Shown here one piece after another: positions 1-64,000 of a DNA stretch of 64,000 nucleotides. Both the position numbers and the translations under genes were made by a program. Location: the NCBI RefSeq assembly GCF_017888565.1, contig NZ_JAGHFX010000044.1:1-64000 (forward strand), in the 5' to 3' direction. The stretch comes from Clostridium sp. (lineage in GTDB: Bacteria; Bacillota; Clostridia; Clostridiales; Clostridiaceae). Each line of letters starts with the position of its first letter. Position 1 is the stretch's first letter. A model generated the notes under the pieces. It had not been told where the DNA came from and made no database searches. It worked only from the letters and a program-made list of their open reading frames with translations.

Positions 1-214
1 ATAATAATATTAGATTTCAAAAAAGGTTAAAAAATATGGCTCCAATTAAATATCGAAGCCATTTTTGTAATTCACAATGATATATCCCTTTTAACAATGT
101 CTACTTTTTAGGGGTCAGACCAAAACACGAGCCCCTTTTAAATCATTGATTTTACTTACTTAAAGACGTTTCTAAACTTAAATAGAAATTTTTATATATT
201 ATTTATATATAAGC

Positions 215-247
215 AAAATGGAAGCTCAAATTAGAACTTCCATTTTT
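215..247. terminator. Terminator-like hairpin
   Basis: AAAATGGAAG at 215-224 pairs with CTTCCATTTT at 237-246. The stem has ten pairs and a twelve-base loop. The downstream T tract is short on either strand, so it may act with the neighbouring hairpin at 253-278. Confidence 0.55.
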
Positions 248-252
248 ATCGG

Positions 253-290
253 CTGTATCAAAATTTATTTTGATACAGTCCCTTTTGTTT
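253..290. terminator. Strong hairpin beyond the carboxypeptidase gene
   Basis: CTGTATCAAAA at 253-263 pairs perfectly with TTTTGATACAG at 268-278. On the plus strand it is followed by a T-rich run up to 293. The minus-strand gene ends at 292, so this hairpin lies directly after its stop codon and could serve transcription from both sides. Confidence 0.7.
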
Positions 291-291
291 T

Positions 292-1584
292 TTAATAATA
301 TCTTCTTCTTCTTTTTTTCATATTAATTATTCTTACTATAAATATTATTAAAACTAATATAATTATAAGTATAAGTAGTGATAATAAATATAAGGATAAG
401 TTAGCTTTAATTAGTTCAAAAGAGGAGAGCTTAATTGTTCCTGAAACTTCTTTAGTATATCCTGGAGTTGAGAAGGTTAATTTAATTTCTTTATTACCAC
501 TTAATTTCCAGGCGTCTCTTACATCTCCATTGTAAGAAAGTGAAGCATTTTTATCATTAAAATCATTTTTATAGTATTCAACATTTTCATTAACAAGTAT
601 AGGAGCTGTTATTTGCTTTTCAGGACCAAAGAATCTAAATGCTTTATAAGTTAAATCTACAGTACCAATTTCCTCGCTAGCATTTTTATATATTTCTTTT
701 GGTGCTGAGTAACTATAGTTAGCTAATTTTTCTGTATCTTCAAAAACATTAAGGCCTCTTGCGCCATATTCAGACTTTAATACTACAGTAACTAAATCCC
801 TACCATCTCTTTCATAAAAACCAACAAAACAATGTCCAGCTTGCTCTTCAGTTCCTGTTTTACCACCTATATTACCATTCTTACCAAGTATTTTATTTCT
901 AGACTCAATTATTATAGGAGTACCAGAAAGGCTAACACTAATTTGATCATTTTTAGGTGCCATAGTTTCTCTAACCCAATCATTTTTAAAAGCTGCAATT
1001 CCTATTTGGGCTAAATCATATGCTGTAGTTTGATTTATTTCAGTATTGCTAGGATTTAAAGGATCGATTTCTAGTCCTGATGGATTAACAAAATGAGTAT
1101 CTTTAAGACCTAATGCAGCAGCTCTATCGTTCATCATATTTACAAAGTTATCTACGGTTCCACCAACCGATTCTGCCATTAAGTATGCAGTATCATTTGC
1201 TGAAAAAATCATTACAGATTTCATAGTATCTTCAGCTGAAATTTTATCTCCAGCTTTTATTTCTTTATAGTTATTTAGTGATGTTTCAGTAACTTTAACT
1301 ACAGTATCACTAAATGTTAATGTGTCTGACTTTGATTTGTTCTCTGCAAAAAGCAAAGCAGTCATAAGTTTAGTAGTACTTGCAGGTGATAATTTTAAAT
1401 CAGCATTTTTTGAATAAATAACCTCACCTGTATTAATATCCATTGTTATAGCGGCTTCTCCGATAATTTCTGGAGCTTGAATATTTGTCTCTTGTGCATT
1501 TACTATATTAGCAAAAGGAGCTAATAACGAAATAGAAAGAGCAACTGCCAGCGACTTTAGTAAATTTTTCTTTTTCAATTTCAT
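292..1584 (-). CDS. D-alanyl-D-alanine carboxypeptidase (peptidase S11, DacF/PBP5-like)
   Basis: This is a low-molecular-weight penicillin-binding protein that removes the terminal D-alanine from peptidoglycan stem peptides. It has a signal peptide (residues 1-30, ending near VNA). The three active-site motifs of the family are present: SxxK as S69-T-T-K72, SxN as S128-A-N130, and K242-T-G244. A beta-rich C-terminal domain follows, then a C-terminal membrane helix near 395-420 and an Arg/Lys-rich tail, so it should be anchored on the outer face of the membrane. Start: the ATG at 1584 abuts a GGGGAG Shine-Dalgarno with no spacer, whereas the TTG at codon 3 (1578) has ideal spacing of six bases, so TTG may be the true start. 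It is monocistronic and divergent from the deacetylase gene. The exact paralogue name (dacA, dacB or dacF) cannot be settled here. Confidence 0.93.
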   Translation of the reverse strand: MKLKKKNLLKSLAVALSISLLAPFANIVNAQETNIQAPEIIGEAAITMDINTGEVIYSKNADLKLSPASTTKLMTALLFAENKSKSDTLTFSDTVVKVTETSLNNYKEIKAGDKISAEDTMKSVMIFSANDTAYLMAESVGGTVDNFVNMMNDRAAALGLKDTHFVNPSGLEIDPLNPSNTEINQTTAYDLAQIGIAAFKNDWVRETMAPKNDQISVSLSGTPIIIESRNKILGKNGNIGGKTGTEEQAGHCFVGFYERDGRDLVTVVLKSEYGARGLNVFEDTEKLANYSYSAPKEIYKNASEEIGTVDLTYKAFRFFGPEKQITAPILVNENVEYYKNDFNDKNASLSYNGDVRDAWKLSGNKEIKLTFSTPGYTKEVSGTIKLSSFELIKANLSLYLLSLLILIIILVLIIFIVRIINMKKRRRRYY

Positions 1585-1996
1585 CTCCCCATTTCTAAAG
1601 GTTTTAATATATATAAGTTGTATTAAATTATATAGCTAACAAAAATATATAACTAAATTATGTGAAATATAATATTATAAAAATTATGTATTTTAGTAAC
1701 TTATATAAAATTCAAACAATATATGGCTTCTTTGTATGGTTTCTTTCAACATATTTATTTAAAGCATATTTATTTAATTTATTGCCTATTTAATATTATA
1801 CTATAAATAAGTATGCATACTAACAAATTAAACATGAATATGATTTAATTTCTTATGTTGAAATTATTTGGTTATACACAAATCTAAGTATAACACCCAC
1901 TTTACATAATAACAACATATAGAATGATTGTTAAGTGGTTTAATTTACATGTAATATAATTTTAATAATTGTACAAAATAGAAATATAAGCAGGAG
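1585..1996. other. Divergent intergenic region
   Basis: This 412-base AT-rich spacer separates two genes read outward, so it should hold both promoters. I see no coding potential and no strong hairpin. Many TATAAT-like hexamers occur, but none can be singled out with confidence. Confidence 0.5.
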
Positions 1997-2755
1997 GTGG
2001 TTAATATCAAAAGATTTAGAAGTTATTTTAGTTTTTTTGCACTCTTTATATTTCTTAACAATATAAATTATATCCCGGTTTCCGCATTGTATACAAAAAA
2101 TCACATGAAAACTGTATATTTAACTTTTGATGATGGGCCATCTGTAAATATAACTAAAGAGTTAATTAATATCTTAAATAAAAATGATATCAAAGCAACT
2201 TTTTTTGTGGTAGGAGATTATGCTAATATATATCCTTATATGATAAAATCTTTAAATGAAAATGGAATGAGTATAATGCCTCATTGCAATATTCATGATT
2301 ATACATTCTTATATAAAAATGAAGAAAGTTATTTTAAAGATTTAGATAAATGTAAAAGTACTATAGAAGGCATATTAGGAAAAAGAAACTTAAATTTTGT
2401 AAGATTACCAGGTGGTTCTGATAATACGGTTTGTGATATTAATGTATTATCTAAAATAAAAGATAGAATATCAAGCAATGGTGAATATTATATAGATTGG
2501 ACTATTGCAACAGGAGATGCGGAATATAAAGATTCATCAGCAGAGTTTATTAATTCAAGAATAAGAGATGAAGGTGGATTATATGATGTTGAGGTAGTTC
2601 TTATGCATGATTTAGGCGATAAATATGCAACTGTAGAATCACTTCAAGAAATAATTAATTTTTATAAAGAAAAAGGTTATAAGTTTAAGTCATTAAATGA
2701 AATTGAAGACTGGGAAATTCAATATTTAAAAGATATAAAGGTATTAAATAAATAA
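1997..2755 (+). CDS. Polysaccharide deacetylase family protein (NodB domain)
   Basis: This is a carbohydrate esterase 4 type deacetylase, probably exported and acting on peptidoglycan or another cell-surface glycan. A hydrophobic N-terminus (residues 10-30) looks like a signal peptide or anchor. The NodB motifs are visible: TFDDGP near residue 45 with its catalytic Asp pair, an HxxxH metal motif in PHCNIHDY, the RLPGG motif near 135, and a late LMHD motif. At about 252 residues it is close to a bare catalytic domain. The start is awkward: the only GTG (1997) overlaps the AGGAGG Shine-Dalgarno at 1992-1997, and no ATG, GTG or TTG follows at good spacing. The ATC at 2006 sits eight bases after that site and is an unorthodox candidate. 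It has its own terminator at 2761. Confidence 0.88.
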   Translation: MVNIKRFRSYFSFFALFIFLNNINYIPVSALYTKNHMKTVYLTFDDGPSVNITKELINILNKNDIKATFFVVGDYANIYPYMIKSLNENGMSIMPHCNIHDYTFLYKNEESYFKDLDKCKSTIEGILGKRNLNFVRLPGGSDNTVCDINVLSKIKDRISSNGEYYIDWTIATGDAEYKDSSAEFINSRIRDEGGLYDVEVVLMHDLGDKYATVESLQEIINFYKEKGYKFKSLNEIEDWEIQYLKDIKVLNK

Positions 2756-2760
2756 GAAAA

Positions 2761-2810
2761 AATTTAAGGCAAACTATTATAATATAATAGTTTGCCTTAA
2801 ATTTATTTTT
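2761..2810. terminator. Bidirectional terminator between deacetylase and gatD
   Basis: A 19-base perfect inverted repeat (2761-2779 with 2785-2803) encloses a short loop. T-rich sequence follows on the plus strand and A-rich sequence precedes it. It overlaps the gatD stop codon at 2803 and serves two convergent genes. Confidence 0.9.
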
Positions 2811-3531
2811 TATTTTCTAATCTTTTTATCATAACTTCTTTTGCTTTTAGCTCAAGAGAATCATCTATATTTTCTAGGCTTATATTTCCATATTTCTTAC
2901 TTAAGGCTATATTTAAAAATCTATCTGCTAATTCAGGATTTTTAGATAATAATGATCCATGAAAATAGCTACAAAATGTATTTTTATATATACAGCCCTC
3001 ATTCCCATCTTCACCATTATTTCCGTAACCATGAATGCACTTTCCTAGTGGCTTTAATCCATTAGTGTAAGTTCTACCAGAATGATTTTCAAAACCTACA
3101 TACGTTTCATTAAAATCTTCATTATAGATAACTGTATTTCCTATAAAACGAGTATCCCCACCTTCGGTATATATATCAAGAATTCCTAATCCTTCGATTT
3201 TTTCACCGTTTGGAGCCATATAGTATTTCCCGAGTAATTGATAACCACCGCAAATTGCAATAACTACTTTTTCATCTTCAATATATTTTTGTAAGCTAGG
3301 CTTTTTTATAGTTTTTAAATCATTAGAAACTATTGATTGCTCAAAATCTTGGCCACCACCAAAAAATAGAATATCTGTATTTTCTGAATCAAATTCATCA
3401 TTTAATGAAGTATTAATTATATTAACCTTTATTCCTCTTTGTTCAGCTCTATGTTTAAGTATTAGAATATTACCAACATCTCCATAAACATTAAGTAAAT
3501 CAGGATAAAGATGACAAATATTTAATTCCAT
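2803..3531 (-). CDS. gatD: Lipid II isoglutaminyl synthase, glutaminase subunit GatD
   Basis: GatD releases ammonia from glutamine and passes it to MurT, which amidates the D-glutamate of lipid II. It is a CobB/CobQ-type class I amidotransferase of 242 residues, the usual size. The nucleophile is C94 in AICGGYQLLG, the catalytic histidine is H191 in YFHGSLLSKN, and R128 (GGDTR) sits where the Staphylococcus aureus enzyme has its glutamine-orienting arginine. The ATG at 3531 follows a GGAGG site at good distance. It lies 16 bases downstream of murT on the same strand, so the pair forms one operon, with gatD as the last gene before a shared bidirectional terminator. Identity is secure from both motifs and neighbour. 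Confidence 0.95.
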   Translation of the reverse strand: MELNICHLYPDLLNVYGDVGNILILKHRAEQRGIKVNIINTSLNDEFDSENTDILFFGGGQDFEQSIVSNDLKTIKKPSLQKYIEDEKVVIAICGGYQLLGKYYMAPNGEKIEGLGILDIYTEGGDTRFIGNTVIYNEDFNETYVGFENHSGRTYTNGLKPLGKCIHGYGNNGEDGNEGCIYKNTFCSYFHGSLLSKNPELADRFLNIALSKKYGNISLENIDDSLELKAKEVMIKRLENKK

Positions 3532-3547
3532 TTATAAACCTCCTTAT

Positions 3548-4939
3548 TTACCAAAGTTTTTTAATGTAACCTTTTGAATGAAGATATTTTCTAAAGTTAA
3601 TCATAGCAGTATAAGTAGCAAGAACATAAATTTTATCATTTTTACTATTTTTAATTTTTTCTGTTAAATCTTCAAAGGTTTCTTCAATTATAAAAGTCTC
3701 TTTATTTAATCCGGCTACATTAAGTCTAACAGCCATATCATAACATCTTATACCAGAAACGAATATTTCATTAATATTAAGGTCATGAAGTTTTTCAAAG
3801 TCGACATCCCATATCCAAGAAACATCAGTACCATCAGCATAATTATCATTTAAAAGAAATGCTGCAGCAAATGGATCTTTATTTAAGCAAAGTGTATCTA
3901 AAGCTTGATTATATCCTGCAGGATTTTTAACTAAAATAATTTTTACATCTTTACCCTCGATATTTAATGATTCTTGTCTTCCAAAACTAGAATCTTGGTT
4001 TTGTAATGATTTTTTTATTGAACTATCATTCATTCCAAGTTCTTTAGTTACAGCATAAGCACAAAGACCATTATAAATGTTATATGCACCTGATTGGCTT
4101 ATAGTAACTTCTAAATCATTAAGTTTTACAGTTGAACTATCAGGTGTTAATTCTATGACTTCATTTACTGCATATTCTAAAGGAGCTCTTTTAAAACCAC
4201 AGCCTGTACAGTAGAAGTCACCTAAATGATTGTATGTAATATGATTATATTCATAAGGAGACTTACAGAATTTGCAGAATTTAGCATCGGCATTTATTTC
4301 TATATCCTTATTATCTCCTATACTTGCATTAAAACCATAAAATACAGTTTTATTTTGAAGTTCTAATTTACCTAGGAGAGATTCATCTCCATTTAAGACT
4401 AATGTAGTATTAGGAGAAAGATGAATTCCTTCTAATATTTTTGATAAAGTAGTGTAAACTTCACCATATCTATCTAGCTGATCTCTAAAAAGGTTTGTTA
4501 CAGTTATTATTTCTGGATTAATATATTTGGTTATATATTTTAAGTTAGCTTCATCAACTTCAATAATTGCATAAGAATCTTCGACTTTATCAAAGAACTT
4601 ATAGTTATCAATGAAGGTTGTAACTATTCCAGGAAAAAGGTTTGCACCAGTATTATTAGTAATAACCTTATTTCCACTTTCTTTTATAATGTTATAAATC
4701 ATGCTAGTTGTAGTAGTTTTACCATTAGTACCTGTGATTAAAACTACTTTGTAGCCCTTTGATACTTTTGAAAGTATATTTTTATCTATCTTTAAGGCCA
4801 CTTTTCCAGGGAAGGTTGTTCCCCCTTTTAGTATTGTTTTTGTTAGGAAAATTGTAATTTTTGAAGCTATAATGCTTATTATTGATTTAATACTAATCTT
4901 TTTCACCACCTTATAATACTTATCAAATATTATATACAA
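3548..4939 (-). CDS. murT: Lipid II isoglutaminyl synthase, Mur ligase subunit MurT
   Basis: MurT is the ATP-dependent ligase half of the MurT/GatD complex that converts D-Glu of lipid II to D-isoglutamine at the cytoplasmic membrane face. The Mur ligase P-loop GTNGKTTTT is at residues 70-78, and a four-cysteine zinc ribbon (CKFC and CTGC) is inserted in the central domain near 208-233, as is typical of MurT. The C-terminal DUF1727 region contains DVSWIWDVDFE. The TTG at 4939 has no ribosome site. A near-perfect Shine-Dalgarno, TAAGGTGGTGA, lies at 4903-4913, and eight bases after its core is ATT at 4897, where homologues usually begin (ISIKSII). The true start may therefore be ATT 4897, or a GTG inside the site. 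The first 14 residues as listed are doubtful. Confidence 0.93.
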   Translation of the reverse strand: MYIIFDKYYKVVKKISIKSIISIIASKITIFLTKTILKGGTTFPGKVALKIDKNILSKVSKGYKVVLITGTNGKTTTTSMIYNIIKESGNKVITNNTGANLFPGIVTTFIDNYKFFDKVEDSYAIIEVDEANLKYITKYINPEIITVTNLFRDQLDRYGEVYTTLSKILEGIHLSPNTTLVLNGDESLLGKLELQNKTVFYGFNASIGDNKDIEINADAKFCKFCKSPYEYNHITYNHLGDFYCTGCGFKRAPLEYAVNEVIELTPDSSTVKLNDLEVTISQSGAYNIYNGLCAYAVTKELGMNDSSIKKSLQNQDSSFGRQESLNIEGKDVKIILVKNPAGYNQALDTLCLNKDPFAAAFLLNDNYADGTDVSWIWDVDFEKLHDLNINEIFVSGIRCYDMAVRLNVAGLNKETFIIEETFEDLTEKIKNSKNDKIYVLATYTAMINFRKYLHSKGYIKKLW

Positions 4940-5113
4940 TAATATTAATAGATAATCAAATAATAATAAATTTTTGATTTTAACTATGAATAGTATATCA
5001 TAACTTTATATACTTACAAATAAAGTTGTTATAAGATTTTATTAATTATTGAAGTTTGACAGGTATAAATATAGAAGAGATAATATAATAAATAGAAAAA
5101 TGGGGGAGTAACT

Positions 5114-6031
5114 ATGAAGAATTTCGTTTTTAAAAATAAAGAAGGAGTAGATATTAGTTGTTATAAATGGAGTGATAATTCAAGGAAACCAAAAGCAGTT
5201 ATTCAAATAGTTCATGGGATGGCAGAATGGGCAGGAAGATATGATTATTTTGCAAATAGACTTGTTGAAGAGGGATATGTAGTTTATGCTCATGATCATA
5301 GTGGGCATGGAAAAAGTGTAAATAACTTGAATGAACTAGGTTTTATAAGTAAAGAAAATAGATTTTATTCAATGCTTGAAGATACAAGAAGATTAAATGA
5401 AATAATTAAAAATGAAAATAAAGGGATACCATTAATATTATTTGGACATAGTATGGGATCTTTCTTAAGTCAAAGATATATACAAATGTATGGAAATACT
5501 ATTGATGCTCTTATTTTATCTGGAAGTAATGGAAGGCCAAAATCATTTACTAAAGCGGGGTTATTTGTTTCTAAATTGGAAATATTGATTAAAGGAAATA
5601 ATAAAAGAAGTGGTTTGATGGACAAGTTATCCTTTGGAGGATTTAATAAAAGTGTAAAAAATCCAAGAACTAGTTTTGATTGGTTATGCTCAGATGAAAA
5701 TGAAGTAGATAAGTATATAAATGATAAATACTGTGGATTTATATATCCAACTCCTTTTTATTATGACTTAATAAATGGATTATGGGACATACATAGAGAT
5801 GAAAATATAGAAAAAATAAAAAAATTAGATATCCCTATATACATATTTGCAGGTGATAAAGATCCAGTTGGGTATTTTGGTGAAGGAATAATAAATCTTT
5901 ATGAAATGTATAAAAATACTGGATTAAAAGATATAAGTTATAAGTTGTATAAAGATGGAAGACATGAGATACTAAATGAAGCAAATAAAGATGAAGTTAT
6001 TAATGATGTCATAAAATGGTTAGAAAAATAG
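5114..6031 (+). CDS. Alpha/beta hydrolase, serine aminopeptidase S33/monoglyceride lipase-like
   Basis: This is a cytoplasmic alpha/beta hydrolase that probably acts as an esterase or lysophospholipase on small acyl substrates. The oxyanion segment IVHGMAEWAGRY lies near residue 33. The nucleophile elbow is GHSMGS with S113, the acid is D248 or D250 in FAGDKDPVG, and the histidine is H284 in DGRHEILNE. All parts of the triad are therefore present. Its 305 residues match the Hydrolase_4 family. There is no signal peptide or membrane segment. The ATG follows a GGGGGAG ribosome site. It stands alone between the murT promoter region and the kinase pair, and is followed by a long palindrome at 6042-6077. 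The substrate cannot be deduced. Confidence 0.88.
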   Translation: MKNFVFKNKEGVDISCYKWSDNSRKPKAVIQIVHGMAEWAGRYDYFANRLVEEGYVVYAHDHSGHGKSVNNLNELGFISKENRFYSMLEDTRRLNEIIKNENKGIPLILFGHSMGSFLSQRYIQMYGNTIDALILSGSNGRPKSFTKAGLFVSKLEILIKGNNKRSGLMDKLSFGGFNKSVKNPRTSFDWLCSDENEVDKYINDKYCGFIYPTPFYYDLINGLWDIHRDENIEKIKKLDIPIYIFAGDKDPVGYFGEGIINLYEMYKNTGLKDISYKLYKDGRHEILNEANKDEVINDVIKWLEK

Positions 6032-6041
6032 AATATTAAAA

Positions 6042-6077
6042 TAAATATATGAACTTATGTATAAGTTCATATATTTA
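6042..6077. repeat. Perfect 36-base palindrome after the hydrolase gene
   Basis: TAAATATATGAACTTAT at 6042-6058 is the exact reverse complement of 6061-6077, with only GT between. It lies 10 bases after the hydrolase stop codon. In RNA it would fold as a long A-U rich hairpin. There is no T run beyond it, so it is at best an unusual terminator. Confidence 0.7.
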
Positions 6078-6178
6078 TCATATCAACAAAAAATCTACAA
6101 AAGTTTCTAAAATTATTCACATATAAAAGGAAATGATGTAAAATTATGTAGTAATAATTGGTGGTGAGGAGAAAAAGG

Positions 6179-8098
6179 GTGGATTATAATAATTTTAGAA
6201 TGAGAATTTATTATATTGATATGAAAAAATTATTATCATACATATTAATAAGCTTAATTATATTTAGTATTTACCAGATAGCTTTGATATACGACTTTAG
6301 AGCTATATATGATATTGTACAAGCAGTGAAGATAATTACATCTATGATTTTACTTATGTTTATAATACATTTAAAGAGCTTAACTAAAAAAGATATTTAC
6401 GGGATATTACAAATATTCCTTTTTACTTTGTGTATAGTGTTTATAGTATTTTTAACTCCTGAAAATCAATTTCAAGGATTGAAAATAGTTCTTTCTAAGC
6501 TAGGATACAGTAATTGTTATGAGTTTCAACTTCTTAATATAGTAATGTTATATTATATAATAGCAAAATATAAAGATGTCAATGGAAGTGGCAAGAAAAT
6601 TTATTTAGAGTATATATTATTATTTGGAGTTGTTTCATTTGTAAGTTTAATAAACAATATTATAGACAAGAATTTTACATATTTATTATATATAATTACA
6701 GCTACAGTGTTTTTACTAGGAACATATAGGTATCTTAATATAAATAAGGAAAGCTTTAATAAAAAAATATATTTGCTAAAATTAAACTTAAATATTATAA
6801 TGATAGACTTTATTATTATGACCTTTATGAAGAATTCAGAAATATATTTGCTTGTTGATATAGTTAGGGTGATAAAATTGCTAATTTATATAGCCACTAC
6901 TTTATCTATAATAGTCAATATATCAAAGGAAAATTATAATTTTATATTTAAAGAAACAGTTAAGACAAATAAAAAATTAGAAGAGATAAATAATGAAATA
7001 ATACAAAGCAATTATAAATTAGAAGAAGCTTATGGCAAGTTAAAGGATAGACACTTATTATATAAAAGTTTTTTAGGGTGCTTACCGGATCCCATAGTAA
7101 TAATAAATAATAATCTTAGGATATCTTATTGTAATTCAAATTTTTTAAAAATAATAGAAAAAGAAAATTTAAGAGAAGTTGTAAATAGAAGAATAGATAA
7201 CTACATAGATTTTAATATTGATATAAGAAAAATAGTAGTTAATATAAATAAAGATCCCTATTCTACGACGATAGATAAAGATGATAAGAAATTAGAAGTT
7301 AGATTCTTTTCTTTAAATGGTGAAGAATCAGAATGTATATTATTATTAAAAGATTTGACTGAAGAAATAAAGCTTGTATCCATGAAAGAAGAGTTAGAGA
7401 GCATAAAAATGAAAGAGGAAATAAAGAGAAACTTTTTATCGAGTATTTCTCATGATTTAAAGATACCTATAAGCGTAATATATTCAGCAATACAATTAGA
7501 AAAAATATTGATTGAAAATAATGATATAGAAAAAATAAATGCTTATAATGAAATAAGTAAGCAAAATTGTTTTCTTCTTACTAAATTTGCTAATAATCTT
7601 ATAGATACTAGTAGAATAGATTCGGAAAACTTAGATGCAAATTTAGTTTTAGATAACATTGTAGAATTTGTTGAGGATTATTTAGACTCTCTTTCTACAA
7701 ACATAAAAAGCAATGGAATAAATATGCTTTTTGATACGGATGAAGAAGAGATATATGTTTATTTTGATAAAGAGATGATGCAAAGAGTTATATTGAATTT
7801 GGTATCAAATTCAATAAAATTTACTAATGAGGATGGAACTATATTTATAAATATAAAGAATTCAGAAGAAGAAGTACTTATAGAGGTAGGGGATACTGGA
7901 ATAGGTATGAGCAAAGAATTTATAAAAAAAGCCTTTAATAAGTATGAAGTTGAAGATAGAGTGAAAAATAATAGTTCAACAGGTTTTGGAGTAGGTCTTT
8001 TTGTTGTATATAATTTAGTTAAGGCTCAAAATGGAGATATAGAAATAATTAGTGATATAGGAAAAGGAACTATTTTTACAATTAAGTTGTATAAATGA
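6179..8098 (+). CDS. Membrane sensor histidine kinase (first of a tandem pair)
   Basis: This is a multi-pass sensor kinase. About seven or eight hydrophobic helices occupy the first 250 residues, followed by a coiled coil (near 260-300), a PAS-like domain (near 300-390), HisKA and HATPase_c. The phosphoacceptor histidine is in SISHDLKIPIS (codon at 7451). The N box is NLVSNSIKF, the G1 box is DTGIGM and the G2 box is GFGVGLF. A longer reading from TTG 6158 is possible, but GTG 6179 stands seven bases after GGTGAGGAG and fits better. The second kinase begins 18 bases downstream. No response regulator gene adjoins, so its partner is elsewhere. The signal is unknown; the integral membrane sensor suggests a membrane or lipophilic cue, which is inference. 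Confidence 0.9.
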   Translation: MDYNNFRMRIYYIDMKKLLSYILISLIIFSIYQIALIYDFRAIYDIVQAVKIITSMILLMFIIHLKSLTKKDIYGILQIFLFTLCIVFIVFLTPENQFQGLKIVLSKLGYSNCYEFQLLNIVMLYYIIAKYKDVNGSGKKIYLEYILLFGVVSFVSLINNIIDKNFTYLLYIITATVFLLGTYRYLNINKESFNKKIYLLKLNLNIIMIDFIIMTFMKNSEIYLLVDIVRVIKLLIYIATTLSIIVNISKENYNFIFKETVKTNKKLEEINNEIIQSNYKLEEAYGKLKDRHLLYKSFLGCLPDPIVIINNNLRISYCNSNFLKIIEKENLREVVNRRIDNYIDFNIDIRKIVVNINKDPYSTTIDKDDKKLEVRFFSLNGEESECILLLKDLTEEIKLVSMKEELESIKMKEEIKRNFLSSISHDLKIPISVIYSAIQLEKILIENNDIEKINAYNEISKQNCFLLTKFANNLIDTSRIDSENLDANLVLDNIVEFVEDYLDSLSTNIKSNGINMLFDTDEEEIYVYFDKEMMQRVILNLVSNSIKFTNEDGTIFINIKNSEEEVLIEVGDTGIGMSKEFIKKAFNKYEVEDRVKNNSSTGFGVGLFVVYNLVKAQNGDIEIISDIGKGTIFTIKLYK

Positions 8099-8116
8099 AG
8101 GGTGATTGGAAGATAG

Positions 8117-10120
8117 ATGTTAAGTGAAAAAAAATATAGGCATAAAGGGTTAATGTTTAATATATTTATACCTATACTTGTAATTCTAATTATTATTAAT
8201 ATAGCTTTTAAAATGATAAATGAATACATATTTATAACTAGATTACTTTGTTTTTCAATATCAATACTAATATTCATAATAAGCATTGTAAGAGTTAATA
8301 ACAAGGATTTAGGAGTGCTAAGATATATTGGGGTTGGTTATTTTTATATAGCTATATTAAGGTTTATAGACCTAGAATATTTATGGCAAGAGGAAAGAAT
8401 TGGACTTCATATGTCTTTCATAGGGCTTATTACATATTTAGAGCTAATAAATATAATATCAAGCATAATTTTATATAAGAAAAGATATTCTCACAGAATT
8501 CAAAATTTAGTTTTCATTATAGCTATACCTATAATTTATATACTTCCATTAGGAGCATACAATGAATTAATTTATTTAAGAGAGATAAATGATCCTAATA
8601 AGCAATTCATTATAAATCAAATTATATTACTTATTTTATTTGGAGTTATATTATATCAATATAAGAAGTTAGGTAAAGAGAATAAATGGATCATATATAC
8701 TAGTGTATTACTAATAATAAGTGATACACTTATTGCACTGATAGCAATATTAAATGTAAATTTAACATCTCTTATATGGATTATAAAATTGTTAGCATAT
8801 TTTTTAGTTTATGAGATTTTTGAAGAAACGCTATTATCTAATGCGTATTCAAGTGCATATGAAAGTTTAAATAGAGTAAGAAAAATTGAAACTAATTTAC
8901 ATAAAAATTTAAAAGGAAGAGAGAAAGAATTAAAAGAATTAAATTTGCTTTTAGAAAAGAGTGAAAAAAGGTATTACGATGTTGTCAAAGCTTTTTCTGA
9001 TGGATTACTACTTTTTGAAAATGATATTATGATTCATTCAAATTATTATAATGATATATATTATAATATGCCTAGTAGACTAGTATGTACTCAAAGTGAT
9101 TTAAGACTAAACTATATATTAAATAACATTATAGGTATAGAATATCCTGATGATTATGATATAAATAATTTATCTGCTGAGGTAAGTATGAAAGATGAAT
9201 ATGGAGAAACTAAAGAATTAGAAGTTAGTTTGGTTAAGATCCATGATAATAAAAAAATATTGTTATTTAATGATGTGACTAAATTAGTAAAGCAGAGAGA
9301 TGAAATTTTAAAAATTGAGAAGAAGATTAATGACGAAAATATTAAGGATGAATTTTATTCTAATATATCACATGAATTAAGAACTCCTATAAATGTTATT
9401 TATTCTGCACTTCAATTAAATGAAATGTATTTAAAGAATTGTGAAGTAGAAAAAATTAATAGAAATAATAATGTAATAAGACAAAATTGTCTAAGGCTAA
9501 TTAGAACGATTAATAACTTTATAGATAGTAATAAGCTTTCAGAAGGATTTTTAGAAATTAATAAAAAGGTTTATAATATTGTAGATATAATAGAAAATGT
9601 AGTCTTATCATGTAATTTTTATATGAATCTTAGAGAAACAAAATTAACTTTTGATCCTGAGTATGAAGAAATATACTTTTATTGTGATAAAGATTATATA
9701 GAGAGAATAATGTTAAACATTTTATCTAACTCTTTAAAGTATGGTAAATTTAAAGGGAATATATATGTTATGGTAAAAGTGGAAAATAAACAAAATATAG
9801 TTATAGAAGTTATAAATGATGCTGAAGCTATTCCAGAAGATAAGAGAAAGGTTATATTTGATAAATTTACAAAGGTGAATACATCATTAAATAGGCCTTC
9901 AGAAGGAAGTGGTTTAGGCTTATTTTTAACTAAGGGATTAGTAGAATTACATAATGGAGAAATAACTATAAATGCAGGAGTAAAGTATGGAAATATATTT
10001 AAAATAGCACTTCCATATAATAATAATATTAAGGGAGAAGTTGTATTACTAAATAATGATGTAGAGATTAATGAATTACAAGAAAAAATAGATATAGAAT
10101 TTTCAGATATATATTTTTAA
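8117..10120 (+). CDS. Membrane sensor histidine kinase (second of a tandem pair)
   Basis: This paralogue has the same plan as the gene just upstream: about seven or eight membrane helices to residue 240, a coiled coil (near 255-290), a PAS-like region, then HisKA and HATPase_c. The phosphoacceptor is H419 in NISHELRTPIN. The N box is NILSNSLKYG. The G1 region, EVINDAEAIPEDKRK, lacks the usual DxGxG pattern and may mark weakened nucleotide binding, although the G2 box GSGLGLF is intact. A tail of about 30 residues after the ATPase fold (ending EFSDIYF) is unusual. ATG 8117 has a moderate ribosome site, GGAAGATAG. The two kinases are almost certainly co-transcribed and could heterodimerise or feed one regulator. 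Confidence 0.9.
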   Translation: MLSEKKYRHKGLMFNIFIPILVILIIINIAFKMINEYIFITRLLCFSISILIFIISIVRVNNKDLGVLRYIGVGYFYIAILRFIDLEYLWQEERIGLHMSFIGLITYLELINIISSIILYKKRYSHRIQNLVFIIAIPIIYILPLGAYNELIYLREINDPNKQFIINQIILLILFGVILYQYKKLGKENKWIIYTSVLLIISDTLIALIAILNVNLTSLIWIIKLLAYFLVYEIFEETLLSNAYSSAYESLNRVRKIETNLHKNLKGREKELKELNLLLEKSEKRYYDVVKAFSDGLLLFENDIMIHSNYYNDIYYNMPSRLVCTQSDLRLNYILNNIIGIEYPDDYDINNLSAEVSMKDEYGETKELEVSLVKIHDNKKILLFNDVTKLVKQRDEILKIEKKINDENIKDEFYSNISHELRTPINVIYSALQLNEMYLKNCEVEKINRNNNVIRQNCLRLIRTINNFIDSNKLSEGFLEINKKVYNIVDIIENVVLSCNFYMNLRETKLTFDPEYEEIYFYCDKDYIERIMLNILSNSLKYGKFKGNIYVMVKVENKQNIVIEVINDAEAIPEDKRKVIFDKFTKVNTSLNRPSEGSGLGLFLTKGLVELHNGEITINAGVKYGNIFKIALPYNNNIKGEVVLLNNDVEINELQEKIDIEFSDIYF

Positions 10121-10180
10121 TTTCATAAATTAAAATACAAATGCATATATAATAATGAATATTATATAGAGGTGCATTAA

Positions 10181-10783
10181 ATGAAAAGTAAGGAAAAGAA
10201 ACTTAATAAAGCAAAATTTAGTAAAAAGGATCTTAAAAAGCATGAGAAAGTAAAACATAATAAAACACATAAAAAACATAAAAGTTTAAATATATTTAAA
10301 GTGAATGGTGAGTTTAAATTAATACCTTTAATAATTAATATATTAATACCAGTAGGGGCTGGATTTATAGTAGGATATCTTAATCAAAACTCCATTGCTA
10401 CATATGAAACTTTAAATAAGCCATTTTTTAACCCTCCAGCTATTATATTTCCAATAATATGGACAATATTATATATATTAATGGGAATTGCAGCATATAG
10501 AATATATATGAGGAATAAGCAAGGGACTGATGATAAGGGAGCATATTTCTTTTATCTAGTTCAATTAATATTTAACTTAATGTGGAGTTTTATATTTTTT
10601 ACATTTAGGCTATATGCAATTTCATTTTTCTGGATTATAATACTATTTGTTTTAGTAATGATAACATTTATTAAATTTATTAGAGTGGATAAAGTATCTG
10701 CATTTTTATTAACACCATATATGTTATGGCTTATATTTGCAGGAGTTTTAAATTATTTTATTTGGCTACTTAATGAAATGTAA
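10181..10783 (+). CDS. TspO/MBR family protein with basic N-terminal tail
   Basis: This is a five-helix membrane protein of the TspO (tryptophan-rich sensory protein, peripheral benzodiazepine receptor-like) family, which binds porphyrins and related ligands. The hallmark second-helix segment KPFFNPPAIIFPIIWTILY is present near residue 80, followed by LMGIAAYRIY and FNLMWSFIFF. Helices span roughly 50-70, 85-107, 123-142, 146-163 and 175-197. The first 45 residues form a cytosolic extension rich in Lys and His (for example KKHEKVKHNKTHKKHK) that is not part of the usual TspO fold and could bind nucleic acid, heme or metal. It lies 60 bases after the second kinase, with its own GAGGTG ribosome site, and ends at a clear terminator. 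Confidence 0.88.
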   Translation: MKSKEKKLNKAKFSKKDLKKHEKVKHNKTHKKHKSLNIFKVNGEFKLIPLIINILIPVGAGFIVGYLNQNSIATYETLNKPFFNPPAIIFPIIWTILYILMGIAAYRIYMRNKQGTDDKGAYFFYLVQLIFNLMWSFIFFTFRLYAISFFWIIILFVLVMITFIKFIRVDKVSAFLLTPYMLWLIFAGVLNYFIWLLNEM

Positions 10784-10804
10784 TTTAATATGTAGTATAA
10801 TAAA

Positions 10805-10836
10805 AATAAGCCTTCTTCTGAAGGTTTATTTTATTT
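10805..10836 (+). terminator. Terminator after tspO-like gene
   Basis: AATAAGCCTTC at 10805-10815 pairs with GAAGGTTTATT at 10820-10830 (one G-U pair), with a TTCT loop and a TTATTT tail. It separates the kinase/TspO unit from topB. Confidence 0.85.
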
Positions 10837-10851
10837 AGAAAGGGAGTTTCT

Positions 10852-12804
10852 ATGGGGAAAACTTTATTTATAGCAGAAAAACCATCAGTAGCTATGGACT
10901 TTGTAAAGCTACTTAATGTTAAGGGGAAAAGAAGCAATGGATATATAGAGGGAGAAAAGAGCATTTTTACATGGTGTGTAGGACATATGGTTACTATGAG
11001 TTATCCGGAAGCTTATGACGAAAAATTAAAATTTTGGAACTTGAGAGATTTACCTTTTTTACCTAATGAGTATAAGTATGAAGTTATTTCTTCAGCTTCA
11101 GCTCAATTTAATATTGTTAGTAGTTTAATGAATAGAGAAGATGTTGATAGTATATATGTATGTACTGACTCTGGAAGAGAAGGAGAATATATATATAGAT
11201 TAGTAGATGATATGGCTGGCAAACCAAATAAGATAAAGAAAAGGGTTTGGATTGATTCTCAAACAGAAGAAGAAATAAAAAGAGGGATTAAAGAGGCAAA
11301 ACCGCTATCAGAATATGATTCGTTAGCACATTCAGCATATTTAAGAGCAAAGGAAGATTATATCTTTGGTATAAACTTTTCAAGATTATTAACTCTTATG
11401 TATGGAAAGACATTATCTAATGTATTAAGAAAAGATAAGAATGTGGTTGTAGCGGTCGGAAGAGTTATGACTTGCGTTCTTGGAATGGTAGTAGAAAGAG
11501 AAAGAGAAATAAGAAGTTTTAAAAAAACATCTTTTTATAAGATATCTGGAGACTTTATTAGAGATAATGATGAAGCTATTATAAAAGGTGACTGGAAAGC
11601 AATAGATGGATCTGAGTATTTTGAATCTCCAAAGCTTTATAATGAAGTAGGGTTTAAAAAGAAAGAAGATGCTGAAATCTTAATTAAGGATTTAAGAGAT
11701 ATTGGGTTTGGAACAGTTAAGGAAGTCAAAAAAACAAAGGAAAAAAAGAATGCACCACTTTTATATAACTTAGCAGAATTACAAAATGAATGCACAAAGA
11801 GATTCAAAATAAGTCCTGATGAAACATTAAAAATAGTTCAAGGATTGTATGAAAAGAAGATGGTTACATATCCAAGAACAGATGCAAGAGTACTATCAAC
11901 AGCTGTAGCAAAAGGAATAAAAGGAAATATATTAAAACTTAAAAATATGCCAATAGGAGAAGAGTTAACAAATATCACAATAGAAATATTAGAAAAAGAT
12001 TATCCAAAGTCTATAATGAAAAGCAAATATGTAGATGATAGTAAAATTACAGATCACTATGCTATTATACCAACAGGTGAAGGAAAAGATACTTTAAGTA
12101 AATTGCCTAGTTTAGATAAACAAGTTTATTATATTATACTTAGAAGATTTTTATCTATTTTCTATCCACCAGCACAATATAGTAAAATGTCTATTACAAT
12201 ATCAGTTGGGAATGAAAATTTTATTTTAAATAAAAAGATATGTGTTGATAAAGGATATTTAATTGTTCTTGGAAATGAAAAAGATGAAGAACAAGAAGCT
12301 TTTCCTGAGAATTTAAGGAAGGGAACAAAATTAAATATAAATGAGTTAGAAATAAAAGAGGGAGAAACATCCCCGCCAAAGAGATATACAACAGGTTCAA
12401 TGATAATTGCTATGGAGAATGCAGGAAAGTTAATAGAAGATGAAGAGTTGCGTGAGCATATAAAGGGTGCTGGTATTGGAACTTCAGCAACTAGAGCAGA
12501 AATATTGAAAAAATTAATTAATATAGAATACATACAATCGAATAAAAAAAACCAGGTTATAACTCCAACAGAACTTGGAGAAATGATTTATGAAGCAATT
12601 AGTGTATCGATTCCTTCACTTTTAAATCCATCTTTGACAGCTTCTTGGGAAAAAGGATTAAAGATGGTAAATGATAAAGAAATTAAACCAGATGAATTTA
12701 TGGTTAAATTAGAAGCTTATACTAGAAAAAACACTGCTAGAGTATTAAATAATTCTAATATAGGACTTTTAAATACAAAACTATTAAAAATAAAGAATCA
12801 ATAG
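10852..12804 (+). CDS. topB: Type IA DNA topoisomerase III
   Basis: Topoisomerase III cuts and passes single DNA strands to resolve negative supercoils and recombination or replication intermediates. The Toprim domain begins FIAEKPS (E9), and the catalytic tyrosine is Y340 in MVTYPRTDA. The length of 650 residues is normal for TopB. There are no C-terminal zinc-finger cysteines. One oddity is the Toprim acidic motif, which reads TDSGREGE (D106-S-G108-R-E110) where TopB usually has TDxDREGE, so the second Asp of the DxD metal motif is Gly. I believe a Firmicute subgroup shares this reading. ATG 10852 follows AAAGGGAG. The gene is monocistronic between two terminators. Confidence 0.93.
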   Translation: MGKTLFIAEKPSVAMDFVKLLNVKGKRSNGYIEGEKSIFTWCVGHMVTMSYPEAYDEKLKFWNLRDLPFLPNEYKYEVISSASAQFNIVSSLMNREDVDSIYVCTDSGREGEYIYRLVDDMAGKPNKIKKRVWIDSQTEEEIKRGIKEAKPLSEYDSLAHSAYLRAKEDYIFGINFSRLLTLMYGKTLSNVLRKDKNVVVAVGRVMTCVLGMVVEREREIRSFKKTSFYKISGDFIRDNDEAIIKGDWKAIDGSEYFESPKLYNEVGFKKKEDAEILIKDLRDIGFGTVKEVKKTKEKKNAPLLYNLAELQNECTKRFKISPDETLKIVQGLYEKKMVTYPRTDARVLSTAVAKGIKGNILKLKNMPIGEELTNITIEILEKDYPKSIMKSKYVDDSKITDHYAIIPTGEGKDTLSKLPSLDKQVYYIILRRFLSIFYPPAQYSKMSITISVGNENFILNKKICVDKGYLIVLGNEKDEEQEAFPENLRKGTKLNINELEIKEGETSPPKRYTTGSMIIAMENAGKLIEDEELREHIKGAGIGTSATRAEILKKLINIEYIQSNKKNQVITPTELGEMIYEAISVSIPSLLNPSLTASWEKGLKMVNDKEIKPDEFMVKLEAYTRKNTARVLNNSNIGLLNTKLLKIKNQ

Positions 12805-12807
12805 AAT

Positions 12808-12852
12808 AAAACTAGTAAAGTTTAACATATAATTAAACTTTACTAGTTTTAT
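12808..12852. terminator. Bidirectional terminator topB/lrgB
   Basis: A 17-base perfect inverted repeat (12808-12824 with 12834-12850) is flanked by A-rich sequence on the left and T-rich sequence on the right, as expected for two convergent genes. Confidence 0.92.
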
Positions 12853-13557
12853 TTATTTTACAAATATTAAAAATAAACTATATAAAGCTGGAGCTAGGAA
12901 TACCGTCATTATACCAGCAATTCCAATAGATAGTGAGCTCATTGCACCTTCTGTTTCACCAAGTTCTAACGCTTTTGTTGTTCCAACAGCATGTGCAGCA
13001 GTTCCTAAGGAAATTCCAACTGCAACTCTTTCTTTAATCTTAAATATTTTACATAGAATAGGTCCTATTACAGCACCGATTATTCCAGATAAGATTATAG
13101 CCAATACCGTTACAGGTGATAAGCCTCCAAGTTGATTTGTAATTTCTATTCCTATTGGTGTAGTAACAGATTTAGCAAGTAAAGAGATAGTAAGTATATT
13201 TTCCATGCCGAAAATATTACCTATTAAGAAAACTGAAGCTATTCCAACACTACTTCCAATTAATATACCTATTACTATTGGTAATAAGTGCTCTTTAAGT
13301 AATTGTAATTGCTTATATAAAGGTACTGCTAAAACTACGGTTGCAGGTCCTAGAAACATATTTATAAATTGCCCACCTTTATTATAAACATCAAAATCTA
13401 TATTAAATAATACTAAAAATCCAATCACTAACGCTATAGATATTAGTAGTGGATTAAATAGTGGAAATTTTGTTTTTTTATAGATAAAAAGTCCAATTTC
13501 AAAGGCTATTAGTGAAATTACTAGTCCAAATAAGATATTTTCAGTTAAAATGTTCAT
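12853..13557 (-). CDS. lrgB: LrgB/CidB family membrane protein
   Basis: LrgB works with LrgA in a holin/antiholin-like membrane system tied to murein hydrolase control and, in several Firmicutes, to pyruvate transport. It has about seven or eight hydrophobic helices over 234 residues, the usual length. Typical LrgB stretches are visible: FLGPATVVLAVPLYKQ near residue 70, LAKSVTTPIGIEI near 127, and GTAAHAVGTTKALELGETEG near 185. Its ATG overlaps the stop codon of lrgA by one base (TAATG), which indicates translational coupling. The LytSR-type regulator usually linked with lrgAB is not in this window. Confidence 0.93.
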   Translation of the reverse strand: MNILTENILFGLVISLIAFEIGLFIYKKTKFPLFNPLLISIALVIGFLVLFNIDFDVYNKGGQFINMFLGPATVVLAVPLYKQLQLLKEHLLPIVIGILIGSSVGIASVFLIGNIFGMENILTISLLAKSVTTPIGIEITNQLGGLSPVTVLAIILSGIIGAVIGPILCKIFKIKERVAVGISLGTAAHAVGTTKALELGETEGAMSSLSIGIAGIMTVFLAPALYSLFLIFVK

Positions 13558-13934
13558 TATTTTGATTCATATCCTTTCTTAGTTTTTGTCTTTTGAAGAT
13601 TCATAACAAATTGAACTACACTTCCTGTGACTACTATAACGATAGATGTAGTAATTATACATAATAGTATAATAAGTATTAAACTATCTTTAATAGAATC
13701 AAAGGATGTTATAAGTCCTACACCAGCAGGAATAAAGAAAAAAGCAAGATGATCTAAAAAGAAGTTAGACACCGTTTCAACTTTTTCAACTTTAACTATC
13801 TTGCTACATAATAATGCTAATAAGATTATCATTCCTAATATATTGCCAGGTATAGGCAAGGAAAGAACTTTAGAAATAAGCTCTCCAATTAAGTAAATAC
13901 CAAGAATTATTATGGCTTCCCTAAAAATTTTCAT
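13557..13934 (-). CDS. lrgA: LrgA/CidA family holin-like protein
   Basis: This is a small integral membrane protein of 125 residues with four predicted helices. It is the first gene of the lrgAB pair and probably the holin-like or antiholin-like partner of LrgB. The family pattern PIPGNILGMIILLALL lies near residue 28, and FFIPAGVGLI near 92. The ATG at 13934 is preceded by AAGGAGGT at ideal spacing. A Lys-rich C-terminal tail (KTKTKKGYESK) faces the cytoplasm. The upstream 209-base spacer is shared with the divergent ABC importer and must hold the promoter of both. Confidence 0.92.
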   Translation of the reverse strand: MKIFREAIIILGIYLIGELISKVLSLPIPGNILGMIILLALLCSKIVKVEKVETVSNFFLDHLAFFFIPAGVGLITSFDSIKDSLILIILLCIITTSIVIVVTGSVVQFVMNLQKTKTKKGYESK

Positions 13935-14143
13935 AGCGTGACCTCCTTAAACTATCCAATTAATAATTTAGCACTATTAAATAGAGATGTAAATGCAATA
14001 ATAAAATTTACAAGCCCTATTTTCAAGTGTTATATGTTACAGAACTATCTAATATAAATTAAAATATCTTATTTTTTAACAAAATTTGCTCTGAACTCAT
14101 ATTATAAAGCATGATAACAATAAAAAGCCTTAAGGAGGTTTAA

Positions 14144-15172
14144 ATGAAAAGTAAATTAATTAAAGTTGTATCTGTAATAGCATTAATAGGGATTACAAGC
14201 CTTAGCTTTATTTCTTGCTCAAAAGATAATGAAAATTCCAATAAGGAATTAACAAAGGTTAGATTAAATGAAGTTGTTCGTTCTGTATTTTATGCACCGA
14301 TGTACGTTGCTATAAATGAAGGATTCTTTGAAGAAGAAGGATTAGAAATAGATTTAGCAACAGGACAAGGTGCAGATAAAACAATGCAACAAGTTTTAAG
14401 TAATAATGCAGATATAGGATTTAGCGGTCCAGAACAAACAGTGTACATTAATAATCAAGGTAGAGAGGATTATCCAGTACTATTTGCACAATTAACGCAA
14501 ACAGATGGAGCATTTTTAGTTGGTAGAGAAGCAGATGAAGACTTTAAATGGACTGATTTAAAAGGTACAGAAGTTATAGGAGGAAGACCTGGTGGTGTTC
14601 CAGAAATGGCATTTGAATATGTACTAAAACAAAATGGATTGGATCCAAAAACTGATGTAAATATGGTAACAAATATAGATTTTACTGCTACATCAGGAGC
14701 TTTTAAAGCGGGTACAGGTGAATATGTAACATTATTTGAGCCAACAGCCTCTATGATAGAAAAAGAAGGTAGTGGTAAGATTATAGCATCAATTGGAGAA
14801 GCTGTTGGGGACTTGCCGTATACTTGTTTTTTCACAACTAAATCTTACATGGATAAAAATCCAGAAATACTACAAAAGTTTACAAATGCAATATACAAAG
14901 GTCAACAATGGGTCGAAGCACATAGTGATGAAGAAATAGCTGATTCAATAATTTCTTTTTTCCCAGGAACTGATAAAGACATAATAGTTTCAGTAATGAA
15001 AAATTACAAAGAGATAAATGCTATAGCAACTAAGCCATCAATTGAAGAAGAGGATTTAACTAGATTAATGGATGTAATAGAAAGCTATGACGGCAGTCTA
15101 TTACCAGATAGACCATCTTTTGAAAAAATAGTTAATAATAGTTTTGCAGAAGAAACTATTAATTCTAAGTAA
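14144..15172 (+). CDS. ABC transporter substrate-binding lipoprotein (NitT/TauT/SsuA/ThiY-like)
   Basis: This is the extracytoplasmic binding protein of the importer encoded by the next two genes. It has a lipoprotein signal (SLSFISC, lipid attachment at C25), followed by an NMT1/THI5-like type II fold. The segment beginning VRSVFYAPMYVAINEGFF is the usual first strand and helix of this family. Substrates in the family include taurine, sulfonates, nitrate, and pyrimidine or thiamine precursors. The sequence alone does not separate these, and no thiamine riboswitch is seen upstream. ATG 14144 follows AAGGAGG. An intercistronic hairpin at 15182 may let this gene be expressed above the membrane components. 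Confidence 0.9.
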   Translation: MKSKLIKVVSVIALIGITSLSFISCSKDNENSNKELTKVRLNEVVRSVFYAPMYVAINEGFFEEEGLEIDLATGQGADKTMQQVLSNNADIGFSGPEQTVYINNQGREDYPVLFAQLTQTDGAFLVGREADEDFKWTDLKGTEVIGGRPGGVPEMAFEYVLKQNGLDPKTDVNMVTNIDFTATSGAFKAGTGEYVTLFEPTASMIEKEGSGKIIASIGEAVGDLPYTCFFTTKSYMDKNPEILQKFTNAIYKGQQWVEAHSDEEIADSIISFFPGTDKDIIVSVMKNYKEINAIATKPSIEEEDLTRLMDVIESYDGSLLPDRPSFEKIVNNSFAEETINSK

Positions 15173-15181
15173 ACTTTAAGA

Positions 15182-15207
15182 GCTAGCTCTAGATTACTAG
15201 GGCTAGC
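15182..15207 (+). other. Intercistronic hairpin in ABC importer operon
   Basis: GCTAGCTCTAG at 15182-15192 pairs with CTAGGGCTAGC at 15197-15207 (one G-U pair), loop ATTA. No T run follows, so it looks more like an mRNA 3'-end stabiliser or processing site than a terminator. Confidence 0.7.
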
Positions 15208-15259
15208 TAATAAAATTCTTTCTAAAAAAATTTACATAAATTAGAAAGGAGGTATAAAT

Positions 15260-16027
15260 TTGAGTTTAATAGATATATCAAGTATAAGCTTAACTTACCA
15301 CTCTTTAAATGGTGAAACCAAAGCTATAGAAAATTTAAATTTTTTAATAGAAAAGGGGGAGTTTGTTAGCATAATAGGACCATCAGGATGCGGAAAATCA
15401 ACACTTTTAAATATTATTAGTGGTCTTTTAAAGCCTTCTGAAGGAAAGATTATTTATTTAGATAAAGATATAAATAATAGATTAGATAAAATGGGATACA
15501 TGTTTCAAAAAGACTATTTATTTGAATGGCTTTCTGTTAGAAGCAATGTATTATTAGGATTAAAGATAAAAGGTTTAGATAGTAAGGAAAATATTCAGAG
15601 AGCTGATAAGCTTTTAGATAATTATCAATTATCTAAGTTCAAAAATCATAAGCCAACAGAACTTTCAGGAGGAATGAGGCAAAGAGTAGCTCTTATTAGG
15701 ACTCTTGCCTTAAATCCAGATGTACTTCTTTTAGATGAACCATTTTCAGCTTTAGATTATCAAACAAGGCTTAAAGTATGTGATGATGTTAAAAGCATAA
15801 TAAAAAAAGAAGGAAAAACAGCTATAATGGTAACTCATGATTTAGGAGAAGCAATATCAACTTCTGATAGGATAATAGTCCTTACTAAAAGACCTGCAAA
15901 TGTAAAATTAGACGTAAAGATAACATTTAAAAATGCTGAAGCAACTCCATTTCAAAGAAGAAAAGAACAAGAATTTAATGAGTACTTTAATTTATTATGG
16001 AAGGAGCTTGACAGTGTAAATGAGTAA
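15260..16027 (+). CDS. ABC transporter ATP-binding protein (SsuB/TauB-like)
   Basis: This is the ATPase subunit that powers the importer. The Walker A motif is GPSGCGKST near residue 40, the Q-loop is FQKDYLFEW, the signature is LSGGMRQR, Walker B is VLLLDEP, and the switch histidine is in VTHD. The order and its 255 residues are typical of the NitT/TauT family. Translation starts at TTG 15260, seven bases after AAAGGAGG; no ATG is near. Its last codons overlap the permease start by eight bases (ATGAGTAA), so the two are translationally coupled. Confidence 0.92.
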   Translation: MSLIDISSISLTYHSLNGETKAIENLNFLIEKGEFVSIIGPSGCGKSTLLNIISGLLKPSEGKIIYLDKDINNRLDKMGYMFQKDYLFEWLSVRSNVLLGLKIKGLDSKENIQRADKLLDNYQLSKFKNHKPTELSGGMRQRVALIRTLALNPDVLLLDEPFSALDYQTRLKVCDDVKSIIKKEGKTAIMVTHDLGEAISTSDRIIVLTKRPANVKLDVKITFKNAEATPFQRRKEQEFNEYFNLLWKELDSVNE

Positions 16028-16808
16028 AGAACATGAAGCGTATATTAAAAAAGTAAAAAGAGATAGAATTAAAATAGCTGTATTTAGAGTAGCTATATTA
16101 ATAGCATTTATTGTTTTATGGGAAGTAGCAGCAAGTTTGAAATGGATAGATCCATTTTTAACATCAAGTCCATCTAGGATACTTGATTCATTTATATCTT
16201 TTGTAAAAGAAGGAACATTATTAAAGCATATATTAGTAACTTGTTATGAAACAATATTAGGTTTTACATTAGGAACGGTGCTTGGAGCAATTATAGCTAT
16301 TGTATTATGGGCATCACCTTTTACATCAAAAGTGTTAGACCCATACTTAGTAGTATTAAATGCTTTACCAAAAGTTGCACTTGCACCAATAGTAATATTT
16401 TGGGTAGGAAATGGTATGACAGCGATAATTGTTATAGCACTTTTAATTTCTATAGTGACAACAATAATAACAGTGTTAACAGGTTTTAATGAAGTTGATA
16501 AAGGTAAACTAAAGCTTATGCAAACACTACAAGCTACAAAGTTTCAAACATTAAAGTATCTTGTATTCCCATCAAATATCCAAGTACTAATTTCTGCATT
16601 AAAAATAAATGTTGGCTTATCTTGGGTAGGGGTTATTATGGGGGAATTCTTAGTAGCAAGAGAAGGGTTAGGATTTTTAATAGTATATGGTGGACAAATT
16701 TCACAATTAGATATGGTTATGATGAGTATTGTAATTCTTTCATTAATAGCATTTCTTATGTATATGATTGTTGCGAAGATTGAAGAAAGATTAAAAAATA
16801 TAAATTAG
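16020..16808 (+). CDS. ABC transporter permease (SsuC/TauC-like)
   Basis: This is the membrane channel of the same importer, 262 residues with about six helices (first at 18-37). The EAA-type coupling loop that contacts the ATPase is visible in MQTLQATKFQTLKYLVFPSN near residue 165. The segment VALAPIVIFWVGNG is common in SsuC/TauC-type permeases. It is the last gene of the binding protein, ATPase, permease operon and is followed directly by a terminator. The substrate is unknown. Confidence 0.92.
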   Translation: MSKEHEAYIKKVKRDRIKIAVFRVAILIAFIVLWEVAASLKWIDPFLTSSPSRILDSFISFVKEGTLLKHILVTCYETILGFTLGTVLGAIIAIVLWASPFTSKVLDPYLVVLNALPKVALAPIVIFWVGNGMTAIIVIALLISIVTTIITVLTGFNEVDKGKLKLMQTLQATKFQTLKYLVFPSNIQVLISALKINVGLSWVGVIMGEFLVAREGLGFLIVYGGQISQLDMVMMSIVILSLIAFLMYMIVAKIEERLKNIN

Positions 16809-16818
16809 TGTTGAAATA

Positions 16819-16852
16819 AAAAGCTGATAATAATTTTATTATTAGCTTTTTA
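16819..16852 (+). terminator. Terminator after ABC importer operon
   Basis: AAAAGCTGATAATAA (16819-16833) pairs with TTATTATTAGCTTTT (16836-16850) with one G-U pair, and the stem ends in a T run. Confidence 0.88.
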
Positions 16853-17022
16853 AAATTAAATTAAATTTATTTAAAGTTTCTTAATTAATTTTAATGTGTT
16901 TAAAATAAGGGTTAATTATTAGGCGGAAATTGTAAAGATTTCAATTGTAAAAGTCAAAAATATTTGATAAAATGTATATTATATAAAAAATGTGTAGATA
17001 ACATGAAAATGTGGAGGAAGTT

Positions 17023-18870
17023 ATGAAAGAAACAGATAAGCCTTTTTCTACTATAAAAAATTCTTTGAAACCGTTTATTGAGAAACTTAAAATGGTAGTT
17101 AAACCGTTGGGAAAAGTAACTTATAGGACAAGCAAAAAAATAAGTAATACATATAAAAAAGCAAATAAAAAAAATCCTTATATTGAACCAGTTGTTATAA
17201 TTGGTCTTCCTTGTTTATTTGTACTTATTATGATATTAGGAATAAAGAGCTTTACAACTGTAGAAGAAATTAACATAACTAAAAACAATGCAGAATATCT
17301 ATATTATGAAAATAAGTATGATGAAGCAATAGAAGAATACAATAAGATGCAAAAAGAAGAGAATTGGCCAATTTGGACAGTAAAATCTGCTGATATATAT
17401 TCTATAAAGGGTGATATTAAAAAATCAAGTTCTCTCTTAAAAGAAGCAATAATAAAAAGAGATAAAATAATAAAAGAAGAAGGATTTGATAATTATAAAG
17501 ATAAAGATATAGAGTTGATTAATTCTGTGTTGTTTACCTTTATAATGAATAAAGAATATGATGAAGCTATTTCACTTGGAGAACAATATATAAATGATTA
17601 TGGAATAAACAAAGAAATCTTAAAGACATTATTTGCGGCATATATTTCAAATAACCATGTATACAAAGCAGAAATGTTAACAGAAGAGTACCCTATAGAT
17701 GAAAAATCATCTTATGATCTTTGTGTATTAGCTAATATGAATATGTTAATTAATAGATGGGATAAGGGGCTTGAGCTCTTAAAGGATGCATGGTATTTAG
17801 ATAAAAATGAATTAAAAATATATGATGTTATAGAAGATATGGCTTCATTTAATAATGAAAAATTAATAGAAGCAATACAAGATGCCATAGAAAAAGATAC
17901 AAATGAAGATGTATATAAAATGCTTCTAGCAAAAGCTTATTCAGCTTCAGAAGAAACTGTAAATGATGCAGAAGAATTAATGAAAGATTTAGAAAATAGC
18001 AATGTTGATGGAATAGCAAGTGATTTTATAAATTATGAAATATGTAAATCCACAAATAATAATTCAAAAGCAGAAGAATATTTAGAAAATGCTGAAAGAA
18101 AAGCAGAAAAAGAAATGAAAGATTCATATGTAACATATTATATTTCAGCGGTAAAGGCATTTAATAATGAAAGATATGAAGAAGCGTTTAAGTTAGCTAA
18201 AAAAAGCATAATAGCAAATCAAGAATATACTAATAATTATGAAAGCTTGATTCCTGATATTTTATTAGCAAAAGGAAATATTAAGCCAACAGAAGCATAT
18301 TTTAGAACTGCTATGATAAAAGAGCCATATAACTATGAAACAATAATTAAAATAGCAAATTATTATTCTAATTATGAATCTAATAATGAAAAGGCTAGAA
18401 ATTATTATGAGTTAGCTTTAAATATTAAAAAAGATGATAGTGAGTTGTATTTTAAACTTGCTAAGCTAGATATAGTAGATGAAAAGTGGGAAGAAGCTTC
18501 TAACAACTTAAATGAAGCGATAAAGCTTGATAAAGATAATCCGGAATACTATAGAGCTTTAGGTGCTGTATATTTAAAGAGTTCAAAGAATGAAGAGGGA
18601 ATTGAGTTTACTCGTAAAGCTTATTCTATGAATGAAAAAGATATACTAGCATTAAGTAATGCAGGGTGGTATTACTTAATGATTGAAAATGATATTGCAA
18701 GAGGATACGAAAATATAAAAGCTGCATATGAAGAAATTCCAGCAAGTATGGATGAAAATACTAAAAATTCTATTATAGAAAATTATAATAAATCTAAAGA
18801 GGTTTATGATAATTTTTTAAACGATAGTTCCAAAGAGTTTAAAATAACAGGATTAAAACTATTTTATTAA
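17023..18870 (+). CDS. Membrane-anchored tetratricopeptide-repeat protein
   Basis: The function is not known. A basic cytosolic N-terminus is followed by one membrane helix (near residues 49-70), then about 540 residues of extracytoplasmic helical repeats. TPR-like signatures recur, for example AEYLYYENKYDEAIEEYNKM and, near the end, SELYFKLAKLDIVDEKWEEA and AIKLDKDNPEYYRALGAVYL. Such proteins usually scaffold envelope complexes. Start: an in-frame GTG at 17011 lies inside the ribosome site, and ATG 17023 stands five bases after GGAGG, so ATG 17023 is chosen. The next gene, 100 bases on, also encodes a single-helix exported protein, but a terminator separates them. Confidence 0.85.
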   Translation: MKETDKPFSTIKNSLKPFIEKLKMVVKPLGKVTYRTSKKISNTYKKANKKNPYIEPVVIIGLPCLFVLIMILGIKSFTTVEEINITKNNAEYLYYENKYDEAIEEYNKMQKEENWPIWTVKSADIYSIKGDIKKSSSLLKEAIIKRDKIIKEEGFDNYKDKDIELINSVLFTFIMNKEYDEAISLGEQYINDYGINKEILKTLFAAYISNNHVYKAEMLTEEYPIDEKSSYDLCVLANMNMLINRWDKGLELLKDAWYLDKNELKIYDVIEDMASFNNEKLIEAIQDAIEKDTNEDVYKMLLAKAYSASEETVNDAEELMKDLENSNVDGIASDFINYEICKSTNNNSKAEEYLENAERKAEKEMKDSYVTYYISAVKAFNNERYEEAFKLAKKSIIANQEYTNNYESLIPDILLAKGNIKPTEAYFRTAMIKEPYNYETIIKIANYYSNYESNNEKARNYYELALNIKKDDSELYFKLAKLDIVDEKWEEASNNLNEAIKLDKDNPEYYRALGAVYLKSSKNEEGIEFTRKAYSMNEKDILALSNAGWYYLMIENDIARGYENIKAAYEEIPASMDENTKNSIIENYNKSKEVYDNFLNDSSKEFKITGLKLFY

Positions 18871-18893
18871 AAGTGCCACTAGGCACTTTTTTT
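18869..18893 (+). terminator. Terminator after TPR protein gene
   Basis: AAAAGTGCC pairs with GGCACTTTT around an ACTA loop, followed by more T. It overlaps the stop codon of the TPR gene. Confidence 0.92.
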
Positions 18894-18969
18894 ATGTAGA
18901 AATATAATACAATTTCTGGTATTATTATAATTATATTATATATACAATTATATTTATGGGGGGATTTTA

Positions 18970-20073
18970 TTGAAAAAGTCTAAAAAAATAATTAGGTTAA
19001 TTCTAATTGTTTTAGTAATATGTATGGGTTTTACATTTATATTTAAATCAAAATATTCAAATGATGTTACTATTAAAAAGTGGGATAATATATATAATGA
19101 AAATAATATAACATTTTTTTATGGTGAAAAAGATGATGAAAAGATCAAAATACTTAAAGATATGTATAGTATAGAGGAAAAATTAGATATTGAGAAAGAT
19201 AAAGTTAAAAAAGCTATAAAAATATCAGAGATTTTAAATGAAATAATTACATTTGATGATGTCCCTAATACCAAAGGAATAAATGGATTTGACATATTAA
19301 AAGAAAAGAATGGAGCTAAGAAAGCTTCTGCTAGGGACCTTGGAATAATTTACAGAGATTTTCTTGAAAGTGTGGGGTATAAAGCAAGACTTGGAGAGTT
19401 TAGAAGAACTGATTCTAAATTGAGTAAACAAAGTTCGTATTATGTAGTTGAATTTTGGAGCAAAGAAGATAATAAGTGGATAATGATTGATTATATTGAT
19501 AGGGGATATTTTGATAAAGAAGGATTTCCTTGTAGTGCAATGGAACTTTTAGATGGAGATATTAGAAATTTAAATTACACAGGAAAAAGTGATAGAAGCG
19601 ATTATATACCAATGTTAAAAAAGTCTTTATATACTTATACAATAAGTATTGATAATACTACTGATATGAAAAAAAGCAATAGTTATATAACTTATATTAA
19701 AAATGAAAGTGATATAACCTTTAAGTTTAAAGGAAGTTATATTGCACCTACAATATTTACACAAAATAAAGATTTAATGAATAAAAGTCCTATTGATACA
19801 ACTATTAAAAATGATGAAAAAGCATATATAGTTTTAATGAAAAAACAAGAAAAAACATCACTTGAAAATAAAGAGGAAAATAATAGTTTTGTAATTGGTG
19901 CTTTCAAAGATGGTAAAATAATGGATGAATATTATATAAATGAAAAGGACAGTGGCTTTAGAAAAGTGGAAAAATATTCAGATATATTATTAACAAAAGG
20001 AGATAATTTAATTGAACTTTCATTAGATGGTGAAAACATAGTAAGTAGTATAGAAATAGAATATAAAAAATAA
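18970..20073 (+). CDS. Membrane-anchored transglutaminase-like protein, probably non-catalytic
   Basis: A single N-terminal helix (residues 8-26) anchors an exported domain. The middle part, ASARDLGIIYRDFLESVGYK to KWIMIDYIDRGYF (about 116-182), has the shape of a transglutaminase-like core: helix with the nucleophile, strand, then VEFW and the W-x-x-x-D strand. The expected catalytic Cys is Ala or Ser here (KKASARDL) and the expected His before the VEFW strand is Tyr. Only the Asp position survives, so the enzyme is probably inactive and may bind peptide or cell wall. A beta-rich C-terminal region (about 205-367) is unrecognised. Translation starts at TTG 18970 after a run of G residues. Domain assignment is by eye and moderate. 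Confidence 0.7.
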   Translation: MKKSKKIIRLILIVLVICMGFTFIFKSKYSNDVTIKKWDNIYNENNITFFYGEKDDEKIKILKDMYSIEEKLDIEKDKVKKAIKISEILNEIITFDDVPNTKGINGFDILKEKNGAKKASARDLGIIYRDFLESVGYKARLGEFRRTDSKLSKQSSYYVVEFWSKEDNKWIMIDYIDRGYFDKEGFPCSAMELLDGDIRNLNYTGKSDRSDYIPMLKKSLYTYTISIDNTTDMKKSNSYITYIKNESDITFKFKGSYIAPTIFTQNKDLMNKSPIDTTIKNDEKAYIVLMKKQEKTSLENKEENNSFVIGAFKDGKIMDEYYINEKDSGFRKVEKYSDILLTKGDNLIELSLDGENIVSSIEIEYKK

Positions 20074-20104
20074 ATTTTTTTAGTTTATTTTTAAAGTTCT
20101 TTAA

Positions 20105-20155
20105 TATAATCTTAAGATTTAGCACTATATAATCAATAGACAGCATAAGATTATA
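20105..20155 (+). other. Long-range inverted repeat in the uppP leader
   Basis: TATAATCTTA (20105-20114) is complementary to TAAGATTATA (20146-20155). AATCTTAAGATT at 20108-20119 is also a perfect palindrome that shares the left arm, so two alternative pairings exist shortly before the uppP ribosome site at 20194. No regulatory class is recognised. Confidence 0.35.
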
Positions 20156-20209
20156 AGGGTATAATAAGATTTGTTAAAATTAGAACAGGTCTTAAAAGGA
20201 GGAAAAAGA

Positions 20210-21100
20210 ATGGGTTTAGATTTTATCTATATACTTAAAGCTATAGTAATAGCTATAGTAGAAGGGCTTACGGAATTTGTGCCAGTTTCATCAACGGGAC
20301 ATATGATTTTAGTAGGAAGTCTAATAGGATTTAGATCAGGGGCTGCTGGGGCAGAGGAATTCGCAAAAATGTTTGAGGTAGTTATACAACTTGGAGCAAT
20401 TTTAGCAGTAGTAGTATTATATTGGAATAAACTTTGGGGAGCAGTAGTTGATTTCTTTACTTATATCTTTACATTAGGTAAAAAAGGACAATCAGGTTTC
20501 AGATTTGGTATAAATGTAATAATAGCATCAATTCCAGCTTTGATCGTAGGATTAACTTTATATGATAATATAAAGAGTTTATTTAAACCTTCAGCAGTAG
20601 TTGTCGGATTTATTGTTGGTGGTATATTATTATTAGTAATAGAAAATAGATTCAGAAGTAAGACTTCAAAAAGAGGAAAAACTCCAACAGTTGATGTTTT
20701 TGATTTAACTCCAATACAATCGTTAAAGGTTGGATTATTCCAAGTGTTATCAATGTGGCCAGGAATGTCAAGAAGTGCTTCAACAATAATGGGGGGATGG
20801 ATTGCAGGAGTTGCAACACCCGTAGCAGCAGAATTTTCTTTCTTTTTAGCAGTTCCAGCTATGATAGGATCATCAGCTATGGATTTATTTAATTTTGATT
20901 ATTCAATAATGAATTCTACATATATAGTTGCATTAATTATTGGGTTTATTGTAGCTTTCATCGTATCAATAATAGTTATGGATATGTTTGTAAGTTACTT
21001 AAAGAAGAAGCCGATGAGAATATTTGCTATATACAGAATTATTGCAGGTGTAGTTTTATTAGGGTTATCACTAGCTGGAATAGTAACTTTAACTATGTAA
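20210..21100 (+). CDS. uppP: Undecaprenyl-diphosphatase UppP/BacA
   Basis: This integral membrane phosphatase converts undecaprenyl pyrophosphate to the monophosphate carrier used for peptidoglycan and other surface polymers, and confers bacitracin tolerance. Both catalytic signatures are present: EGLTEFVPVSSTGHMIL (residues 18-34) and PGMSRSAST (near 184-192; most homologues have PGxSRSG). About eight hydrophobic helices are seen in 297 residues. A longer reading from TTG 20171 exists, but ATG 20210 is seven bases after AAAAGGAGG and gives the standard N-terminus. It is followed by a bidirectional terminator. Confidence 0.95.
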   Translation: MGLDFIYILKAIVIAIVEGLTEFVPVSSTGHMILVGSLIGFRSGAAGAEEFAKMFEVVIQLGAILAVVVLYWNKLWGAVVDFFTYIFTLGKKGQSGFRFGINVIIASIPALIVGLTLYDNIKSLFKPSAVVVGFIVGGILLLVIENRFRSKTSKRGKTPTVDVFDLTPIQSLKVGLFQVLSMWPGMSRSASTIMGGWIAGVATPVAAEFSFFLAVPAMIGSSAMDLFNFDYSIMNSTYIVALIIGFIVAFIVSIIVMDMFVSYLKKKPMRIFAIYRIIAGVVLLGLSLAGIVTLTM

Positions 21101-21115
21101 AATAACTTTAATAAT

Positions 21116-21152
21116 AAAAATAAGAGTACAAATTTGTACTCTTATTTTTTTA
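21116..21152. terminator. Bidirectional terminator uppP/coiled-coil gene
   Basis: A perfect 34-base palindrome (21116-21149) has A5 on the left and T7 on the right. It overlaps the stop codon of the minus-strand gene. Confidence 0.92.
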
Positions 21153-22074
21153 ATTCATTTTCTAATTCTTTTTTTAGATTTTCAATTTCTTTCATATAGC
21201 TCTGAGATTTGTTTGTCAAGTTTGATTGTATAATATTTACTTTAGATTTTAAATTTTTGGTTGAATCTAAAGCTGAATTTATTTTGCCTTGTACAAAGTA
21301 ATCTGTAAAAAAGTTATCAAATAAATAGTCCATTACACCAGACATACTATCAAGATTTAAAGAAACATTAATTTCATTACTTAAATCTTTTAGCTCATTA
21401 TTATATCTATTTAACATTACTTTTATTGAATTTATTGATTTTGAAGCATCATCCATTTTTGAACGTTTAGCCATTGTAGCTATTAAATCTCCACCCATCA
21501 TATCATAGATACCCCAGTTTTGAGCACTATTTAAGTTTGAGATTGCTTTATCTATATAAGGTATTAGTTTATCACCTTCAAGTAAAGCTTCTTGTATTTC
21601 TTTAAGTTCTAGAGAGGCATTTTTTAATTTGTTTAAAATAAATAATACTGTTTCACTTTTTTTATTATTAAGTTTTAAAACATATTCAGCCGAATTATTT
21701 AAAAGTTCATCATATTTAAAATCAATATCACCAATAGCATTAATATCTTTTAAAATTTGCTTTTTATTAGATATCAATCTATTTAAATAATCTTCTTTTT
21801 CTAAGAATCTAGCTTGTGCTTCTAAAAATTCAAGTTTTTCTTTAGAAAGTTTTTCATCTATTGATCCTTTAATTTTATAATAAAGATATGATAGACTAAA
21901 GGACTCTAAATTATCTACATCCTTTTTCTCTTTGGTCAAAATTTGTTTTAGTGTTTCTAATGATTCATTAGTTTTGCTTATTTCTACATCAATATTAGAA
22001 ATCTTTGCTTTCAGTTTTTTTAAAGTATTTTTTTCTTCCTCAAGTTTTAAAAATTCTTCGTTAAAGCTTATCAT
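21142..22074 (-). CDS. Coiled-coil protein of unknown function
   Basis: The function is unknown. The protein has about 310 residues, is highly charged and has no membrane segment. It is predicted to be mostly alpha-helical, with heptad-like stretches at roughly 5-60, 75-110 and 225-310. A less charged middle part (about 185-225, NWGIYDMMGGDLIATMAKRS) and a later SGVMDYLFDNFFTDYFVQG segment may be small globular contacts. A longer reading starts at GTG 22086, but the AAGGTGGGG ribosome site lies upstream of ATG 22074, which is preferred. It is monocistronic. The architecture recalls cytosolic scaffold or stress proteins, but I do not recognise a family. Confidence 0.8.
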   Translation of the reverse strand: MISFNEEFLKLEEEKNTLKKLKAKISNIDVEISKTNESLETLKQILTKEKKDVDNLESFSLSYLYYKIKGSIDEKLSKEKLEFLEAQARFLEKEDYLNRLISNKKQILKDINAIGDIDFKYDELLNNSAEYVLKLNNKKSETVLFILNKLKNASLELKEIQEALLEGDKLIPYIDKAISNLNSAQNWGIYDMMGGDLIATMAKRSKMDDASKSINSIKVMLNRYNNELKDLSNEINVSLNLDSMSGVMDYLFDNFFTDYFVQGKINSALDSTKNLKSKVNIIQSNLTNKSQSYMKEIENLKKELENELKK

Positions 22075-22397
22075 AAATAACCCCACCTTCTAAATAAATA
22101 TAAACATATTATAAAGTAATTAATACTATATTTCAATATGGTTTAGTTAAATTCATATAAATTAAAACAATAATTATGAGAAAATTACAAAAATACAAAA
22201 AATATTGAAAATAAAGATAATTTTACTTTTCAGTAGAATATCTTTATGCTATCATTAAATAAGAGAATTAACAATAATGCTTTGAAAACAATTGCATTAA
22301 ATGAAGTTAAATTGTTATATTCAAAAAAAGAATTAACAGAAAATTTTAAATGTATAATCAATTTGAAAGTAACTGAATTGGGTAGGGGGAGTTTTAA
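22075..22397. other. Divergent promoter region, coiled-coil gene and pfkA
   Basis: This spacer separates two outward-reading genes. A plausible sigma-A promoter for pfkA is TTTACT (22222-22227), 17 bases, TATGCT (22245-22250), which leaves a leader of about 140 bases. No coding sequence or strong hairpin is seen. Confidence 0.4.
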
Positions 22398-23498
22398 ATG
22401 TCACAACAAATTAAAAAAATAGCATTACTAACAGGTGGTGGAGATTGTCCAGGATTAAATGCAGTTATAAGAGCCGTAACAAGAACAGCTGTAATAAACT
22501 ATGGAATGGAAGTAATAGGCTATAAGTTTGGATACAGAGGATTATACAATAATGATTTTGTACCTCTAACTTTAGATAGCGTATCAGGTATTCTTCATAG
22601 AGGAGGAACTATATTATATAGCTCAAATAAGGACAACTTATTCGATTACTTAGTAGAAGAAAATGGCGTTATGGTTAAAAAAGATGTATCAGATGTAGCA
22701 GTAGAAAATCTAAAGAAAGAAGGAGTAGATGTATTAGTTGTAATAGGAGGCGATGGAACTTTAACATCAGCAAGAGATTTTGCAAGAAAAGGTGTTAAAG
22801 TAATCGGTGTGCCAAAAACAATTGATAATGATTTAGCATCAACAGATGTAACATTTGGTTTTAATACAGCTATAGATGTTGCTACTGAAGCATTAGATAG
22901 GCTTCATACTACAGCTGAATCACATCATAGAGTAATGATTTGTGAAGTTATGGGGAGAGGAGCAGGTTGGATAGCATTAGAATCTGGTATTGCAGGCTCT
23001 GCTGATGTTATACTTTTACCTGAAATGCCTTATGATATAAATAAGATTGTTGAGAAAGTTAAAGAAAGAGAAGCTGCAGGTAGAAGATTTAGTATAGTTG
23101 TAGTAGCAGAAGGAGCAAAACCTAAAGATGGAGAAGTTGTAGTTGCTAAGATAGTTGCTGATAGTCCAGATCCAATAAGACTTGGTGGAATAGGAAATAA
23201 ATTAGCTGGAGACTTAGAAAAGCTACTACCAGATAAAGAAATAAGATGCACTGTACTTGGTCATATCCAAAGAGGGGGAATAACTTCAACATATGATAGA
23301 ATTCTATCAACAAGATATGGAGTTGGAGCTGTAGAACTTATTAATGAAAGTAAGTTTGGAGAAATGGTTTGTCTTAAAGATGGAAAAATGTCTAGTGATA
23401 GTCTAGAAAACGTTATAGGACAAAAATCAAAACTAGTTGATCCAGATGGAGAATTAGTTAAAGTTGCAAAACAAATAGGAATTTCATTTGCTGATTAA
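22398..23498 (+). CDS. pfkA: 6-phosphofructokinase, group III (ATP type by motif)
   Basis: This enzyme phosphorylates fructose 6-phosphate at C1 in glycolysis. The N-terminal LLTGGGDCPGLNAVIRA and PKTIDND (P139-K140) mark the phosphofructokinase fold. GGDGT at 117-121 has Gly at the position (G120) that accommodates ATP, where pyrophosphate enzymes carry Asp. The Lys of PKTIDND, often linked with pyrophosphate use, coexists with this Gly, as in the Streptomyces-type ATP enzymes of group III. At 366 residues it is longer than the 319-residue allosteric PfkA of Bacillus or E. coli. ATG 22398 has a GGGGGAG ribosome site. It is monocistronic; no pyruvate kinase gene follows, unlike the classical pfkA-pyk pair, so a second phosphofructokinase elsewhere is likely. 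Confidence 0.92.
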   Translation: MSQQIKKIALLTGGGDCPGLNAVIRAVTRTAVINYGMEVIGYKFGYRGLYNNDFVPLTLDSVSGILHRGGTILYSSNKDNLFDYLVEENGVMVKKDVSDVAVENLKKEGVDVLVVIGGDGTLTSARDFARKGVKVIGVPKTIDNDLASTDVTFGFNTAIDVATEALDRLHTTAESHHRVMICEVMGRGAGWIALESGIAGSADVILLPEMPYDINKIVEKVKEREAAGRRFSIVVVAEGAKPKDGEVVVAKIVADSPDPIRLGGIGNKLAGDLEKLLPDKEIRCTVLGHIQRGGITSTYDRILSTRYGVGAVELINESKFGEMVCLKDGKMSSDSLENVIGQKSKLVDPDGELVKVAKQIGISFAD

Positions 23499-23508
23499 TT
23501 ATAAGAGA

Positions 23509-23540
23509 AGTGGTAGATAGTTTACTCTACCACTATTTTT
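23509..23540 (+). terminator. Terminator after pfkA
   Basis: AGTGGTAGA (23509-23517) pairs with TCTACCACT (23526-23534), followed by ATTTTTG. Confidence 0.9.
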
Positions 23541-23668
23541 GCTATTAAAATTTAAATAAAACACTAAATAAAAGTTATATAAACTTTTATTTGATACTTC
23601 AAAATTTTCTGACAATATGATATAATTTTATTAGGCAGAGAATACAGTAAAGAAAGCTGGAGGGTATT

Positions 23669-24448
23669 ATGAAAGAGATAAAGAAATATTTAGAATCAAG
23701 AATTGGGACATATGGATTTTTCTTTGAGGATTTGAAGAGTGGATATATTTATGGTTATAATGAAAACGTTCAAATGGTAGCAGCAGGTTGTATGAAGTTG
23801 CCTATAGCTGTATCATTAATAAAAAGTGTAGAAGATAAAAAAAATGATTTTCTAGATAAAATAAAAATTGACGGAAAAGATAAAGTTTATGGTACAGGAA
23901 TAATACATGAATTTAATGAAAGAGAATATACTGTTTTTGAGTTATTAGTTGCTATGTTAATACAAAGTGATAATACAGCAGCAAATAAAATAATTGATAT
24001 TGTTGGAATGGAAGAAATAAATAAAGATATAAAAGAGATGGGTCTAAAAAATACAGTGCTAAATAGAAAAACAACTGATGAAAGAAAGACTAAAAGTGAG
24101 GTTGAAAATATAACATGTGCACTAGATCTTGCTAGAATTTGGAGACATTTATATAATTCAACTTATCTAAATGAAGAAAATAGTCAGATGTTAATTGATA
24201 TTTTAACAAGACAGCAAATTAAAAATAAGTTAGCTCTATATATTCCAGATGATTTAAAATACGAAATTTCAAGTAAGACTGGAGATAAGAATGGAGTAGA
24301 AAATGATACTGAATTAATTAGATTATCAAAGGGAAATTTTACATTCACGGTTTTATCTATGGGAATACCTAATAGTGTTTATGGAACAGTTACATTAGCT
24401 AAATGTGGAAAGACGATGTGGGATAATGTGATGAATAATTGGCATTAA
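23669..24448 (+). CDS. Class A beta-lactamase-like protein lacking the catalytic serine
   Basis: The fold is that of class A beta-lactamase-related serine hydrolases (259 residues). Two of the three signature motifs are intact: SDN in QSDNTAAN (near residue 108) and KTG in SSKTGDKNG (near 203). The SxxK motif is broken. Where homologues have A-A-S-x-x-K, this one reads A-A-G40-C41-M-K43, so the nucleophilic serine is glycine, encoded by GGT (a single base from AGT), and a cysteine sits one residue on. There is no signal peptide, so the protein appears cytosolic, which is also unusual. It may be a ligand-binding pseudoenzyme, or Cys41 may have a role. ATG 23669 follows GGAGGG. Confidence 0.85.
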   Translation: MKEIKKYLESRIGTYGFFFEDLKSGYIYGYNENVQMVAAGCMKLPIAVSLIKSVEDKKNDFLDKIKIDGKDKVYGTGIIHEFNEREYTVFELLVAMLIQSDNTAANKIIDIVGMEEINKDIKEMGLKNTVLNRKTTDERKTKSEVENITCALDLARIWRHLYNSTYLNEENSQMLIDILTRQQIKNKLALYIPDDLKYEISSKTGDKNGVENDTELIRLSKGNFTFTVLSMGIPNSVYGTVTLAKCGKTMWDNVMNNWH

Positions 24449-24830
24449 TCTTTAGAATGTTTATATATCAATGGTTTATGGAATATTTGTCTGCTTAAAT
24501 TGTAAGGCATAAAAAGTACATAAATTTTTGAAATAAAATATAGGATAATTATAATAATTATCCTATATTTTATTTTTCTTTGAATATCATCTTCTTCATC
24601 TTTAAATACCCTATTATAGAAAAGCACTTAGTTAAATCATAGCTAAGTGCTTTAAATATTTCATAGTAGAAAATAAAAATATAAATTGGTAGAAAAATAT
24701 GTTTAAATATCCTTAATAATATAAAAGTATAAAAGCACTTAATTAGTAAAATGCAGTAGAAATAAATAAATCAATTTTATAATTAAGAAAATTTTTATAA
24801 ATAAGAAATAACAATATTTAAATTGCAAAA
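24449..24830. other. Intergenic region with two hairpins and no gene
   Basis: It holds the terminator at 24535 and a second stem, AAAGCACTTAG (24621-24631) with CTAAGTGCTTT (24643-24653). The ten bases AAAGCACTTA recur near 24733, as if part of the hairpin had been duplicated. Small open frames here have no ribosome site or recognisable product. Confidence 0.5.
24535..24577 (+). terminator. Terminator after beta-lactamase-like gene
   Basis: A 17-pair A-U rich stem (24535-24551 with 24555-24571) contains one AGGAT/ATCCT core, and TATTTTTC follows. Confidence 0.8.
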
Positions 24831-25154
24831 CTATTCTTTTGATAAAAGAATAGTACCTTTTCCGATAATAACTATTTTATAGCTTGGATATAGCTGTGAA
24901 ATTTTATGTTTAGGAGAGTTTGGCGGTAATTTAATTGATTGGATTAAAGTATCATTTTCATTAAATACTACAAAGTACACATCATCTGTTTTTAAAGTAT
25001 TTTCGAAATAATTTATTTCATTTAATAGGGTAGTAAAAGTACTTACTCTATATACTCCTTCTTTAAGAGGAGATTCAGCAAATTGAATAGCAGCGTTAGT
25101 ATATACGTAGGATACTGATAAAAAGACTAATAGTATGATAATAAATTTTTTCAT
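24831..25154 (-). CDS. Small secreted or membrane-anchored protein, unknown function
   Basis: This 107-residue protein has an N-terminal hydrophobic segment (residues 3-22) with a possible signal peptidase site near TNAA. The remainder (about 85 residues) is a mixed alpha/beta sequence without cysteine and with no family that I recognise. The start ATG 25154 has AAAGGTGG eight bases upstream, which supports a real gene. It stands alone, with no clear terminator downstream. A pair of 20-base direct repeats (25192-25232) lies 40 bases upstream of the start and could be an operator. Confidence 0.65.
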   Translation of the reverse strand: MKKFIIILLVFLSVSYVYTNAAIQFAESPLKEGVYRVSTFTTLLNEINYFENTLKTDDVYFVVFNENDTLIQSIKLPPNSPKHKISQLYPSYKIVIIGKGTILLSKE

Positions 25155-25191
25155 TTAAATAACCACCTTTCGCAATTATTTTGTCTTCATA

Positions 25192-25232
25192 AATATTTAA
25201 ATATACAGAATGAATATTTAAATATACAGAAT
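25192..25232. repeat. Tandem pair of 20-base direct repeats
   Basis: AATATTTAAATATACAGAAT occurs at 25192-25211 and again, without change, at 25213-25232 (period 21). It lies upstream of the small secreted protein gene and between divergent genes, a position that suits a regulator binding two helical turns apart. Confidence 0.75.
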
Positions 25233-25299
25233 ATATAAATATGATAAAATTTTGTAATAATCTTGTTACCAGTATAATAAATATGTAATGTAGTATCGT

Positions 25300-25359
25300 T
25301 TAAAACTATTGTAGAATTAAAAGTAGTTTTAAAATTATCTTTAAGTAAGATAATTTTAA
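25300..25359 (+). promoter_or_regulatory. Two overlapping hairpins in the leader of the RHH gene
   Basis: TTAAAACTA (25300-25308) pairs with TAGTTTTAA (25324-25332). TTAAAATTATCTT (25329-25341) pairs with AAGATAATTTTAA (25347-25359). The two share TTAA at 25329-25332, so full pairing of both is exclusive. They end 15 bases before the GGAGG site of the next gene. No known riboswitch is recognised. Confidence 0.5.
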
Positions 25360-25382
25360 ATATATATCTATGGAGGATAATA

Positions 25383-25586
25383 ATGAGTAATACATTAAAT
25401 TTAATTAAGTTTATTTATAATAAAAGAGAAAAGTCCATTTTAGATGATAAAATTGAGCTTAAGCTCAACAGTAAAGAAAAACAATTAATAAAAAAATATT
25501 GTGATTTAAAAGATATATCGATAAATGAATTTTTTAGAACTGTAGCTATGAAGGAGATAGATAACTTCATTTATATAAATATATAA
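25383..25586 (+). CDS. Small ribbon-helix-helix protein (DUF6290/CopG-like)
   Basis: This 67-residue protein is probably a dimeric DNA-binding protein. Residues 23-58 (IELKLNSKEKQLIKKYCD, then ISINEFFRTVAMKEI) match the ribbon-helix-helix layout: a strand with alternating residues, a first helix, a turn with Ser-Ile-Asn, and a second helix. Antitoxins such as RelB and DUF6290 proteins have this pattern. No toxin gene follows in frame, so it is either an orphan antitoxin, a small repressor, or the survivor of a decayed pair. ATG 25383 has an excellent GGAGG site. Confidence 0.7.
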   Translation: MSNTLNLIKFIYNKREKSILDDKIELKLNSKEKQLIKKYCDLKDISINEFFRTVAMKEIDNFIYINI

Positions 25587-25606
25587 ATACGAAATATAAG
25601 AAAGGA

Positions 25607-25632
25607 GGAATAACTAATATTATAGTTATTCC
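25607..25632 (+). other. Hairpin after the RHH gene
   Basis: GGAATAACTA (25607-25616) pairs with TAGTTATTCC (25623-25632). The left arm begins inside AAAGGAGG (25601-25608), a perfect ribosome site that has no gene after it. This suggests that a coding sequence, possibly a toxin partner, was lost here. Confidence 0.5.
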
Positions 25633-25759
25633 TTGGAGAATTATATAGTCCAATATGTGCCTTTTCATAAAATTAACTTCATATTTCACAGTATGAAATA
25701 TGTATAAAAAAAGTTATATTGATATATAAAAACTCGAATAAAATGTATCATTATAAATT

Positions 25760-25799
25760 TAGTAATTAATATCTCAAATTAGTAATTAACATCTCAAAA
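25760..25799. repeat. Two-copy 20-base tandem repeat
   Basis: TAGTAATTAATATCTCAAAT at 25760-25779 is followed directly by a copy differing at two positions (25780-25799). It lies in non-coding sequence. Confidence 0.7.
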
Positions 25800-25840
25800 A
25801 GGTAGTGTTCAGTAGGAATGAATAATAATAGTAATATAAC

Positions 25841-26086
25841 TTATAATACTGGTACTTCGACTAGTTTTGTGAAAATAAATTTATGAATATGACAATCAAC
25901 AAATGTTGGGGTAGCTTTTGCTAAATAAACATGATTACAATTAATGACTGGTATCGCTGGATCTGTTATAATACATATTTCATGAAAGTATCCTAAAAAA
26001 TCCGTACTAGTTTTTATTTTATGAAGCTCCCAGATATCCCAATAATATAATTCTATTTTAATATAATTTATAGTATGTAGTTTCAA
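25841..26086 (-). pseudogene. Probable decayed YmaF-family fragment
   Basis: This 81-codon frame has no ribosome site and opens at TTG just after a stop, so it is unlikely to be an intact gene. Its second half keeps the spacing of the His-rich YmaF repeats: GYFHEI, then DPAIPVINCNHVYLAKA, then TFVDCHIHKFIF, where intact family members show GHxH, GPAIPVxNGxHVHxA and DGHxHxF. Several glycines and one histidine appear replaced (NC for NG, VY for VH, DC for DG), single-base changes typical of decay. The N-terminal repeats are missing or interrupted upstream. The family resemblance is from memory of its motif pattern. Confidence 0.45.
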
Positions 26087-26190
26087 AAGAAATATGTTTT
26101 AAAATGATTATATGAAATGTGTTTATTGTTGCTTGTATATAGGAAATTAATAAAATATGATTATAGGAAGTTAAAGTGAGGAAATATAAT

Positions 26191-26350
26191 TTGAATAATA
26201 AAAAAAATATGTAAAAGCGTTACAGGAATTATTGTTCCAGTAACGCAAAGAACAATTAATTATTTTTTATATTTAACTTATAGAAGTAAGAAAGTTTACG
26301 ACTTAGATGAACTTTTAATTTATAAAGATGCACTTTTATTAGATAAATTA
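26191..26350 (+). pseudogene. Possible frameshifted small gene
   Basis: A GAGGA ribosome site is followed by TTG 26191 and AATAATAAA, then a run of eight A residues (26200-26207). In frame the product stops after seven codons, but removal of one A opens a frame reading KSVTGIIVPVTQRTINYF and then KKVYDLDELLIYKDALLL. The composition looks protein-like. I recognise no family. An imperfect hairpin (26217-26246, GCGTTAC and GTAACGC arms) lies within it. It could be a true frameshift, a sequencing error in the homopolymer, or chance. Confidence 0.3.
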
Positions 26351-26782
26351 TTACTGAACATTTACATTAACATTAGCATCGATTTCTCTTTCGTCTTCAA
26401 TTTCAGTTTCAGTCTCAGTCTCGGTTTCAGTATCAGTACTAGTATTAGTTCCATTAACAGTAACATTTAATGTTATTGTATTACCGTTACTTGTAGTATC
26501 GGTATTAGAAGTTTCTTTGGCTTGAAGCTGAGCTTGAAGTTGAGCTTGAAGTTGAGCTTGGAGCTGAGCTTGAAATTGTCTTTGGTCTTGCTCTTGTCTT
26601 TGTAGCTGAGCTTGAAGTTGAGCTTGAAGTTGAAGTTGCCTTTGAAGTTGAGCTTGAAGTTGATATAATAATCTAATAGAAGTATTGCCATCATAATTAT
26701 TAGAGTTATTAAAAGCATAATCGTTAAAAGAAGCACCGATTAATTCATCATAATCATATTCACTTATAAGATATCTGGACAT
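26351..26782 (-). CDS. Glutamine/leucine repeat protein, unknown function
   Basis: The function is unknown. The 143-residue product has three parts: an acidic/aromatic head (SRYLISEYDYDELIGASF), a central tract of about 50 residues dominated by QLQA and QLQR repeats, and a tail with an NTITLNVTVNGT strand, a TETETETE run and a NVNVNV end. The centre has Gln at alternating positions with Leu/Ala and could form a Gln-rich coiled coil or amyloid-like fibre. The DNA is repetitive (GCTTGAAGTTGA units), so its length probably varies among strains. ATG 26782 follows AAAGGAGGAG at good spacing; a longer reading from upstream has no such support. No signal peptide is seen. A spore-surface or structural role is conceivable, but this is inference. 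Confidence 0.7.
   Translation of the reverse strand: MSRYLISEYDYDELIGASFNDYAFNNSNNYDGNTSIRLLYQLQAQLQRQLQLQAQLQAQLQRQEQDQRQFQAQLQAQLQAQLQAQLQAKETSNTDTTSNGNTITLNVTVNGTNTSTDTETETETETEIEDEREIDANVNVNVQ
26517..26663. repeat. Coding tandem repeats in the Gln-rich gene
   Basis: Units of 12 bases (GCTTGAAGTTGA and close variants, minus-strand codons for QLQA) recur through this stretch, interrupted by QRQ codons. Slippage should change copy number in steps of four residues without breaking the frame. Confidence 0.75.
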
Positions 26783-26964
26783 ATAAACTCCTCCTTTTAT
26801 CATTAGTTTTAAACACAATTTATTTGTGATTACTTGCATAGTATATATTATGTAATAAAGTGCAATAGTGATACATATTTTAAATTAAGTTATTAAATTT
26901 TTATTATTATAGAATTAAAGATATAGGATAGTAGATTATTAATATTATTCTTATGGATACTTTC

Positions 26965-26993
26965 TTGACAATGAGAGATAGAAGTGTTATTCT
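26965..26993 (+). promoter_or_regulatory. Sigma-A promoter of the pyr operon
   Basis: TTGACA (26965-26970), a 17-base spacer, then TATTCT (26988-26993). Transcription should begin near 27000, a few bases before the first PyrR-type hairpin. Confidence 0.75.
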
Positions 26994-27007
26994 ATTGGAA
27001 AAGATGA

Positions 27008-27041
27008 CCTTTAATTTAATCCAGAGAGATTAACAAGGAAG
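27008..27041 (+). promoter_or_regulatory. PyrR-binding hairpin 1 (anti-antiterminator)
   Basis: CCTT (27008-27011) pairs with AAGG (27035-27038), and TTAATC (27016-27021) pairs with GATTAA (27028-27033), closing a CAGAGA hexaloop. This is the PyrR RNA site: a CNGNGA loop, a six-pair upper stem, an internal loop and a lower stem. AAGGAAG (27035-27041), which includes the lower-stem right arm, can alternatively pair with CTTCCTT (27084-27090) of the terminator. UMP-bound PyrR should therefore stabilise this hairpin, free the terminator and shut off transcription. PyrR itself is not encoded in the window. Confidence 0.85.
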
Positions 27042-27082
27042 AGATTGTAATAGTAAAAGACTTTTATTTAGGGCTTATTATA

Positions 27083-27110
27083 CCTTCCTTGAAATAAGGA
27101 AGGTTTTTTT
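27083..27110 (+). terminator. Attenuator terminator of the pyr leader
   Basis: CCTTCCTT (27083-27090) pairs with AAGGAAGG (27096-27103), loop GAAAT, followed by seven T. Its left arm is complementary to the antiterminator sequence at 27035-27041. Confidence 0.92.
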
Positions 27111-27239
27111 GTAATTAATATAGTATATGTTTCAATTAATAATCTATGTTTTAATTAATAATTTATATCATTAATATATTATAAAATTAAAAGTTAATAG
27201 GTTTATTGAATTAAAATAGTAAAATTGAAAGCATATATA

Positions 27240-27273
27240 CCTTTAAATTTAACACAGAGATGTTAACAAGGAG
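27240..27273 (+). promoter_or_regulatory. PyrR-binding hairpin 2 that hides the pyrB ribosome site
   Basis: CCTT (27240-27243) pairs with AAGG (27268-27271), and TTAACA (27249-27254) pairs with TGTTAA (27261-27266), closing a second CAGAGA hexaloop. The plan copies hairpin 1. Here the AAGG arm is the core of the pyrB Shine-Dalgarno AAGGAG (27268-27273), eight bases before the ATG. PyrR binding would thus block translation rather than transcription. No terminator follows this second site. Confidence 0.8.
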
Positions 27274-27281
27274 TGGTGTAA

Positions 27282-28208
27282 ATGAATATGAAGAACAAAC
27301 ATTTAATTGATCCAATGGATTTTTCGAGAGAGGAATTACAAGAAGTTTTTAAATTAGCACATCAAATAATAGCAAATCCAAGAGAGTATTCACATATCTG
27401 TGATGGAAAAATTTTAGCAACTTTATTTTATGAGCCAAGTACGAGAACAAGATTTAGCTTTGAAGCTGCAATGATGAGACTAGGTGGTAAAATTCTAGGG
27501 TTTTCCGAACCAAATTCAAGTTCTACTGCAAAGGGAGAAACTTTAGCAGATACTATAACTATGGTGTCTATATATTCTGATATAATTGCTATGAGGCATC
27601 CGATGGAAGGCTCTGCCAAACTTGCAAGTATGTACTCAGAAGTTCCTGTAATAAATGCAGGAGACGGAGGACATCAGCATCCAACTCAAACATTAACTGA
27701 TCTTTTAACTATAGAGTCTTTAAAGGATGGTTTAACAAATCATACAATAGGAATTTGCGGAGACTTAAAAAATGGAAGAACAGTTCACTCACTTATAAAT
27801 GCTATGTCACGATATGAAGGAACTAAATTTATCTTAATTTCACCAAAGGAATTATCTATACCAGTTTATATAAGAGAAGAAATATTGATAAAAAATAATA
27901 TAGAATTTAAAGAAGTTGAAAAATTAGAAGATGTTATAGATGAACTAGATATTTTATATATGACAAGAATTCAAAAAGAAAGATTTTTTAATGAAGAGGA
28001 ATATATAAGGCTTAAAGATAGCTACATTCTAGATGTAGAAAAAATGAAGTTAGCTAAAAATGATATGATAGTTATGCATCCACTACCAAGAGTAAATGAA
28101 ATATCTATAGAAGTAGATAAAGATGAGAGAGCTTGTTATTTTAAGCAAGCAGAGTATGGAATGTATGTAAGAATGGCATTAATTGCAAAACTTTTGGGGG
28201 TGGCTTAA
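27282..28208 (+). CDS. pyrB: Aspartate carbamoyltransferase, catalytic subunit
   Basis: PyrB condenses carbamoyl phosphate and aspartate in the second step of UMP synthesis. The carbamoyl phosphate site [17 protein letters not shown] lies near residue 52, the 80s-loop (SSSTAKGE) near 79, and HPTQTLTDL near 134. The length of 308 residues is standard. With pyrI directly behind (the stop TAA abuts ATG), the enzyme is expected to form the E. coli-type regulated dodecamer. It is the first gene of the six-gene pyr operon and the direct target of the leader hairpins. Confidence 0.97.
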
Positions 28209-28640
28209 ATGTTAGAAATAACAAGTATCAAAAATGGATTAGTAATAGATCATATAAAAGCAGGAATGGGAATAAAAATATTTAATTATTTAAATCTTGA
28301 TAAAGTTAATAGCCAAGTTGCTTTAATAATGAATGTTGAAAGTGATAAGGTTGGTAAAAAAGATATAATTAAAATAGAAAATTCTTCAGAAGTAAATTAT
28401 ACAATTTTAGGATTACTTTCACCAAATCTTACTATAAACGAGGTAAGAGAAGGAGAAATAGCTAGAAAAATAAAACCCGAGTTACCTAAAAGGGTTGTAG
28501 ATGTTCTAATTTGTAGTAATCCAAGATGTATAACAGAGGTAGAGCAATATGTTCCTCATACATTTAATCTAATAGATGAGAATAAAGGAACATACAAGTG
28601 TGATTATTGTGATCATATAACTAGTTTGTCTGATTTATAG
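28209..28640 (+). CDS. pyrI: Aspartate carbamoyltransferase, regulatory subunit
   Basis: PyrI binds nucleotide effectors and holds the catalytic trimers together. The N-terminal allosteric domain contains GLVIDHIKAGMG, and the C-terminal zinc domain has four ligands in CSNPRC and CDYC. The length of 143 residues is slightly shorter than in E. coli (153). It begins at the base after the pyrB stop, with its GGGGGTGG ribosome site inside pyrB, so translation is coupled and subunit ratios are kept close. Confidence 0.96.
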   Translation: MLEITSIKNGLVIDHIKAGMGIKIFNYLNLDKVNSQVALIMNVESDKVGKKDIIKIENSSEVNYTILGLLSPNLTINEVREGEIARKIKPELPKRVVDVLICSNPRCITEVEQYVPHTFNLIDENKGTYKCDYCDHITSLSDL

Positions 28641-28668
28641 ATCTAAATATAAGCTATGAGGTGAAGTT

Positions 28669-29865
28669 ATGAATTTACTAATAAAAAATGCTAGAATTGT
28701 AGATTACTCACAAGATTTTATTGGAGATATTTATATAGAAAATGGAAAAATAAAAGAAGTAGGATTAGATATAAATATAAATGATGTGAATTATATAGAT
28801 GCTAAAGGACTAACTTTAATGCCTTCATTTATCGATACTCATGCGCATTTTAGGGAGCCGGGGCTTACTTACAAAGAAGATATTGAAACAGGTTCTAAAG
28901 CTGCATTAAGAGGTGGATATACTGGTGTATGTTTGATGGCAAATACTAAGCCGATATGTTCTAGTAAAGAAGTTTTAGAGGAAGTTAGAAACAGAGAAAA
29001 AGAGTTGAATTTAATAGATTTGCATCAATGTATATCTGTTACAAAAGGTTTTAATGGAAAAGATATAACACATTTAGATGACTTTGCTAATGATAGTAAG
29101 ATTAAAGCAATATCGGATGATGGTGTTGGAGTTATGGACTCTGAAATTATGTATAAAGCTATGCTTAAGGCAAAAGAACATGGCTGGGTAATAATGTCTC
29201 ATGCAGAAGACCATAGTTTCTCAGATATAGATATGAGAATAGCTGAAAATATAATGACATTAAGAGATATTTATTTAGCAAAAGAAACTGGGGCAAGGCT
29301 TCATATGTGTCATGTTAGTACAAAAGAAGCTATAGGATATATTAAGAATGCAAAGAAGCGCTTTAGCAATATAACTTGCGAGGTCACTCCTCATCATATA
29401 TATTTAACAAAAGATATAAATAATTATAGAGTAAATCCGCCTATAAGAGAAAAAGATGATGTGTATGAAATTATAAATGCCATAAAAGATGGAATTATAG
29501 ATTGTATAGGTACAGATCATGCTCCTCATACACAAGAAGATAAAGAAAAAGGATCACCTGGAATGGTTGGGCTTGAAACATCATTTTCTATATGTTATAC
29601 AAGCTTAGTTAAATCTGGAGCTATAACTTTAAATAAGTTAAGTGAAATTATGTCAAAGAACTGTGCAGATATTTTAGCGATGAATAAGGGGAGAATTAGT
29701 CCTGGAATTGAAGGAGATGTAGTCTTATTAGATTTAGATAAGAAGATAAAAGTAAACTCAAAAGAATTTAATTCAAAGGGGAAAAATACTCCTTTTGAAG
29801 GTATGGAGTTTTATGGAGAAGTTCAAATGACAATAAAAGCAGGAAGAATTCTTTATAAAAAATAG
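28669..29865 (+). CDS. pyrC: Dihydroorotase, class I
   Basis: PyrC cyclises carbamoyl aspartate to dihydroorotate, the third step. It is a binuclear zinc amidohydrolase. The metal motif [10 protein letters not shown] lies near residue 57, later ligands are in VMSHAEDHS and HVSTKEA, and the catalytic Asp is in GTDHAPH near 283. The 398 residues fit the class I (Bacillus PyrC, TIGR00857) type. ATG 28669 follows GAGGTGAAG, and pyrF begins ten bases after the stop. Confidence 0.96.
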
Positions 29866-29875
29866 GGGGATAAAT

Positions 29876-30751
29876 ATGAAAAGTTTAATAATGGATAAAT
29901 TGTTTAATAGAGTAGAAGAAAGAGGAGTAGTATGTGTTGGATTAGATACAGCACTAGAATATATACCTAGTTATCTTTTTGAAGGAAGATCGGAAGTTGA
30001 AGCATTAGTTGAGTTTAATAAACAAATAATAGATGCAACTATAGATGTAGCAGCATGCTTTAAAGTTCAAATTGCTTATTATGAAGCTTTAGGATTAAAA
30101 GGAATGATTGCTTATAAAGAAACTTTAGATTATTTAAGAAAAAAAGATGCAATTATAATTGCAGATATAAAAAGAGGAGATATAGCAGCAACAGCCAAGC
30201 AATATGCAAAAGCTCACTTTGAAGGAGATTTTGAAGCTGATTTTATAACTCTTAGCCCATATATGGGGATGGATAGTATAGAGCCTTATATGCCGTATAT
30301 GGAAAAAGGAAATAAGGGAGTTTTCTCTTTAGTTAGAACCTCTAATCCAGGAGCAGAAGATATAGAAATGCTAAAGACTAAGGATTCGAGAGATGTGTAT
30401 AAGATAGTTGGTGATAAAATAGCTGAGCTTGGTAAAGAGATAGTAGGAGAATGTGGGTATTCAAGCATAGGTGGAGTTATAGGATGTACTCATGTTGAAG
30501 AAGGTATTGAAATAAGAAAAAGATTTAAAAATATGTTTTTCTTAATACCTGGATATGGCGCACAAGGTGGCAAAGCAAAGGATGTAGCTTTATATTTGAA
30601 TAATGGAAACGGAGGAGTTGTAAACTCTTCAAGAGCTATACTTTTAGCATACAAAAAGCAAGAAGGTAGGGAAAAAGATTTTGCATTGTGTGCAAGAGAA
30701 GAAGCTATAAGGATGAGAGATGAAATAAGAGCAGAGGTAGAAAGTCTATAG
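29876..30751 (+). CDS. pyrF: Orotidine 5'-phosphate decarboxylase (long form)
   Basis: PyrF decarboxylates OMP to UMP, the last step of the pathway. The catalytic charged array is in ADIKRGDIAATAKQY (near residue 97). The protein belongs to the longer subfamily (TIGR02127, about 270-300 residues; here 291) rather than the 230-residue Bacillus type. Substrate phosphate contacts are likely in PGYGAQGG near 226. ATG follows GGGGGATAA ten bases after pyrC. In the pathway it acts after PyrE, whose gene is absent from this operon. Confidence 0.95.
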   Translation: MKSLIMDKLFNRVEERGVVCVGLDTALEYIPSYLFEGRSEVEALVEFNKQIIDATIDVAACFKVQIAYYEALGLKGMIAYKETLDYLRKKDAIIIADIKRGDIAATAKQYAKAHFEGDFEADFITLSPYMGMDSIEPYMPYMEKGNKGVFSLVRTSNPGAEDIEMLKTKDSRDVYKIVGDKIAELGKEIVGECGYSSIGGVIGCTHVEEGIEIRKRFKNMFFLIPGYGAQGGKAKDVALYLNNGNGGVVNSSRAILLAYKKQEGREKDFALCAREEAIRMRDEIRAEVESL

Positions 30752-30762
30752 GAGGAGAACTA

Positions 30763-31506
30763 ATGAAGGTAACTTATACTAAATCAAAAGTTATATCAAA
30801 TGAAAAGATAGTTGATGGAATATACAAAATGGCTGTAGAGGATAGTAATGAAGTAAGGCCTGGACAATTCTATATGTTAAAATTAAATGGACAAACTTTG
30901 CTTCCTAGACCAATAAGTGTATGTGAAAAAAATGAAGGAACTATAACTTTTCTATATGCAGTTGTTGGGAATGGTACAAGAGAATATATTAATTTAGAAA
31001 AAGGAGATTATATAAATCTTATAGGACCATTAGGAAACGGATTTAATGTATATGAGAACCTTGGTAAAGTTGCTTTAGTTTCTGGTGGTATAGGTACTGC
31101 ACCAATGCTTGAGGTAGCTAAAAAGCTTAAAGAAAATAAAAACTCCTCTAAGCTAGATTTATATGCAGGTTTTAGAGATGATATTTATTTAATAGATGAA
31201 TTAAAGAGTTATGTAGATGAAGTATATATAAGCACAAATACTGGTAAGCATGGTCATAAGGGATTTGTAACAGATATTCTTAATGTAGAAGAATATGATA
31301 CTGTACTTTGCTGTGGACCAGAAATAATGATGAAAAAGGTTATAGATACATGTAAGGAAAAGGGTGTAAAAATATATGTATCTATGGAAAAACATATGGC
31401 TTGTGGTGTTGGAGCATGTCTTGTATGCACATGTAAAACTAAGGATGGAAATAAAAGGACATGCAAGGATGGGCCAGTATTTGATGGTTATTATGTTGAA
31501 CTTTAA
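30763..31506 (+). CDS. pyrK: Dihydroorotate dehydrogenase B, electron transfer subunit
   Basis: PyrK carries FAD and a [2Fe-2S] cluster and passes electrons from dihydroorotate oxidation to NAD+. The FAD-binding motif LPRPISVCE lies near residue 46, the NAD-binding GGIGTAPML near 109, and the cluster ligands occur in CGVGACLVC (with the following CTC) and RTCKDGPVF at the C-terminus. The length of 247 residues is normal. It sits directly upstream of pyrD, its catalytic partner in the type 1B heterotetramer, which is typical of anaerobic and Gram-positive organisms. Confidence 0.96.
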   Translation: MKVTYTKSKVISNEKIVDGIYKMAVEDSNEVRPGQFYMLKLNGQTLLPRPISVCEKNEGTITFLYAVVGNGTREYINLEKGDYINLIGPLGNGFNVYENLGKVALVSGGIGTAPMLEVAKKLKENKNSSKLDLYAGFRDDIYLIDELKSYVDEVYISTNTGKHGHKGFVTDILNVEEYDTVLCCGPEIMMKKVIDTCKEKGVKIYVSMEKHMACGVGACLVCTCKTKDGNKRTCKDGPVFDGYYVEL

Positions 31507-31528
31507 AATCAAAGGAGGAATTTTATAA

Positions 31529-32428
31529 ATGTTGAAAGTAAATATAAACGGAGTAGAATTTAAGAATCCAGTAATAGTAGCATCAGGAACCTTTGGTTTT
31601 GGATCAGAATATAATAATTTTTATGATGTAGGAATTTTAGGTGGAATATCATCAAAGGGATTAACTTTAAATCCTAAAGAGGGGAATGAAGGTATAAGGG
31701 TATATGAAACTCCATCTGGAATGATGAATTCAGTTGGACTTCAAAATCCAGGAATAGATAGATTTATAAAGGAAGAACTTCCTAAAATGAGGGAGCTTGG
31801 TACCAACATTATTGCTAATGTTGGTGGCGGATGCATGGAAGATTATGAGGAAGCTATTGAAAAATTAAGAGGTACAAGTATAGATATGATAGAACTTAAT
31901 ATATCATGTCCTAATGTGAAGTCAGGAGGAATGGCATTTGGAATAAAGTCAAATGTAGCTTATGAAGTTGTTTCAAAGATTAAGAAGATTTCAGATAAAC
32001 CTCTGATGGTTAAGCTTTCTCCTAATGCAGAAGATATAGTGAAAATGGCAGTAAGCTGTGAGGAAGCAGGAGCTGATTCAATATCACTAATAAATACATT
32101 AAAGGGATTTGCAGTAGATCCGTATAATAGAAAGCCTATATTTAATAATATATATGCTGGTCTTTCAGGACCAGCTGTAAAGCCAATAGCATTAAGGATG
32201 GTACATGAAGTATCAAAAGCTGTTAGCATACCTGTAATAGGATTAGGGGGCATTTCTAATGGAATAGATGCAATAGAGTTTATGATGGCGGGAGCAGCTG
32301 CAATTCAAATAGGAACTATAAATTTTATTAATCCTATGGCAGGAAAAGAAATAATAAGTGAAATGGAAAAGTTCTGCATAGAGCAAGGTATTAAAGATAT
32401 AAAAGACATAGTAGGGTGCATAAAATAA
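31529..32428 (+). CDS. pyrD: Dihydroorotate dehydrogenase B (NAD+), catalytic subunit
   Basis: PyrD (class 1B) oxidises dihydroorotate to orotate using FMN, with electrons leaving via PyrK. The active-site base is the Cys in [13 protein letters not shown] (near residue 130), the serine-free hallmark of class 1. FMN contacts include [10 protein letters not shown] at the N-terminus and GLGGISNG near 245. The length of 299 residues is typical. It is the last gene of the operon, and a strong hairpin follows. No pyrE (orotate phosphoribosyltransferase) is found before the terminator. Confidence 0.96.
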
Positions 32429-32439
32429 AGTATTTAAAT

Positions 32440-32484
32440 AGGACAGTACATAGTTGATTAAAAACAAATATGTACTGTCCTTTA
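32440..32484. terminator. Terminator between pyrD and the DUF948 gene
   Basis: AGGACAGTACATA (32440-32452) pairs perfectly with TATGTACTGTCCT (32469-32481). The T tract is short on both strands, but the stem is stable, and it lies between convergent genes. Confidence 0.8.
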
Positions 32485-32495
32485 ACATATGTATA

Positions 32496-32819
32496 TTATT
32501 TCTTTAAAAATACTCCAACTAATATATTTATAATATCTTTTATAGTATCTAATTGATTAACAATTCCATCTTTCATAACAATAGCCTCTGCTGTAGTTTC
32601 AACAGCTACATCACTAATGTCTTTAACATTTTCAGAGATTCCACTTAAATTATTTAGAGTACTATCTAGATTTGGTTTATTATCTTTAAGAGTAACATTT
32701 ATATTATCAATAAGTACAATAAGTTTTCTTAAGGCTAAAATTAAATAAATTAAAGCTACAACAGAAACGATAACTATAATAGTTAATAAAAGAGTATTGA
32801 AATTAATAGTAATAGTCAT
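32496..32819 (-). CDS. DUF948-like membrane protein
   Basis: This small protein of about 107 residues has one N-terminal membrane helix (residues 8-30) and a long amphipathic helical part that resembles DUF948/methyl-accepting-like coiled coils. The preferred start is ATG 32819, eight bases after GAGGA; GTG 32834 lies inside that site. It is downstream of the YtxH-like gene on the same strand, about 47 bases apart. DUF948 and YtxH proteins often occur together in Firmicutes and are linked to general stress, so the two probably form one unit. The molecular role is unknown. Confidence 0.78.
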   Translation of the reverse strand: MTITINFNTLLLTIIVIVSVVALIYLILALRKLIVLIDNINVTLKDNKPNLDSTLNNLSGISENVKDISDVAVETTAEAIVMKDGIVNQLDTIKDIINILVGVFLKK

Positions 32820-32865
32820 ATTATATATCCTCACTTAATATTTATAAAATAAGCATACTATTTGA

Positions 32866-33231
32866 TTAAATATTTGAATTTTCTTCAACATTATTATCAC
32901 TTTCAGCTGTCATTTCTTCAGAAGAATCAGTAGTTATAGCTTTTTTAGATTCAAGATATTTTGCAATTTTACTTTTAGCATCACTAAAATTACTCTTAGC
33001 ATCTTCAGTAACATCTATAGCTTTATTTTTTATTGCACTATTGAAATCATTAGCAGTTTTCTTTAATGATTGTCTAGTATCTTTACCTGACTTAGGTGCA
33101 AATAATAAGCCACTAGCTAGTCCAGCAGCAACACCAATAGTTGCGCCTAAAGCAACATTTTTAGCAACTTTAGCTTTTTCTTTTTTAGCTTTTTCTTTTT
33201 TCTTTTGTTCTATTAATTTTGACAAATTCAT
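32866..33231 (-). CDS. YtxH domain protein
   Basis: This protein of about 121 residues has the YtxH signature: a Lys/Glu-rich N-terminus (KKKEKAKKEKAKVAKN), a glycine-alanine membrane segment (ALGATIGVAAGLASGLLFAP), and then KSGKDTRQSLKKTANDF. The remainder is a charged helix with an acidic end. Family members are general-stress proteins of unknown biochemical function. The listed reading can begin at ATG 33246, but GGGGGA followed by ATG 33231 is the better start. It is the first gene of a two-gene minus-strand unit with the DUF948 gene. Confidence 0.85.
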   Translation of the reverse strand: MNLSKLIEQKKKEKAKKEKAKVAKNVALGATIGVAAGLASGLLFAPKSGKDTRQSLKKTANDFNSAIKNKAIDVTEDAKSNFSDAKSKIAKYLESKKAITTDSSEEMTAESDNNVEENSNI

Positions 33232-33477
33232 ATTAAAATCCCCCATTTATAGTAAATTAGTTCTATACATGGATTATAGAATAATTGATAAATAAATACA
33301 AGATATGTTTAAAATAAGTTAATAATATTAAAAAATACGAAACTTTATAATTTTAAAAAAAACTTTATATTGTAACTTATATAATGTAAAATATAAATAT
33401 AAAATAGTAAAGGTTTGTTTAAATCATTGTATTAGATATTAAATTTAATACTAATACAAGAAATTAAGGAGGATACA

Positions 33478-34314
33478 ATGAGACTAAAGAAAGGAACTAT
33501 AACTTTTAGCATAGTTATTGTAGTATTATTAGTCCTTATAGTATTTATGATAAATAACATACTAAATAAAGGAACAAAAGAAGTTATTGTAGCAAAGAAA
33601 TTTATAGAAAATTTGTCTGATAATAATATAATAGAGGAATATAAAAATAATAGCGAAATAGTAGAAGAAGCAACATTAAATAAACTTACTAATAAGAGTT
33701 CTCAAATACAATATTCTGTTATAGTGGGAAATTACGGAGTAGATATAGATAAAAATTATAATGTACTAGGGTTTTCTAATAAAAATTTAGGAAGTGCATC
33801 TATAAATAGTGTTATAGATGAAAAAAAGGCTATTGAGTTGGCAACAAAGTATGTTAATGAAATTACTAATGATGAGTTTAAATTTAAAGAAGTTAGGTCA
33901 AGAGAAGAAGAAAATAGTCCATGCTATAATATAGTTTTTTACAAGTATAAAGATGGATACCCTTACTATAAGCAGGAAATAAATGCAGTAATTGATAAAA
34001 GTAAAGGAAAGTTAGAAGGATATTCAAACTATCCTTTGGATCATGTAAAACATATTAAAGAAATAAATATTGATGAGGTTAAGGCTGGCGAGATTGCAAA
34101 AGGACACTTTGCTAATCTTAATTTAAAAGTTAGTGTTTTGGATAATCCTACGATTGCTTTCTTTTCTGTAAAAGATAACGAAATGGTATTATCATATATT
34201 TATAATGTAAAAGTAATTAATAATGATAAAAAAGAAGAAATACATGGTATATGTGTAAGGGCTGATTCAGGAGAAGTAATAAATTTCAATATAGATGCTG
34301 TAGCAATAAATTAA
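33478..34314 (+). CDS. Membrane-anchored PepSY/YpeB-like protein
   Basis: One N-terminal membrane helix (residues 7-28) is followed by about 250 exported residues. Two PepSY-like modules can be seen: a first part with VIDEKKAIELATKYVNEI and KDGYPYYKQEINAVIDKS (about 110-180), and a second part with DEVKAGEIAKGHF ending in CVRADSGEVINFN. PepSY modules are found in YpeB and in peptidase inhibitors and are thought to keep proteases in check or to bind cortex enzymes. No SleB partner is nearby. ATG 33478 follows AAGGAGG. It is monocistronic and ends at a bidirectional terminator. Confidence 0.72.
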   Translation: MRLKKGTITFSIVIVVLLVLIVFMINNILNKGTKEVIVAKKFIENLSDNNIIEEYKNNSEIVEEATLNKLTNKSSQIQYSVIVGNYGVDIDKNYNVLGFSNKNLGSASINSVIDEKKAIELATKYVNEITNDEFKFKEVRSREEENSPCYNIVFYKYKDGYPYYKQEINAVIDKSKGKLEGYSNYPLDHVKHIKEINIDEVKAGEIAKGHFANLNLKVSVLDNPTIAFFSVKDNEMVLSYIYNVKVINNDKKEEIHGICVRADSGEVINFNIDAVAIN

Positions 34315-34333
34315 TAAAAATAAAAAAATTAGT

Positions 34334-34378
34334 AAAAAAGAGATTTGAATAAATTTAATATTCAAATCTCTTTTTTAT
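34334..34378. terminator. Bidirectional terminator
   Basis: AAAAAAGAGATTTGAAT (34334-34350) pairs perfectly with its complement at 34360-34376, with A and T tracts on either side. It lies between convergent genes. Confidence 0.93.
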
Positions 34379-35805
34379 TAAACAACTATATCATTTTCAT
34401 CATATGATTGCCATTCTATTATTTCATCAGAAAGCTCAGGAATCGATGACGCATCAAATATAGGATCTTTTATTCCAGATCTTTTTTGTTTTTTATAGTC
34501 ATCTAATGCTTTAAAGGCTATTTTACTTAATAATACAATTGCTATTAAATTTATTATAGCCATAAAACCCATAAATACATCAGCTAAATTCCAAACTATA
34601 TCCATGCTAACAAGTGATCCAAAGAATACCATTGCACCTACTGCAATTCTATAAATTTGTAAGTAAATCTTTTTATCAGTTATAAATTGAATGTTGGCTT
34701 CACCATAATAGTAATTTCCAACTATAGAGCTAAATGCAAAAAGTAAAATACAAATTGAAATAAATATTCCACCCCAAGAACCAACTTGAGAGTCAAGTGC
34801 TATTTGTGTAAGTTCTATCCCCTTAACAGTCCCATCAAGTGGTGCATCTGATAATAAAATTATAAATGCAGTACAACTACATATTATTATTGTATCAGTA
34901 AAAACACCAAGGGTTTGTATAAAACCTTGTTTAACAGGATGTGATACAGTTGCTGTGGCAGCAGCATTTGGAGCTGAACCCATACCAGCTTCATTAGAGA
35001 ATAAACCTCTTTTTATACCTTGCATTAATGCAGCGCCGATTCCACCACCAACAATTTGATTTATACCAAAGGCATTTTCAAATATTAATTTTAGGACTGA
35101 AGGAATTTCACCTATATTTTTAACAACAATAAATAGAGCAACAACTATATATGCTATTGCCATTATTGGAACTAAAATACTTGAAACTTTAGCAATTCTA
35201 TTTACTCCTCCAAAAATAATAAAAATAGTAAATATTGTTATTAATGCTCCAACGAATACTCTATTAAATCCAAATGAATTGTTTAAAGAAAGAGTAATAG
35301 TGTTTGCTTGAACTGAATTGAATACTAACCCAAATGCAATTGTAATAAGTAGTGCAAAAGTAACACCCATCCATCTTTTTTTAAGTCCTTTTTCCATATA
35401 ATAAGCTGGACCACCTCTAAAAGTATGCCCATCTTTAACCTTATATATTTGAGCTAAAGTTGATTCTATAAAACTTGAGGCTGCTCCAACAAGTGCTATA
35501 AGCCACATCCAAAATATCGCACCAGGGCCACCAATTGCAATAGCAGTTGCGATACCAGCAAGGTTACCAGTACCAACTCTAGAAGCAGTACTTATACAAA
35601 AAGCTTGGAAGGATGAAACAGAATGCTCATTATTTTCAGCAGTAGCCCCATCTCCAAGAAGCCTAAACATTTCTTTTAGGTTTCCAAATTGAACAAATTT
35701 AGTCTTAATAGTAAAATAAAGTCCAATTATAATTAGCATAGCTATTAGTACATAAGTCCATAAAAAATCATTAAATTTTAAAATCATATTATTAAAAAAT
35801 TCCAT
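34378..35805 (-). CDS. Alanine/glycine:cation symporter (AGCS family)
   Basis: This is a sodium-coupled importer of alanine or glycine. The protein (475 residues) has about eleven hydrophobic helices. The AGCS signature region RVGTGNLAGIATAIAIGGPG lies near residue 75, followed by FWMWLIALVGAASSFIESTLAQ, and a second conserved stretch RGLFSNEAGMGSAPNAAATA lies near 265. A hydrophilic tail of about 40 residues ends acidic. Translation starts at ATG 35805 with GGGGAT upstream. It is monocistronic. No glycine riboswitch is visible in its 246-base upstream region. Confidence 0.93.
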   Translation of the reverse strand: MEFFNNMILKFNDFLWTYVLIAMLIIIGLYFTIKTKFVQFGNLKEMFRLLGDGATAENNEHSVSSFQAFCISTASRVGTGNLAGIATAIAIGGPGAIFWMWLIALVGAASSFIESTLAQIYKVKDGHTFRGGPAYYMEKGLKKRWMGVTFALLITIAFGLVFNSVQANTITLSLNNSFGFNRVFVGALITIFTIFIIFGGVNRIAKVSSILVPIMAIAYIVVALFIVVKNIGEIPSVLKLIFENAFGINQIVGGGIGAALMQGIKRGLFSNEAGMGSAPNAAATATVSHPVKQGFIQTLGVFTDTIIICSCTAFIILLSDAPLDGTVKGIELTQIALDSQVGSWGGIFISICILLFAFSSIVGNYYYGEANIQFITDKKIYLQIYRIAVGAMVFFGSLVSMDIVWNLADVFMGFMAIINLIAIVLLSKIAFKALDDYKKQKRSGIKDPIFDASSIPELSDEIIEWQSYDENDIVV

Positions 35806-36011
35806 AAAATAAAAATCCCCCTTTTACTTATTAATTAATACAAATTTCATCTTAGATTATAATATATTAAACACAAAGAAAATGCAAGAAAAAAGTATTG
35901 GTAATTCATAAAATAGGATAAATAAGCTATTTTTTAATGATATGCGCAATATAATGAATTTAATTCTGACAACTTATGTATGAGAAAAAGTATATAAAGG
36001 GAAGTGTATAA

Positions 36012-36040
36012 AAAAAGAGAACCTTAAAGGCTCTCTTTTT
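36012..36040 (-). terminator. Terminator after the class A PBP gene
   Basis: AAAAAGAGA pairs with TCTCTTTTT, with an inner CCT/AGG stem after one A-C mismatch. The T tract reads out on the minus strand, just beyond the stop codon at 36052. Confidence 0.85.
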
Positions 36041-36051
36041 GATATGTTTGA

Positions 36052-38715
36052 TTAACCATTATCAGAATTTGGAGGTGGGGTAGTGTTATTATTACCATTG
36101 TTGTTAGGTTCATTGTTATTTTCGCCATTATTATTTTCTTCAGAGTCTTCCAATTCTATAGTTATTGTATCACCCTTTTTTGCTTTATCAGATGACAAAC
36201 TTTTAATTATTCTAGTTTTAGCATTATTATTAGAAATTTTTACATTTACTCCTTTAGATTTTAGTAATTCTATAGCATTATCAGCATTGCTTCCTATAGT
36301 AATTCCTAAATCAGATAATTTAAATTCTTCATTTTTTGGAACAGACTTTGTATCATCCTTTTCTGTTGGAAGTACATATTGATAATCAGCTGTACCTGAA
36401 GAAGGGTTAGCTTTCTTTATAAATACTCTTTCTTCAATTAAATTTTTTGGAGTATTTTCTGTTGCAAGTTTGTTATTGTTTTTATTAACTTTCGCTGTTA
36501 CGTGAACATCACAAACTCCTGTAGGCTCAGTTCCAGCAATGAACAACTCATTATATACTCTTGATCCTCTTGGGTCTCTATTACATAAATCTGTAGGCCT
36601 TTTTCCAGAGTCTCTACATATAGCAACACTAGTAACACCGCCCGGGTTTCCATCAAATTCTTTATATTCTAAGTTTTCATGTATTGGAGCCATAACAGCA
36701 CCCCATAAAGATGCAGCAGATGAACTATAACTTGCTCCTCCCATTGCAGAACGATCATCGTATCCAATCCATACGGCACCTGAATAATATGGAGTTAACC
36801 CTGCAAATAGGAAGTCGTTAACCTTATTAGTAGTTCCTGTTTTTCCTATTACAGGCATATTAGAAAGTTTTGCTAGTGAGCCATCAAAACTTAAAGGACC
36901 TTTAAGTAAATCTCTCATTATATATGCAGTTTGAGGAGAAAATACTTGTGTTTGATTAAGTTTAGCTTCCAATATAACTTTACCAGTAGCATCAACAACT
37001 TTAGTATATAATAATGGCTCAGTATATAAACCATTATTACCAAAGGTTCCAAATGCAGAAGCTAGTATATATGGATTACCACCATCGACAGAACCGTCAG
37101 GATAAACACCTTCAAATTCTCCTAGAGATAAACCAGATAAAGTCTTTGAATTTTCACCATAAATTAATCCAAGTTTTTCTCCATAAGCTAATCCTGTTTC
37201 AACGCCAATTTTATCTTCAACCATAATTGTAGGTATATTTTTAGATAATGCAAGTGATTGTCTTGTTGTAATAAATCCATCAGATACTTTATTCCAGTTT
37301 GTTGGATTCCAACCAGGATATTTACTTTGAATAGATGATGGAAGACCTGCATCATCTAGTACTGTACCAGCAGTAATAGTTTTAGTATCTATAGCAGGAC
37401 CATAAACAGTTAAAGGTTTTGTAGTTGAACCAATAGATCTTAGAGCATAATAAGCTCTATTTGTAGATCTAGCAGGTTGTTCACCTCTACCACCAACCAT
37501 AGCTTTAACTTGACCAGTTCTATAATCCATAATTACAGCAGCGGCTTGTAATGCTGGTGTTCCATTTTCATCAGTAACTTCTGGATTAGCATATATATCA
37601 AGTTGTTGAATACTATTTCTATCATTTAAAACAGCTTGAGTAGAGTCCTGCATTTTTCTGTCCATAGTAGTATAAATTTTTAGACCACCAGTAGCAAATA
37701 ATCTATCTACTTCCTCATCAGTGTATTTATATACTTCTTTTAAATCTCTTCTTACTTGATCTAAAGTAGGATATACAAACCATTCATAATTAATTTTGTA
37801 GTTAATAACTGTTTGAGAAAAAGCAAATTGATTTGCATCTGTAAAAGCATAAGCTTCGTCATATTCTTCTTGAGTTATATAACCTAAATCCCTCATTTTC
37901 ATAAGAACAGTTTTTGTTCTATCTAAGTATATTGTAGGATCGGCTATATTTTCTGGGTCATAAGGACTATAAGCACTTGGTGCTTGAGTTAAACCAGCAA
38001 TAAATGCAGCTTCAGGTAAAGTTAAATCTTTAGCACTTTTTTCAAAATAGTATTTTGAAGCAGCTTCAACCCCATAAATTTTGCCACCTAGAGGAATAGT
38101 ATTTAAGTATGCTTCTAATATTTGATCTTTTGTAAGTTTACTTTCTAGTTTTAGTGAAAGATAAATTTCTCTAATTTTTCTTTCAATTTTAACATCGTTT
38201 GTTAATAATGTATTTTTTATTAATTGTTGAGTGAGAGTAGACCCACCTTGTACGTTTCCACTTCCTGTCAAGTAGTATTTTGCAGACCTTAGAGCTGAAC
38301 CTAAAGTTCTTTTTATATCTACACCAGGATGCTTATAAAAACGTTCATCTTCAATTGAAATGTAAGCATCTTTTAAATACTTGGACATTTCATCTAACTT
38401 TACTTTATATCTTTCTTCTTGAGTTGGTAGATTATCAATATATTGACCTTCACTATCATAAAGCATTGAAGGTTCATTTAAAGCTAGAACCGAATTTACG
38501 TCAAGAGGTTCAGTACTTTTAATTATTGCAAATACATAACCAAGTCCAACAACAAAGCATAGAAGACCTGCTATTAATATTCCAAGAAAAGTACCTTTCA
38601 AAATTTTCTTATATTTAGGTTGATTTTTTTTATTTTTAGAATTTTTGCCATTGTTTTTATTTTTCTTAACATTAGCTTGGCTTTTTTCTGTTCTAGAAGT
38701 ATCTTTATTAGCCAT
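36052..38715 (-). CDS. Class A penicillin-binding protein (PBP1A-like)
   Basis: This bifunctional enzyme polymerises lipid II (GT51) and crosslinks peptidoglycan (transpeptidase) outside the membrane. A basic cytosolic head of about 40 residues and a membrane helix (42-65) come first. The GT51 motif is EDERFYKHPG with catalytic E122, then GGSTLTQQLIKN. The transpeptidase motifs are S430-T-T-K433 and KTGTTNKVNDF. After the transpeptidase comes a PASTA-like module (LGITIGSNADNAIELLKSKG, about 795-850) and an Asn/Pro-rich tail. At 887 residues it is longer than the minimal PBP1A because of this C-terminal part. ATG follows GGGAGG. It is monocistronic and divergent from yunB. Confidence 0.95.
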   Translation of the reverse strand: MANKDTSRTEKSQANVKKNKNNGKNSKNKKNQPKYKKILKGTFLGILIAGLLCFVVGLGYVFAIIKSTEPLDVNSVLALNEPSMLYDSEGQYIDNLPTQEERYKVKLDEMSKYLKDAYISIEDERFYKHPGVDIKRTLGSALRSAKYYLTGSGNVQGGSTLTQQLIKNTLLTNDVKIERKIREIYLSLKLESKLTKDQILEAYLNTIPLGGKIYGVEAASKYYFEKSAKDLTLPEAAFIAGLTQAPSAYSPYDPENIADPTIYLDRTKTVLMKMRDLGYITQEEYDEAYAFTDANQFAFSQTVINYKINYEWFVYPTLDQVRRDLKEVYKYTDEEVDRLFATGGLKIYTTMDRKMQDSTQAVLNDRNSIQQLDIYANPEVTDENGTPALQAAAVIMDYRTGQVKAMVGGRGEQPARSTNRAYYALRSIGSTTKPLTVYGPAIDTKTITAGTVLDDAGLPSSIQSKYPGWNPTNWNKVSDGFITTRQSLALSKNIPTIMVEDKIGVETGLAYGEKLGLIYGENSKTLSGLSLGEFEGVYPDGSVDGGNPYILASAFGTFGNNGLYTEPLLYTKVVDATGKVILEAKLNQTQVFSPQTAYIMRDLLKGPLSFDGSLAKLSNMPVIGKTGTTNKVNDFLFAGLTPYYSGAVWIGYDDRSAMGGASYSSSAASLWGAVMAPIHENLEYKEFDGNPGGVTSVAICRDSGKRPTDLCNRDPRGSRVYNELFIAGTEPTGVCDVHVTAKVNKNNNKLATENTPKNLIEERVFIKKANPSSGTADYQYVLPTEKDDTKSVPKNEEFKLSDLGITIGSNADNAIELLKSKGVNVKISNNNAKTRIIKSLSSDKAKKGDTITIELEDSEENNNGENNNEPNNNGNNNTTPPPNSDNG

Positions 38716-38821
38716 TTGTTCCTCCCTTGCAATTTAAAATTATTTAAAGTATAAAATAAATAATATAGATTATTATAGCATATTTATATAAAGAGTAAAA
38801 TAATAACTCGAGAAGGTGTCT

Positions 38822-39478
38822 ATGAAGTATTATACAAAAAAACCTAAAATGCGATTTCAAATTAAACATCCTAAACTTATACTGGTTATTATTGCCATTT
38901 TTGTCCTATTTAATTCTATATTGTATTTTTTTGATAAAAATATTTTACCAGCTGTTTTGACTATTGGAGAAGAGCAGTTAAAAAGAGAAGCAACAGAAAT
39001 TATAAATGAAACTGCTTTAGATATTTATTCAAATCAATTTGATTATTCTGATATGATAATTATAGAAAAAGATAATGATGGGAACATAACAATGTTAAGA
39101 GCAGATACTGTAAAATTAAATTATTTATCATCAAAATTAATACTAGCATCTAATGATAAATTTGGTGAATTACAAGAGATGGGATTAGATGTACCCTTAG
39201 GTTATATGACTAAAAATTTAGTATTTTATAATTTAGGACCTAAAGTTAATATAAAGATGACTCAAATAGGTAATGTAACTAGCAGTTATGAGTCAGTATT
39301 TGAAAGTGCAGGAATAAATCAAACAAGGCATAAGATATATTTGAATGTTAATATGAAGATGAAGATAGTAGTACCATTAAATAGTAAGGATGTAGAAGTT
39401 ACATGTCAAATACCAGTTGCAGAAACAATAATAGTTGGGAAAATTCCGAATACTGCAATTGAATTAAATAAACCTTGA
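38822..39478 (+). CDS. yunB: Sporulation protein YunB
   Basis: YunB is a sigma-E controlled sporulation protein in Bacillus that is needed for efficient spore formation; its molecular role is unknown. One N-terminal membrane helix (near residues 20-40) precedes an exported region with the family stretches TEIINETALDIYSNQFDYSD and GYMTKNLVFYNLGPKVNIKMTQ, and it ends in VPVAETIIVGKIPNT-like sequence (here QIPVAETIIVGKIPNT). The length of 219 residues is usual. GTG 38816 overlaps the AGAAGG ribosome site, so ATG 38822 is taken. Its presence is direct evidence that the organism forms endospores. Confidence 0.9.
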   Translation: MKYYTKKPKMRFQIKHPKLILVIIAIFVLFNSILYFFDKNILPAVLTIGEEQLKREATEIINETALDIYSNQFDYSDMIIIEKDNDGNITMLRADTVKLNYLSSKLILASNDKFGELQEMGLDVPLGYMTKNLVFYNLGPKVNIKMTQIGNVTSSYESVFESAGINQTRHKIYLNVNMKMKIVVPLNSKDVEVTCQIPVAETIIVGKIPNTAIELNKP

Positions 39479-39506
39479 GAGTAAATAATAAATTACAACT
39501 GATAAT

Positions 39507-39536
39507 ATATATTAACTAATCTATGAGTTAATATAT
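39507..39536 (+). other. A-T rich hairpin after yunB
   Basis: TATATTAACT pairs with AGTTAATATA around an eight-base loop. It has no T run and is 28 bases after the yunB stop. The stronger terminator is at 39647. Confidence 0.4.
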
Positions 39537-39646
39537 TATAAGAAAATAAATAGGGACTGTTAAGAAAGTCTATATAATAAATGAGTAAAATAATTGGAAA
39601 GTTATAAGAATAAAATATGATTTAGTGAAACGTAATTGAAAATTAT

Positions 39647-39670
39647 AAAAGCCCCAATTTGGGGCTTTTA
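39647..39670. terminator. Strong terminator between yunB and hpt
   Basis: AAAAGCCCC pairs with GGGGCTTTT around an AATTT loop. A and T flanks on the two sides allow action in both directions. Confidence 0.9.
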
Positions 39671-39766
39671 TTGTTATTAAATTACTTAATGATATTTAAT
39701 ATCTTATTATTTTATATGTATATTGTTAGTTGACATACTGGTATATTAAAAAATTAAATATAGATG

Positions 39767-40294
39767 TTATTTTGATTCCCAGTTAAATACATAAGGCACA
39801 TTTCTATAGAAACTTTCATAGTCAAGACCGTAGCCTACAACGAATAAATCTTCTATTTCAAAACAACAATAATCTGGTTTCAAATCAACCTTTCTTCTTG
39901 AAGGTTTATCTAATAGAGTACAAGTTTTTACTGAATTAGCTCCACGTTTTTTCACATAATTTATTACAAATTCCATAGTGTACCCAGTATCTATGATATC
40001 ATCTACTATTAATACATCCCATCCTTCTATATTATCAGGAATGTCATTTACAACTTTAACTTCACCAGTACTTTCTTCTCCATGTCCATAGCTAGATGTA
40101 GTCATAAAACCAACTTTAGCTTTACAATCAATAGCTCTAAACAAATCTGCTCCAAAAACAAAGCTACCTCTAAGAAGTGGAAGTACATAAAGCTTCTTGT
40201 TCTTATATTCCTCAGTTAAAACCTTTCCAAGCTCTGCTATTCTAGTTTTGATTTGTTCTTCTGTAAAAAGTATGTTTCTTTTCTTGTCATCCAT
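39767..40294 (-). CDS. hpt: Hypoxanthine phosphoribosyltransferase
   Basis: This salvage enzyme joins hypoxanthine or guanine to PRPP, giving IMP or GMP. The PRPP loop is VLIVDDIIDTGYTM (near residue 95), an N-terminal LPLLRGSFVFGADL motif contributes the PPi loop, and the flexible loop serine-tyrosine pair is in TTSSYGHG. The length of 175 residues is standard. ATG 40294 follows AGGAGGATTA. It is monocistronic here, although in Bacilli hpt lies next to ftsH and tilS. Confidence 0.95.
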   Translation of the reverse strand: MDDKKRNILFTEEQIKTRIAELGKVLTEEYKNKKLYVLPLLRGSFVFGADLFRAIDCKAKVGFMTTSSYGHGEESTGEVKVVNDIPDNIEGWDVLIVDDIIDTGYTMEFVINYVKKRGANSVKTCTLLDKPSRRKVDLKPDYCCFEIEDLFVVGYGLDYESFYRNVPYVFNWESK

Positions 40295-40700
40295 TAGTTT
40301 AATCCTCCTAAAATGTTCTATATAAACCCTAATATTTTATAAAAATTATATTATAATATCTTTATAATAATTATACTTAATTAGATTTTGTAATATTAAT
40401 TATATTATTATTTTTATATTACATATTATTTCAAATTCTTGCAACTCATTTTTGAAGACTTTTTGACCATAGTCTAAGTTTTATATTTAGAATTTAAAAC
40501 ATGATATTTATAAAGTATAACATGAATTTTATCTGTGTTATTTATTATATGTAATTGATTAAATATAATTTATATAATACAAATGGTATTTTAATTAGAT
40601 AAACATAGATATTATATTGATTTGCCTATATTTACAAGAATTAATTAATAGTATAGAATTATATGAAAGTTGTTAATAGTATATAAGTGAGGTGGTATTA
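40295..40700. other. Divergent intergenic region, hpt and hflX
   Basis: About 400 bases of very AT-rich sequence lie between outward-reading genes. A TTGACC-like element at 40464 could be part of a promoter. No open frame, riboswitch or stable hairpin stands out. Confidence 0.45.
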
Positions 40701-42497
40701 ATGATATTTGGAAATATAGATGGTATTAAAAAAACTTATTTAGAAGAACTTGAAAAACTTTATAGAGTAAAGGTTTTAAAAGATGAAGTATGTAGTGTAG
40801 AAATAATAGAGGTAATATCAAGGTTAACATCTATTTTAGAGAGAGAAATAAGTGTTGCAGTAGATAGAAGAGGTAAGGTTGTTTCTGTTGCTATTGGAGA
40901 TTCAACTTCAGTTGAAGTATCTATGATAGATATAAGGGAAAAGAGATTATCAGGTGTTAGAGTTATACATACACATCCTAATGGTTTTTCTAATTTATCT
41001 GCTCTTGATTTATCAGCGTTATTAAAATTGAAACTTGATGCAATTATGGCAATAGGAGTATATGAGGGGAATGTTACAGATTATTCTTTAGGAATGCTAA
41101 CAATAACAAATGATTTATTAGATTATGAAGAAAAATTAAATCTTTCAATAGAGGAAGTACTTTCAATTCATATATTAGATAAAATTCATCATGTAGAAAG
41201 CATGATTAAAGAGAAAGAGATAGTAGAGGATGAGGCTGAAAAAGCTATTTTAGTTGGATCTGATACTAAAGAAAGTTTAGAGGAACTTAAGGAACTTACA
41301 AAAGCTTGCGATATACCAGTATTAGATTCGGTATATCAAAGTAGAAGTAAAATTGATCCAGCTTTTTATATAGGAAAAGGAAAAGTTTTGGAGATAGCTA
41401 GTTTAAGACAAAGTAGGCATGCAAATCTTATAATTTTTGATGATGAACTTTCAGGTTCACAAGTTAGAAATCTAGAAGCTGCTACAGGTGCTAAAGTAAT
41501 AGATAGAACTACTTTAATATTAGAAATATTTGCAAGAAGAGCAAGAAGTAAAGAATCAAAAATTCAAGTTGAATTAGCTCAGTTAAAATATAGAATGGGT
41601 AGACTTCAAGGTTTAGGAACAGTCCTTTCAAGAACTGGTGGAGGAATAGGAACAAGAGGTCCAGGAGAAAAGAAGCTTGAAACAGATAGGCGACATATAA
41701 AGGAAACTATATATGATTTAAATGATGAACTAAAGAAAATAAAGAAAACAAGAGAAGTACAAAGAGAAAAAAGAACAAAAGAAAGCATTCCGAAGGTATC
41801 ATTAGTAGGGTATACAAATGCAGGTAAATCAACTCTTAGAAATAAATTGTGTGATGTTGCAGCTCAAAAAGAGATACAAGGAAAAGAAAAAGTTTTTGAA
41901 GCTGATATGTTATTTGCAACTTTAGATATAACTACAAGGTCTATAATATTAAAAAATAAAGGGGTAGTTACTATAACAGATACAGTAGGATTTGTTAGAA
42001 AGTTGCCTCATGATTTAGTTGAAGCATTCAAATCAACTTTAGAAGAAGTAATATATTCAGATCTTTTATGTCATGTTGTAGATACTTCTTCAGATTCTGC
42101 GCTTGATCAAATCAAAGCTGTAGAAGAAGTATTAGAAGAGCTTGGAGCAAAAGATAAAGAAACTATATTAGTATTAAATAAAATAGATAATGCTACAGAT
42201 GAACAAATAGAAGAGTTGAAAGTTGCATGTTCAGAATATAAAATTATTGAAATATCAGCTAAAGAAGGAATTAATTTAGATAATCTTCTTGATTTAATAG
42301 AAGAAAAATTACCTTATAAAATGAAAAAATGTGAATATTTAATTCCTTATGATAGAAGTGATATGAATTCATATCTTCATAGAAATGGAAGAGTTTTAGA
42401 AGAGGATTATAGGGAGAATGGAACATTTATGGTTGTTGAGGTAGATGACGAAGCTTATAACAAATCAAGTGATTTTATAATAAACATCCTTACTTAA
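40701..42497 (+). CDS. hflX: GTPase HflX with N-terminal JAB/MPN-like domain
   Basis: HflX binds stalled or stressed ribosomes and splits them using GTP. Residues 195-360 form the HflX-specific N-domain and coiled linker (for example GGGIGTRGPGEKKLE near 314). The G domain carries VGYTNAGKST (P-loop), DTVGFVRKLPHDLVEAF (switch II) and LNKID. The first 180 residues are extra compared with E. coli or Bacillus HflX and resemble a JAB1/MPN metalloprotease fold: VIHTHPNGFSNLSALDLSAL gives the HxHP and SxxD ligands of a JAMM site near residues 90-109. ATG 40701 is used; GTG 40692 lies inside the GAGGTGG ribosome site. It is followed closely by an unknown gene. Confidence 0.93.
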   Translation: MIFGNIDGIKKTYLEELEKLYRVKVLKDEVCSVEIIEVISRLTSILEREISVAVDRRGKVVSVAIGDSTSVEVSMIDIREKRLSGVRVIHTHPNGFSNLSALDLSALLKLKLDAIMAIGVYEGNVTDYSLGMLTITNDLLDYEEKLNLSIEEVLSIHILDKIHHVESMIKEKEIVEDEAEKAILVGSDTKESLEELKELTKACDIPVLDSVYQSRSKIDPAFYIGKGKVLEIASLRQSRHANLIIFDDELSGSQVRNLEAATGAKVIDRTTLILEIFARRARSKESKIQVELAQLKYRMGRLQGLGTVLSRTGGGIGTRGPGEKKLETDRRHIKETIYDLNDELKKIKKTREVQREKRTKESIPKVSLVGYTNAGKSTLRNKLCDVAAQKEIQGKEKVFEADMLFATLDITTRSIILKNKGVVTITDTVGFVRKLPHDLVEAFKSTLEEVIYSDLLCHVVDTSSDSALDQIKAVEEVLEELGAKDKETILVLNKIDNATDEQIEELKVACSEYKIIEISAKEGINLDNLLDLIEEKLPYKMKKCEYLIPYDRSDMNSYLHRNGRVLEEDYRENGTFMVVEVDDEAYNKSSDFIINILT

Positions 42498-42534
42498 GAA
42501 TATACTGTAACAAACAAGTTATGGAGATGATTAA

Positions 42535-43146
42535 GTGCAAAATGTGATATATGAAGTAGCAATAGATTCATCAAATGACGAAGAAGAGATAACTCTTGAA
42601 GATGATCAAGCAGCAATAATTGGTAATAATACGAATTTGAATAATACATCAGGATTAAATGACACATCAGATGCATTAAATCATTCATCTTCTAACCCAG
42701 TAGATGATGCAGTGGCTAAAGTAACTACTTTATCTGCTGCATTAAATAGTATGCAAACTAATATAGGCTCAATAATTATAGGTGGTGAAGAAGAAAAATA
42801 CTTTTATGATAGAAAGGTTAAACCACTATTAGACGAACTATATTTTCTTTCTTTATCAGCACAAGGTATATCTATAGCAGCGCAAAATTTACAATCTAAT
42901 GCATATGCAAAAAAGAGGCAGATTAAACTTCCTGTTGATTTAACGCATGAAATAGTAAAAGAAGCTTATTGTATTTTAGATACTTTAAAGAAAAGAAATG
43001 CTATATATAGGCGTGCTGTTGAAAATGATATTGAAAGATGCGGAGATTTACCAAGCGATTACAAATCATGTTTTGACTGTTTGGATGAAGATTATAAATA
43101 TTCTGAGAATGATAGTAAAAAAGATGAGGACTGCGATGAAGATTAG
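42535..43146 (+). CDS. Hypothetical protein downstream of hflX
   Basis: No family is recognised. The protein has 203 residues without signal peptide or membrane helix. An acidic, Asn/Ser-rich N-terminal third (NNTNLNNTSGLNDTSD) looks disordered, the central part (about 60-160) is predicted helical, and a short C-terminal region has three or four cysteines (CGDLPSDYKSCFDC) before a charged acidic end. The start is GTG 42535, six bases after GGAGATGA. It begins 37 bases after hflX with no terminator between, so it is likely co-transcribed. The Cys cluster could bind metal, but this is a guess. Confidence 0.75.
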   Translation: MQNVIYEVAIDSSNDEEEITLEDDQAAIIGNNTNLNNTSGLNDTSDALNHSSSNPVDDAVAKVTTLSAALNSMQTNIGSIIIGGEEEKYFYDRKVKPLLDELYFLSLSAQGISIAAQNLQSNAYAKKRQIKLPVDLTHEIVKEAYCILDTLKKRNAIYRRAVENDIERCGDLPSDYKSCFDCLDEDYKYSENDSKKDEDCDED

Positions 43147-43166
43147 ACTTTATTGCAGTTTTTTTA
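43130..43166 (+). terminator. Terminator after hflX unit
   Basis: ACTGC (43130-43134) pairs with GCAGT (43155-43159) over a long loop, and is followed by eight T. The stem is short, so confidence is moderate. It overlaps the stop codon. Confidence 0.5.
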
Positions 43167-43174
43167 TATAATAA

Positions 43175-43190
43175 ATTGTAGTAATACAAT
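43175..43190. promoter_or_regulatory. ATTGTA-N4-TACAAT palindrome, MocR operon
   Basis: ATTGTAGTAATACAAT is a perfect 6-4-6 dyad, 26 bases before the first gene of the unit that encodes the MocR regulator. The same dyad lies before the pyridoxal kinase gene at 59433. The placement fits an autoregulatory operator. Confidence 0.6.
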
Positions 43191-43216
43191 GATAAATAAT
43201 ATAAGGGGGAATATTA

Positions 43217-44116
43217 ATGGTGAAATCAATTATAGATTACCAAAGAGCTTATAAGGAAATTACAGAAATTCTTATGAAAAATACTGATGTAATAGCCATC
43301 TTTGTATTTGGAAGTATGGTTACTGGGGACTTATGGGAAGAATCAAATATAGATTTATTTGTAATATATAAAGATGAATTTGAACAGGTACGAGATTTAT
43401 ACTCAGAGATTATGGATATACCAATACATATAAAACTGTTAGGTAAAGAAGCTTTTAAAAAGAATTTTCTTGAGGCAGGAAAGCGAGATATAATAAGAAA
43501 TTGTCTTATATCTTCTAAGCTAATATATTCAATAGATCAGGAAATAACAGAGCTTTATCAAAGACTTATATATATAATGGATTCAGATAAAGGAAGATGG
43601 AATTTAGTTTATCTAGGAAATACATTGAAAGAAATTGGAATATGTAAAAAGTATCTAAGTACAGGAAGTAGATATACTGCTTCAGAGCTTTTAATTAGAG
43701 CTCTAAGCAGCTTTTCTAATCTTTATTTAAGTATTAATGGTTATACTGTAAGCAAGGATTCATTGACTATGGCATGTAATTTAAATGATGAACTTAATGA
43801 AATGGTTAGAGAACTTTTTTATTCTGATATTAATGATGAAAATATAAAAAGTGTTTTAAATTACATTGAAGATTACTTAGAATATAATATTGAAGTATCT
43901 TCAAAAGATATTTTAGAATACATAAAAGAAGAGGATAAGCCATTAAGTGCTTCTGAGATTAAGAATAATGTATATTTTAAAAATTTTAATATTAAATTCG
44001 AAGAAATATTAAAACTACTATATAGGAATAATATTTTGACAAGAAGTGAAAGAAAATTTAAAGATTCCAAGGGAAGTTTACTTGCTGTTGAAAATGTATA
44101 TAGTTATAAAAAATAA
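43217..44116 (+). CDS. Nucleotidyltransferase-like protein with helical and winged-helix parts
   Basis: Residues 15-90 resemble the minimal nucleotidyltransferase domain: FVFGSMVTGDLWEESNIDLFV has the GS motif and the acidic strand, but the first Asp of the usual SDxD pair is Asn (SNID), so catalysis is doubtful. Residues 100-215 are helical, reminiscent of the C-terminal half of aminoglycoside adenylyltransferase-like proteins. Residues 225-299 look like a winged helix (LSASEIKNNVYF, ILKLLYRNNILTR). ATG 43217 has a GGGGGA site. The MocR gene starts 18 bases later, so the two are one operon. The function is unknown; a regulatory partner is a reasonable guess. Confidence 0.75.
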   Translation: MVKSIIDYQRAYKEITEILMKNTDVIAIFVFGSMVTGDLWEESNIDLFVIYKDEFEQVRDLYSEIMDIPIHIKLLGKEAFKKNFLEAGKRDIIRNCLISSKLIYSIDQEITELYQRLIYIMDSDKGRWNLVYLGNTLKEIGICKKYLSTGSRYTASELLIRALSSFSNLYLSINGYTVSKDSLTMACNLNDELNEMVRELFYSDINDENIKSVLNYIEDYLEYNIEVSSKDILEYIKEEDKPLSASEIKNNVYFKNFNIKFEEILKLLYRNNILTRSERKFKDSKGSLLAVENVYSYKK

Positions 44117-44133
44117 TTTGCTTTGGGGGAAAT

Positions 44134-45534
44134 ATGAAAGAATTTGTTAAAATATCTTTTGAAGAGGAAATTCCTAAATATGTACAAATAGCAAATCATA
44201 TAAAAAAATTAATAGATAATAAAGATATAAGTGATGGGGAAAAATTACCTACTATAAGAGAATTAGCAGATATCTTAGAAGTCAATAAAGTTACTGTGGT
44301 AAATGCATATAAAAAACTAAAATCAGATGGATATGCTTTTCAAAAAGTTGGTTCTGGAACATATGCTAAAAGAAAAGAGCTAACATCATTGTTTAATAGA
44401 GAATATTCTAAGGTATTTAAAAATATGTTACCTGAGGAATTGGAAAAGATTATAGATTTCACAGGAGAAACAAATACAGAAGTTTATTTTCCAATAAATG
44501 AATTTAAATCTGTAATAAATAAGGTTCTAGATAGGGATGGAGCAAATGCTTTAATAATAAAAGAACCCCTTGGATATGAAAAGCTCAGAGAAACCATAAA
44601 TAAATCCTTTTGGAATAATAAATTAGATTTAGATAATATATTAATAGTTTCAGGAGCGCAACAAGGTATTGATATAGCATCAAAGGCTATCGTAAATATA
44701 AATGATAATGTTATAGTAGAAAAGCCAACTTATGGGGGAGCATTATCGGTATTTAAATGGAGAAGAGCTAATATATTTGAAATAGAAATTAAAGAAGATG
44801 GGGTAGATTTAGAAGAATTTGAAGAAGTATTAAAGAAGAATAAAATCAGTTGCTTTTATACTATGAGTTACTTTCAAAATCCTACTGGTATAAGTTATAG
44901 CCGTGAGAAGAAGCTAAGATTATTAGAGCTTTCAAAAAAATATGATTTCTATATTATAGAAGATGATTATTTATCTGAACTTATATATGATAATAATATA
45001 GTTCATGAACCATTAAAGAAACTCGATAAATATGAAAGAGTTATTTATATAAAAAGTTTTTCAAAGATATTTTTACCAGGAATAAGGCTCGGGTATATGA
45101 TAGCACCAGGTTCATTTAATGAAATTATACAAAGTTCTAAGATAAATACTGATATAACTACTTCGAGCCTTATGCAAAGGGCTTTGGAACTTTATATAAG
45201 TGAAGGATTCTGGAAAGAACATATTGCTTATCAATGTAGGGAGTATAAGAAAAAATATAAACTAATAAAAAAATTAATTGAAGAGGAACTTTTGGATAAA
45301 GTAACATATATAGATCCTAAAGGAGGACTTTATTTTTATATAAAAATAAAAGATAAAAGTGTAACATCTAAGGAGCTATTTTATAAGTTGAAAAAAAGAA
45401 ATGCATTTATTACCCCAGGGGTAATATTTTATAGAGATTCAAAGAATGGAGATTACTTTTTTAGGATTGGATTTTCTCAAGTAAGTAAAGAAAAGATAAT
45501 AAAAGGTATAGGTCTAATTAAGGAGGAGCTTTAA
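44134..45534 (+). CDS. MocR/PdxR-type transcription regulator (GntR plus aminotransferase domain)
   Basis: This is a one-component regulator of 466 residues. The N-terminal GntR winged helix (about 8-75) has KLPTIRELADILEVNKVTV and the wing GSGTYAKR. The remainder is a fold-type I aminotransferase-like domain that binds PLP. The PLP lysine is in IKSFSKIFLPGIRLGYM near residue 309, with FQNPTGISYS and EDDYLSEL upstream. Such proteins regulate vitamin B6, GABA or taurine genes. The shared palindrome with pdxY makes a B6 role (PdxR-like) attractive, but this is inferred. It is the second gene of its operon; the next start overlaps its stop. Confidence 0.88.
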   Translation: MKEFVKISFEEEIPKYVQIANHIKKLIDNKDISDGEKLPTIRELADILEVNKVTVVNAYKKLKSDGYAFQKVGSGTYAKRKELTSLFNREYSKVFKNMLPEELEKIIDFTGETNTEVYFPINEFKSVINKVLDRDGANALIIKEPLGYEKLRETINKSFWNNKLDLDNILIVSGAQQGIDIASKAIVNINDNVIVEKPTYGGALSVFKWRRANIFEIEIKEDGVDLEEFEEVLKKNKISCFYTMSYFQNPTGISYSREKKLRLLELSKKYDFYIIEDDYLSELIYDNNIVHEPLKKLDKYERVIYIKSFSKIFLPGIRLGYMIAPGSFNEIIQSSKINTDITTSSLMQRALELYISEGFWKEHIAYQCREYKKKYKLIKKLIEEELLDKVTYIDPKGGLYFYIKIKDKSVTSKELFYKLKKRNAFITPGVIFYRDSKNGDYFFRIGFSQVSKEKIIKGIGLIKEEL

Positions 45535-46181
45535 TGAGTTACATTACTATAAGAGATTTTGGAGAAGATAGTTTTATAGAGAAGAAATCAGAATTTATTG
45601 GTTATGCGAAAAGATGTGAAAGTGAAGAAGAAGCAAAGGCGTTTGTAACAGAAATAAAAAATAAACATAAACAAGCTACTCATAATTGTTTTGCATATGT
45701 TATTGGTAAGAATATGGGTATTCAAAGGTATAGTGATGATGGTGAACCACAAGGAACAGCAGGAATACCAATACTTGAAGTAATGAAAAAAAGTAATGTA
45801 ACAGATTGTGCAATAGTAGTAACAAGATATTATGGTGGAATATTATTAGGTGCAGGAGGGCTTACTAGAGCATACGCAAAGGGGGCATCTATAGCACTAA
45901 AAGCTGGTGGAGTAGTTGAAAAAGTAAATGGAGTAAGATTATTATTTCATATGGATTACGATATGTTAGGTAAAATTCAATATAAATGCAATGAAAATAA
46001 TTGGTATATAGAAGATACGGAGTATACAGATAAAGTTGTTGTGCATATATTAGCAGAAATAGAAAAATCAAATAATATTGAAAAAGAAATAATTGAAATA
46101 TCAAATGGTAAAATAACAGTTAGCAAAGAAGATGAAGGAATATACTTTAAAGAAGAAAATAGACTTTATAAAGTGATTTAG
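45534..46181 (+). CDS. YigZ/IMPACT family protein
   Basis: This protein has 215 residues. The N-terminal UPF0029/IMPACT domain is clear: FIGYAKRCESEEEAKAFVTE, then the signature GEPQGTAGIPIL and ARYYGGILLGAGGLTRAY-type sequence (here TRYYGGILLGAGGLTRAY). The C-terminal DUF1949 domain occupies about 138-205. YigZ proteins are linked to translation control or proline peptidase action, without a settled activity. Its ATG overlaps the stop of the MocR gene by one base, and the GGAGGAG ribosome site is in that gene, so it is translationally coupled to it. Confidence 0.9.
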   Translation: MSYITIRDFGEDSFIEKKSEFIGYAKRCESEEEAKAFVTEIKNKHKQATHNCFAYVIGKNMGIQRYSDDGEPQGTAGIPILEVMKKSNVTDCAIVVTRYYGGILLGAGGLTRAYAKGASIALKAGGVVEKVNGVRLLFHMDYDMLGKIQYKCNENNWYIEDTEYTDKVVVHILAEIEKSNNIEKEIIEISNGKITVSKEDEGIYFKEENRLYKVI

Positions 46182-46216
46182 AACTAATAATATGTGCTTT
46201 CAAAATTGATATGTTA

Positions 46217-46249
46217 CTTGTAAATATTTAATTATTAATATATTACAAG
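46217..46249 (+). terminator. Weak hairpin after yigZ
   Basis: CTTGTAA pairs with TTACAAG over an A-T rich loop, followed by GTTTATC. It is the only terminator candidate for the MocR unit. Confidence 0.35.
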
Positions 46250-46419
46250 GTTTATCGTATAGATTATTAATTTAAGTATATTTAAGAGTATATAATCACC
46301 ATAATAATGTAGTATATTACTAACTTAAGGATATATAAGAAAATTTGTCATAATAATATAATTGTGTTATAATTCCACTATATTTATAAAATTTTTGATT
46401 AATGTTGGGAGGAATAAAA

Positions 46420-47157
46420 ATGTCAGGACATTCAAAATGGCATAATATACAAAATAAAAAAGGAAAAGCGGATGCTAAAAGAGGGAAAATCTTTACAAAG
46501 TTAGGTAAAGAAATTGTTATTGCAGTTAAAAATGGTGGCCCTGTACCCGACACTAATCCAAAATTAAGAGATGTAATAGCAAAAGCAAAGGCAGCAAATA
46601 TGCCTAATGATACCATAACAAGATCAATAAAAAAAGCTTCAGGAGAACTTGCTGGAGTTGATTATGAAAAAATAGTTTATGAAGGTTATGGTCCATCAGG
46701 AGTAGCAGTAATAGTTGAAACTTTAACAGACAACAAAAATAGATCAGCAGGAAATGTAAGAAGTGCTTTCACTAAAGGTGGGGGAAACATGGGGGCAACA
46801 GGTTGTGTAGGTTTCATGTTCCAAGAAAAAGGTGAAATTGTTATTGAAAGAGAAGATAAAGATGAAGATGAAATTATGATGCTTGCTTTAGATGCTGGTG
46901 CAGAGGATTTCTCAGCAGAAGAGGAGGTATTTGTTATAACAACTACCCCAGAAGATTTTGGTACTGTTAGGGAAGCTTTAGAATCAAATGGATTAGAGTT
47001 CTTAGAAGCAGCAGTTAAAATGCTACCAGATACATATACTGAAATAAATGAAGATGATGCTAAGAAGTTCCAAAAAATGTTAGACTTACTTGAAGATGAT
47101 GATGATGTTCAAGAAGTGTACCACAATGCAGAATTCCCTGAAGGATGGGATGAATAA
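46420..47157 (+). CDS. YebC/PmpR family protein
   Basis: YebC-family proteins were long annotated as transcription regulators, and recent work ties them to relief of ribosome stalling at proline stretches. The N-terminus [18 protein letters not shown] and [13 protein letters not shown] is the family hallmark. The three-domain length of 246 residues is standard, with an acidic end ([14 protein letters not shown]). An in-frame ATG at 46402 lies before the GGGAGG site; ATG 46420 is chosen. It is monocistronic with a strong terminator. A ruvC or ruvA neighbour, common elsewhere, is absent. Confidence 0.95.
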
Positions 47158-47166
47158 ATTCAATAG

Positions 47167-47206
47167 AAACTCCGTATCAATTTTAAGTTGATACGGAGTT
47201 TTTTTA
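47167..47206 (+). terminator. Strong terminator after yebC
   Basis: AAACTCCGTATCAA pairs with TTGATACGGAGTTT around a seven-base loop, followed by more T. Confidence 0.95.
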
Positions 47207-47328
47207 TTAGAATATTGTATTATTTAACAAAGTAAGAATTTGCAACGTTTTAAGAAGATAAAGTAATTTAGAGAGTGTTATTTTGATCTATTGGAACTTT
47301 TACAAGAATATAACTAAGAATAATAAAA

Positions 47329-47357
47329 TTGACAGTATACAACAGCCTATATATAAT
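47329..47357 (+). promoter_or_regulatory. Perfect consensus sigma-A promoter for ktrBA
   Basis: TTGACA (47329-47334), exactly 17 bases, TATAAT (47352-47357). Both hexamers match the consensus fully. Transcription should start near 47364, giving a leader of about 150 bases. I looked for a c-di-AMP (ydaO) riboswitch there and did not find its conserved core. Confidence 0.9.
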
Positions 47358-47513
47358 TAATCATAAAAATCAGGGTAAATTTTATAAAGGAATAGATATG
47401 CTTATATGAGTAGTAGATGAAAATTACAGATTAAACAGGAAATGATTCTTAATATTTAATTATTAATATAAGGAAATAATAATAAAAAGACATCACAAAG
47501 GAGTGAGCTTTAT

Positions 47514-48806
47514 ATGAAATTAATAAAGAAAGTAAAGCCTGGAAGAATTATAGTTTTAGGATTTTTATCAGTTATTATTATAGGAGCTGTTTTATTAAAA
47601 TTACCAATATCTATAAACGATGGAGTTGAGGTTTCTTTTGTAGATGCTTTATTTACTTCTACAAGTGCAGTTTGTGTGACGGGATTAATAGCTATAGATA
47701 CAGCTGATACATTTACTGTTTTTGGACGAACTGTAGTAGCCTTATTGATTCAAATAGGTGGATTAGGAGTTACATCAGTAGGTGTGGGGTTTATTTTACT
47801 TATGGGGAAAAGAGTAGGAATTAAGGAAAGAACACTTATTAAGGAATCTATGAATTTAGATTCCATGAAGGGCTTAGTAAAATTAGTTAAATCAGTTCTA
47901 TTAATGACATTAACATTTGAGACAATAGGGGTAATATTAAGTTATTTAGTTTTTTCAAAGGACTATAAACCATTAGATGCATTGGGAATAAGTATGTTCC
48001 ATTCTGTTGCAGCCTTTAATAATTCAGGATTTGATATACTTGGAGGGCTTCAAAATCTAATACCATACCAAAATAATGTTTTATTAAATTTGACTACATG
48101 CGGATTAATAATATTTGGAGGATTAGGATTTTTAGTAATTAAAGAAATTTTAATGAAAAAATCTTTTAAAAAGTTTAGCTTACATACAAAGGTAGTAATC
48201 ACAATGACAGCTATATTATTAATAGTTGGAACAATATTATTAAAGTTTACCGAAGATATTTCTTGGCTTGGAGCATTCTTTTTTAGTACTTCTGCAAGAA
48301 CAGCAGGATTTAGTACTTATTCGTTAAGCAATTTCACAAATGCAGGATTATTTGTATTAGTTATTTTAATGTTCATTGGTGCATCTCCAGGATCTACTGG
48401 TGGTGGTATAAAGACTACTACTATATTTACATTATATAAAAGTATGTATAGTACATCTACCAATAAACATTGTATTGCTTTTAAAAGAAAGATACCTACT
48501 AGTGTAGTATTTAAAGCTTTTAATATAACTATATTAGCATTGTTTGTTGTTTGCCTAGGAACTTTTATATTAAGTGTGGTAGAACCTGATTATACCTTTA
48601 TGCAACTATTATTTGAAGTAACTAGTGCTTTTGGAACAGTAGGATTATCAACAGGAATAACATCAAATCTTACTGATTTAAGTAAAATCATAATTTCAAT
48701 AATCATGTTTATAGGAAGAATTGGACCAATGACTATTGCTACAATTTGGTCTTTCAAAGAAGCGGCAAATGCTTATTACTCAGAAGAAACAGTTATAATA
48801 GGATAG
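47514..48806 (+). CDS. ktrB: Potassium uptake protein KtrB (TrkH family)
   Basis: KtrB is the K+-translocating membrane subunit, 430 residues, with four pore-forming repeats. The selectivity glycines of each P-loop can be read: SAVCVTGL, FNNSGFD, SARTAGFS and FGTVGLS. A gating loop region SPGSTGGGIKTTT lies near residue 295. ATG 47514 follows AAAGGAGTGAG. The regulatory partner ktrA begins 12 bases after the stop, so they form one transcript from the consensus promoter upstream. In Bacillus the order is usually ktrA-ktrB; here it is reversed. Confidence 0.94.
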   Translation: MKLIKKVKPGRIIVLGFLSVIIIGAVLLKLPISINDGVEVSFVDALFTSTSAVCVTGLIAIDTADTFTVFGRTVVALLIQIGGLGVTSVGVGFILLMGKRVGIKERTLIKESMNLDSMKGLVKLVKSVLLMTLTFETIGVILSYLVFSKDYKPLDALGISMFHSVAAFNNSGFDILGGLQNLIPYQNNVLLNLTTCGLIIFGGLGFLVIKEILMKKSFKKFSLHTKVVITMTAILLIVGTILLKFTEDISWLGAFFFSTSARTAGFSTYSLSNFTNAGLFVLVILMFIGASPGSTGGGIKTTTIFTLYKSMYSTSTNKHCIAFKRKIPTSVVFKAFNITILALFVVCLGTFILSVVEPDYTFMQLLFEVTSAFGTVGLSTGITSNLTDLSKIIISIIMFIGRIGPMTIATIWSFKEAANAYYSEETVIIG

Positions 48807-48818
48807 GAGAGATAAATA

Positions 48819-49493
48819 ATGTTTAATCATAGACCAGAAATAGAGTTTGGAATAATTGGGATAGGTAGATTTGGTTTTGCCTTAGCAAAAACTTTAATAG
48901 AAGCGGGAAAAGAAGTAATAGTTTTAGATAATAATGAAAATAAGATAAAGCAAATTAGATCTCTTACAGAAAATGCTTTTGTAGTTAATAATTTAGACAA
49001 GGAAACATTAGAAGAAACAGGAATTCAAAATTGTGAAACTGTATTTGTGTGTATAGGTGAAAAGATAGATGTAAGTATTTTAACTACATTAATTGTAATA
49101 AATATGGGAGTTAAGAGAGTTATTTCTAAAGCAATAACATATGAACAAGGGTGTGTATTGAAAAAAATAGGAGCTGAAATTGTATATCCTGAAAATGATA
49201 TGGCAATTAGAATTGCAAATAGATTATTAAATGAAGAGGCATTAGAATTTATTGAATTAAATAATGACATTCATATAGAAGAATTAAGAGTTACTTCAAA
49301 GATAGATGGAAAATCAATATTAAAATCTAAAATAAGAAATGATTTTAATTTAAATATTATAGCTTTGGAAAGAGATGAAGAAACTATAATAGAAGTTGAT
49401 CCAAATTATATTTTAAGAGAAAATGACTTAATTGTAGTTATAGGTAAAAAAAGTAATATAAGAAGATTAGAAGAGTATTTAAATAATAAATAA
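48819..49493 (+). CDS. ktrA: Potassium uptake regulator KtrA (RCK/TrkA)
   Basis: KtrA is a cytosolic octameric ring protein that opens KtrB in response to ATP/ADP and c-di-AMP. The RCK_N Rossmann motif GIIGIGRFGFALAKTL is at residues 11-26, with the acidic ribose-binding end VLDNNENK. The C-terminal RCK_C half (about 140-224) ends in RENDLIVVIGKKSNIRRLEE. The length of 224 residues is typical. AGGAGAG precedes ATG. It is the second gene of the ktrBA unit and is followed by a terminator-like hairpin at 49508. Confidence 0.94.
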   Translation: MFNHRPEIEFGIIGIGRFGFALAKTLIEAGKEVIVLDNNENKIKQIRSLTENAFVVNNLDKETLEETGIQNCETVFVCIGEKIDVSILTTLIVINMGVKRVISKAITYEQGCVLKKIGAEIVYPENDMAIRIANRLLNEEALEFIELNNDIHIEELRVTSKIDGKSILKSKIRNDFNLNIIALERDEETIIEVDPNYILRENDLIVVIGKKSNIRRLEEYLNNK

Positions 49494-49507
49494 AAATATC
49501 AAATTAT

Positions 49508-49540
49508 AAATAAGGGTCTTTTATAGGCCTTTTATTTTTT
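49508..49540 (+). terminator. Terminator after ktrA
   Basis: AAATAAGGGTC can pair with GGCCTTTTATTT with a bulge and G-U pairs, followed by T6. Confidence 0.65.
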
Positions 49541-50008
49541 TATAACATCTTTATTATTAAAGTATATATATAAGTTTGCGTTGACTTGAAAACAAACGAG
49601 GGAAAAAGCTAACTTATATAGGTATATTTTTTATTGAATATAAAAAATAAAAATAATTTAAAATAAAAAAAGAGTGATTTGCCATAATCACTCTCCACAA
49701 TAAACTTGTGTAATATCTATTTCACTCCACTTGGAAGTTACTTAAGACTAGATTTATAATATCAGTATCTTATTAATATTACAAGTTGTAATTTATGTTT
49801 TACTTTGAAATATATGGAGAATGAGGCTATAAATCTTATTTTAAGTTAGTATTAAAAATACCTTTATGATTAATACTAACTCTAGGAATTATAACCTGTA
49901 AGAGTAAGTATAAATATTAATTTTAGAAATTATAAAAATATAGATGAATAAAAATAAATTCAGTTATAACAAGCTATAGTAATAATTTAAGAAAAGGTGG
50001 AGGATAAT
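49541..50008. other. Intergenic region with an orphan minus-strand terminator
   Basis: No intact gene is seen. Just upstream, in minus-strand sense, of the hairpin at 49671 a short frame ends in KWSEIDITQVYCGE and a stop (about 49695-49745). It looks like the C-terminus of a lost gene because it is protein-like and placed correctly before a terminator. The rest is AT-rich and contains the promoter of the sugar-binding protein gene. Confidence 0.4.
49664..49694 (-). terminator. Orphan terminator on the minus strand
   Basis: AGAGTGATT (49671-49679) pairs with AATCACTCT (49686-49694). Read on the minus strand, the hairpin is followed by seven T. No intact minus-strand gene precedes it. Confidence 0.75.
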
Positions 50009-51043
50009 GTGAAAAAAGTAAGTTTATTTAGTATGATAATAATTATAATACTGAATACATTAAGTTTAGATATAAGTGCTAATACGATGAAAATTAAGCC
50101 TATAAGAGCAGGAGTACTACTATATAATGAAGATGATTATTATATTTCTGAAGTGAGAGATTACTTGTTAAAAATAGAAAATGAAAATAAAGAAAGAATA
50201 GATTTTATATTTTATGATGCCGATAGAAATCAAGAATTGCAAAATAAGCAAATAGATGAACTCATAAATATGAAAGTAGATTTAATATTATTAAATATTG
50301 TAGATATAAATCAATCAGATTCAATAATAAACAAAATTAAAGCACATAATATTCCTGTAATATTTTTTAATAGAGAACCTTCATCATTAAATGGAATTAA
50401 GTCTTACGGGAAGTCTTTATATATAGGAACAGAAGCTTGTGAATCTGGTAATATTCAAGGTGAAATGATAATAAATGAGCTGAAAAGTGGAAATATAAAG
50501 GATAGGAATGGAAATGGTACATTAGATTATGTATTATTACAAGGCGATAGAAACAATATAGAAGCACAGTTAAGAAGTGAATGTGTCATAAAATCAATAA
50601 ATAAAAATGAAATTAGGACTAATGAAATAGCATCTGAATATTGTAATCGGGAGCAAGAATGTGCTAAAAATAAAATTGAGTCTTTATTTTCAAATTATGG
50701 AGATAATATTGAAGTAATAATTTCAAATAACGATGAAATGGCAATAGGAGCTATATTGGCACTTCAAGAAAGAGGATATAACATAGGAGATCCAAATAAG
50801 TTTATATCTGTAGTAGGAGTTGATGGAACAACTGAAGCAAGAAAAATGATAGAAAATGGATTTATGACAGGAACAGTTATACAGGATGCAGAAGGGATGG
50901 CAAAAGCAATTTATAGAATAGGCTTAAATTTAGCTGAAGGAAAGGATCCATTGCAAGATACAGAGTATAAATTTGATGTAACGGGTGTAGGAGTTAGAAT
51001 TCCGTATAATGGTTACATAGTGAGAAACTCACCAAATTCATAA
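50009..51043 (+). CDS. MglB-like galactose/sugar-binding protein, copy 1
   Basis: This is a periplasmic-binding-protein fold I protein close to the galactose/glucose-binding MglB group. The N-terminal signal (FSMIIIIILNTLSLDISAN) has no lipobox cysteine, which is unusual for a Gram-positive binding protein. Sugar-contacting residues are in VIFFNREP, VIISNNDEMAIGA and VVGVDGT. The calcium loop of MglB is preserved as DRNGNGTLD near residue 168. No ATPase or permease gene is near, so it may be a soluble sensor or use a distant transporter. Start: GTG 50009 is five bases after AGGTGGAGG; a reading from 49997 overlaps that site. A close paralogue lies 0.4 kb downstream. Confidence 0.88.
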   Translation: MKKVSLFSMIIIIILNTLSLDISANTMKIKPIRAGVLLYNEDDYYISEVRDYLLKIENENKERIDFIFYDADRNQELQNKQIDELINMKVDLILLNIVDINQSDSIINKIKAHNIPVIFFNREPSSLNGIKSYGKSLYIGTEACESGNIQGEMIINELKSGNIKDRNGNGTLDYVLLQGDRNNIEAQLRSECVIKSINKNEIRTNEIASEYCNREQECAKNKIESLFSNYGDNIEVIISNNDEMAIGAILALQERGYNIGDPNKFISVVGVDGTTEARKMIENGFMTGTVIQDAEGMAKAIYRIGLNLAEGKDPLQDTEYKFDVTGVGVRIPYNGYIVRNSPNS

Positions 51044-51460
51044 AATTAGTTTTTTTATACTGTTGTATTAATTACAAATAGATTGTTAAGTAAAGAGCTA
51101 TTAGATTTATATTTTTATAGAGAGATGAGAAAATTATAGCAGAAATATATCAAATTACATTTTAAGAGATAATTATTATAGTATTATTGTAGTCAAAAAA
51201 TATATAAGCAAGATAGAAGAATAGTGAGTGTAAAGTAAAAGGTCTATAAATGACCTTTTATTTTATTATTATTTAGTTTTTATTAAAATATAGAAATAAA
51301 GGGATTTAGTTTTATTGTAAGTATTTTTAAGCTTGTATAAAAATATTTTTTATGTTCAATACTAATTCAAGAGTCAAAATCTATAAAATTAATATTCAAA
51401 ATATTATAGTTAATATACTTAGCTAACTGTATTAATAGGTAAAGGATAGTGAAGAAGAAT
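51044..51460. other. Intergenic region between the two sugar-binding paralogues
   Basis: It holds the terminator at 51237 and AT-rich sequence that should include the promoter of the second copy. No coding sequence is supported. A small minus-strand frame here lacks a ribosome site. Confidence 0.5.
51237..51266 (+). terminator. Terminator between sugar-binding paralogues
   Basis: AAAAGGTC (51237-51244) pairs with GACCTTTT (51252-51259), followed by ATTTTATT. It lies about 190 bases after the stop of copy 1, leaving an unusually long 3' untranslated region. Confidence 0.85.
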
Positions 51461-52495
51461 ATGAAGAAATTTAGTTTATTTAGTATTATAGTAATTATAA
51501 TTATAAACATGGTTAGTTTAGATATAAGTGCTAATACAATGAACACAACACCATTAAGAGTAGGAGTACTTTTATACAATGAAGATATTTATTATATTTC
51601 TGAAATAAAAAAACAATTAGAAAAACTTGAAAGTGAAAATAAAGATGAAATAGATTTTATATTCTATAATGCTGAAGGAAATCAAGAATTACAAAATAAG
51701 CAAATTGATGAACTTATAAAAATGAAAGTAGATGCAATACTATTAAATATTGTAGATGTACATGAATCAGATTCTGTAATAAATAAAATCAAGGAAAATA
51801 ATATTCCTGTAATATTTTTTAATAGAGAGCCATTATCATTGAATGGAATTAAATCTTATAATAAATCTTTGTATGTAGGAACACAAGCTTGTGATGCAGG
51901 TAAGATTAAAAGTGAAATGATAATTAATGAGATAAAGAGTGAAAATATAAAGGATAAGAATGGAAATGGTAGTTTAGATTATATATTATTAGAAGGAGAA
52001 AAAGATAATGTAGAAGCTCAATTAAGGAGCGAATGTGTTATAAGATCTTTAAATGAAAACGGAATTAAAACTAATGAAATAGCTTCTGAAGTGTGTAACT
52101 GGGAAAAAGAATGTGCTAAAGAAAAGATTGAGTATTTATTTGATAAATATAATGATAATATTGAAGTAATAATTTCAAATAATGATGATATGGCAATAGG
52201 TGCTGTTTTGGCACTTCAAGAAAAGGGATATAATTTAGGAGATCCAAATAAATTTATATCAGTAGTAGGTATAGGAGGAACAGAGGAAGTTAGGGAAATG
52301 ATAAAAAAAGGATTTATGACGGGCACAGTTTTGCAAGATGCTGAAGAAAAGGCAAAAGTTCTATATAGAATAGTACTAAATTTAGCACAAGGTAAGAAAG
52401 CATTACAAGATACAGATTATGAATTTGATGTAACAGGGGTAGGGGTAAGGATACCATATAATGGTTACATAATAAGAAATTCACCAAATTTATAA
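51461..52495 (+). CDS. MglB-like galactose/sugar-binding protein, copy 2
   Basis: This paralogue aligns end to end with copy 1 without gaps and is identical over most positions, including the calcium loop (DKNGNGSLD), VIFFNREP and the C-terminal VTGVGVRIPYNGYI. Differences concentrate in the first helix pair (EIKKQLEKLESENKDE) and in the hinge after the last strand, where copy 1 has GVDGT and copy 2 has GIGGT. The Asp to Gly change in this sugar-binding loop may alter ligand preference. It also lacks a lipobox. ATG 51461 aligns with the start of copy 1; GTG 51449 is a possible alternative because AAAGGA lies close to it. It precedes the SCIFF gene, but the SCIFF unit has its own promoter. Confidence 0.86.
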   Translation: MKKFSLFSIIVIIIINMVSLDISANTMNTTPLRVGVLLYNEDIYYISEIKKQLEKLESENKDEIDFIFYNAEGNQELQNKQIDELIKMKVDAILLNIVDVHESDSVINKIKENNIPVIFFNREPLSLNGIKSYNKSLYVGTQACDAGKIKSEMIINEIKSENIKDKNGNGSLDYILLEGEKDNVEAQLRSECVIRSLNENGIKTNEIASEVCNWEKECAKEKIEYLFDKYNDNIEVIISNNDDMAIGAVLALQEKGYNLGDPNKFISVVGIGGTEEVREMIKKGFMTGTVLQDAEEKAKVLYRIVLNLAQGKKALQDTDYEFDVTGVGVRIPYNGYIIRNSPNL

Positions 52496-52523
52496 AATTA
52501 ATCTTTAATAATGAATTTTTTTG

Positions 52524-52532
52524 TGTTATAAT
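52524..52532 (+). promoter_or_regulatory. Extended -10 promoter of the SCIFF unit
   Basis: TGTTATAAT at 52524-52532 is a perfect extended -10 (TGnTATAAT). No good -35 is seen at 17 bases (TTTAAT). Transcription should start near 52539, 29 bases before the SCIFF ATG. Confidence 0.65.
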
Positions 52533-52567
52533 CGTGGGGTATTTTGGAAGAATGGGGGAGTATAATC

Positions 52568-52705
52568 ATGAAACATATCAAGACAATCAATAAGACTAAT
52601 ATCAAAAACAGCTTAGTAAAACCAGGCTGTAAAGAATGTGCTAACTCATGTCAATCAGCTTGCAAAACTTCATGTACAGTTGCAAACTTAGAGTGTGAAA
52701 ACTAA
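52568..52705 (+). CDS. scfA: SCIFF ribosomal peptide precursor (six cysteines in forty-five residues)
   Basis: This is the precursor of the clostridial SCIFF ranthipeptide. The product has exactly 45 residues and six cysteines: C21, C24, C28, C32, C36 and C43. The leader MKHIKTINKTNIKNSLVKPG and the core with SCQSACKTSCT match the family closely. The related CteA peptide of C. thermocellum receives a radical SAM-made thioether between Cys32 and Thr37, and both residues are present here (C32, T37). The core is probably modified in the cytoplasm by the maturase encoded next. ATG 52568 follows GGGGGAG. It is too short for ordinary length cut-offs. A hairpin after the stop should make the peptide transcript more abundant than the maturase. 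Confidence 0.95.
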   Translation: MKHIKTINKTNIKNSLVKPGCKECANSCQSACKTSCTVANLECEN

Positions 52706-52713
52706 TTAATAAG

Positions 52714-52746
52714 AAGCGGCAACAATTAGTTGCTGCTTACTTTTTA
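52714..52746 (+). terminator. Intercistronic terminator/attenuator between SCIFF and its maturase
   Basis: AAGCGGCAAC (52714-52723) pairs with GTTGCTGCTT (52729-52738) with one G-U pair, loop AATTA, then ACTTTTT. It is only eight bases after the peptide stop. Partial readthrough would set a high precursor-to-enzyme ratio. Confidence 0.85.
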
Positions 52747-52776
52747 GTTTAAGCAAAGCTTTTGGAGGGATGGAAA

Positions 52777-54132
52777 ATGTCTTTAATACACAAATTTAAA
52801 CAAGGTGATAATTATTTTGTATTAGATGTAAATACAGGAGCAGTTCATATAGTAGACGAGCTAGTATATGATTTAGTACATGATGATGGAATGAAGGATA
52901 AAGAAGAAACATTAAATCTTTTATGTGATAAATATGACAAAGATACAATTATAGAAGCCTATGATGAAATAATGGAGCTTGTAAAAGATGGCTTATTATA
53001 TTCAGAAGATAAGTATGAAGATATAGCTCATGGTTCAATGGATGATAGAGATTATATAAAGGCAGTCTGTCTAAATATAATTCATGGATGTAATTTAAGA
53101 TGTAAATATTGCTTTGCAGATGAAGGAGAATATAATGGACATAAAGGTGTTATGTCATTAGAAACTGCTAAAAAAGCAATAGATTATGTTGTAAAAAGAA
53201 GTGGTCCAAGAAGAAACATAGAAATAGATTTATTTGGTGGAGAACCAACTATGATCATGGATACTGTAAAAGAAATAATAAAGTATGCGAGAGAAAATGA
53301 AAAAGAGTGGAAGAAAAATATAAGATTTACAATGACAACAAATGCTACTCTTTTAAATGATGATATGATGGATTTCATGGACAAAGAAATGGGAAATATC
53401 ATACTTTCATTAGATGGTAGAAAATGTGTTAATGATAATGTAAGAATAAAAGTTGATGGAAGTGGATCTTACGATGACATACTTCCAAATATAAAGAAAA
53501 TGATTAAAAAGAGAACACCTGGTAAGATGTATTATGTTAGAGGAACATTTACAAGAGCAAATACGGATTTCTTTGAAGATGTAATGGCTATGGTAAATGA
53601 AGGCTTTGATGAAGTTTCTATAGAGCCAGTAGTTTTAGAAAAGGGACATCATCTTGCATTAAGAGAAGAAGATTTGCCAGAAATAATGAAAAATTATGAT
53701 AAACTATATGAAGATATGGTAAGAAGAAAAAGAGACAAAAATGGAGAGTATAACTTCTATCATTTTAATGTAGATTTAAATGGTGGACCATGTGTTTATA
53801 AAAGAATTTCAGGTTGTGGAGCAGGATTTGAATATGTTGCGATAACTCCACAAGGAGATGTTTACCCATGCCATCAATTTGTAGGAAAAGAAGAATTTAA
53901 ACTTGGAAGTATATATGATGATACATACAACAAAGACCTTGGCAAAGAATTTAAAAAAGCTCATATATACAATAAGCCTAAATGTAGAGATTGTTGGGCA
54001 AGATTCTATTGTAGTGGAGGATGCCAAGCTAATAACTTTAGCTTCAATGGAGATATGAAAATACCTTATGAAGTTGGTTGTAAAATGCAAAAGAAGAGAA
54101 TTGAATGTGCAATTGCTTTAAAGGCAGAATAA
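52777..54132 (+). CDS. scfB: SCIFF radical SAM maturase (SPASM domain)
   Basis: This enzyme installs sulfur-to-carbon thioether crosslinks in the SCIFF peptide. Residues 1-85 form a PqqD-like recognition element that binds the leader (FKQGDNYFVLDVNTGAVHIV). The radical SAM motif CNLRCKYC is near residue 106, and FGGEPTM is the SAM-binding GGE segment. The C-terminal SPASM region has a Cys in RISGCGAGFEYVAITPQGDV, then YPCHQF, and CRDCWARFYCSGGC (CX2CX5CX3C), enough ligands for two auxiliary 4Fe-4S clusters. The length of 452 residues is standard. ATG 52777 stands eight bases after GGAGG; TTG 52762 overlaps that site. A strong terminator follows. Confidence 0.96.
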   Translation: MSLIHKFKQGDNYFVLDVNTGAVHIVDELVYDLVHDDGMKDKEETLNLLCDKYDKDTIIEAYDEIMELVKDGLLYSEDKYEDIAHGSMDDRDYIKAVCLNIIHGCNLRCKYCFADEGEYNGHKGVMSLETAKKAIDYVVKRSGPRRNIEIDLFGGEPTMIMDTVKEIIKYARENEKEWKKNIRFTMTTNATLLNDDMMDFMDKEMGNIILSLDGRKCVNDNVRIKVDGSGSYDDILPNIKKMIKKRTPGKMYYVRGTFTRANTDFFEDVMAMVNEGFDEVSIEPVVLEKGHHLALREEDLPEIMKNYDKLYEDMVRRKRDKNGEYNFYHFNVDLNGGPCVYKRISGCGAGFEYVAITPQGDVYPCHQFVGKEEFKLGSIYDDTYNKDLGKEFKKAHIYNKPKCRDCWARFYCSGGCQANNFSFNGDMKIPYEVGCKMQKKRIECAIALKAE

Positions 54133-54141
54133 TTTAAATAT

Positions 54142-54180
54142 AAAAGTTGGTATTTGCTTATGTTCAAATACCAACTTTTT
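54142..54180 (+). terminator. Terminator after the SCIFF maturase gene
   Basis: AAAAGTTGGTATTTG (54142-54156) pairs perfectly with CAAATACCAACTTTT (54165-54179). Only about 30 bases separate it from the ribosome site of the M16 gene, leaving little room for an independent promoter. Confidence 0.92.
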
Positions 54181-54220
54181 ATATTACAATTATATAAGAA
54201 AATAAGTTTTGGAGGACAAG

Positions 54221-55438
54221 ATGGAATTTATATTAAAAAATAAGATGAAGCTTATATATACAAAAACTACATCTAATTTAACATCAATATCTATATCAAT
54301 AGATGCAGGTGCTTGTAAAGAAAAATACTTATTAGGGCTTGCTCATGCAACAGAGCATATGGTTTATAAAGGCACAAGAAAAAGAAATGAAGAAAAAATA
54401 AATAAAGACTTAAGTAAAATTTTTGGATTTCAAAATGCCATGACAAACTTTCCATATGTTATTTATTATGGAACTATGTTAAATGAAGATTTTGAAAATG
54501 GGATAGAGCTTTTTTCAGATATAATTTTAAACCCTATATTTCCAAATGCTGGTTTTAAAGAAGAAATGAATATAATAAAAGAAGAATTGAGGGAATGGGA
54601 TGAAGAATTAGAACAATATTGTGAAGATAAGTTATTTCTAAATAGTTTTAAGGAAAGAAGGATAAAGTATCCAATAATAGGTATAAGTGAAGATTTAGAA
54701 AAAATAAAGCTAGAAGATATACAAAAGTTTTATAAAGAAAATTATTTACCCTATAAAACCTCTATAGCAGTAGTTTCATCTTTAGAATTTGAAGAAATTA
54801 AAAATATAGTTGAAAGATATTTTGAGTCTTGGGAAAACTCATACGATAAGAATGGGAAGGAAGAAATTAGTTACGACAATACTAATTTTGATTTTTATAG
54901 AAATATTAAAGATGGCATTAATACTTGTAAAGTTCAAATTATCTTTCCAATAGATAGTCTAAGCTATGATGAAATAAAAGCACTAAGAATATTTAATGAA
55001 TATTTTGGAGAAGGAGTTAATTCATTATTATTCGATACATTAAGAACAAAAAATGGTCTTGTATATGATATCTTAACTAAGATTTCTTATGAAAAATATA
55101 TAAAGCTTTATAAAATAACTTATAGTACTTCAAAAGAAAATCTAGATAAATCCTTAGAATTAATAAATAGTTGTATTGAAAAAGTTAATAGATTTGAGAA
55201 AGAAATAAGTGATGAAGATATATTAGATTTTATAAAATCTATGAAACTAAAAAGATGGTTTAGAGAAGAACAAAATATAATATTAGCAAAAGAATTATCA
55301 ACATATAGTACAATGTTTGGAGATTATAAAATATATTTAGAAGAGTTTATTAATCTTGAATCTATAAATAAAAAATACATTTTAGATGTAGCTAAAAAAG
55401 TATTAAAAAATAAATCTATACAAGTAATAAGCAATTAA
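54221..55438 (+). CDS. M16 family zinc peptidase
   Basis: This is an insulinase/pitrilysin-type metallopeptidase of about 405 residues, the size of a single two-domain half. The inverted zinc motif HATEH (HxxEH) is in GLAHATEHMVYKGT near residue 45, and the third ligand glutamate is in NIIKEELREWDEELE near 125, so it should be active. The M16_C domain covers about 165-340 and has the conserved SLLFDTLRTKNGLVYDI. ATG 54221 follows GGAGGACAAG; TTG 54209 is inside that site. Lying directly after the SCIFF genes, it could process the modified peptide as PqqF-type enzymes do, but a terminator lies between and this is inference. The decarboxylase-like gene follows at 34 bases. Confidence 0.9.
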   Translation: MEFILKNKMKLIYTKTTSNLTSISISIDAGACKEKYLLGLAHATEHMVYKGTRKRNEEKINKDLSKIFGFQNAMTNFPYVIYYGTMLNEDFENGIELFSDIILNPIFPNAGFKEEMNIIKEELREWDEELEQYCEDKLFLNSFKERRIKYPIIGISEDLEKIKLEDIQKFYKENYLPYKTSIAVVSSLEFEEIKNIVERYFESWENSYDKNGKEEISYDNTNFDFYRNIKDGINTCKVQIIFPIDSLSYDEIKALRIFNEYFGEGVNSLLFDTLRTKNGLVYDILTKISYEKYIKLYKITYSTSKENLDKSLELINSCIEKVNRFEKEISDEDILDFIKSMKLKRWFREEQNIILAKELSTYSTMFGDYKIYLEEFINLESINKKYILDVAKKVLKNKSIQVISN

Positions 55439-55471
55439 GAAAGTAGAATTATAAATAAAAGGGAGATATTA

Positions 55472-56884
55472 ATGAATAAAGCGCCTTTATTAGAAGAATT
55501 ATTAAAATATCATAAAGAAGAAAATTTGATTTTATCAATGCCAGGAAATAAAAGTGGTAAAGCATTTTTAAGAGATTCATTAGGAAAAAAGTTTAAAGAA
55601 AATCTAGGAGCTTTGGATATTACAGAAGTGGATCCTTTAGACAATTTACATTGTCCAGAAGGAGTAATAAAAGAAGCAGAGGAGCTTTTAGCAAAAACTT
55701 ATAATGTTAGAAAGGCATATTTTCTTGTAAATGGAAGCTCTTCAGGAAATTTAGCTTCAATATTTGCTGCTTTTAAAGAGGGGGACGAGGTATTAGTAGA
55801 AAGAAACTGCCATAAGTCTATTTATAATGGACTTATTTTAAGAAAACTTAAAGTAATTTATATAGATGCTGTAATAGATGAAGACATAGGAGTATTCATG
55901 CCACCTAGAGAAAAAGAAATAAATGAAGCTTTAAGTAAAGCAGTTAATCCAAAAGGAATAATAATTACAAGTCCGAATTATTTTGGAATATCTTATGACA
56001 TAGAAAAGAAAATAAATGAATTAAAAGAAAAAGGGATAAAGGTAATAATTGATAGCGCTCATGGAGCTCATTTTGGAGTGAACAAAGACTTACCAAAGTC
56101 ACTAGCGAGTCTTGGGGATTATGTAGTATTAAGTGCTCATAAAACACTACCTAGTTTAACACAAGGAGCATATTTATTAGTAAATAATAATGAAGAAAAT
56201 ATTGATTTTTATGTAAAGACTTTTATGACTACATCACCGTCATATTTAATAATGGCTTCATTAGATTATGCTAGATATTATTTAGATAATTACGGAAAAG
56301 ATGACTACGGTAATTTAATAGAAAGAGCAGAAAAGTGGAAAGAAAAAATAAACTTATTAGGCAAAGTTAGAGTGATAAATGATGAGAACTTATTTTATAA
56401 ATATGCAATAGATAAAAGTAGATATTTAATTATTTTAAATAAAGGATATAGTGGTCATAAACTTTTAGATTATCTTAGAGTTAATAAGATACAAGCCGAA
56501 ATGAGTTTTTCACGAGGGGTAGTCTTAATTTTTTCACCTTCAAATACAGAAGAGGATTTTGAAAAATTATATTTAAGTATTAAGAATTTAAACATAAATG
56601 TCTTGAAGACTAATGAAAAAAATGCAGTGTTATCGAAAGTATCACCTGTTAAGGTATTAGAGCCTTATGAGGTTTTTAATTTAAATAGTACTAGTTTAGA
56701 TATAAATGATGTTTTGGGAAAAATAGCAAAAGAGGCAATAGTTCCATATCCACCAGGGATTCCTTTAATTTGTGCAGGTGAAAAAATTACTAAAGAAGCT
56801 ATTGATATAATTAAAGAATATATTGAAAATAGCTTGAAAGTAATTGGAGTACAAGATAATTTTATAAGAGTAATTGAAATGTAA
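55472..56884 (+). CDS. Orn/Lys/Arg decarboxylase family protein (fold-type I PLP)
   Basis: This PLP enzyme is related to the lysine/arginine/ornithine decarboxylases. The N-terminal LSMPGNKSGKAF and TEVDPLDNLHCPEG segments are typical. GSSSGNLASIFA (about 88-99) binds the PLP phosphate, VIIDSAHGAHFG carries the PLP-contacting Asp, and the Schiff-base lysine is in LSAHKTLPSLTQGAYLL. The length of 470 residues matches the shorter SpeA/YaaO type, which lacks the N-terminal wing domain. The C-terminal domain (about 355-465) has PYPPGIPLICAGE, the usual end motif. Arginine or lysine decarboxylation for polyamines is likely, but the substrate is not fixed. It is co-transcribed with the M16 gene. 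Confidence 0.9.
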   Translation: MNKAPLLEELLKYHKEENLILSMPGNKSGKAFLRDSLGKKFKENLGALDITEVDPLDNLHCPEGVIKEAEELLAKTYNVRKAYFLVNGSSSGNLASIFAAFKEGDEVLVERNCHKSIYNGLILRKLKVIYIDAVIDEDIGVFMPPREKEINEALSKAVNPKGIIITSPNYFGISYDIEKKINELKEKGIKVIIDSAHGAHFGVNKDLPKSLASLGDYVVLSAHKTLPSLTQGAYLLVNNNEENIDFYVKTFMTTSPSYLIMASLDYARYYLDNYGKDDYGNLIERAEKWKEKINLLGKVRVINDENLFYKYAIDKSRYLIILNKGYSGHKLLDYLRVNKIQAEMSFSRGVVLIFSPSNTEEDFEKLYLSIKNLNINVLKTNEKNAVLSKVSPVKVLEPYEVFNLNSTSLDINDVLGKIAKEAIVPYPPGIPLICAGEKITKEAIDIIKEYIENSLKVIGVQDNFIRVIEM

Positions 56885-56887
56885 GAC

Positions 56888-57169
56888 TTATAATAAAATG
56901 CAAATTAATAACGAAATTACTCCTGCTAAACAAATGGAGATACTATCACTTTTAATATTTTTAAAATTAATAGTATTCTTAATTGAATTATTTAATCTAG
57001 AAGTTTTGAATATAGGTCTTATAATAGATATGATACCAAAAGTTATAAGGAATATGCCTAATATAAAAATATAATTAATTAAAGGAAAATTTAAAATATT
57101 ATGTAGGTAAAAAGATAATAAAGATACAATTAATATCCAAGATAAAGTATTTAAAATAAGTTTTTTCAA
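56888..57169 (-). CDS. Small membrane protein (DUF3899-like)
   Basis: This short protein of about 93 residues has three hydrophobic helices (about 6-24, 28-50 and 76-93) and a basic, polar loop (KTSRLNNSIKNTINFKN) between the second and third. This layout and the C-terminal helix recall DUF3899 proteins. The likely start is TTG 57169, six bases after AAGAAGGG; the longer reading to 57205 has no such support. Its stop is only three bases from the stop of the convergent decarboxylase gene, with no terminator between them, so the two transcripts must overlap. Confidence 0.6.
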   Translation of the reverse strand: MKKLILNTLSWILIVSLLSFYLHNILNFPLINYIFILGIFLITFGIISIIRPIFKTSRLNNSIKNTINFKNIKSDSISICLAGVISLLICILL

Positions 57170-57342
57170 AATAAACCCTTCTTTACAAATTAATAGATAA
57201 TTCATTATATCAATATTATATAGTTTTTAGGAATTATTTTACAATAAGTTTTTATAATAAATCTAAATATTATATATTTAGACTTTTATATTAAAGAGTA
57301 AAGTTATACTACTTGTTAAATAAAAATCAAAGAAAGTAAAAG

Positions 57343-57378
57343 AAAAACTAAGCTTTGTTTTACAAAGTTAGTTTTTAT
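57343..57378 (+). terminator. Terminator 460 bases beyond the decarboxylase gene
   Basis: AAAAACTAAGCTTTG pairs with CAAAGTTAGTTTTT with one bulged G, followed by ATTC. No plus-strand gene lies just before it, so it probably ends readthrough from the M16/decarboxylase unit. Confidence 0.7.
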
Positions 57379-57432
57379 TCAAGTAATTGTTAGTGGAGAT
57401 ATTTTAATAACTAAAATAAGCTTTAGTAAACA

Positions 57433-57461
57433 TTGACATAATAATGTCTTTTAAATAAAAT
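57433..57461 (+). promoter_or_regulatory. Sigma-A promoter of htpG
   Basis: TTGACA (57433-57438), 17 bases, TAAAAT (57456-57461). The start of transcription would be near 57468, directly before the AGAGGAGGG ribosome site. Confidence 0.8.
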
Positions 57462-57488
57462 ATTTATAATAAAGAGGAGGGATTGTTA

Positions 57489-59345
57489 ATGGAGAAAAAT
57501 AAAGGAAATATTTCAATACATACAGAAAATATTTTTCCTATTATAAAAAAATGGTTATATTCTGATAAAGATATATTTATTAGAGAGCTTATTAGTAATG
57601 GGTGTGATGCTATAAGTAAATATAAAAGATTAGTTTCTTTAGGAGAAATTAAGGGAAATGAGAATGAAAAATATAAGGTTACAGTTTCGTTAAATAAAGA
57701 GAATAAAACTTTAAAATTTATTGATAATGGAATTGGAATGACTGAAGATGAAGTTAAGAAATATATAAATCAAGTAGCATTTTCAGGTGCTGAAGATTTT
57801 ATAGAAAAATATAAAGATAAAATGGAAGATGGAAAAGATATAATAGGTCACTTTGGATTAGGTTTTTATTCTGCTTTCATGGTTGCCAAAAGAGTTCAAA
57901 TAGATACTTTATCTTATCTAGATGGATCAGAAGCAGTAACTTGGATTTGTGATGGTGGCACAGAATATGAAATATCTCCATCTGAAAATAGAAAGGAAAG
58001 AGGAACAACAATAACTCTTTTTATTGATGCTGATAGCAATGAATTTTTAGAATTATATAAAGTTAGAGATATAATAGAAAAATATTGTTCATTCTTACCT
58101 ATAGAAATATATTTAGAAGAAGAAGGTAAAGAAGTTAGGGAAGAGGATATTAAACCTTTAAATGATACAACTCCGTTATGGATGAAATCTCCAAGAGATT
58201 GTACTGACGAAGAATATAAAGAATTTTACAAAAAGGTATTCCAAGACTTTAATGATCCATTATTTTGGATTCATTTAAATGTAGACTATCCATTTAATTT
58301 AAAAGGAATATTATATTTTCCTAAACTTAAACATGAACTGGAAGCTACTGAAGGTCAAGTAAAACTTTATAATAATCAAGTTTTTGTTGCTGATAACATA
58401 AAAGAAGTTATACCAGATTTCTTACTATTATTAAAGGGTACAATAGATTGTCCAGATTTACCTTTAAATGTATCTAGAAGTTTCCTTCAAAAAGATAAGG
58501 ATGTTATAAAAATATCTAAACATATAGTTAAGAAGGTTGCAGATAAATTAGTTGGACTATATAAAAATGAAAGAGAAAGCTTTAATAACTTTTGGAAGGA
58601 TATTCAAATATTTATTAAGTACGGCTGCTTAAGAGATGAAAGCTTCTATGATAAAATAAAAGATATTATTATTTTTAGAAGGTTAAATGGTGAGTATATA
58701 ACCTTAAAGGAATATTTAGAAAATAATAAAGATAAACATGAAAATAAAGTCTTTTATGTAACAGATGAAAAGCAACAATCACAATATATAAAAATGTTTA
58801 AAGAAGCAAATTTAGATGCTTTAGTGTTAGATTGCTCAATAGATAATCATTTTATTAGCTTTTTGGAGTCAAAAGAAAATGGAGTTACATTTACTAGAAT
58901 TGACTCTGATATTTCAGAAACACTTAAAAATAGTGAAAGCGAAGACTCAAAAGAGTTAAATACTAAGCTGGAAGGGTTATTTAAAGAAGCTATTACTAAT
59001 AAGGTAAACAATATTAAAGTTGAAAATCTAAAAAATGCAGGAACACCTGCTATGATATTAGTTTCAGAGCAATCAAGAAGAATGGCTGAAATGAGTAAAA
59101 TGTTTGGTGGAATGGAAATGCCAAATATGTTTATGGAAGAAAAGACTTTAGTAATTAATAATAATAATTCAATAATTAAAAAGCTAGCATGTACAGATTC
59201 TGAAAGTAAAAAGGATGATATTAATTTAATATGTCAGTATATTTTAGATTTAGCTTTAATAGCTAATAAGGAATTAAATGCTGAAGAAATGAATGACTTT
59301 ATTAATAGAAGTAATGAGTTATTAAATAAAGTAATAGAATTATAG
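57489..59345 (+). CDS. htpG: Molecular chaperone HtpG (Hsp90)
   Basis: HtpG is the bacterial Hsp90, an ATP-driven cytosolic dimer that remodels client proteins. The GHKL ATP site is intact: FIRELISNGCDAISKYK (the usual Asn-Ala pair is Asn-Gly here), DNGIGMT and GHFGLGFYSAF. The middle domain contains NVSRSFLQKDKDV with the catalytic-loop arginine, and the C-terminal dimer domain includes MAEMSKMFGGMEMP. The length of about 619 residues is normal. ATG 57489 follows AGAGGAGGG by seven bases. The gene is monocistronic, with its own consensus-like promoter rather than a visible heat-shock operator. Confidence 0.96.
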   Translation: MEKNKGNISIHTENIFPIIKKWLYSDKDIFIRELISNGCDAISKYKRLVSLGEIKGNENEKYKVTVSLNKENKTLKFIDNGIGMTEDEVKKYINQVAFSGAEDFIEKYKDKMEDGKDIIGHFGLGFYSAFMVAKRVQIDTLSYLDGSEAVTWICDGGTEYEISPSENRKERGTTITLFIDADSNEFLELYKVRDIIEKYCSFLPIEIYLEEEGKEVREEDIKPLNDTTPLWMKSPRDCTDEEYKEFYKKVFQDFNDPLFWIHLNVDYPFNLKGILYFPKLKHELEATEGQVKLYNNQVFVADNIKEVIPDFLLLLKGTIDCPDLPLNVSRSFLQKDKDVIKISKHIVKKVADKLVGLYKNERESFNNFWKDIQIFIKYGCLRDESFYDKIKDIIIFRRLNGEYITLKEYLENNKDKHENKVFYVTDEKQQSQYIKMFKEANLDALVLDCSIDNHFISFLESKENGVTFTRIDSDISETLKNSESEDSKELNTKLEGLFKEAITNKVNNIKVENLKNAGTPAMILVSEQSRRMAEMSKMFGGMEMPNMFMEEKTLVINNNNSIIKKLACTDSESKKDDINLICQYILDLALIANKELNAEEMNDFINRSNELLNKVIEL

Positions 59346-59380
59346 TAATATCTTAAATATAAAATTAATAAAAAATTAAT

Positions 59381-59419
59381 AAAAAATAGAACTATTAAGT
59401 ATATATAGTTCTATTTTTT
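59381..59419 (+). terminator. Terminator after htpG
   Basis: AAAAAATAGAACTAT (59381-59395) pairs perfectly with ATAGTTCTATTTTTT (59405-59419). Confidence 0.92.
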
Positions 59420-59432
59420 ATTATAATTTAAT

Positions 59433-59448
59433 ATTGTATCGGTACAAT
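59433..59448. promoter_or_regulatory. ATTGTA-N4-TACAAT palindrome, pyridoxal kinase operon
   Basis: ATTGTATCGGTACAAT repeats the 6-4-6 dyad found at 43175 before the MocR operon. It lies 64 bases before the pdxY start, in the only space available for the promoter. Confidence 0.6.
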
Positions 59449-59511
59449 GGACAAAATGTAATTATTGGATTATTATAAAATAAATAACTTAATTAAGAAG
59501 CAGGTGCACTT

Positions 59512-60354
59512 ATGAATGGAGTTAAAAAGGTAGCTACAATAAATGATTTATCTGGAATAGGAAGATGTTCACTAACCGCAGCACTTCCTATATTATCGGC
59601 TCTAGGAGTTCAATGTTGTCCATTTCCTACAGCAATACTTTCTTCTCAAACGGAATTTCATAAATTTTCATTTTTAGATGTAACTAATGAAATGGAAAAT
59701 TATAAAAAGGTTTGGAAAGAGCTAAAGATAGAATTTGATTGCATATACAGTGGATTTTTAGGTTCTGAAAAGCAAATTGACATAGTTTTAGATTTTATAA
59801 AAGATAATAAAGATTCTTTAATTGTTATAGATCCCGTTATGGGGGACAACGGAATACTTTATGATACTTTTACAGAAAATATGTGTGATAAAATGAAAGA
59901 ACTTGTTTCTATTGCAAATATAGTAACACCAAATTTAACAGAAGCATGTATATTGACAGATAAAGAGTATAAAAAATACAATACAAGTGATGAAGAAGTT
60001 AAGGAAATAGCAAAAAAAATAGCACAAATGGGACCTGAAAAGATTATTATTACAGGAATAATAAGAGAAAGTGAAATTTATAATTTTGCTTACGATAAAG
60101 AAAGAGATGAATTTTTTATAGTAAAATCAATTTTTAATAATGAATCATATAGCGGAACAGGGGATATCTTTACTTCAATTATCATAGGATTATTATTAAA
60201 TAATCATGATTTAAATTTTGCAATTAGAAATTCAACTAATTTTATATATGAAGCAATTAAATATACCTCTAAATTTAAAACTAATCCAAAAGAAGGAATA
60301 ATGTTTGAAGTATTTTTAAAGGAGCTGATTTTAATAAATGAAAAAAAGTATTAA
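59512..60354 (+). CDS. pdxY: Pyridoxal/pyridoxamine kinase
   Basis: This ribokinase-fold enzyme phosphorylates pyridoxal, pyridoxamine or pyridoxine in vitamin B6 salvage. The N-terminal NDLSGIGRCSLTAALPIL and LSSQTEFHKF segments bind the vitamin. VIDPVMGDNG and VTPNLTEACILTD are PdxK/PdxY signatures, and the anion hole with catalytic Asp is GTGDIFTSIIIG near residue 216. The length of 280 residues is typical. The S component gene overlaps its end by 17 bases. A palindromic operator candidate lies upstream. Some Firmicute members of this group also accept HMP, so thiamine salvage is a minor alternative. Confidence 0.92.
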   Translation: MNGVKKVATINDLSGIGRCSLTAALPILSALGVQCCPFPTAILSSQTEFHKFSFLDVTNEMENYKKVWKELKIEFDCIYSGFLGSEKQIDIVLDFIKDNKDSLIVIDPVMGDNGILYDTFTENMCDKMKELVSIANIVTPNLTEACILTDKEYKKYNTSDEEVKEIAKKIAQMGPEKIIITGIIRESEIYNFAYDKERDEFFIVKSIFNNESYSGTGDIFTSIIIGLLLNNHDLNFAIRNSTNFIYEAIKYTSKFKTNPKEGIMFEVFLKELILINEKKY

Positions 60355-60853
60355 AACAAGAGATTTAGTTTTAGCAGGATTATTTGCAGCAATTATATGT
60401 ATATCAATATCTTTTCACATTCCTACAGGATTTAATGGAGGATATATACATTTAGGAGATACATTTATATATATTGCAGCAGTTCTTTTGCCTACACCAT
60501 ACGCAATGCTTGCAGCAGGCATAGGAGCTGGACTTGCAGATGCATTATCAGGTGGAATGATATGGGTGTTACCTACAATAATCATTAAACCAATAATGGT
60601 ATTATTCTTTACTACTAAGAGAGAGAGTATAATATGTAAAAAAAATTTGCTAGCAATATTTATAGCTGGTATTGTAGGCTGGTTTGGATATTATTTAGCA
60701 GGAGCTATTATATCAGGTAGCTTTGTAGCTCCACTTGCAACTTTCTTTATAGATATAATGCAACCTATAGGAAGTGGTATAATATTTTTAATAGCTGGTT
60801 ATTCTTTAGATAGGGTGAAAATTAGACAAAGATTATCTATAGAAGCAAAATAA
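60338..60853 (+). CDS. ECF transporter S component, probably vitamin B6 (PdxU2-like)
   Basis: This is the substrate-binding membrane subunit of an energy-coupling factor importer, 171 residues with about five or six helices. The N-terminal KTRDLVLAGLFAAIICIS is the ECF S-component start that contacts the shared transmembrane T subunit. FNGGYIHLGDTFIYIAAVLL and GAGLADALSGG are typical of this subgroup (TIGR04002/PdxU2-like). The ATPase and T subunits must be elsewhere (group II ECF). Translation overlaps pdxY, which argues for B6 or a precursor as the substrate. The specific ligand is inferred from this context. Confidence 0.85.
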   Translation: MKKSIKTRDLVLAGLFAAIICISISFHIPTGFNGGYIHLGDTFIYIAAVLLPTPYAMLAAGIGAGLADALSGGMIWVLPTIIIKPIMVLFFTTKRESIICKKNLLAIFIAGIVGWFGYYLAGAIISGSFVAPLATFFIDIMQPIGSGIIFLIAGYSLDRVKIRQRLSIEAK

Positions 60854-60880
60854 CTTTAGAATATGGCGTGAGGTAGAAGT

Positions 60881-61678
60881 ATGAAGGTTATGACCTTTAA
60901 CTTAAGGACAGATTTCTTATTAGATATAAATAATAGATGGAATAAAAGAAAAGAAATAGTTTATGATATATTAAACAATAATGATTGCGATATAATAGGT
61001 GTTCAGGAGCTAAATAATAAAATGTTTAAGGATATTTCAAAAGAAGTTCCAGGATATAATATTATTGGAAATCCAAGAAGCCTTAAGTATTTTATAGAAA
61101 GAAATGATATTTTAGTTTCTAAGAAACATAAAATATTAGAATACAGTACTTTTTGGCTTTCAGAAGATCCTGAAAAAATAGGAAGTGCTATTTGGTATTC
61201 TGTTTATCCTAGAATATGCACAACAGCTTTAATAAAATTAAATGATGGAAATATAGTTAGAGTATATAATACCCATTTAGATTTTTTACTATCAAAGGCT
61301 AGGGAGTATGGACTTAAAAAAATAGGCGAGTATATGGATAAGCAACATGAAAAAGACAATTATCCAGCTATATTAATGGGAGATTTTAATGCCAGTCCAA
61401 CAAGTAAAGCCATAAAAAGTTTCTCAGAAGGTAAATATAGTAGTAAAAAGTTTATTGCAGTACAAGATCATAAAAAAGAAATTTATAATATGTCAACTAT
61501 GAGTAAGTTTAAAGGAAATAAAAAAGGTCTTCATATAGATTATATATTTGTAAGCGAAGAGTTTAAAGTTTTAGATACTGAAATATTGGATTATAACAAG
61601 AATGGAAAATATCCTTCAGATCATTATCCTATGATTGCAAAACTTGATATAAATAAAAACGCTAATACTTCAAAATAG
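60881..61678 (+). CDS. Endonuclease/exonuclease/phosphatase (EEP) family hydrolase
   Basis: This metal-dependent phosphoesterase of the DNase I-like fold has 265 residues and no signal peptide. The family motifs are in order: MTFNLRTD at the N-terminus, VQELN (metal-binding Glu), YNTHLDF, MGDFNASP, and SDHYPMI at the end with the catalytic His. Members act on nucleic acid, phosphoinositide or sphingolipid phosphodiesters; the cytosolic location and short length leave the substrate open. ATG follows GAGGTAG, 27 bases after the S component gene, so it may be the last gene of the pdxY unit. A bidirectional terminator overlaps its stop. Confidence 0.88.
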   Translation: MKVMTFNLRTDFLLDINNRWNKRKEIVYDILNNNDCDIIGVQELNNKMFKDISKEVPGYNIIGNPRSLKYFIERNDILVSKKHKILEYSTFWLSEDPEKIGSAIWYSVYPRICTTALIKLNDGNIVRVYNTHLDFLLSKAREYGLKKIGEYMDKQHEKDNYPAILMGDFNASPTSKAIKSFSEGKYSSKKFIAVQDHKKEIYNMSTMSKFKGNKKGLHIDYIFVSEEFKVLDTEILDYNKNGKYPSDHYPMIAKLDINKNANTSK

Positions 61679-61700
61679 AGTATTAGCATTTTTTATTTTA
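61661..61700. terminator. Bidirectional terminator
   Basis: GCTAATACT (61661-61669) pairs with AGTATTAGC (61679-61687), with A-rich sequence before and T-rich sequence after. It overlaps the stop of the EEP gene and lies between convergent genes. Confidence 0.9.
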
Positions 61701-61701
61701 A

Positions 61702-62412
61702 TTAAGCATTATCAATTATCTTAAAGAATAAATCTTCTATACTACCTAATTCATTATATTTTTCTTTTAAGTATTCTTTGCTACCAGAGTCAACAATTTT
61801 ACCTTCCTTCATTAAAATCATTGTATCACTGATTTCTTCCATTGAGGCTAGTATATGAGTACTAACTAGTATAGTTTTTCCAAGGGACTTTATTTTTGAT
61901 AACATTTCTCTAAATTCCTTTATTCCGCTTGGGTCTAGGCCTACAAAAGGTTCATCAATTAAAATTATATTTGGATCATGAATTAAGGCCATTATAATAG
62001 AGACTTTTTGCTTCATACCTTTAGATAAGTCCTTAGCAAGGGAATCTTTTTTATTGGTTAAGTTGAAAGCATTCATTAACTTCTCAGCTTTACTTGTCCA
62101 ATCTTTAACTTTATAAGCTAAGGCTATGAATTTAAAGTGTTCCCAAACTGTTAATAAATTATATAAATCAGGGGTTTCAGGTATGTAGGCTAAATTTTCT
62201 CTTATGGCTCTATCCTTTGTAGATTTTCCATCTATTAAAATATCACCTGAATCTTTTCTTAATAAAGAAAGTATGCACTTTAATGTAGTAGTTTTGCCAG
62301 CACCATTGGGACCGCATAATATTGATATTTCACCAGTATTTAATTTAAAGGATATATTATCGATTGCTTTATTTTTCTTAAATGATTTAGATAAATTTTT
62401 TACTTCTAACAT
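61702..62412 (-). CDS. ABC exporter ATP-binding protein
   Basis: This ATPase subunit of an ABC-2 type exporter has about 237 residues. Walker A is GPNGAGKTT near residue 37, the Q-loop is YIPETPDLYN, the signature is LSKGMKQK (Ser-Lys for the usual Ser-Gly-Gly), Walker B is IILIDEP, followed by FVGLDPSG and the switch histidine in STHILASMEE. The C-terminus is short. ATG 62412 stands five bases after GGAGG; the longer TTG reading at 62424 overlaps that site. It lies 13 bases after the membrane subunit gene on the same strand and should function with it. The cargo is unknown. Confidence 0.9.
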   Translation of the reverse strand: MLEVKNLSKSFKKNKAIDNISFKLNTGEISILCGPNGAGKTTTLKCILSLLRKDSGDILIDGKSTKDRAIRENLAYIPETPDLYNLLTVWEHFKFIALAYKVKDWTSKAEKLMNAFNLTNKKDSLAKDLSKGMKQKVSIIMALIHDPNIILIDEPFVGLDPSGIKEFREMLSKIKSLGKTILVSTHILASMEEISDTMILMKEGKIVDSGSKEYLKEKYNELGSIEDLFFKIIDNA

Positions 62413-62425
62413 GATTTCCTCCAAT

Positions 62426-64000
62426 TTAATATTCTATAAAATCAAATATTTTATTACATAATAACATTAATAAGCTTATATAAATCCCAACAATTATAGT
62501 TAATACTCCAAATGATATGTAAGAGTTAGTAGTTATACCATAAGTAGCTGCAGTTGCAGCAAATGGAATCATTATAAGTACCATTAGTACGAAAGTTACA
62601 AGCATTCCTGGACCAGATTCATTATCCTTTGGCATAAGAAGTATTGTGATTAAGTTAAGTAATTTTACTACTAATGAGAATGCTAGGGTAATTAAAAAAC
62701 ATCCTATTCCTAAGATTGAGAATTTGTAATCTAATATAATAGAAGGAATAAGCATTATACTAATTCTAAGTGATAACATTAAAAGTTCATCTAAGACTGT
62801 AGAAAGAATTTTATATATTGGTTTTCCTGGGATAATATAAATATATACATTTTTTAACTCCCTAGATAATTCAGAAAAATTAGAGGAAATAAGTACTATA
62901 TAAACTGTACCTATTGAAATCGCTAAAAGTGAAATTAATTGATTTCCTTTTAAAGTAATATATCCACCTATGATTCCAACTATAATATTAACTAAGAATA
63001 ATAAAAATTTTTTTAATGGAGTTTGTTTTCTTTTTCTAATAACTGAAGCTTTCCAATATAATGATAGCGTTCCCCATCTTTCTTTAGAAGTACTATTTAA
63101 ATTAACTTTTTTTATTTCTTTTTCCATTTGTGAATGAACATCTCTCTTATTGTTTTTTAACTGTTTTAATTTTTCATTTTGTGTAGATACCTTTTCAGCT
63201 ATTTCTTCATAATATTCAACATTAAGAGTTATAAATAAGAAACAATTAATTATAACTAATGACAATAAATATAATATATCAAATATTGGAGGGGTAATTG
63301 TTTCTGTTAAAAGTAAAGATATAAATCTTACTATAGATGAAATTATAGGTAATTTGACAATAAAGCTATGAAAAATATACATAGACAATTCGGTAAAGTT
63401 AAAGTTTAAACTCCAAAATTTATATAAATAAAATAAAAGCATTGAACATGCTATACCTTGTAATATATAAGAAATAAATTTTAAGCCTTTTACTGAGCCT
63501 GTCTTAACTTTTATTGCAAAAAATAAATAAGATAGAGAAATAAAAAATAAGAATATAAAGAAAAATCCTAAAGCTATTGGTAATAATCCTATTAATGATA
63601 AATTAGTAAAAGCTAGTAGCATTAATATAATGAAAGTAAACGTCAAAAAGAAGCTAGCTACACCTTTTATTGCACTACGAACCATTGAATAGAAGAGTAT
63701 TAATTTATTATTTATAGGTGAAGGAAATAAATAACTAATATCTGAAATTGAGAAGTTACTTGGAGCATAATCATTTAAATAGTTTGCTAATACAAATAGT
63801 ATAAAAACTAATGATACTATAGCTATAATTCCTAGAGCAGATTGTTGCATTTCTTGAGTTATAGAAGCTTTAGTTTCATTTTTAAATATTGCAACTATAA
63901 ATGATGAAAAGCAAAGTCCGAAGAATATGATTATAGAAAATAATTTCTTTAAGAATAGAAGAGGATGGTAAAAAATTTGGAAAAAGAAATTTTTGATTTT
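62426..64000 (-). CDS. Putative ABC exporter membrane subunit, truncated by the window edge
   Basis: The frame stays open from 62426 to the right end of the window, so the N-terminus lies beyond 64000. An internal ATG at 63850 gives a 474-codon reading, but it has no ribosome site, and the upstream part (FFFQIFYHPLLFLKKLF, then a membrane helix) is clearly protein-like. At least 525 residues are seen, with about ten or more membrane helices in two groups and a charged central loop (KVSTQNEKLKQLKNNKRD). It resembles the putative ABC exporter family (PF16962). It precedes the ATPase gene in the same operon. Confidence 0.85.
   Translation of the reverse strand, partial: KIKNFFFQIFYHPLLFLKKLFSIIIFFGLCFSSFIVAIFKNETKASITQEMQQSALGIIAIVSLVFILFVLANYLNDYAPSNFSISDISYLFPSPINNKLILFYSMVRSAIKGVASFFLTFTFIILMLLAFTNLSLIGLLPIALGFFFIFLFFISLSYLFFAIKVKTGSVKGLKFISYILQGIACSMLLFYLYKFWSLNFNFTELSMYIFHSFIVKLPIISSIVRFISLLLTETITPPIFDILYLLSLVIINCFLFITLNVEYYEEIAEKVSTQNEKLKQLKNNKRDVHSQMEKEIKKVNLNSTSKERWGTLSLYWKASVIRKRKQTPLKKFLLFLVNIIVGIIGGYITLKGNQLISLLAISIGTVYIVLISSNFSELSRELKNVYIYIIPGKPIYKILSTVLDELLMLSLRISIMLIPSIILDYKFSILGIGCFLITLAFSLVVKLLNLITILLMPKDNESGPGMLVTFVLMVLIMIPFAATAATYGITTNSYISFGVLTIIVGIYISLLMLLCNKIFDFIEY

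Follow-up and report, generated by a model that had tools for sequence, protein, structure and literature searches.

The stretch of Clostridium sp. DNA analysed here (the window, 64,000 nucleotides) carries a gene for a small cysteine-rich peptide, a maturase gene, a hairpin between the two and a zinc peptidase gene just downstream, and it raises two linked questions: what does the intercistronic hairpin do, and does the peptidase belong to the same pathway? The hairpin does not look like an ordinary terminator: its stem is conserved and specific to the gap between the two genes, scfA and scfB, and it is nearly unchanged in sequence across many related genera. As to function, we favour, at a probability of roughly 0.6, a reading in which scfAB is a SCIFF operon whose hairpin would stabilise the scfA mRNA, and thus favour precursor over maturase, and in which the M16 peptidase gene and a YaaO-like gene would form a separate unit. 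The features concerned are these:

52503..52532, + strand: scfA promoter, upstream element CTTTAATA and extended -10 TGTTATAAT (sigma-70-like site and conservation)
52568..52705, + strand: scfA, SCIFF ranthipeptide precursor, 45 aa (TIGR03973 and PF13165 above cut-off)
52714..52738, + strand: intercistronic hairpin AAGCGGCAAC-AATTA-GTTGCTGCTT, core 52716-52736, tail ACTTTTTAGT (folding/terminator scan and conservation across loci)
52777..54132, + strand: scfB, radical SAM/SPASM SCIFF maturase, 451 aa (TIGR03974 above cut-off; best solved relative 5wgg)
54143..54178, + strand: terminator-like hairpin after scfB, tail TTATATTACA (dG -15.4)
54221..55438, + strand: M16-family zinc peptidase, 405 aa, HATEH at residues 42-46 (PF00675, PF05193, conserved residues)
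55472..56884, + strand: Orn/Lys/Arg-decarboxylase-family PLP enzyme, which we take to be YaaO-like (PF01276; 33 bases after M16)

That scfAB forms a complete SCIFF (ranthipeptide) system, as the initial annotation had proposed, is supported by the sequences of both products. The 45 codons of scfA (ATG at 52568, stop at 52705) encode a peptide that passes the cut-offs of TIGR03973 (79.8 bits, cut-off 50) and PF13165 (76.8, cut-off 27), with six cysteines (Cys21, 24, 28, 32, 36 and 43) as well as Thr34 and Thr37; in an alignment of 120 precursors all these residues are kept in every sequence, except Cys36, which is kept in 118. scfB runs from the ATG at 52777 to 54132, with scfA 71 bases upstream. 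Its product scores 630.5 against TIGR03974 (cut-off 425) and falls below the cut-off of NF040492, the orphan family named not_ScfB (806.9, cut-off 855), and scfA does adjoin it. The maturase had been credited with the radical SAM and full SPASM cysteine set, and indeed both domains are matched (PF04055 and PF13186) and 12 cysteines (98, 105, 109, 112, 339, 347, 365, 403, 406, 412, 416 and 435) are all kept in 121 of 121 aligned ScfB proteins. The closest solved structure, 5wgg/5why (E 3.2e-159), bears the chain title "radical SAM domain protein" and is presumably CteB. One detail has to be revised: Cys32 and Thr37 are both present, but they are not a settled crosslink pair, because in the parts of PMC8326336 that deal with this peptide Cys32 is the donor and both Thr34 and Thr37 appear as acceptors, Thr37 in vitro and Thr34 on co-expression in E. 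coli. The system is common, being found in 191 of 194 genomes of the family and in 124 of 148 of the class.

Upstream, a sigma-70-like site lies at 52505-52532, with TG preceding the second hexamer. Of 120 loci, 104 have TGnTATAAT in the 110 bases preceding scfA, and 53 also have CTTTA 13-22 bases ahead of it. In other genera the usual place of scfAB is between yajC/TIGR04086 and secD/secF, and the window genome has the ruvB-queA-tgt-yajC-TIGR04086-secD-secF run whole, without scfAB. The gene pair thus appears to have departed from this older place in the genus and to have come to lie beside the M16 and YaaO-like genes, the direction of the move being suggested by these gene orders.

The hairpin of the window begins 8 bases after the scfA stop, as annotated, and has a T tail, with two bases between the stem and a run of five T in ACTTTTTAGT. 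Terminator-like sites are more frequent in this region than chance would give (6 in 10 kb, versus 1.4 in shuffled sequence), and no Rfam family matches positions 52714-52738 at the gathering score. The comparison across genomes sets this hairpin apart. We assembled 120 scfA-scfB gaps from 42 genera, namely 60 loci of the genus (window included) and 60 loci of 41 other genera, and a relaxed stem motif, GCAGTAAC...GTTACTGC, is present in 99 of them (52/60 in the genus, 47/60 elsewhere), with no copy outside the gap in 1,690,103 bases (1.69 Mb) of the examined loci. A second set of 80 named loci, whose species are partly those of the first, has the motif in 71 and nowhere else in 1,013,571 bases. 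At the level of whole genomes, a strict stem pattern occurs in 73 of 106 (37 of 46 genera), mostly as a single copy beside scfA, versus 1 of 106 for a reversed control pattern; on these counts, the idea that the stem stems from a generic terminator present in many copies is rejected.

Folding tells a similar story. Among the 114 gaps of up to 260 bases (6 longer ones were left out), 110 contain a hairpin of -11 kcal/mol or better versus 0.7 expected, the four others being L094, L097, L099 and L136. Even gaps that have no motif mostly contain such a hairpin (15 of 19, versus 0.3 expected); by eye, 9 of these 15 are of unrelated sequence and 6 are near variants, so structure can replace sequence. 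In loci of other genera, the most frequent 7-mer inverted repeat in the scfA-scfB gap is shared by 45 of 59, whereas in 11 of the 12 other gaps of the old locus the commonest one is found in at most 5 loci. The twelfth, between c3 and c9, has a similarly frozen hairpin (GGCTGGT..ACCAGCC, 37/49 loci), so that the trait is rare, not unique. In an alignment (A1) whose rows were chosen by the motif, so that its invariant columns are partly so by construction, pairing is kept in 95.6% of cells and two-sided changes occur in 43 cells versus 15.3 in shuffles; of 500 shuffles, 77 reached the observed number of pairs with a two-sided change (5) and 29 the observed number of pair types. The position of the motif is tight relative to the scfA stop (quartiles 7-11 in the genus, 11-14 in the others) and loose relative to scfB (30-89 and 27-51), and loop length varies from 3 to 12 bases. 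Outside the family the stem motif is mostly gone, with 5 of 34 class-level loci retaining it (in 9 of the 34 no scfB start lies behind scfA, and the 120 bases after scfA were taken instead); a covariance model, R1, is not specific by itself, because it also matches ordinary two-way terminators elsewhere in the class-level genomes.

What, then, would such an element do? In the reading that we favour, the transcript would start at the extended -10 promoter before scfA, and the hairpin, anchored about 10 bases past the scfA stop, would delimit the scfA segment of the mRNA on its 3' side and guard this segment against 3' exonucleases once the longer mRNA is cleaved or decaying. In the window genome, where five U follow after two other bases, it would probably also terminate part of the transcripts. 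The result would be an abundant precursor peptide and a scarce maturase, matching the need of a multi-turnover enzyme; we infer this effect on mRNA amounts from sequence. Elements of this kind are described in clostridial SRPS operons, in which, according to PMC8219983, the gene needed in excess has a stable stem-loop in its 3' UTR with a short or broken U-tail; the main text of that article has no match for SCIFF or radical SAM. Applying its tail rules, with the tail length set here at 10 bases, 55 of the 99 motif copies are stabilisers, 34 (the window's among them) stabiliser and terminator, 7 terminators and 3 unclassed. With a tail of 8 bases the terminator class is empty (0/99) and the hairpin of the window falls outside all three classes, and the two classes that include a stabiliser hold 86 of 99 copies, versus 89 of 99 with 10 bases. 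Several points go against the favoured reading: a pure stabiliser needs no frozen sequence, the c3-c9 gap has a frozen hairpin too, four gaps contain no strong hairpin, the motif is mostly lost outside the family, and the permissive terminator scan described next and the outcome with 8 bases also count here.

The initial annotation had seen instead an intrinsic attenuator, in which the hairpin and its U-tail stop most transcripts after scfA and readthrough supplies scfB. A conserved hairpin after scfA is confirmed, and the five T behind the window's stem fit this proposal, as does a permissive scan (5 or more T among 8 bases, after any stem) that finds a terminator-like site in 103 of 120 gaps versus 2.9 expected from shuffles. 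Nevertheless, only 12 of the 99 copies have five T in a row in the 12 bases that follow the stem core (9 of 52 in the genus, the window among them, and 3 of 47 elsewhere), so that a T-tailed terminator does not seem to be the general state, and the few full terminators under the PMC8219983 rules point the same way. In addition, no stem sequence is shared in the secF-c12 gap, although 34 of 43 loci form a hairpin there of -11 or better. Because most copies have no solid U-tract, a stabiliser with some termination, as in SRPS operons, fits better, and we regard the plain attenuator as a less probable alternative.

Downstream of scfB, the second hairpin has close sequence counterparts in L057 (C. 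tertium) and L043, and a hairpin with a T-rich tail separates scfB from the M16 gene in 18 of 43 scored gaps versus 2.9 expected. The more likely M16 start is the ATG at 54221, which has GGAGG before it and lies 42 bases past the hairpin; the annotated spacing of 30 bases holds for an alternative upstream TTG at 54209. M16 peptidases have an HxxEH motif plus a Glu 76 residues further on, and both M16 domains (PF00675 and PF05193) are matched here. The HxxEH is intact: H42, E45, H46 and also E122 are at least 95% identical in 60 M16 sequences, the window's included. Could the peptidase and the YaaO-like enzyme be a module of their own, unrelated to SCIFF and serving, for example, EF-P or polyamine chemistry? 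The two genes are no more than 20 bases apart in 22 of 60 genus loci and 21-100 bases apart in 15, but more than 700 apart in another 15. The peptidase weakly matches YfmF (72.7) and YfmH (31.3), families named as EF-P 5-aminopentanol modification-associated, at scores far under both cut-offs (285 and 250). Moreover, a decarboxylase-family gene follows scfB without M16 in L094, L097 and L099 and, by a 28% match, in L407; since a tree sets those of L094, L097 and L099 apart on long branches, we do not claim the same orthologue for them. Relatives of the decarboxylase in other genera are followed by a P-loop kinase gene, presumably tmk-like, in 9 of 10 loci, with a YaaQ-like gene in 8 of 10. In B. 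subtilis, yaaO influences EF-P modification, according to PMC5885033. A dedicated module of this sort strikes us as rather unlikely.

Returning to the hairpin, a protein (perhaps the maturase) or a small RNA might read the GCAGTAAC/GTTACTGC stem and couple the fate of the scfA mRNA to a signal. The spread of the strict stem over genera, mostly once a genome, would agree with such an element, as would its retention in the genus although scfAB sits elsewhere there. Against it stand the 9 motif-less strong hairpins that differ in sequence, the other 6 being near variants, and a loop as variable as this one, and we consider the idea improbable. No clear codon constraint at the end of scfA, which would hint at a larger RNA switch, was seen by eye in the listed codons. 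Two other roles are unlikely: a DNA operator, given a loop of 3 to 12 bases and a stem that accepts G-U pairs, and masking of the scfB ribosome site, the motif ending a median of 37 and 30 bases before the scfB start.

The peptidase had also been suggested to trim the SCIFF leader or product in the manner of PqqF, a lack of co-conservation of M16 with scfAB being named as grounds to refute it; this comparison gives a mixed outcome. Within the genus the association is complete: in every one of the 60 fetched loci a co-oriented M16 gene follows scfB, versus 21 for htpG, 7 for pdxK and 6 for a sugar-binding protein among the other window neighbours within fetched reach; the MocR, IMPACT, YebC, TrkH and TrkA genes (1-2/60) were left out as controls, since in the window they lie beyond the 4 kb fetched upstream and their counts are no fair comparison. 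In 12 of the 60 the scfB-M16 gap is 20 bases or less, which would fit one mRNA. In other genera, by contrast, scfAB is kept and M16 is beside it in 0 of 60 loci (41 genera), and 46 of these 60 genomes carry an M16 relative (>240 bits) elsewhere, in several of 15 loci near genes that we take to be recJ-like and parC/parE-like; the T-tailed hairpin between scfB and M16 adds to the case against. A pathway role across the SCIFF range is rejected outside the genus, where gene order leads us to infer no role; the peptidase would thus be no general part of SCIFF maturation, and a neighbour or partner confined to this lineage seems more plausible than a PqqF-type step of the pathway. Trimming of leader or product is improbable, and any part that the peptidase may have in SCIFF would be limited to the genus. 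In the reading that we favour, scfAB would have arrived beside the M16 and YaaO-like genes in an ancestor of the genus. Improbable, too, is a dedicated SCIFF RNA switch in which a factor of most Clostridiaceae, possibly the maturase or the matured peptide, would bind GCAGTAAC/GTTACTGC so that precursor mRNA follows demand, with the M16 and YaaO-like enzymes added to the circuit in Clostridium.

SCIFF is common to most Clostridia and its role is still debated, and the hairpin offers a small and exact target for studies of its control. A cis element nearly constant between genera suggests strong selection on the dose of precursor over enzyme, and the gene order would take M16 off the general list of SCIFF genes and point to tgt, yajC, TIGR04086, secD and secF as the old neighbours. 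The SCIFF passages of PMC8102284, PMC8326336, PMC8172795, PMC5300114 and PMC8748961 make no mention of a conserved hairpin, and searches of a limited literature collection gave nothing on SCIFF with SecD or on six-cysteine peptides with radical SAM and M16, and only an unrelated paper on SCIFF with terminators.

How does the locus compare with known systems? It resembles the described SCIFF systems (TIGR03973/TIGR03974; CteA-CteB and Tte1186a-Tte1186) in precursor, maturase, gene order and the positions of Cys and Thr, and differs in the genus Clostridium, where scfAB adjoins M16 and the YaaO-like gene. PqqF-type M16 peptidases act in RiPP pathways, and the peptidase shares family and HxxEH with them, but its adjacency to scfAB is limited to one genus. 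Intrinsic attenuators occur between RiPP precursor and enzyme genes, and the scfAB hairpin has the same place and presumed effect, although its copies mostly have a broken U-tract. The SRPS operons, as described in PMC8219983, are alike in the place of the stem-loop and in its short or broken U-tail; the scfAB hairpin differs from them in a stem whose sequence is conserved across genera.

The SCIFF locus runs in this order from 52503 on:

52503-52532, promoter-like site of scfA, with an extended -10
52568-52705, scfA, the SCIFF precursor gene
52714-52738, hairpin between scfA and scfB
52777-54132, scfB, the maturase gene
then a second hairpin, 3' of scfB
54221-55438, M16 peptidase gene, same strand as scfB
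55472-56884, Orn/Lys/Arg-decarboxylase-family gene (YaaO-like)

The initial annotation was right in recognising a SCIFF system here: scfA and scfB both pass the curated models, the hairpin and the M16 gene were found, and the latter lies where it had been placed, with its start shifted to 54221. The crosslink that it named, between Cys32 and Thr37, agrees with one set of reports, another set naming Thr34 as the partner (PMC8326336, PMC8172795). The genome that carries the window is a Clostridium genome of 4.26 Mb; its ScfB shares 98% identity with the ScfB of Clostridium tertium DSM 2485. The sequence TGnTATAAT lies upstream of scfA in 104 of 120 loci, often with CTTTA replacing TTGACA (53/120), and this promoter type is present at both genomic places in which scfAB is found. 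Immediately 5' of scfA lies a tandem pair of similar 348-aa sugar-binding proteins (49997-51043 and 51449-52495, listed with GTG starts), the second being MglB-like, under the cut-off (229.2 vs 420). Elsewhere in the window there is a PyrR binding site RNA (27004-27113; RF00515, 58.1 bits).

SCIFF occurs in most Clostridia. The precursor model TIGR03973 is present in 191/194 genomes of the Clostridiaceae and 124/148 of the Clostridia, and the maturase model TIGR03974 matches (E 1e-100) in 64/68 genomes of the genus, including 55/55 of those of good quality; one family genome of 1.9 Mb, 98% complete, is without a SCIFF match. According to the review PMC8102284, Chen et al. 2020 report that when the genes for precursor and enzyme are disrupted in C. 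beijerinckii, expression of sporulation genes falls and that of agr rises. Our comparison comprised 60 genus loci, fetched from the 63 other genomes in which TIGR03974 matched (all except G159, G202 and G197, the last being partial), and 60 loci from 41 other genera, hand-picked for spread over genera. Counting the window, the set has 121 loci, scfA being in reach in 120 (L038 begins too late). Clostridium vincentii carries a second ScfB (L092, 3227-4552), with no precursor seen in the 700 bases before it, and the genome has one match to TIGR03973. This copy scores 871.8 on NF040492 'not_ScfB' (cut-off 855), a model on which six ScfB of the genus that have an scfA beside them reach 805-825, exceeding their own TIGR03974 scores. 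This copy is probably a paralogue arisen within the genus, and its kind is a misnaming risk.

A hairpin with a T-rich tail was found by a first scan in 57/60 scfA-scfB gaps of the genus and 46/60 of other genera, where shuffles expect 1.8 and 1.1. Its stem sequence recurs, as GCAGTAAC-loop-GTTACTGC: of the 120 gaps, 99 contain the relaxed motif, which is absent from the rest of the 1.69 Mb of loci (among 80 named loci, 71 have it, again with no copy elsewhere in their 1.01 Mb). The window copy is a variant, GCGGCAAC/GTTGCTGC, outside the strict form. Rfam gave no match at the hairpin. At the level of whole genomes, the strict motif is present in 73/106 (37/46 genera) and its reversed control in 1/106. 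Positions, listed for 71 of the 73 and compared by eye with those of scfA, put it just 3' of scfA in 63 and solely away from scfA in three (G033, G055, G062); for five (G012, G053, G077, G093, G096) the scfA position is missing from the listing. Additional distant copies occur in G045 (one) and G048 (three); those of G048 are identical and spaced about 7-8 kb apart (contig C6: 34731, 41880, 50260). Gaps that lack the motif still fold: 15/19 contain a hairpin with a folding energy of -11 kcal/mol or lower (0.3 expected), on visual reading six near variants of the motif and nine other sequences; in the genus this holds for 7/7, six with another sequence. Across the class, 32/34 stretches have a hairpin of -7 or better and 5/34 the motif, three of these five coming from the four stretches chosen for a model hit.

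In the alignment of 94 copies, 95.6% of cells are paired. The motif leaves either side free to vary independently at columns 15-34 and 17-32; there T-A, T-G, C-G and A-T, G-T, G-C are seen and C-A or A-C are not. Two-sided changes fill 43 cells, and this number and the covariation score were equalled by 0/500 shuffles; the number of pairs with such changes was equalled in 77/500 and that of pair types in 29/500. The outermost pair is broken in 16/94 copies and the innermost in 29/94. Since the rows were selected by the motif, invariant columns carry little weight.

How unusual is such constancy? Among 13 intergenic regions of the locus that houses scfAB in other genera, the scfA-scfB gap holds GTTACTGC in 47/59 loci and GCAGTAAC in 44/59, and the gap between gene clusters c3 and c9 holds TATATAAT in 42/49 and GGCTGGTT in 39/49; the scfA-scfB share is therefore not the highest. 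The commonest inverted repeat is CAGTAAC in 45/59 scfA-scfB gaps, GGCTGGT in 37/49 c3-c9 gaps, and at most 5 in the remaining 11, so two of the 13 gaps contain a frozen hairpin. The second, GGCTGGT..ACCAGCC, lies 3' of the conserved TATATAAT, is followed by a run of five T in 0/37, and occurs also in the window's own genome (L350 10142, contig C67), 5' of c9. From their protein starts we take its flanking genes to be apt-like and relA/spoT-like. A role as leader element for the relA-like gene is possible. In the secF-c12 gap, strong hairpins in 34/43 loci share no common stem sequence, as we would expect of plain terminators. The second frozen hairpin slightly lowers our confidence in the overall explanation of the first.

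In the other genera scfAB lies within a conserved gene run, whose clusters each occur in 50-55 of the 60 loci: ruvB, queA, tgt, yajC, TIGR04086, secD and secF, named from the genus copies (those of the window's genome, with yajC from G143; the ruvB piece, part of the gene, scored slightly below cut-off). Across the class, visual reading finds yajC, tgt or TIGR04086 before scfAB, or secD after it, in 18/20 loci. The run is intact without scfAB in the window's genome, G143, G188 and G156; in the first it shares a contig with scfAB and lies about 31 kb downstream of it. G172 has secD and secF, but tgt and yajC are absent from the roughly 4.9 kb upstream of them. The M16 gene lies 3' of scfB on the same strand in 60/60 genus loci (distance -1 to 5200 bases) and beside scfAB in 0/60 loci of other genera, and the decarboxylase is kept in 58/60 genus loci above the set score (59 with any match). 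The other neighbours are found in at least 21 (htpG), 7 (pdxK), 7 (an ECF-type gene), 6 (sugar-binding protein) and 2 (a small minus-strand gene) of 60, lower bounds as some fetched stretches end early. Relatives of the decarboxylase in other genera are followed in 9/10 loci by a gene that we take to be tmk-like. Outside the genus, L094, L097 and L099 (genera g46 and g37) and L407 (28% match) have a decarboxylase-family gene directly 3' of scfB, without M16. On the simplest reading of gene order, three units from separate places would have been joined in an ancestor of the genus and have remained close together since. Their closeness has been kept more than that of other neighbours in reach, so M16 may be linked with SCIFF at the level of the genus, but no result of the analysis indicates that M16 acts on SCIFF.

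As to what the hairpin does, the motif keeps a tight distance from the scfA stop (quartiles 7-11 bases in the genus, 11-14 in others) and a loose one from scfB (30-89 and 27-51), as if it acted at the 3' end of scfA. The U-tract is interrupted in most copies. In clostridial SRPS operons (selective RNA processing and stabilisation), stem-loops of this type protect the 5' portion of the operon mRNA from decay, and the tail rules given in PMC8219983 class 55 of 99 copies as stabilisers, 34, including that of the window, as stabiliser-terminators, 7 as terminators and 3 as unclassed on a 10-base tail; on an 8-base tail the figures are 76, 10, 0 and 13, the window copy being unclassed. Given the broken U-tracts and these classes, we prefer to regard the hairpin as a predicted mRNA stabiliser with some termination, a reading that does not account for the near-frozen stem sequence.
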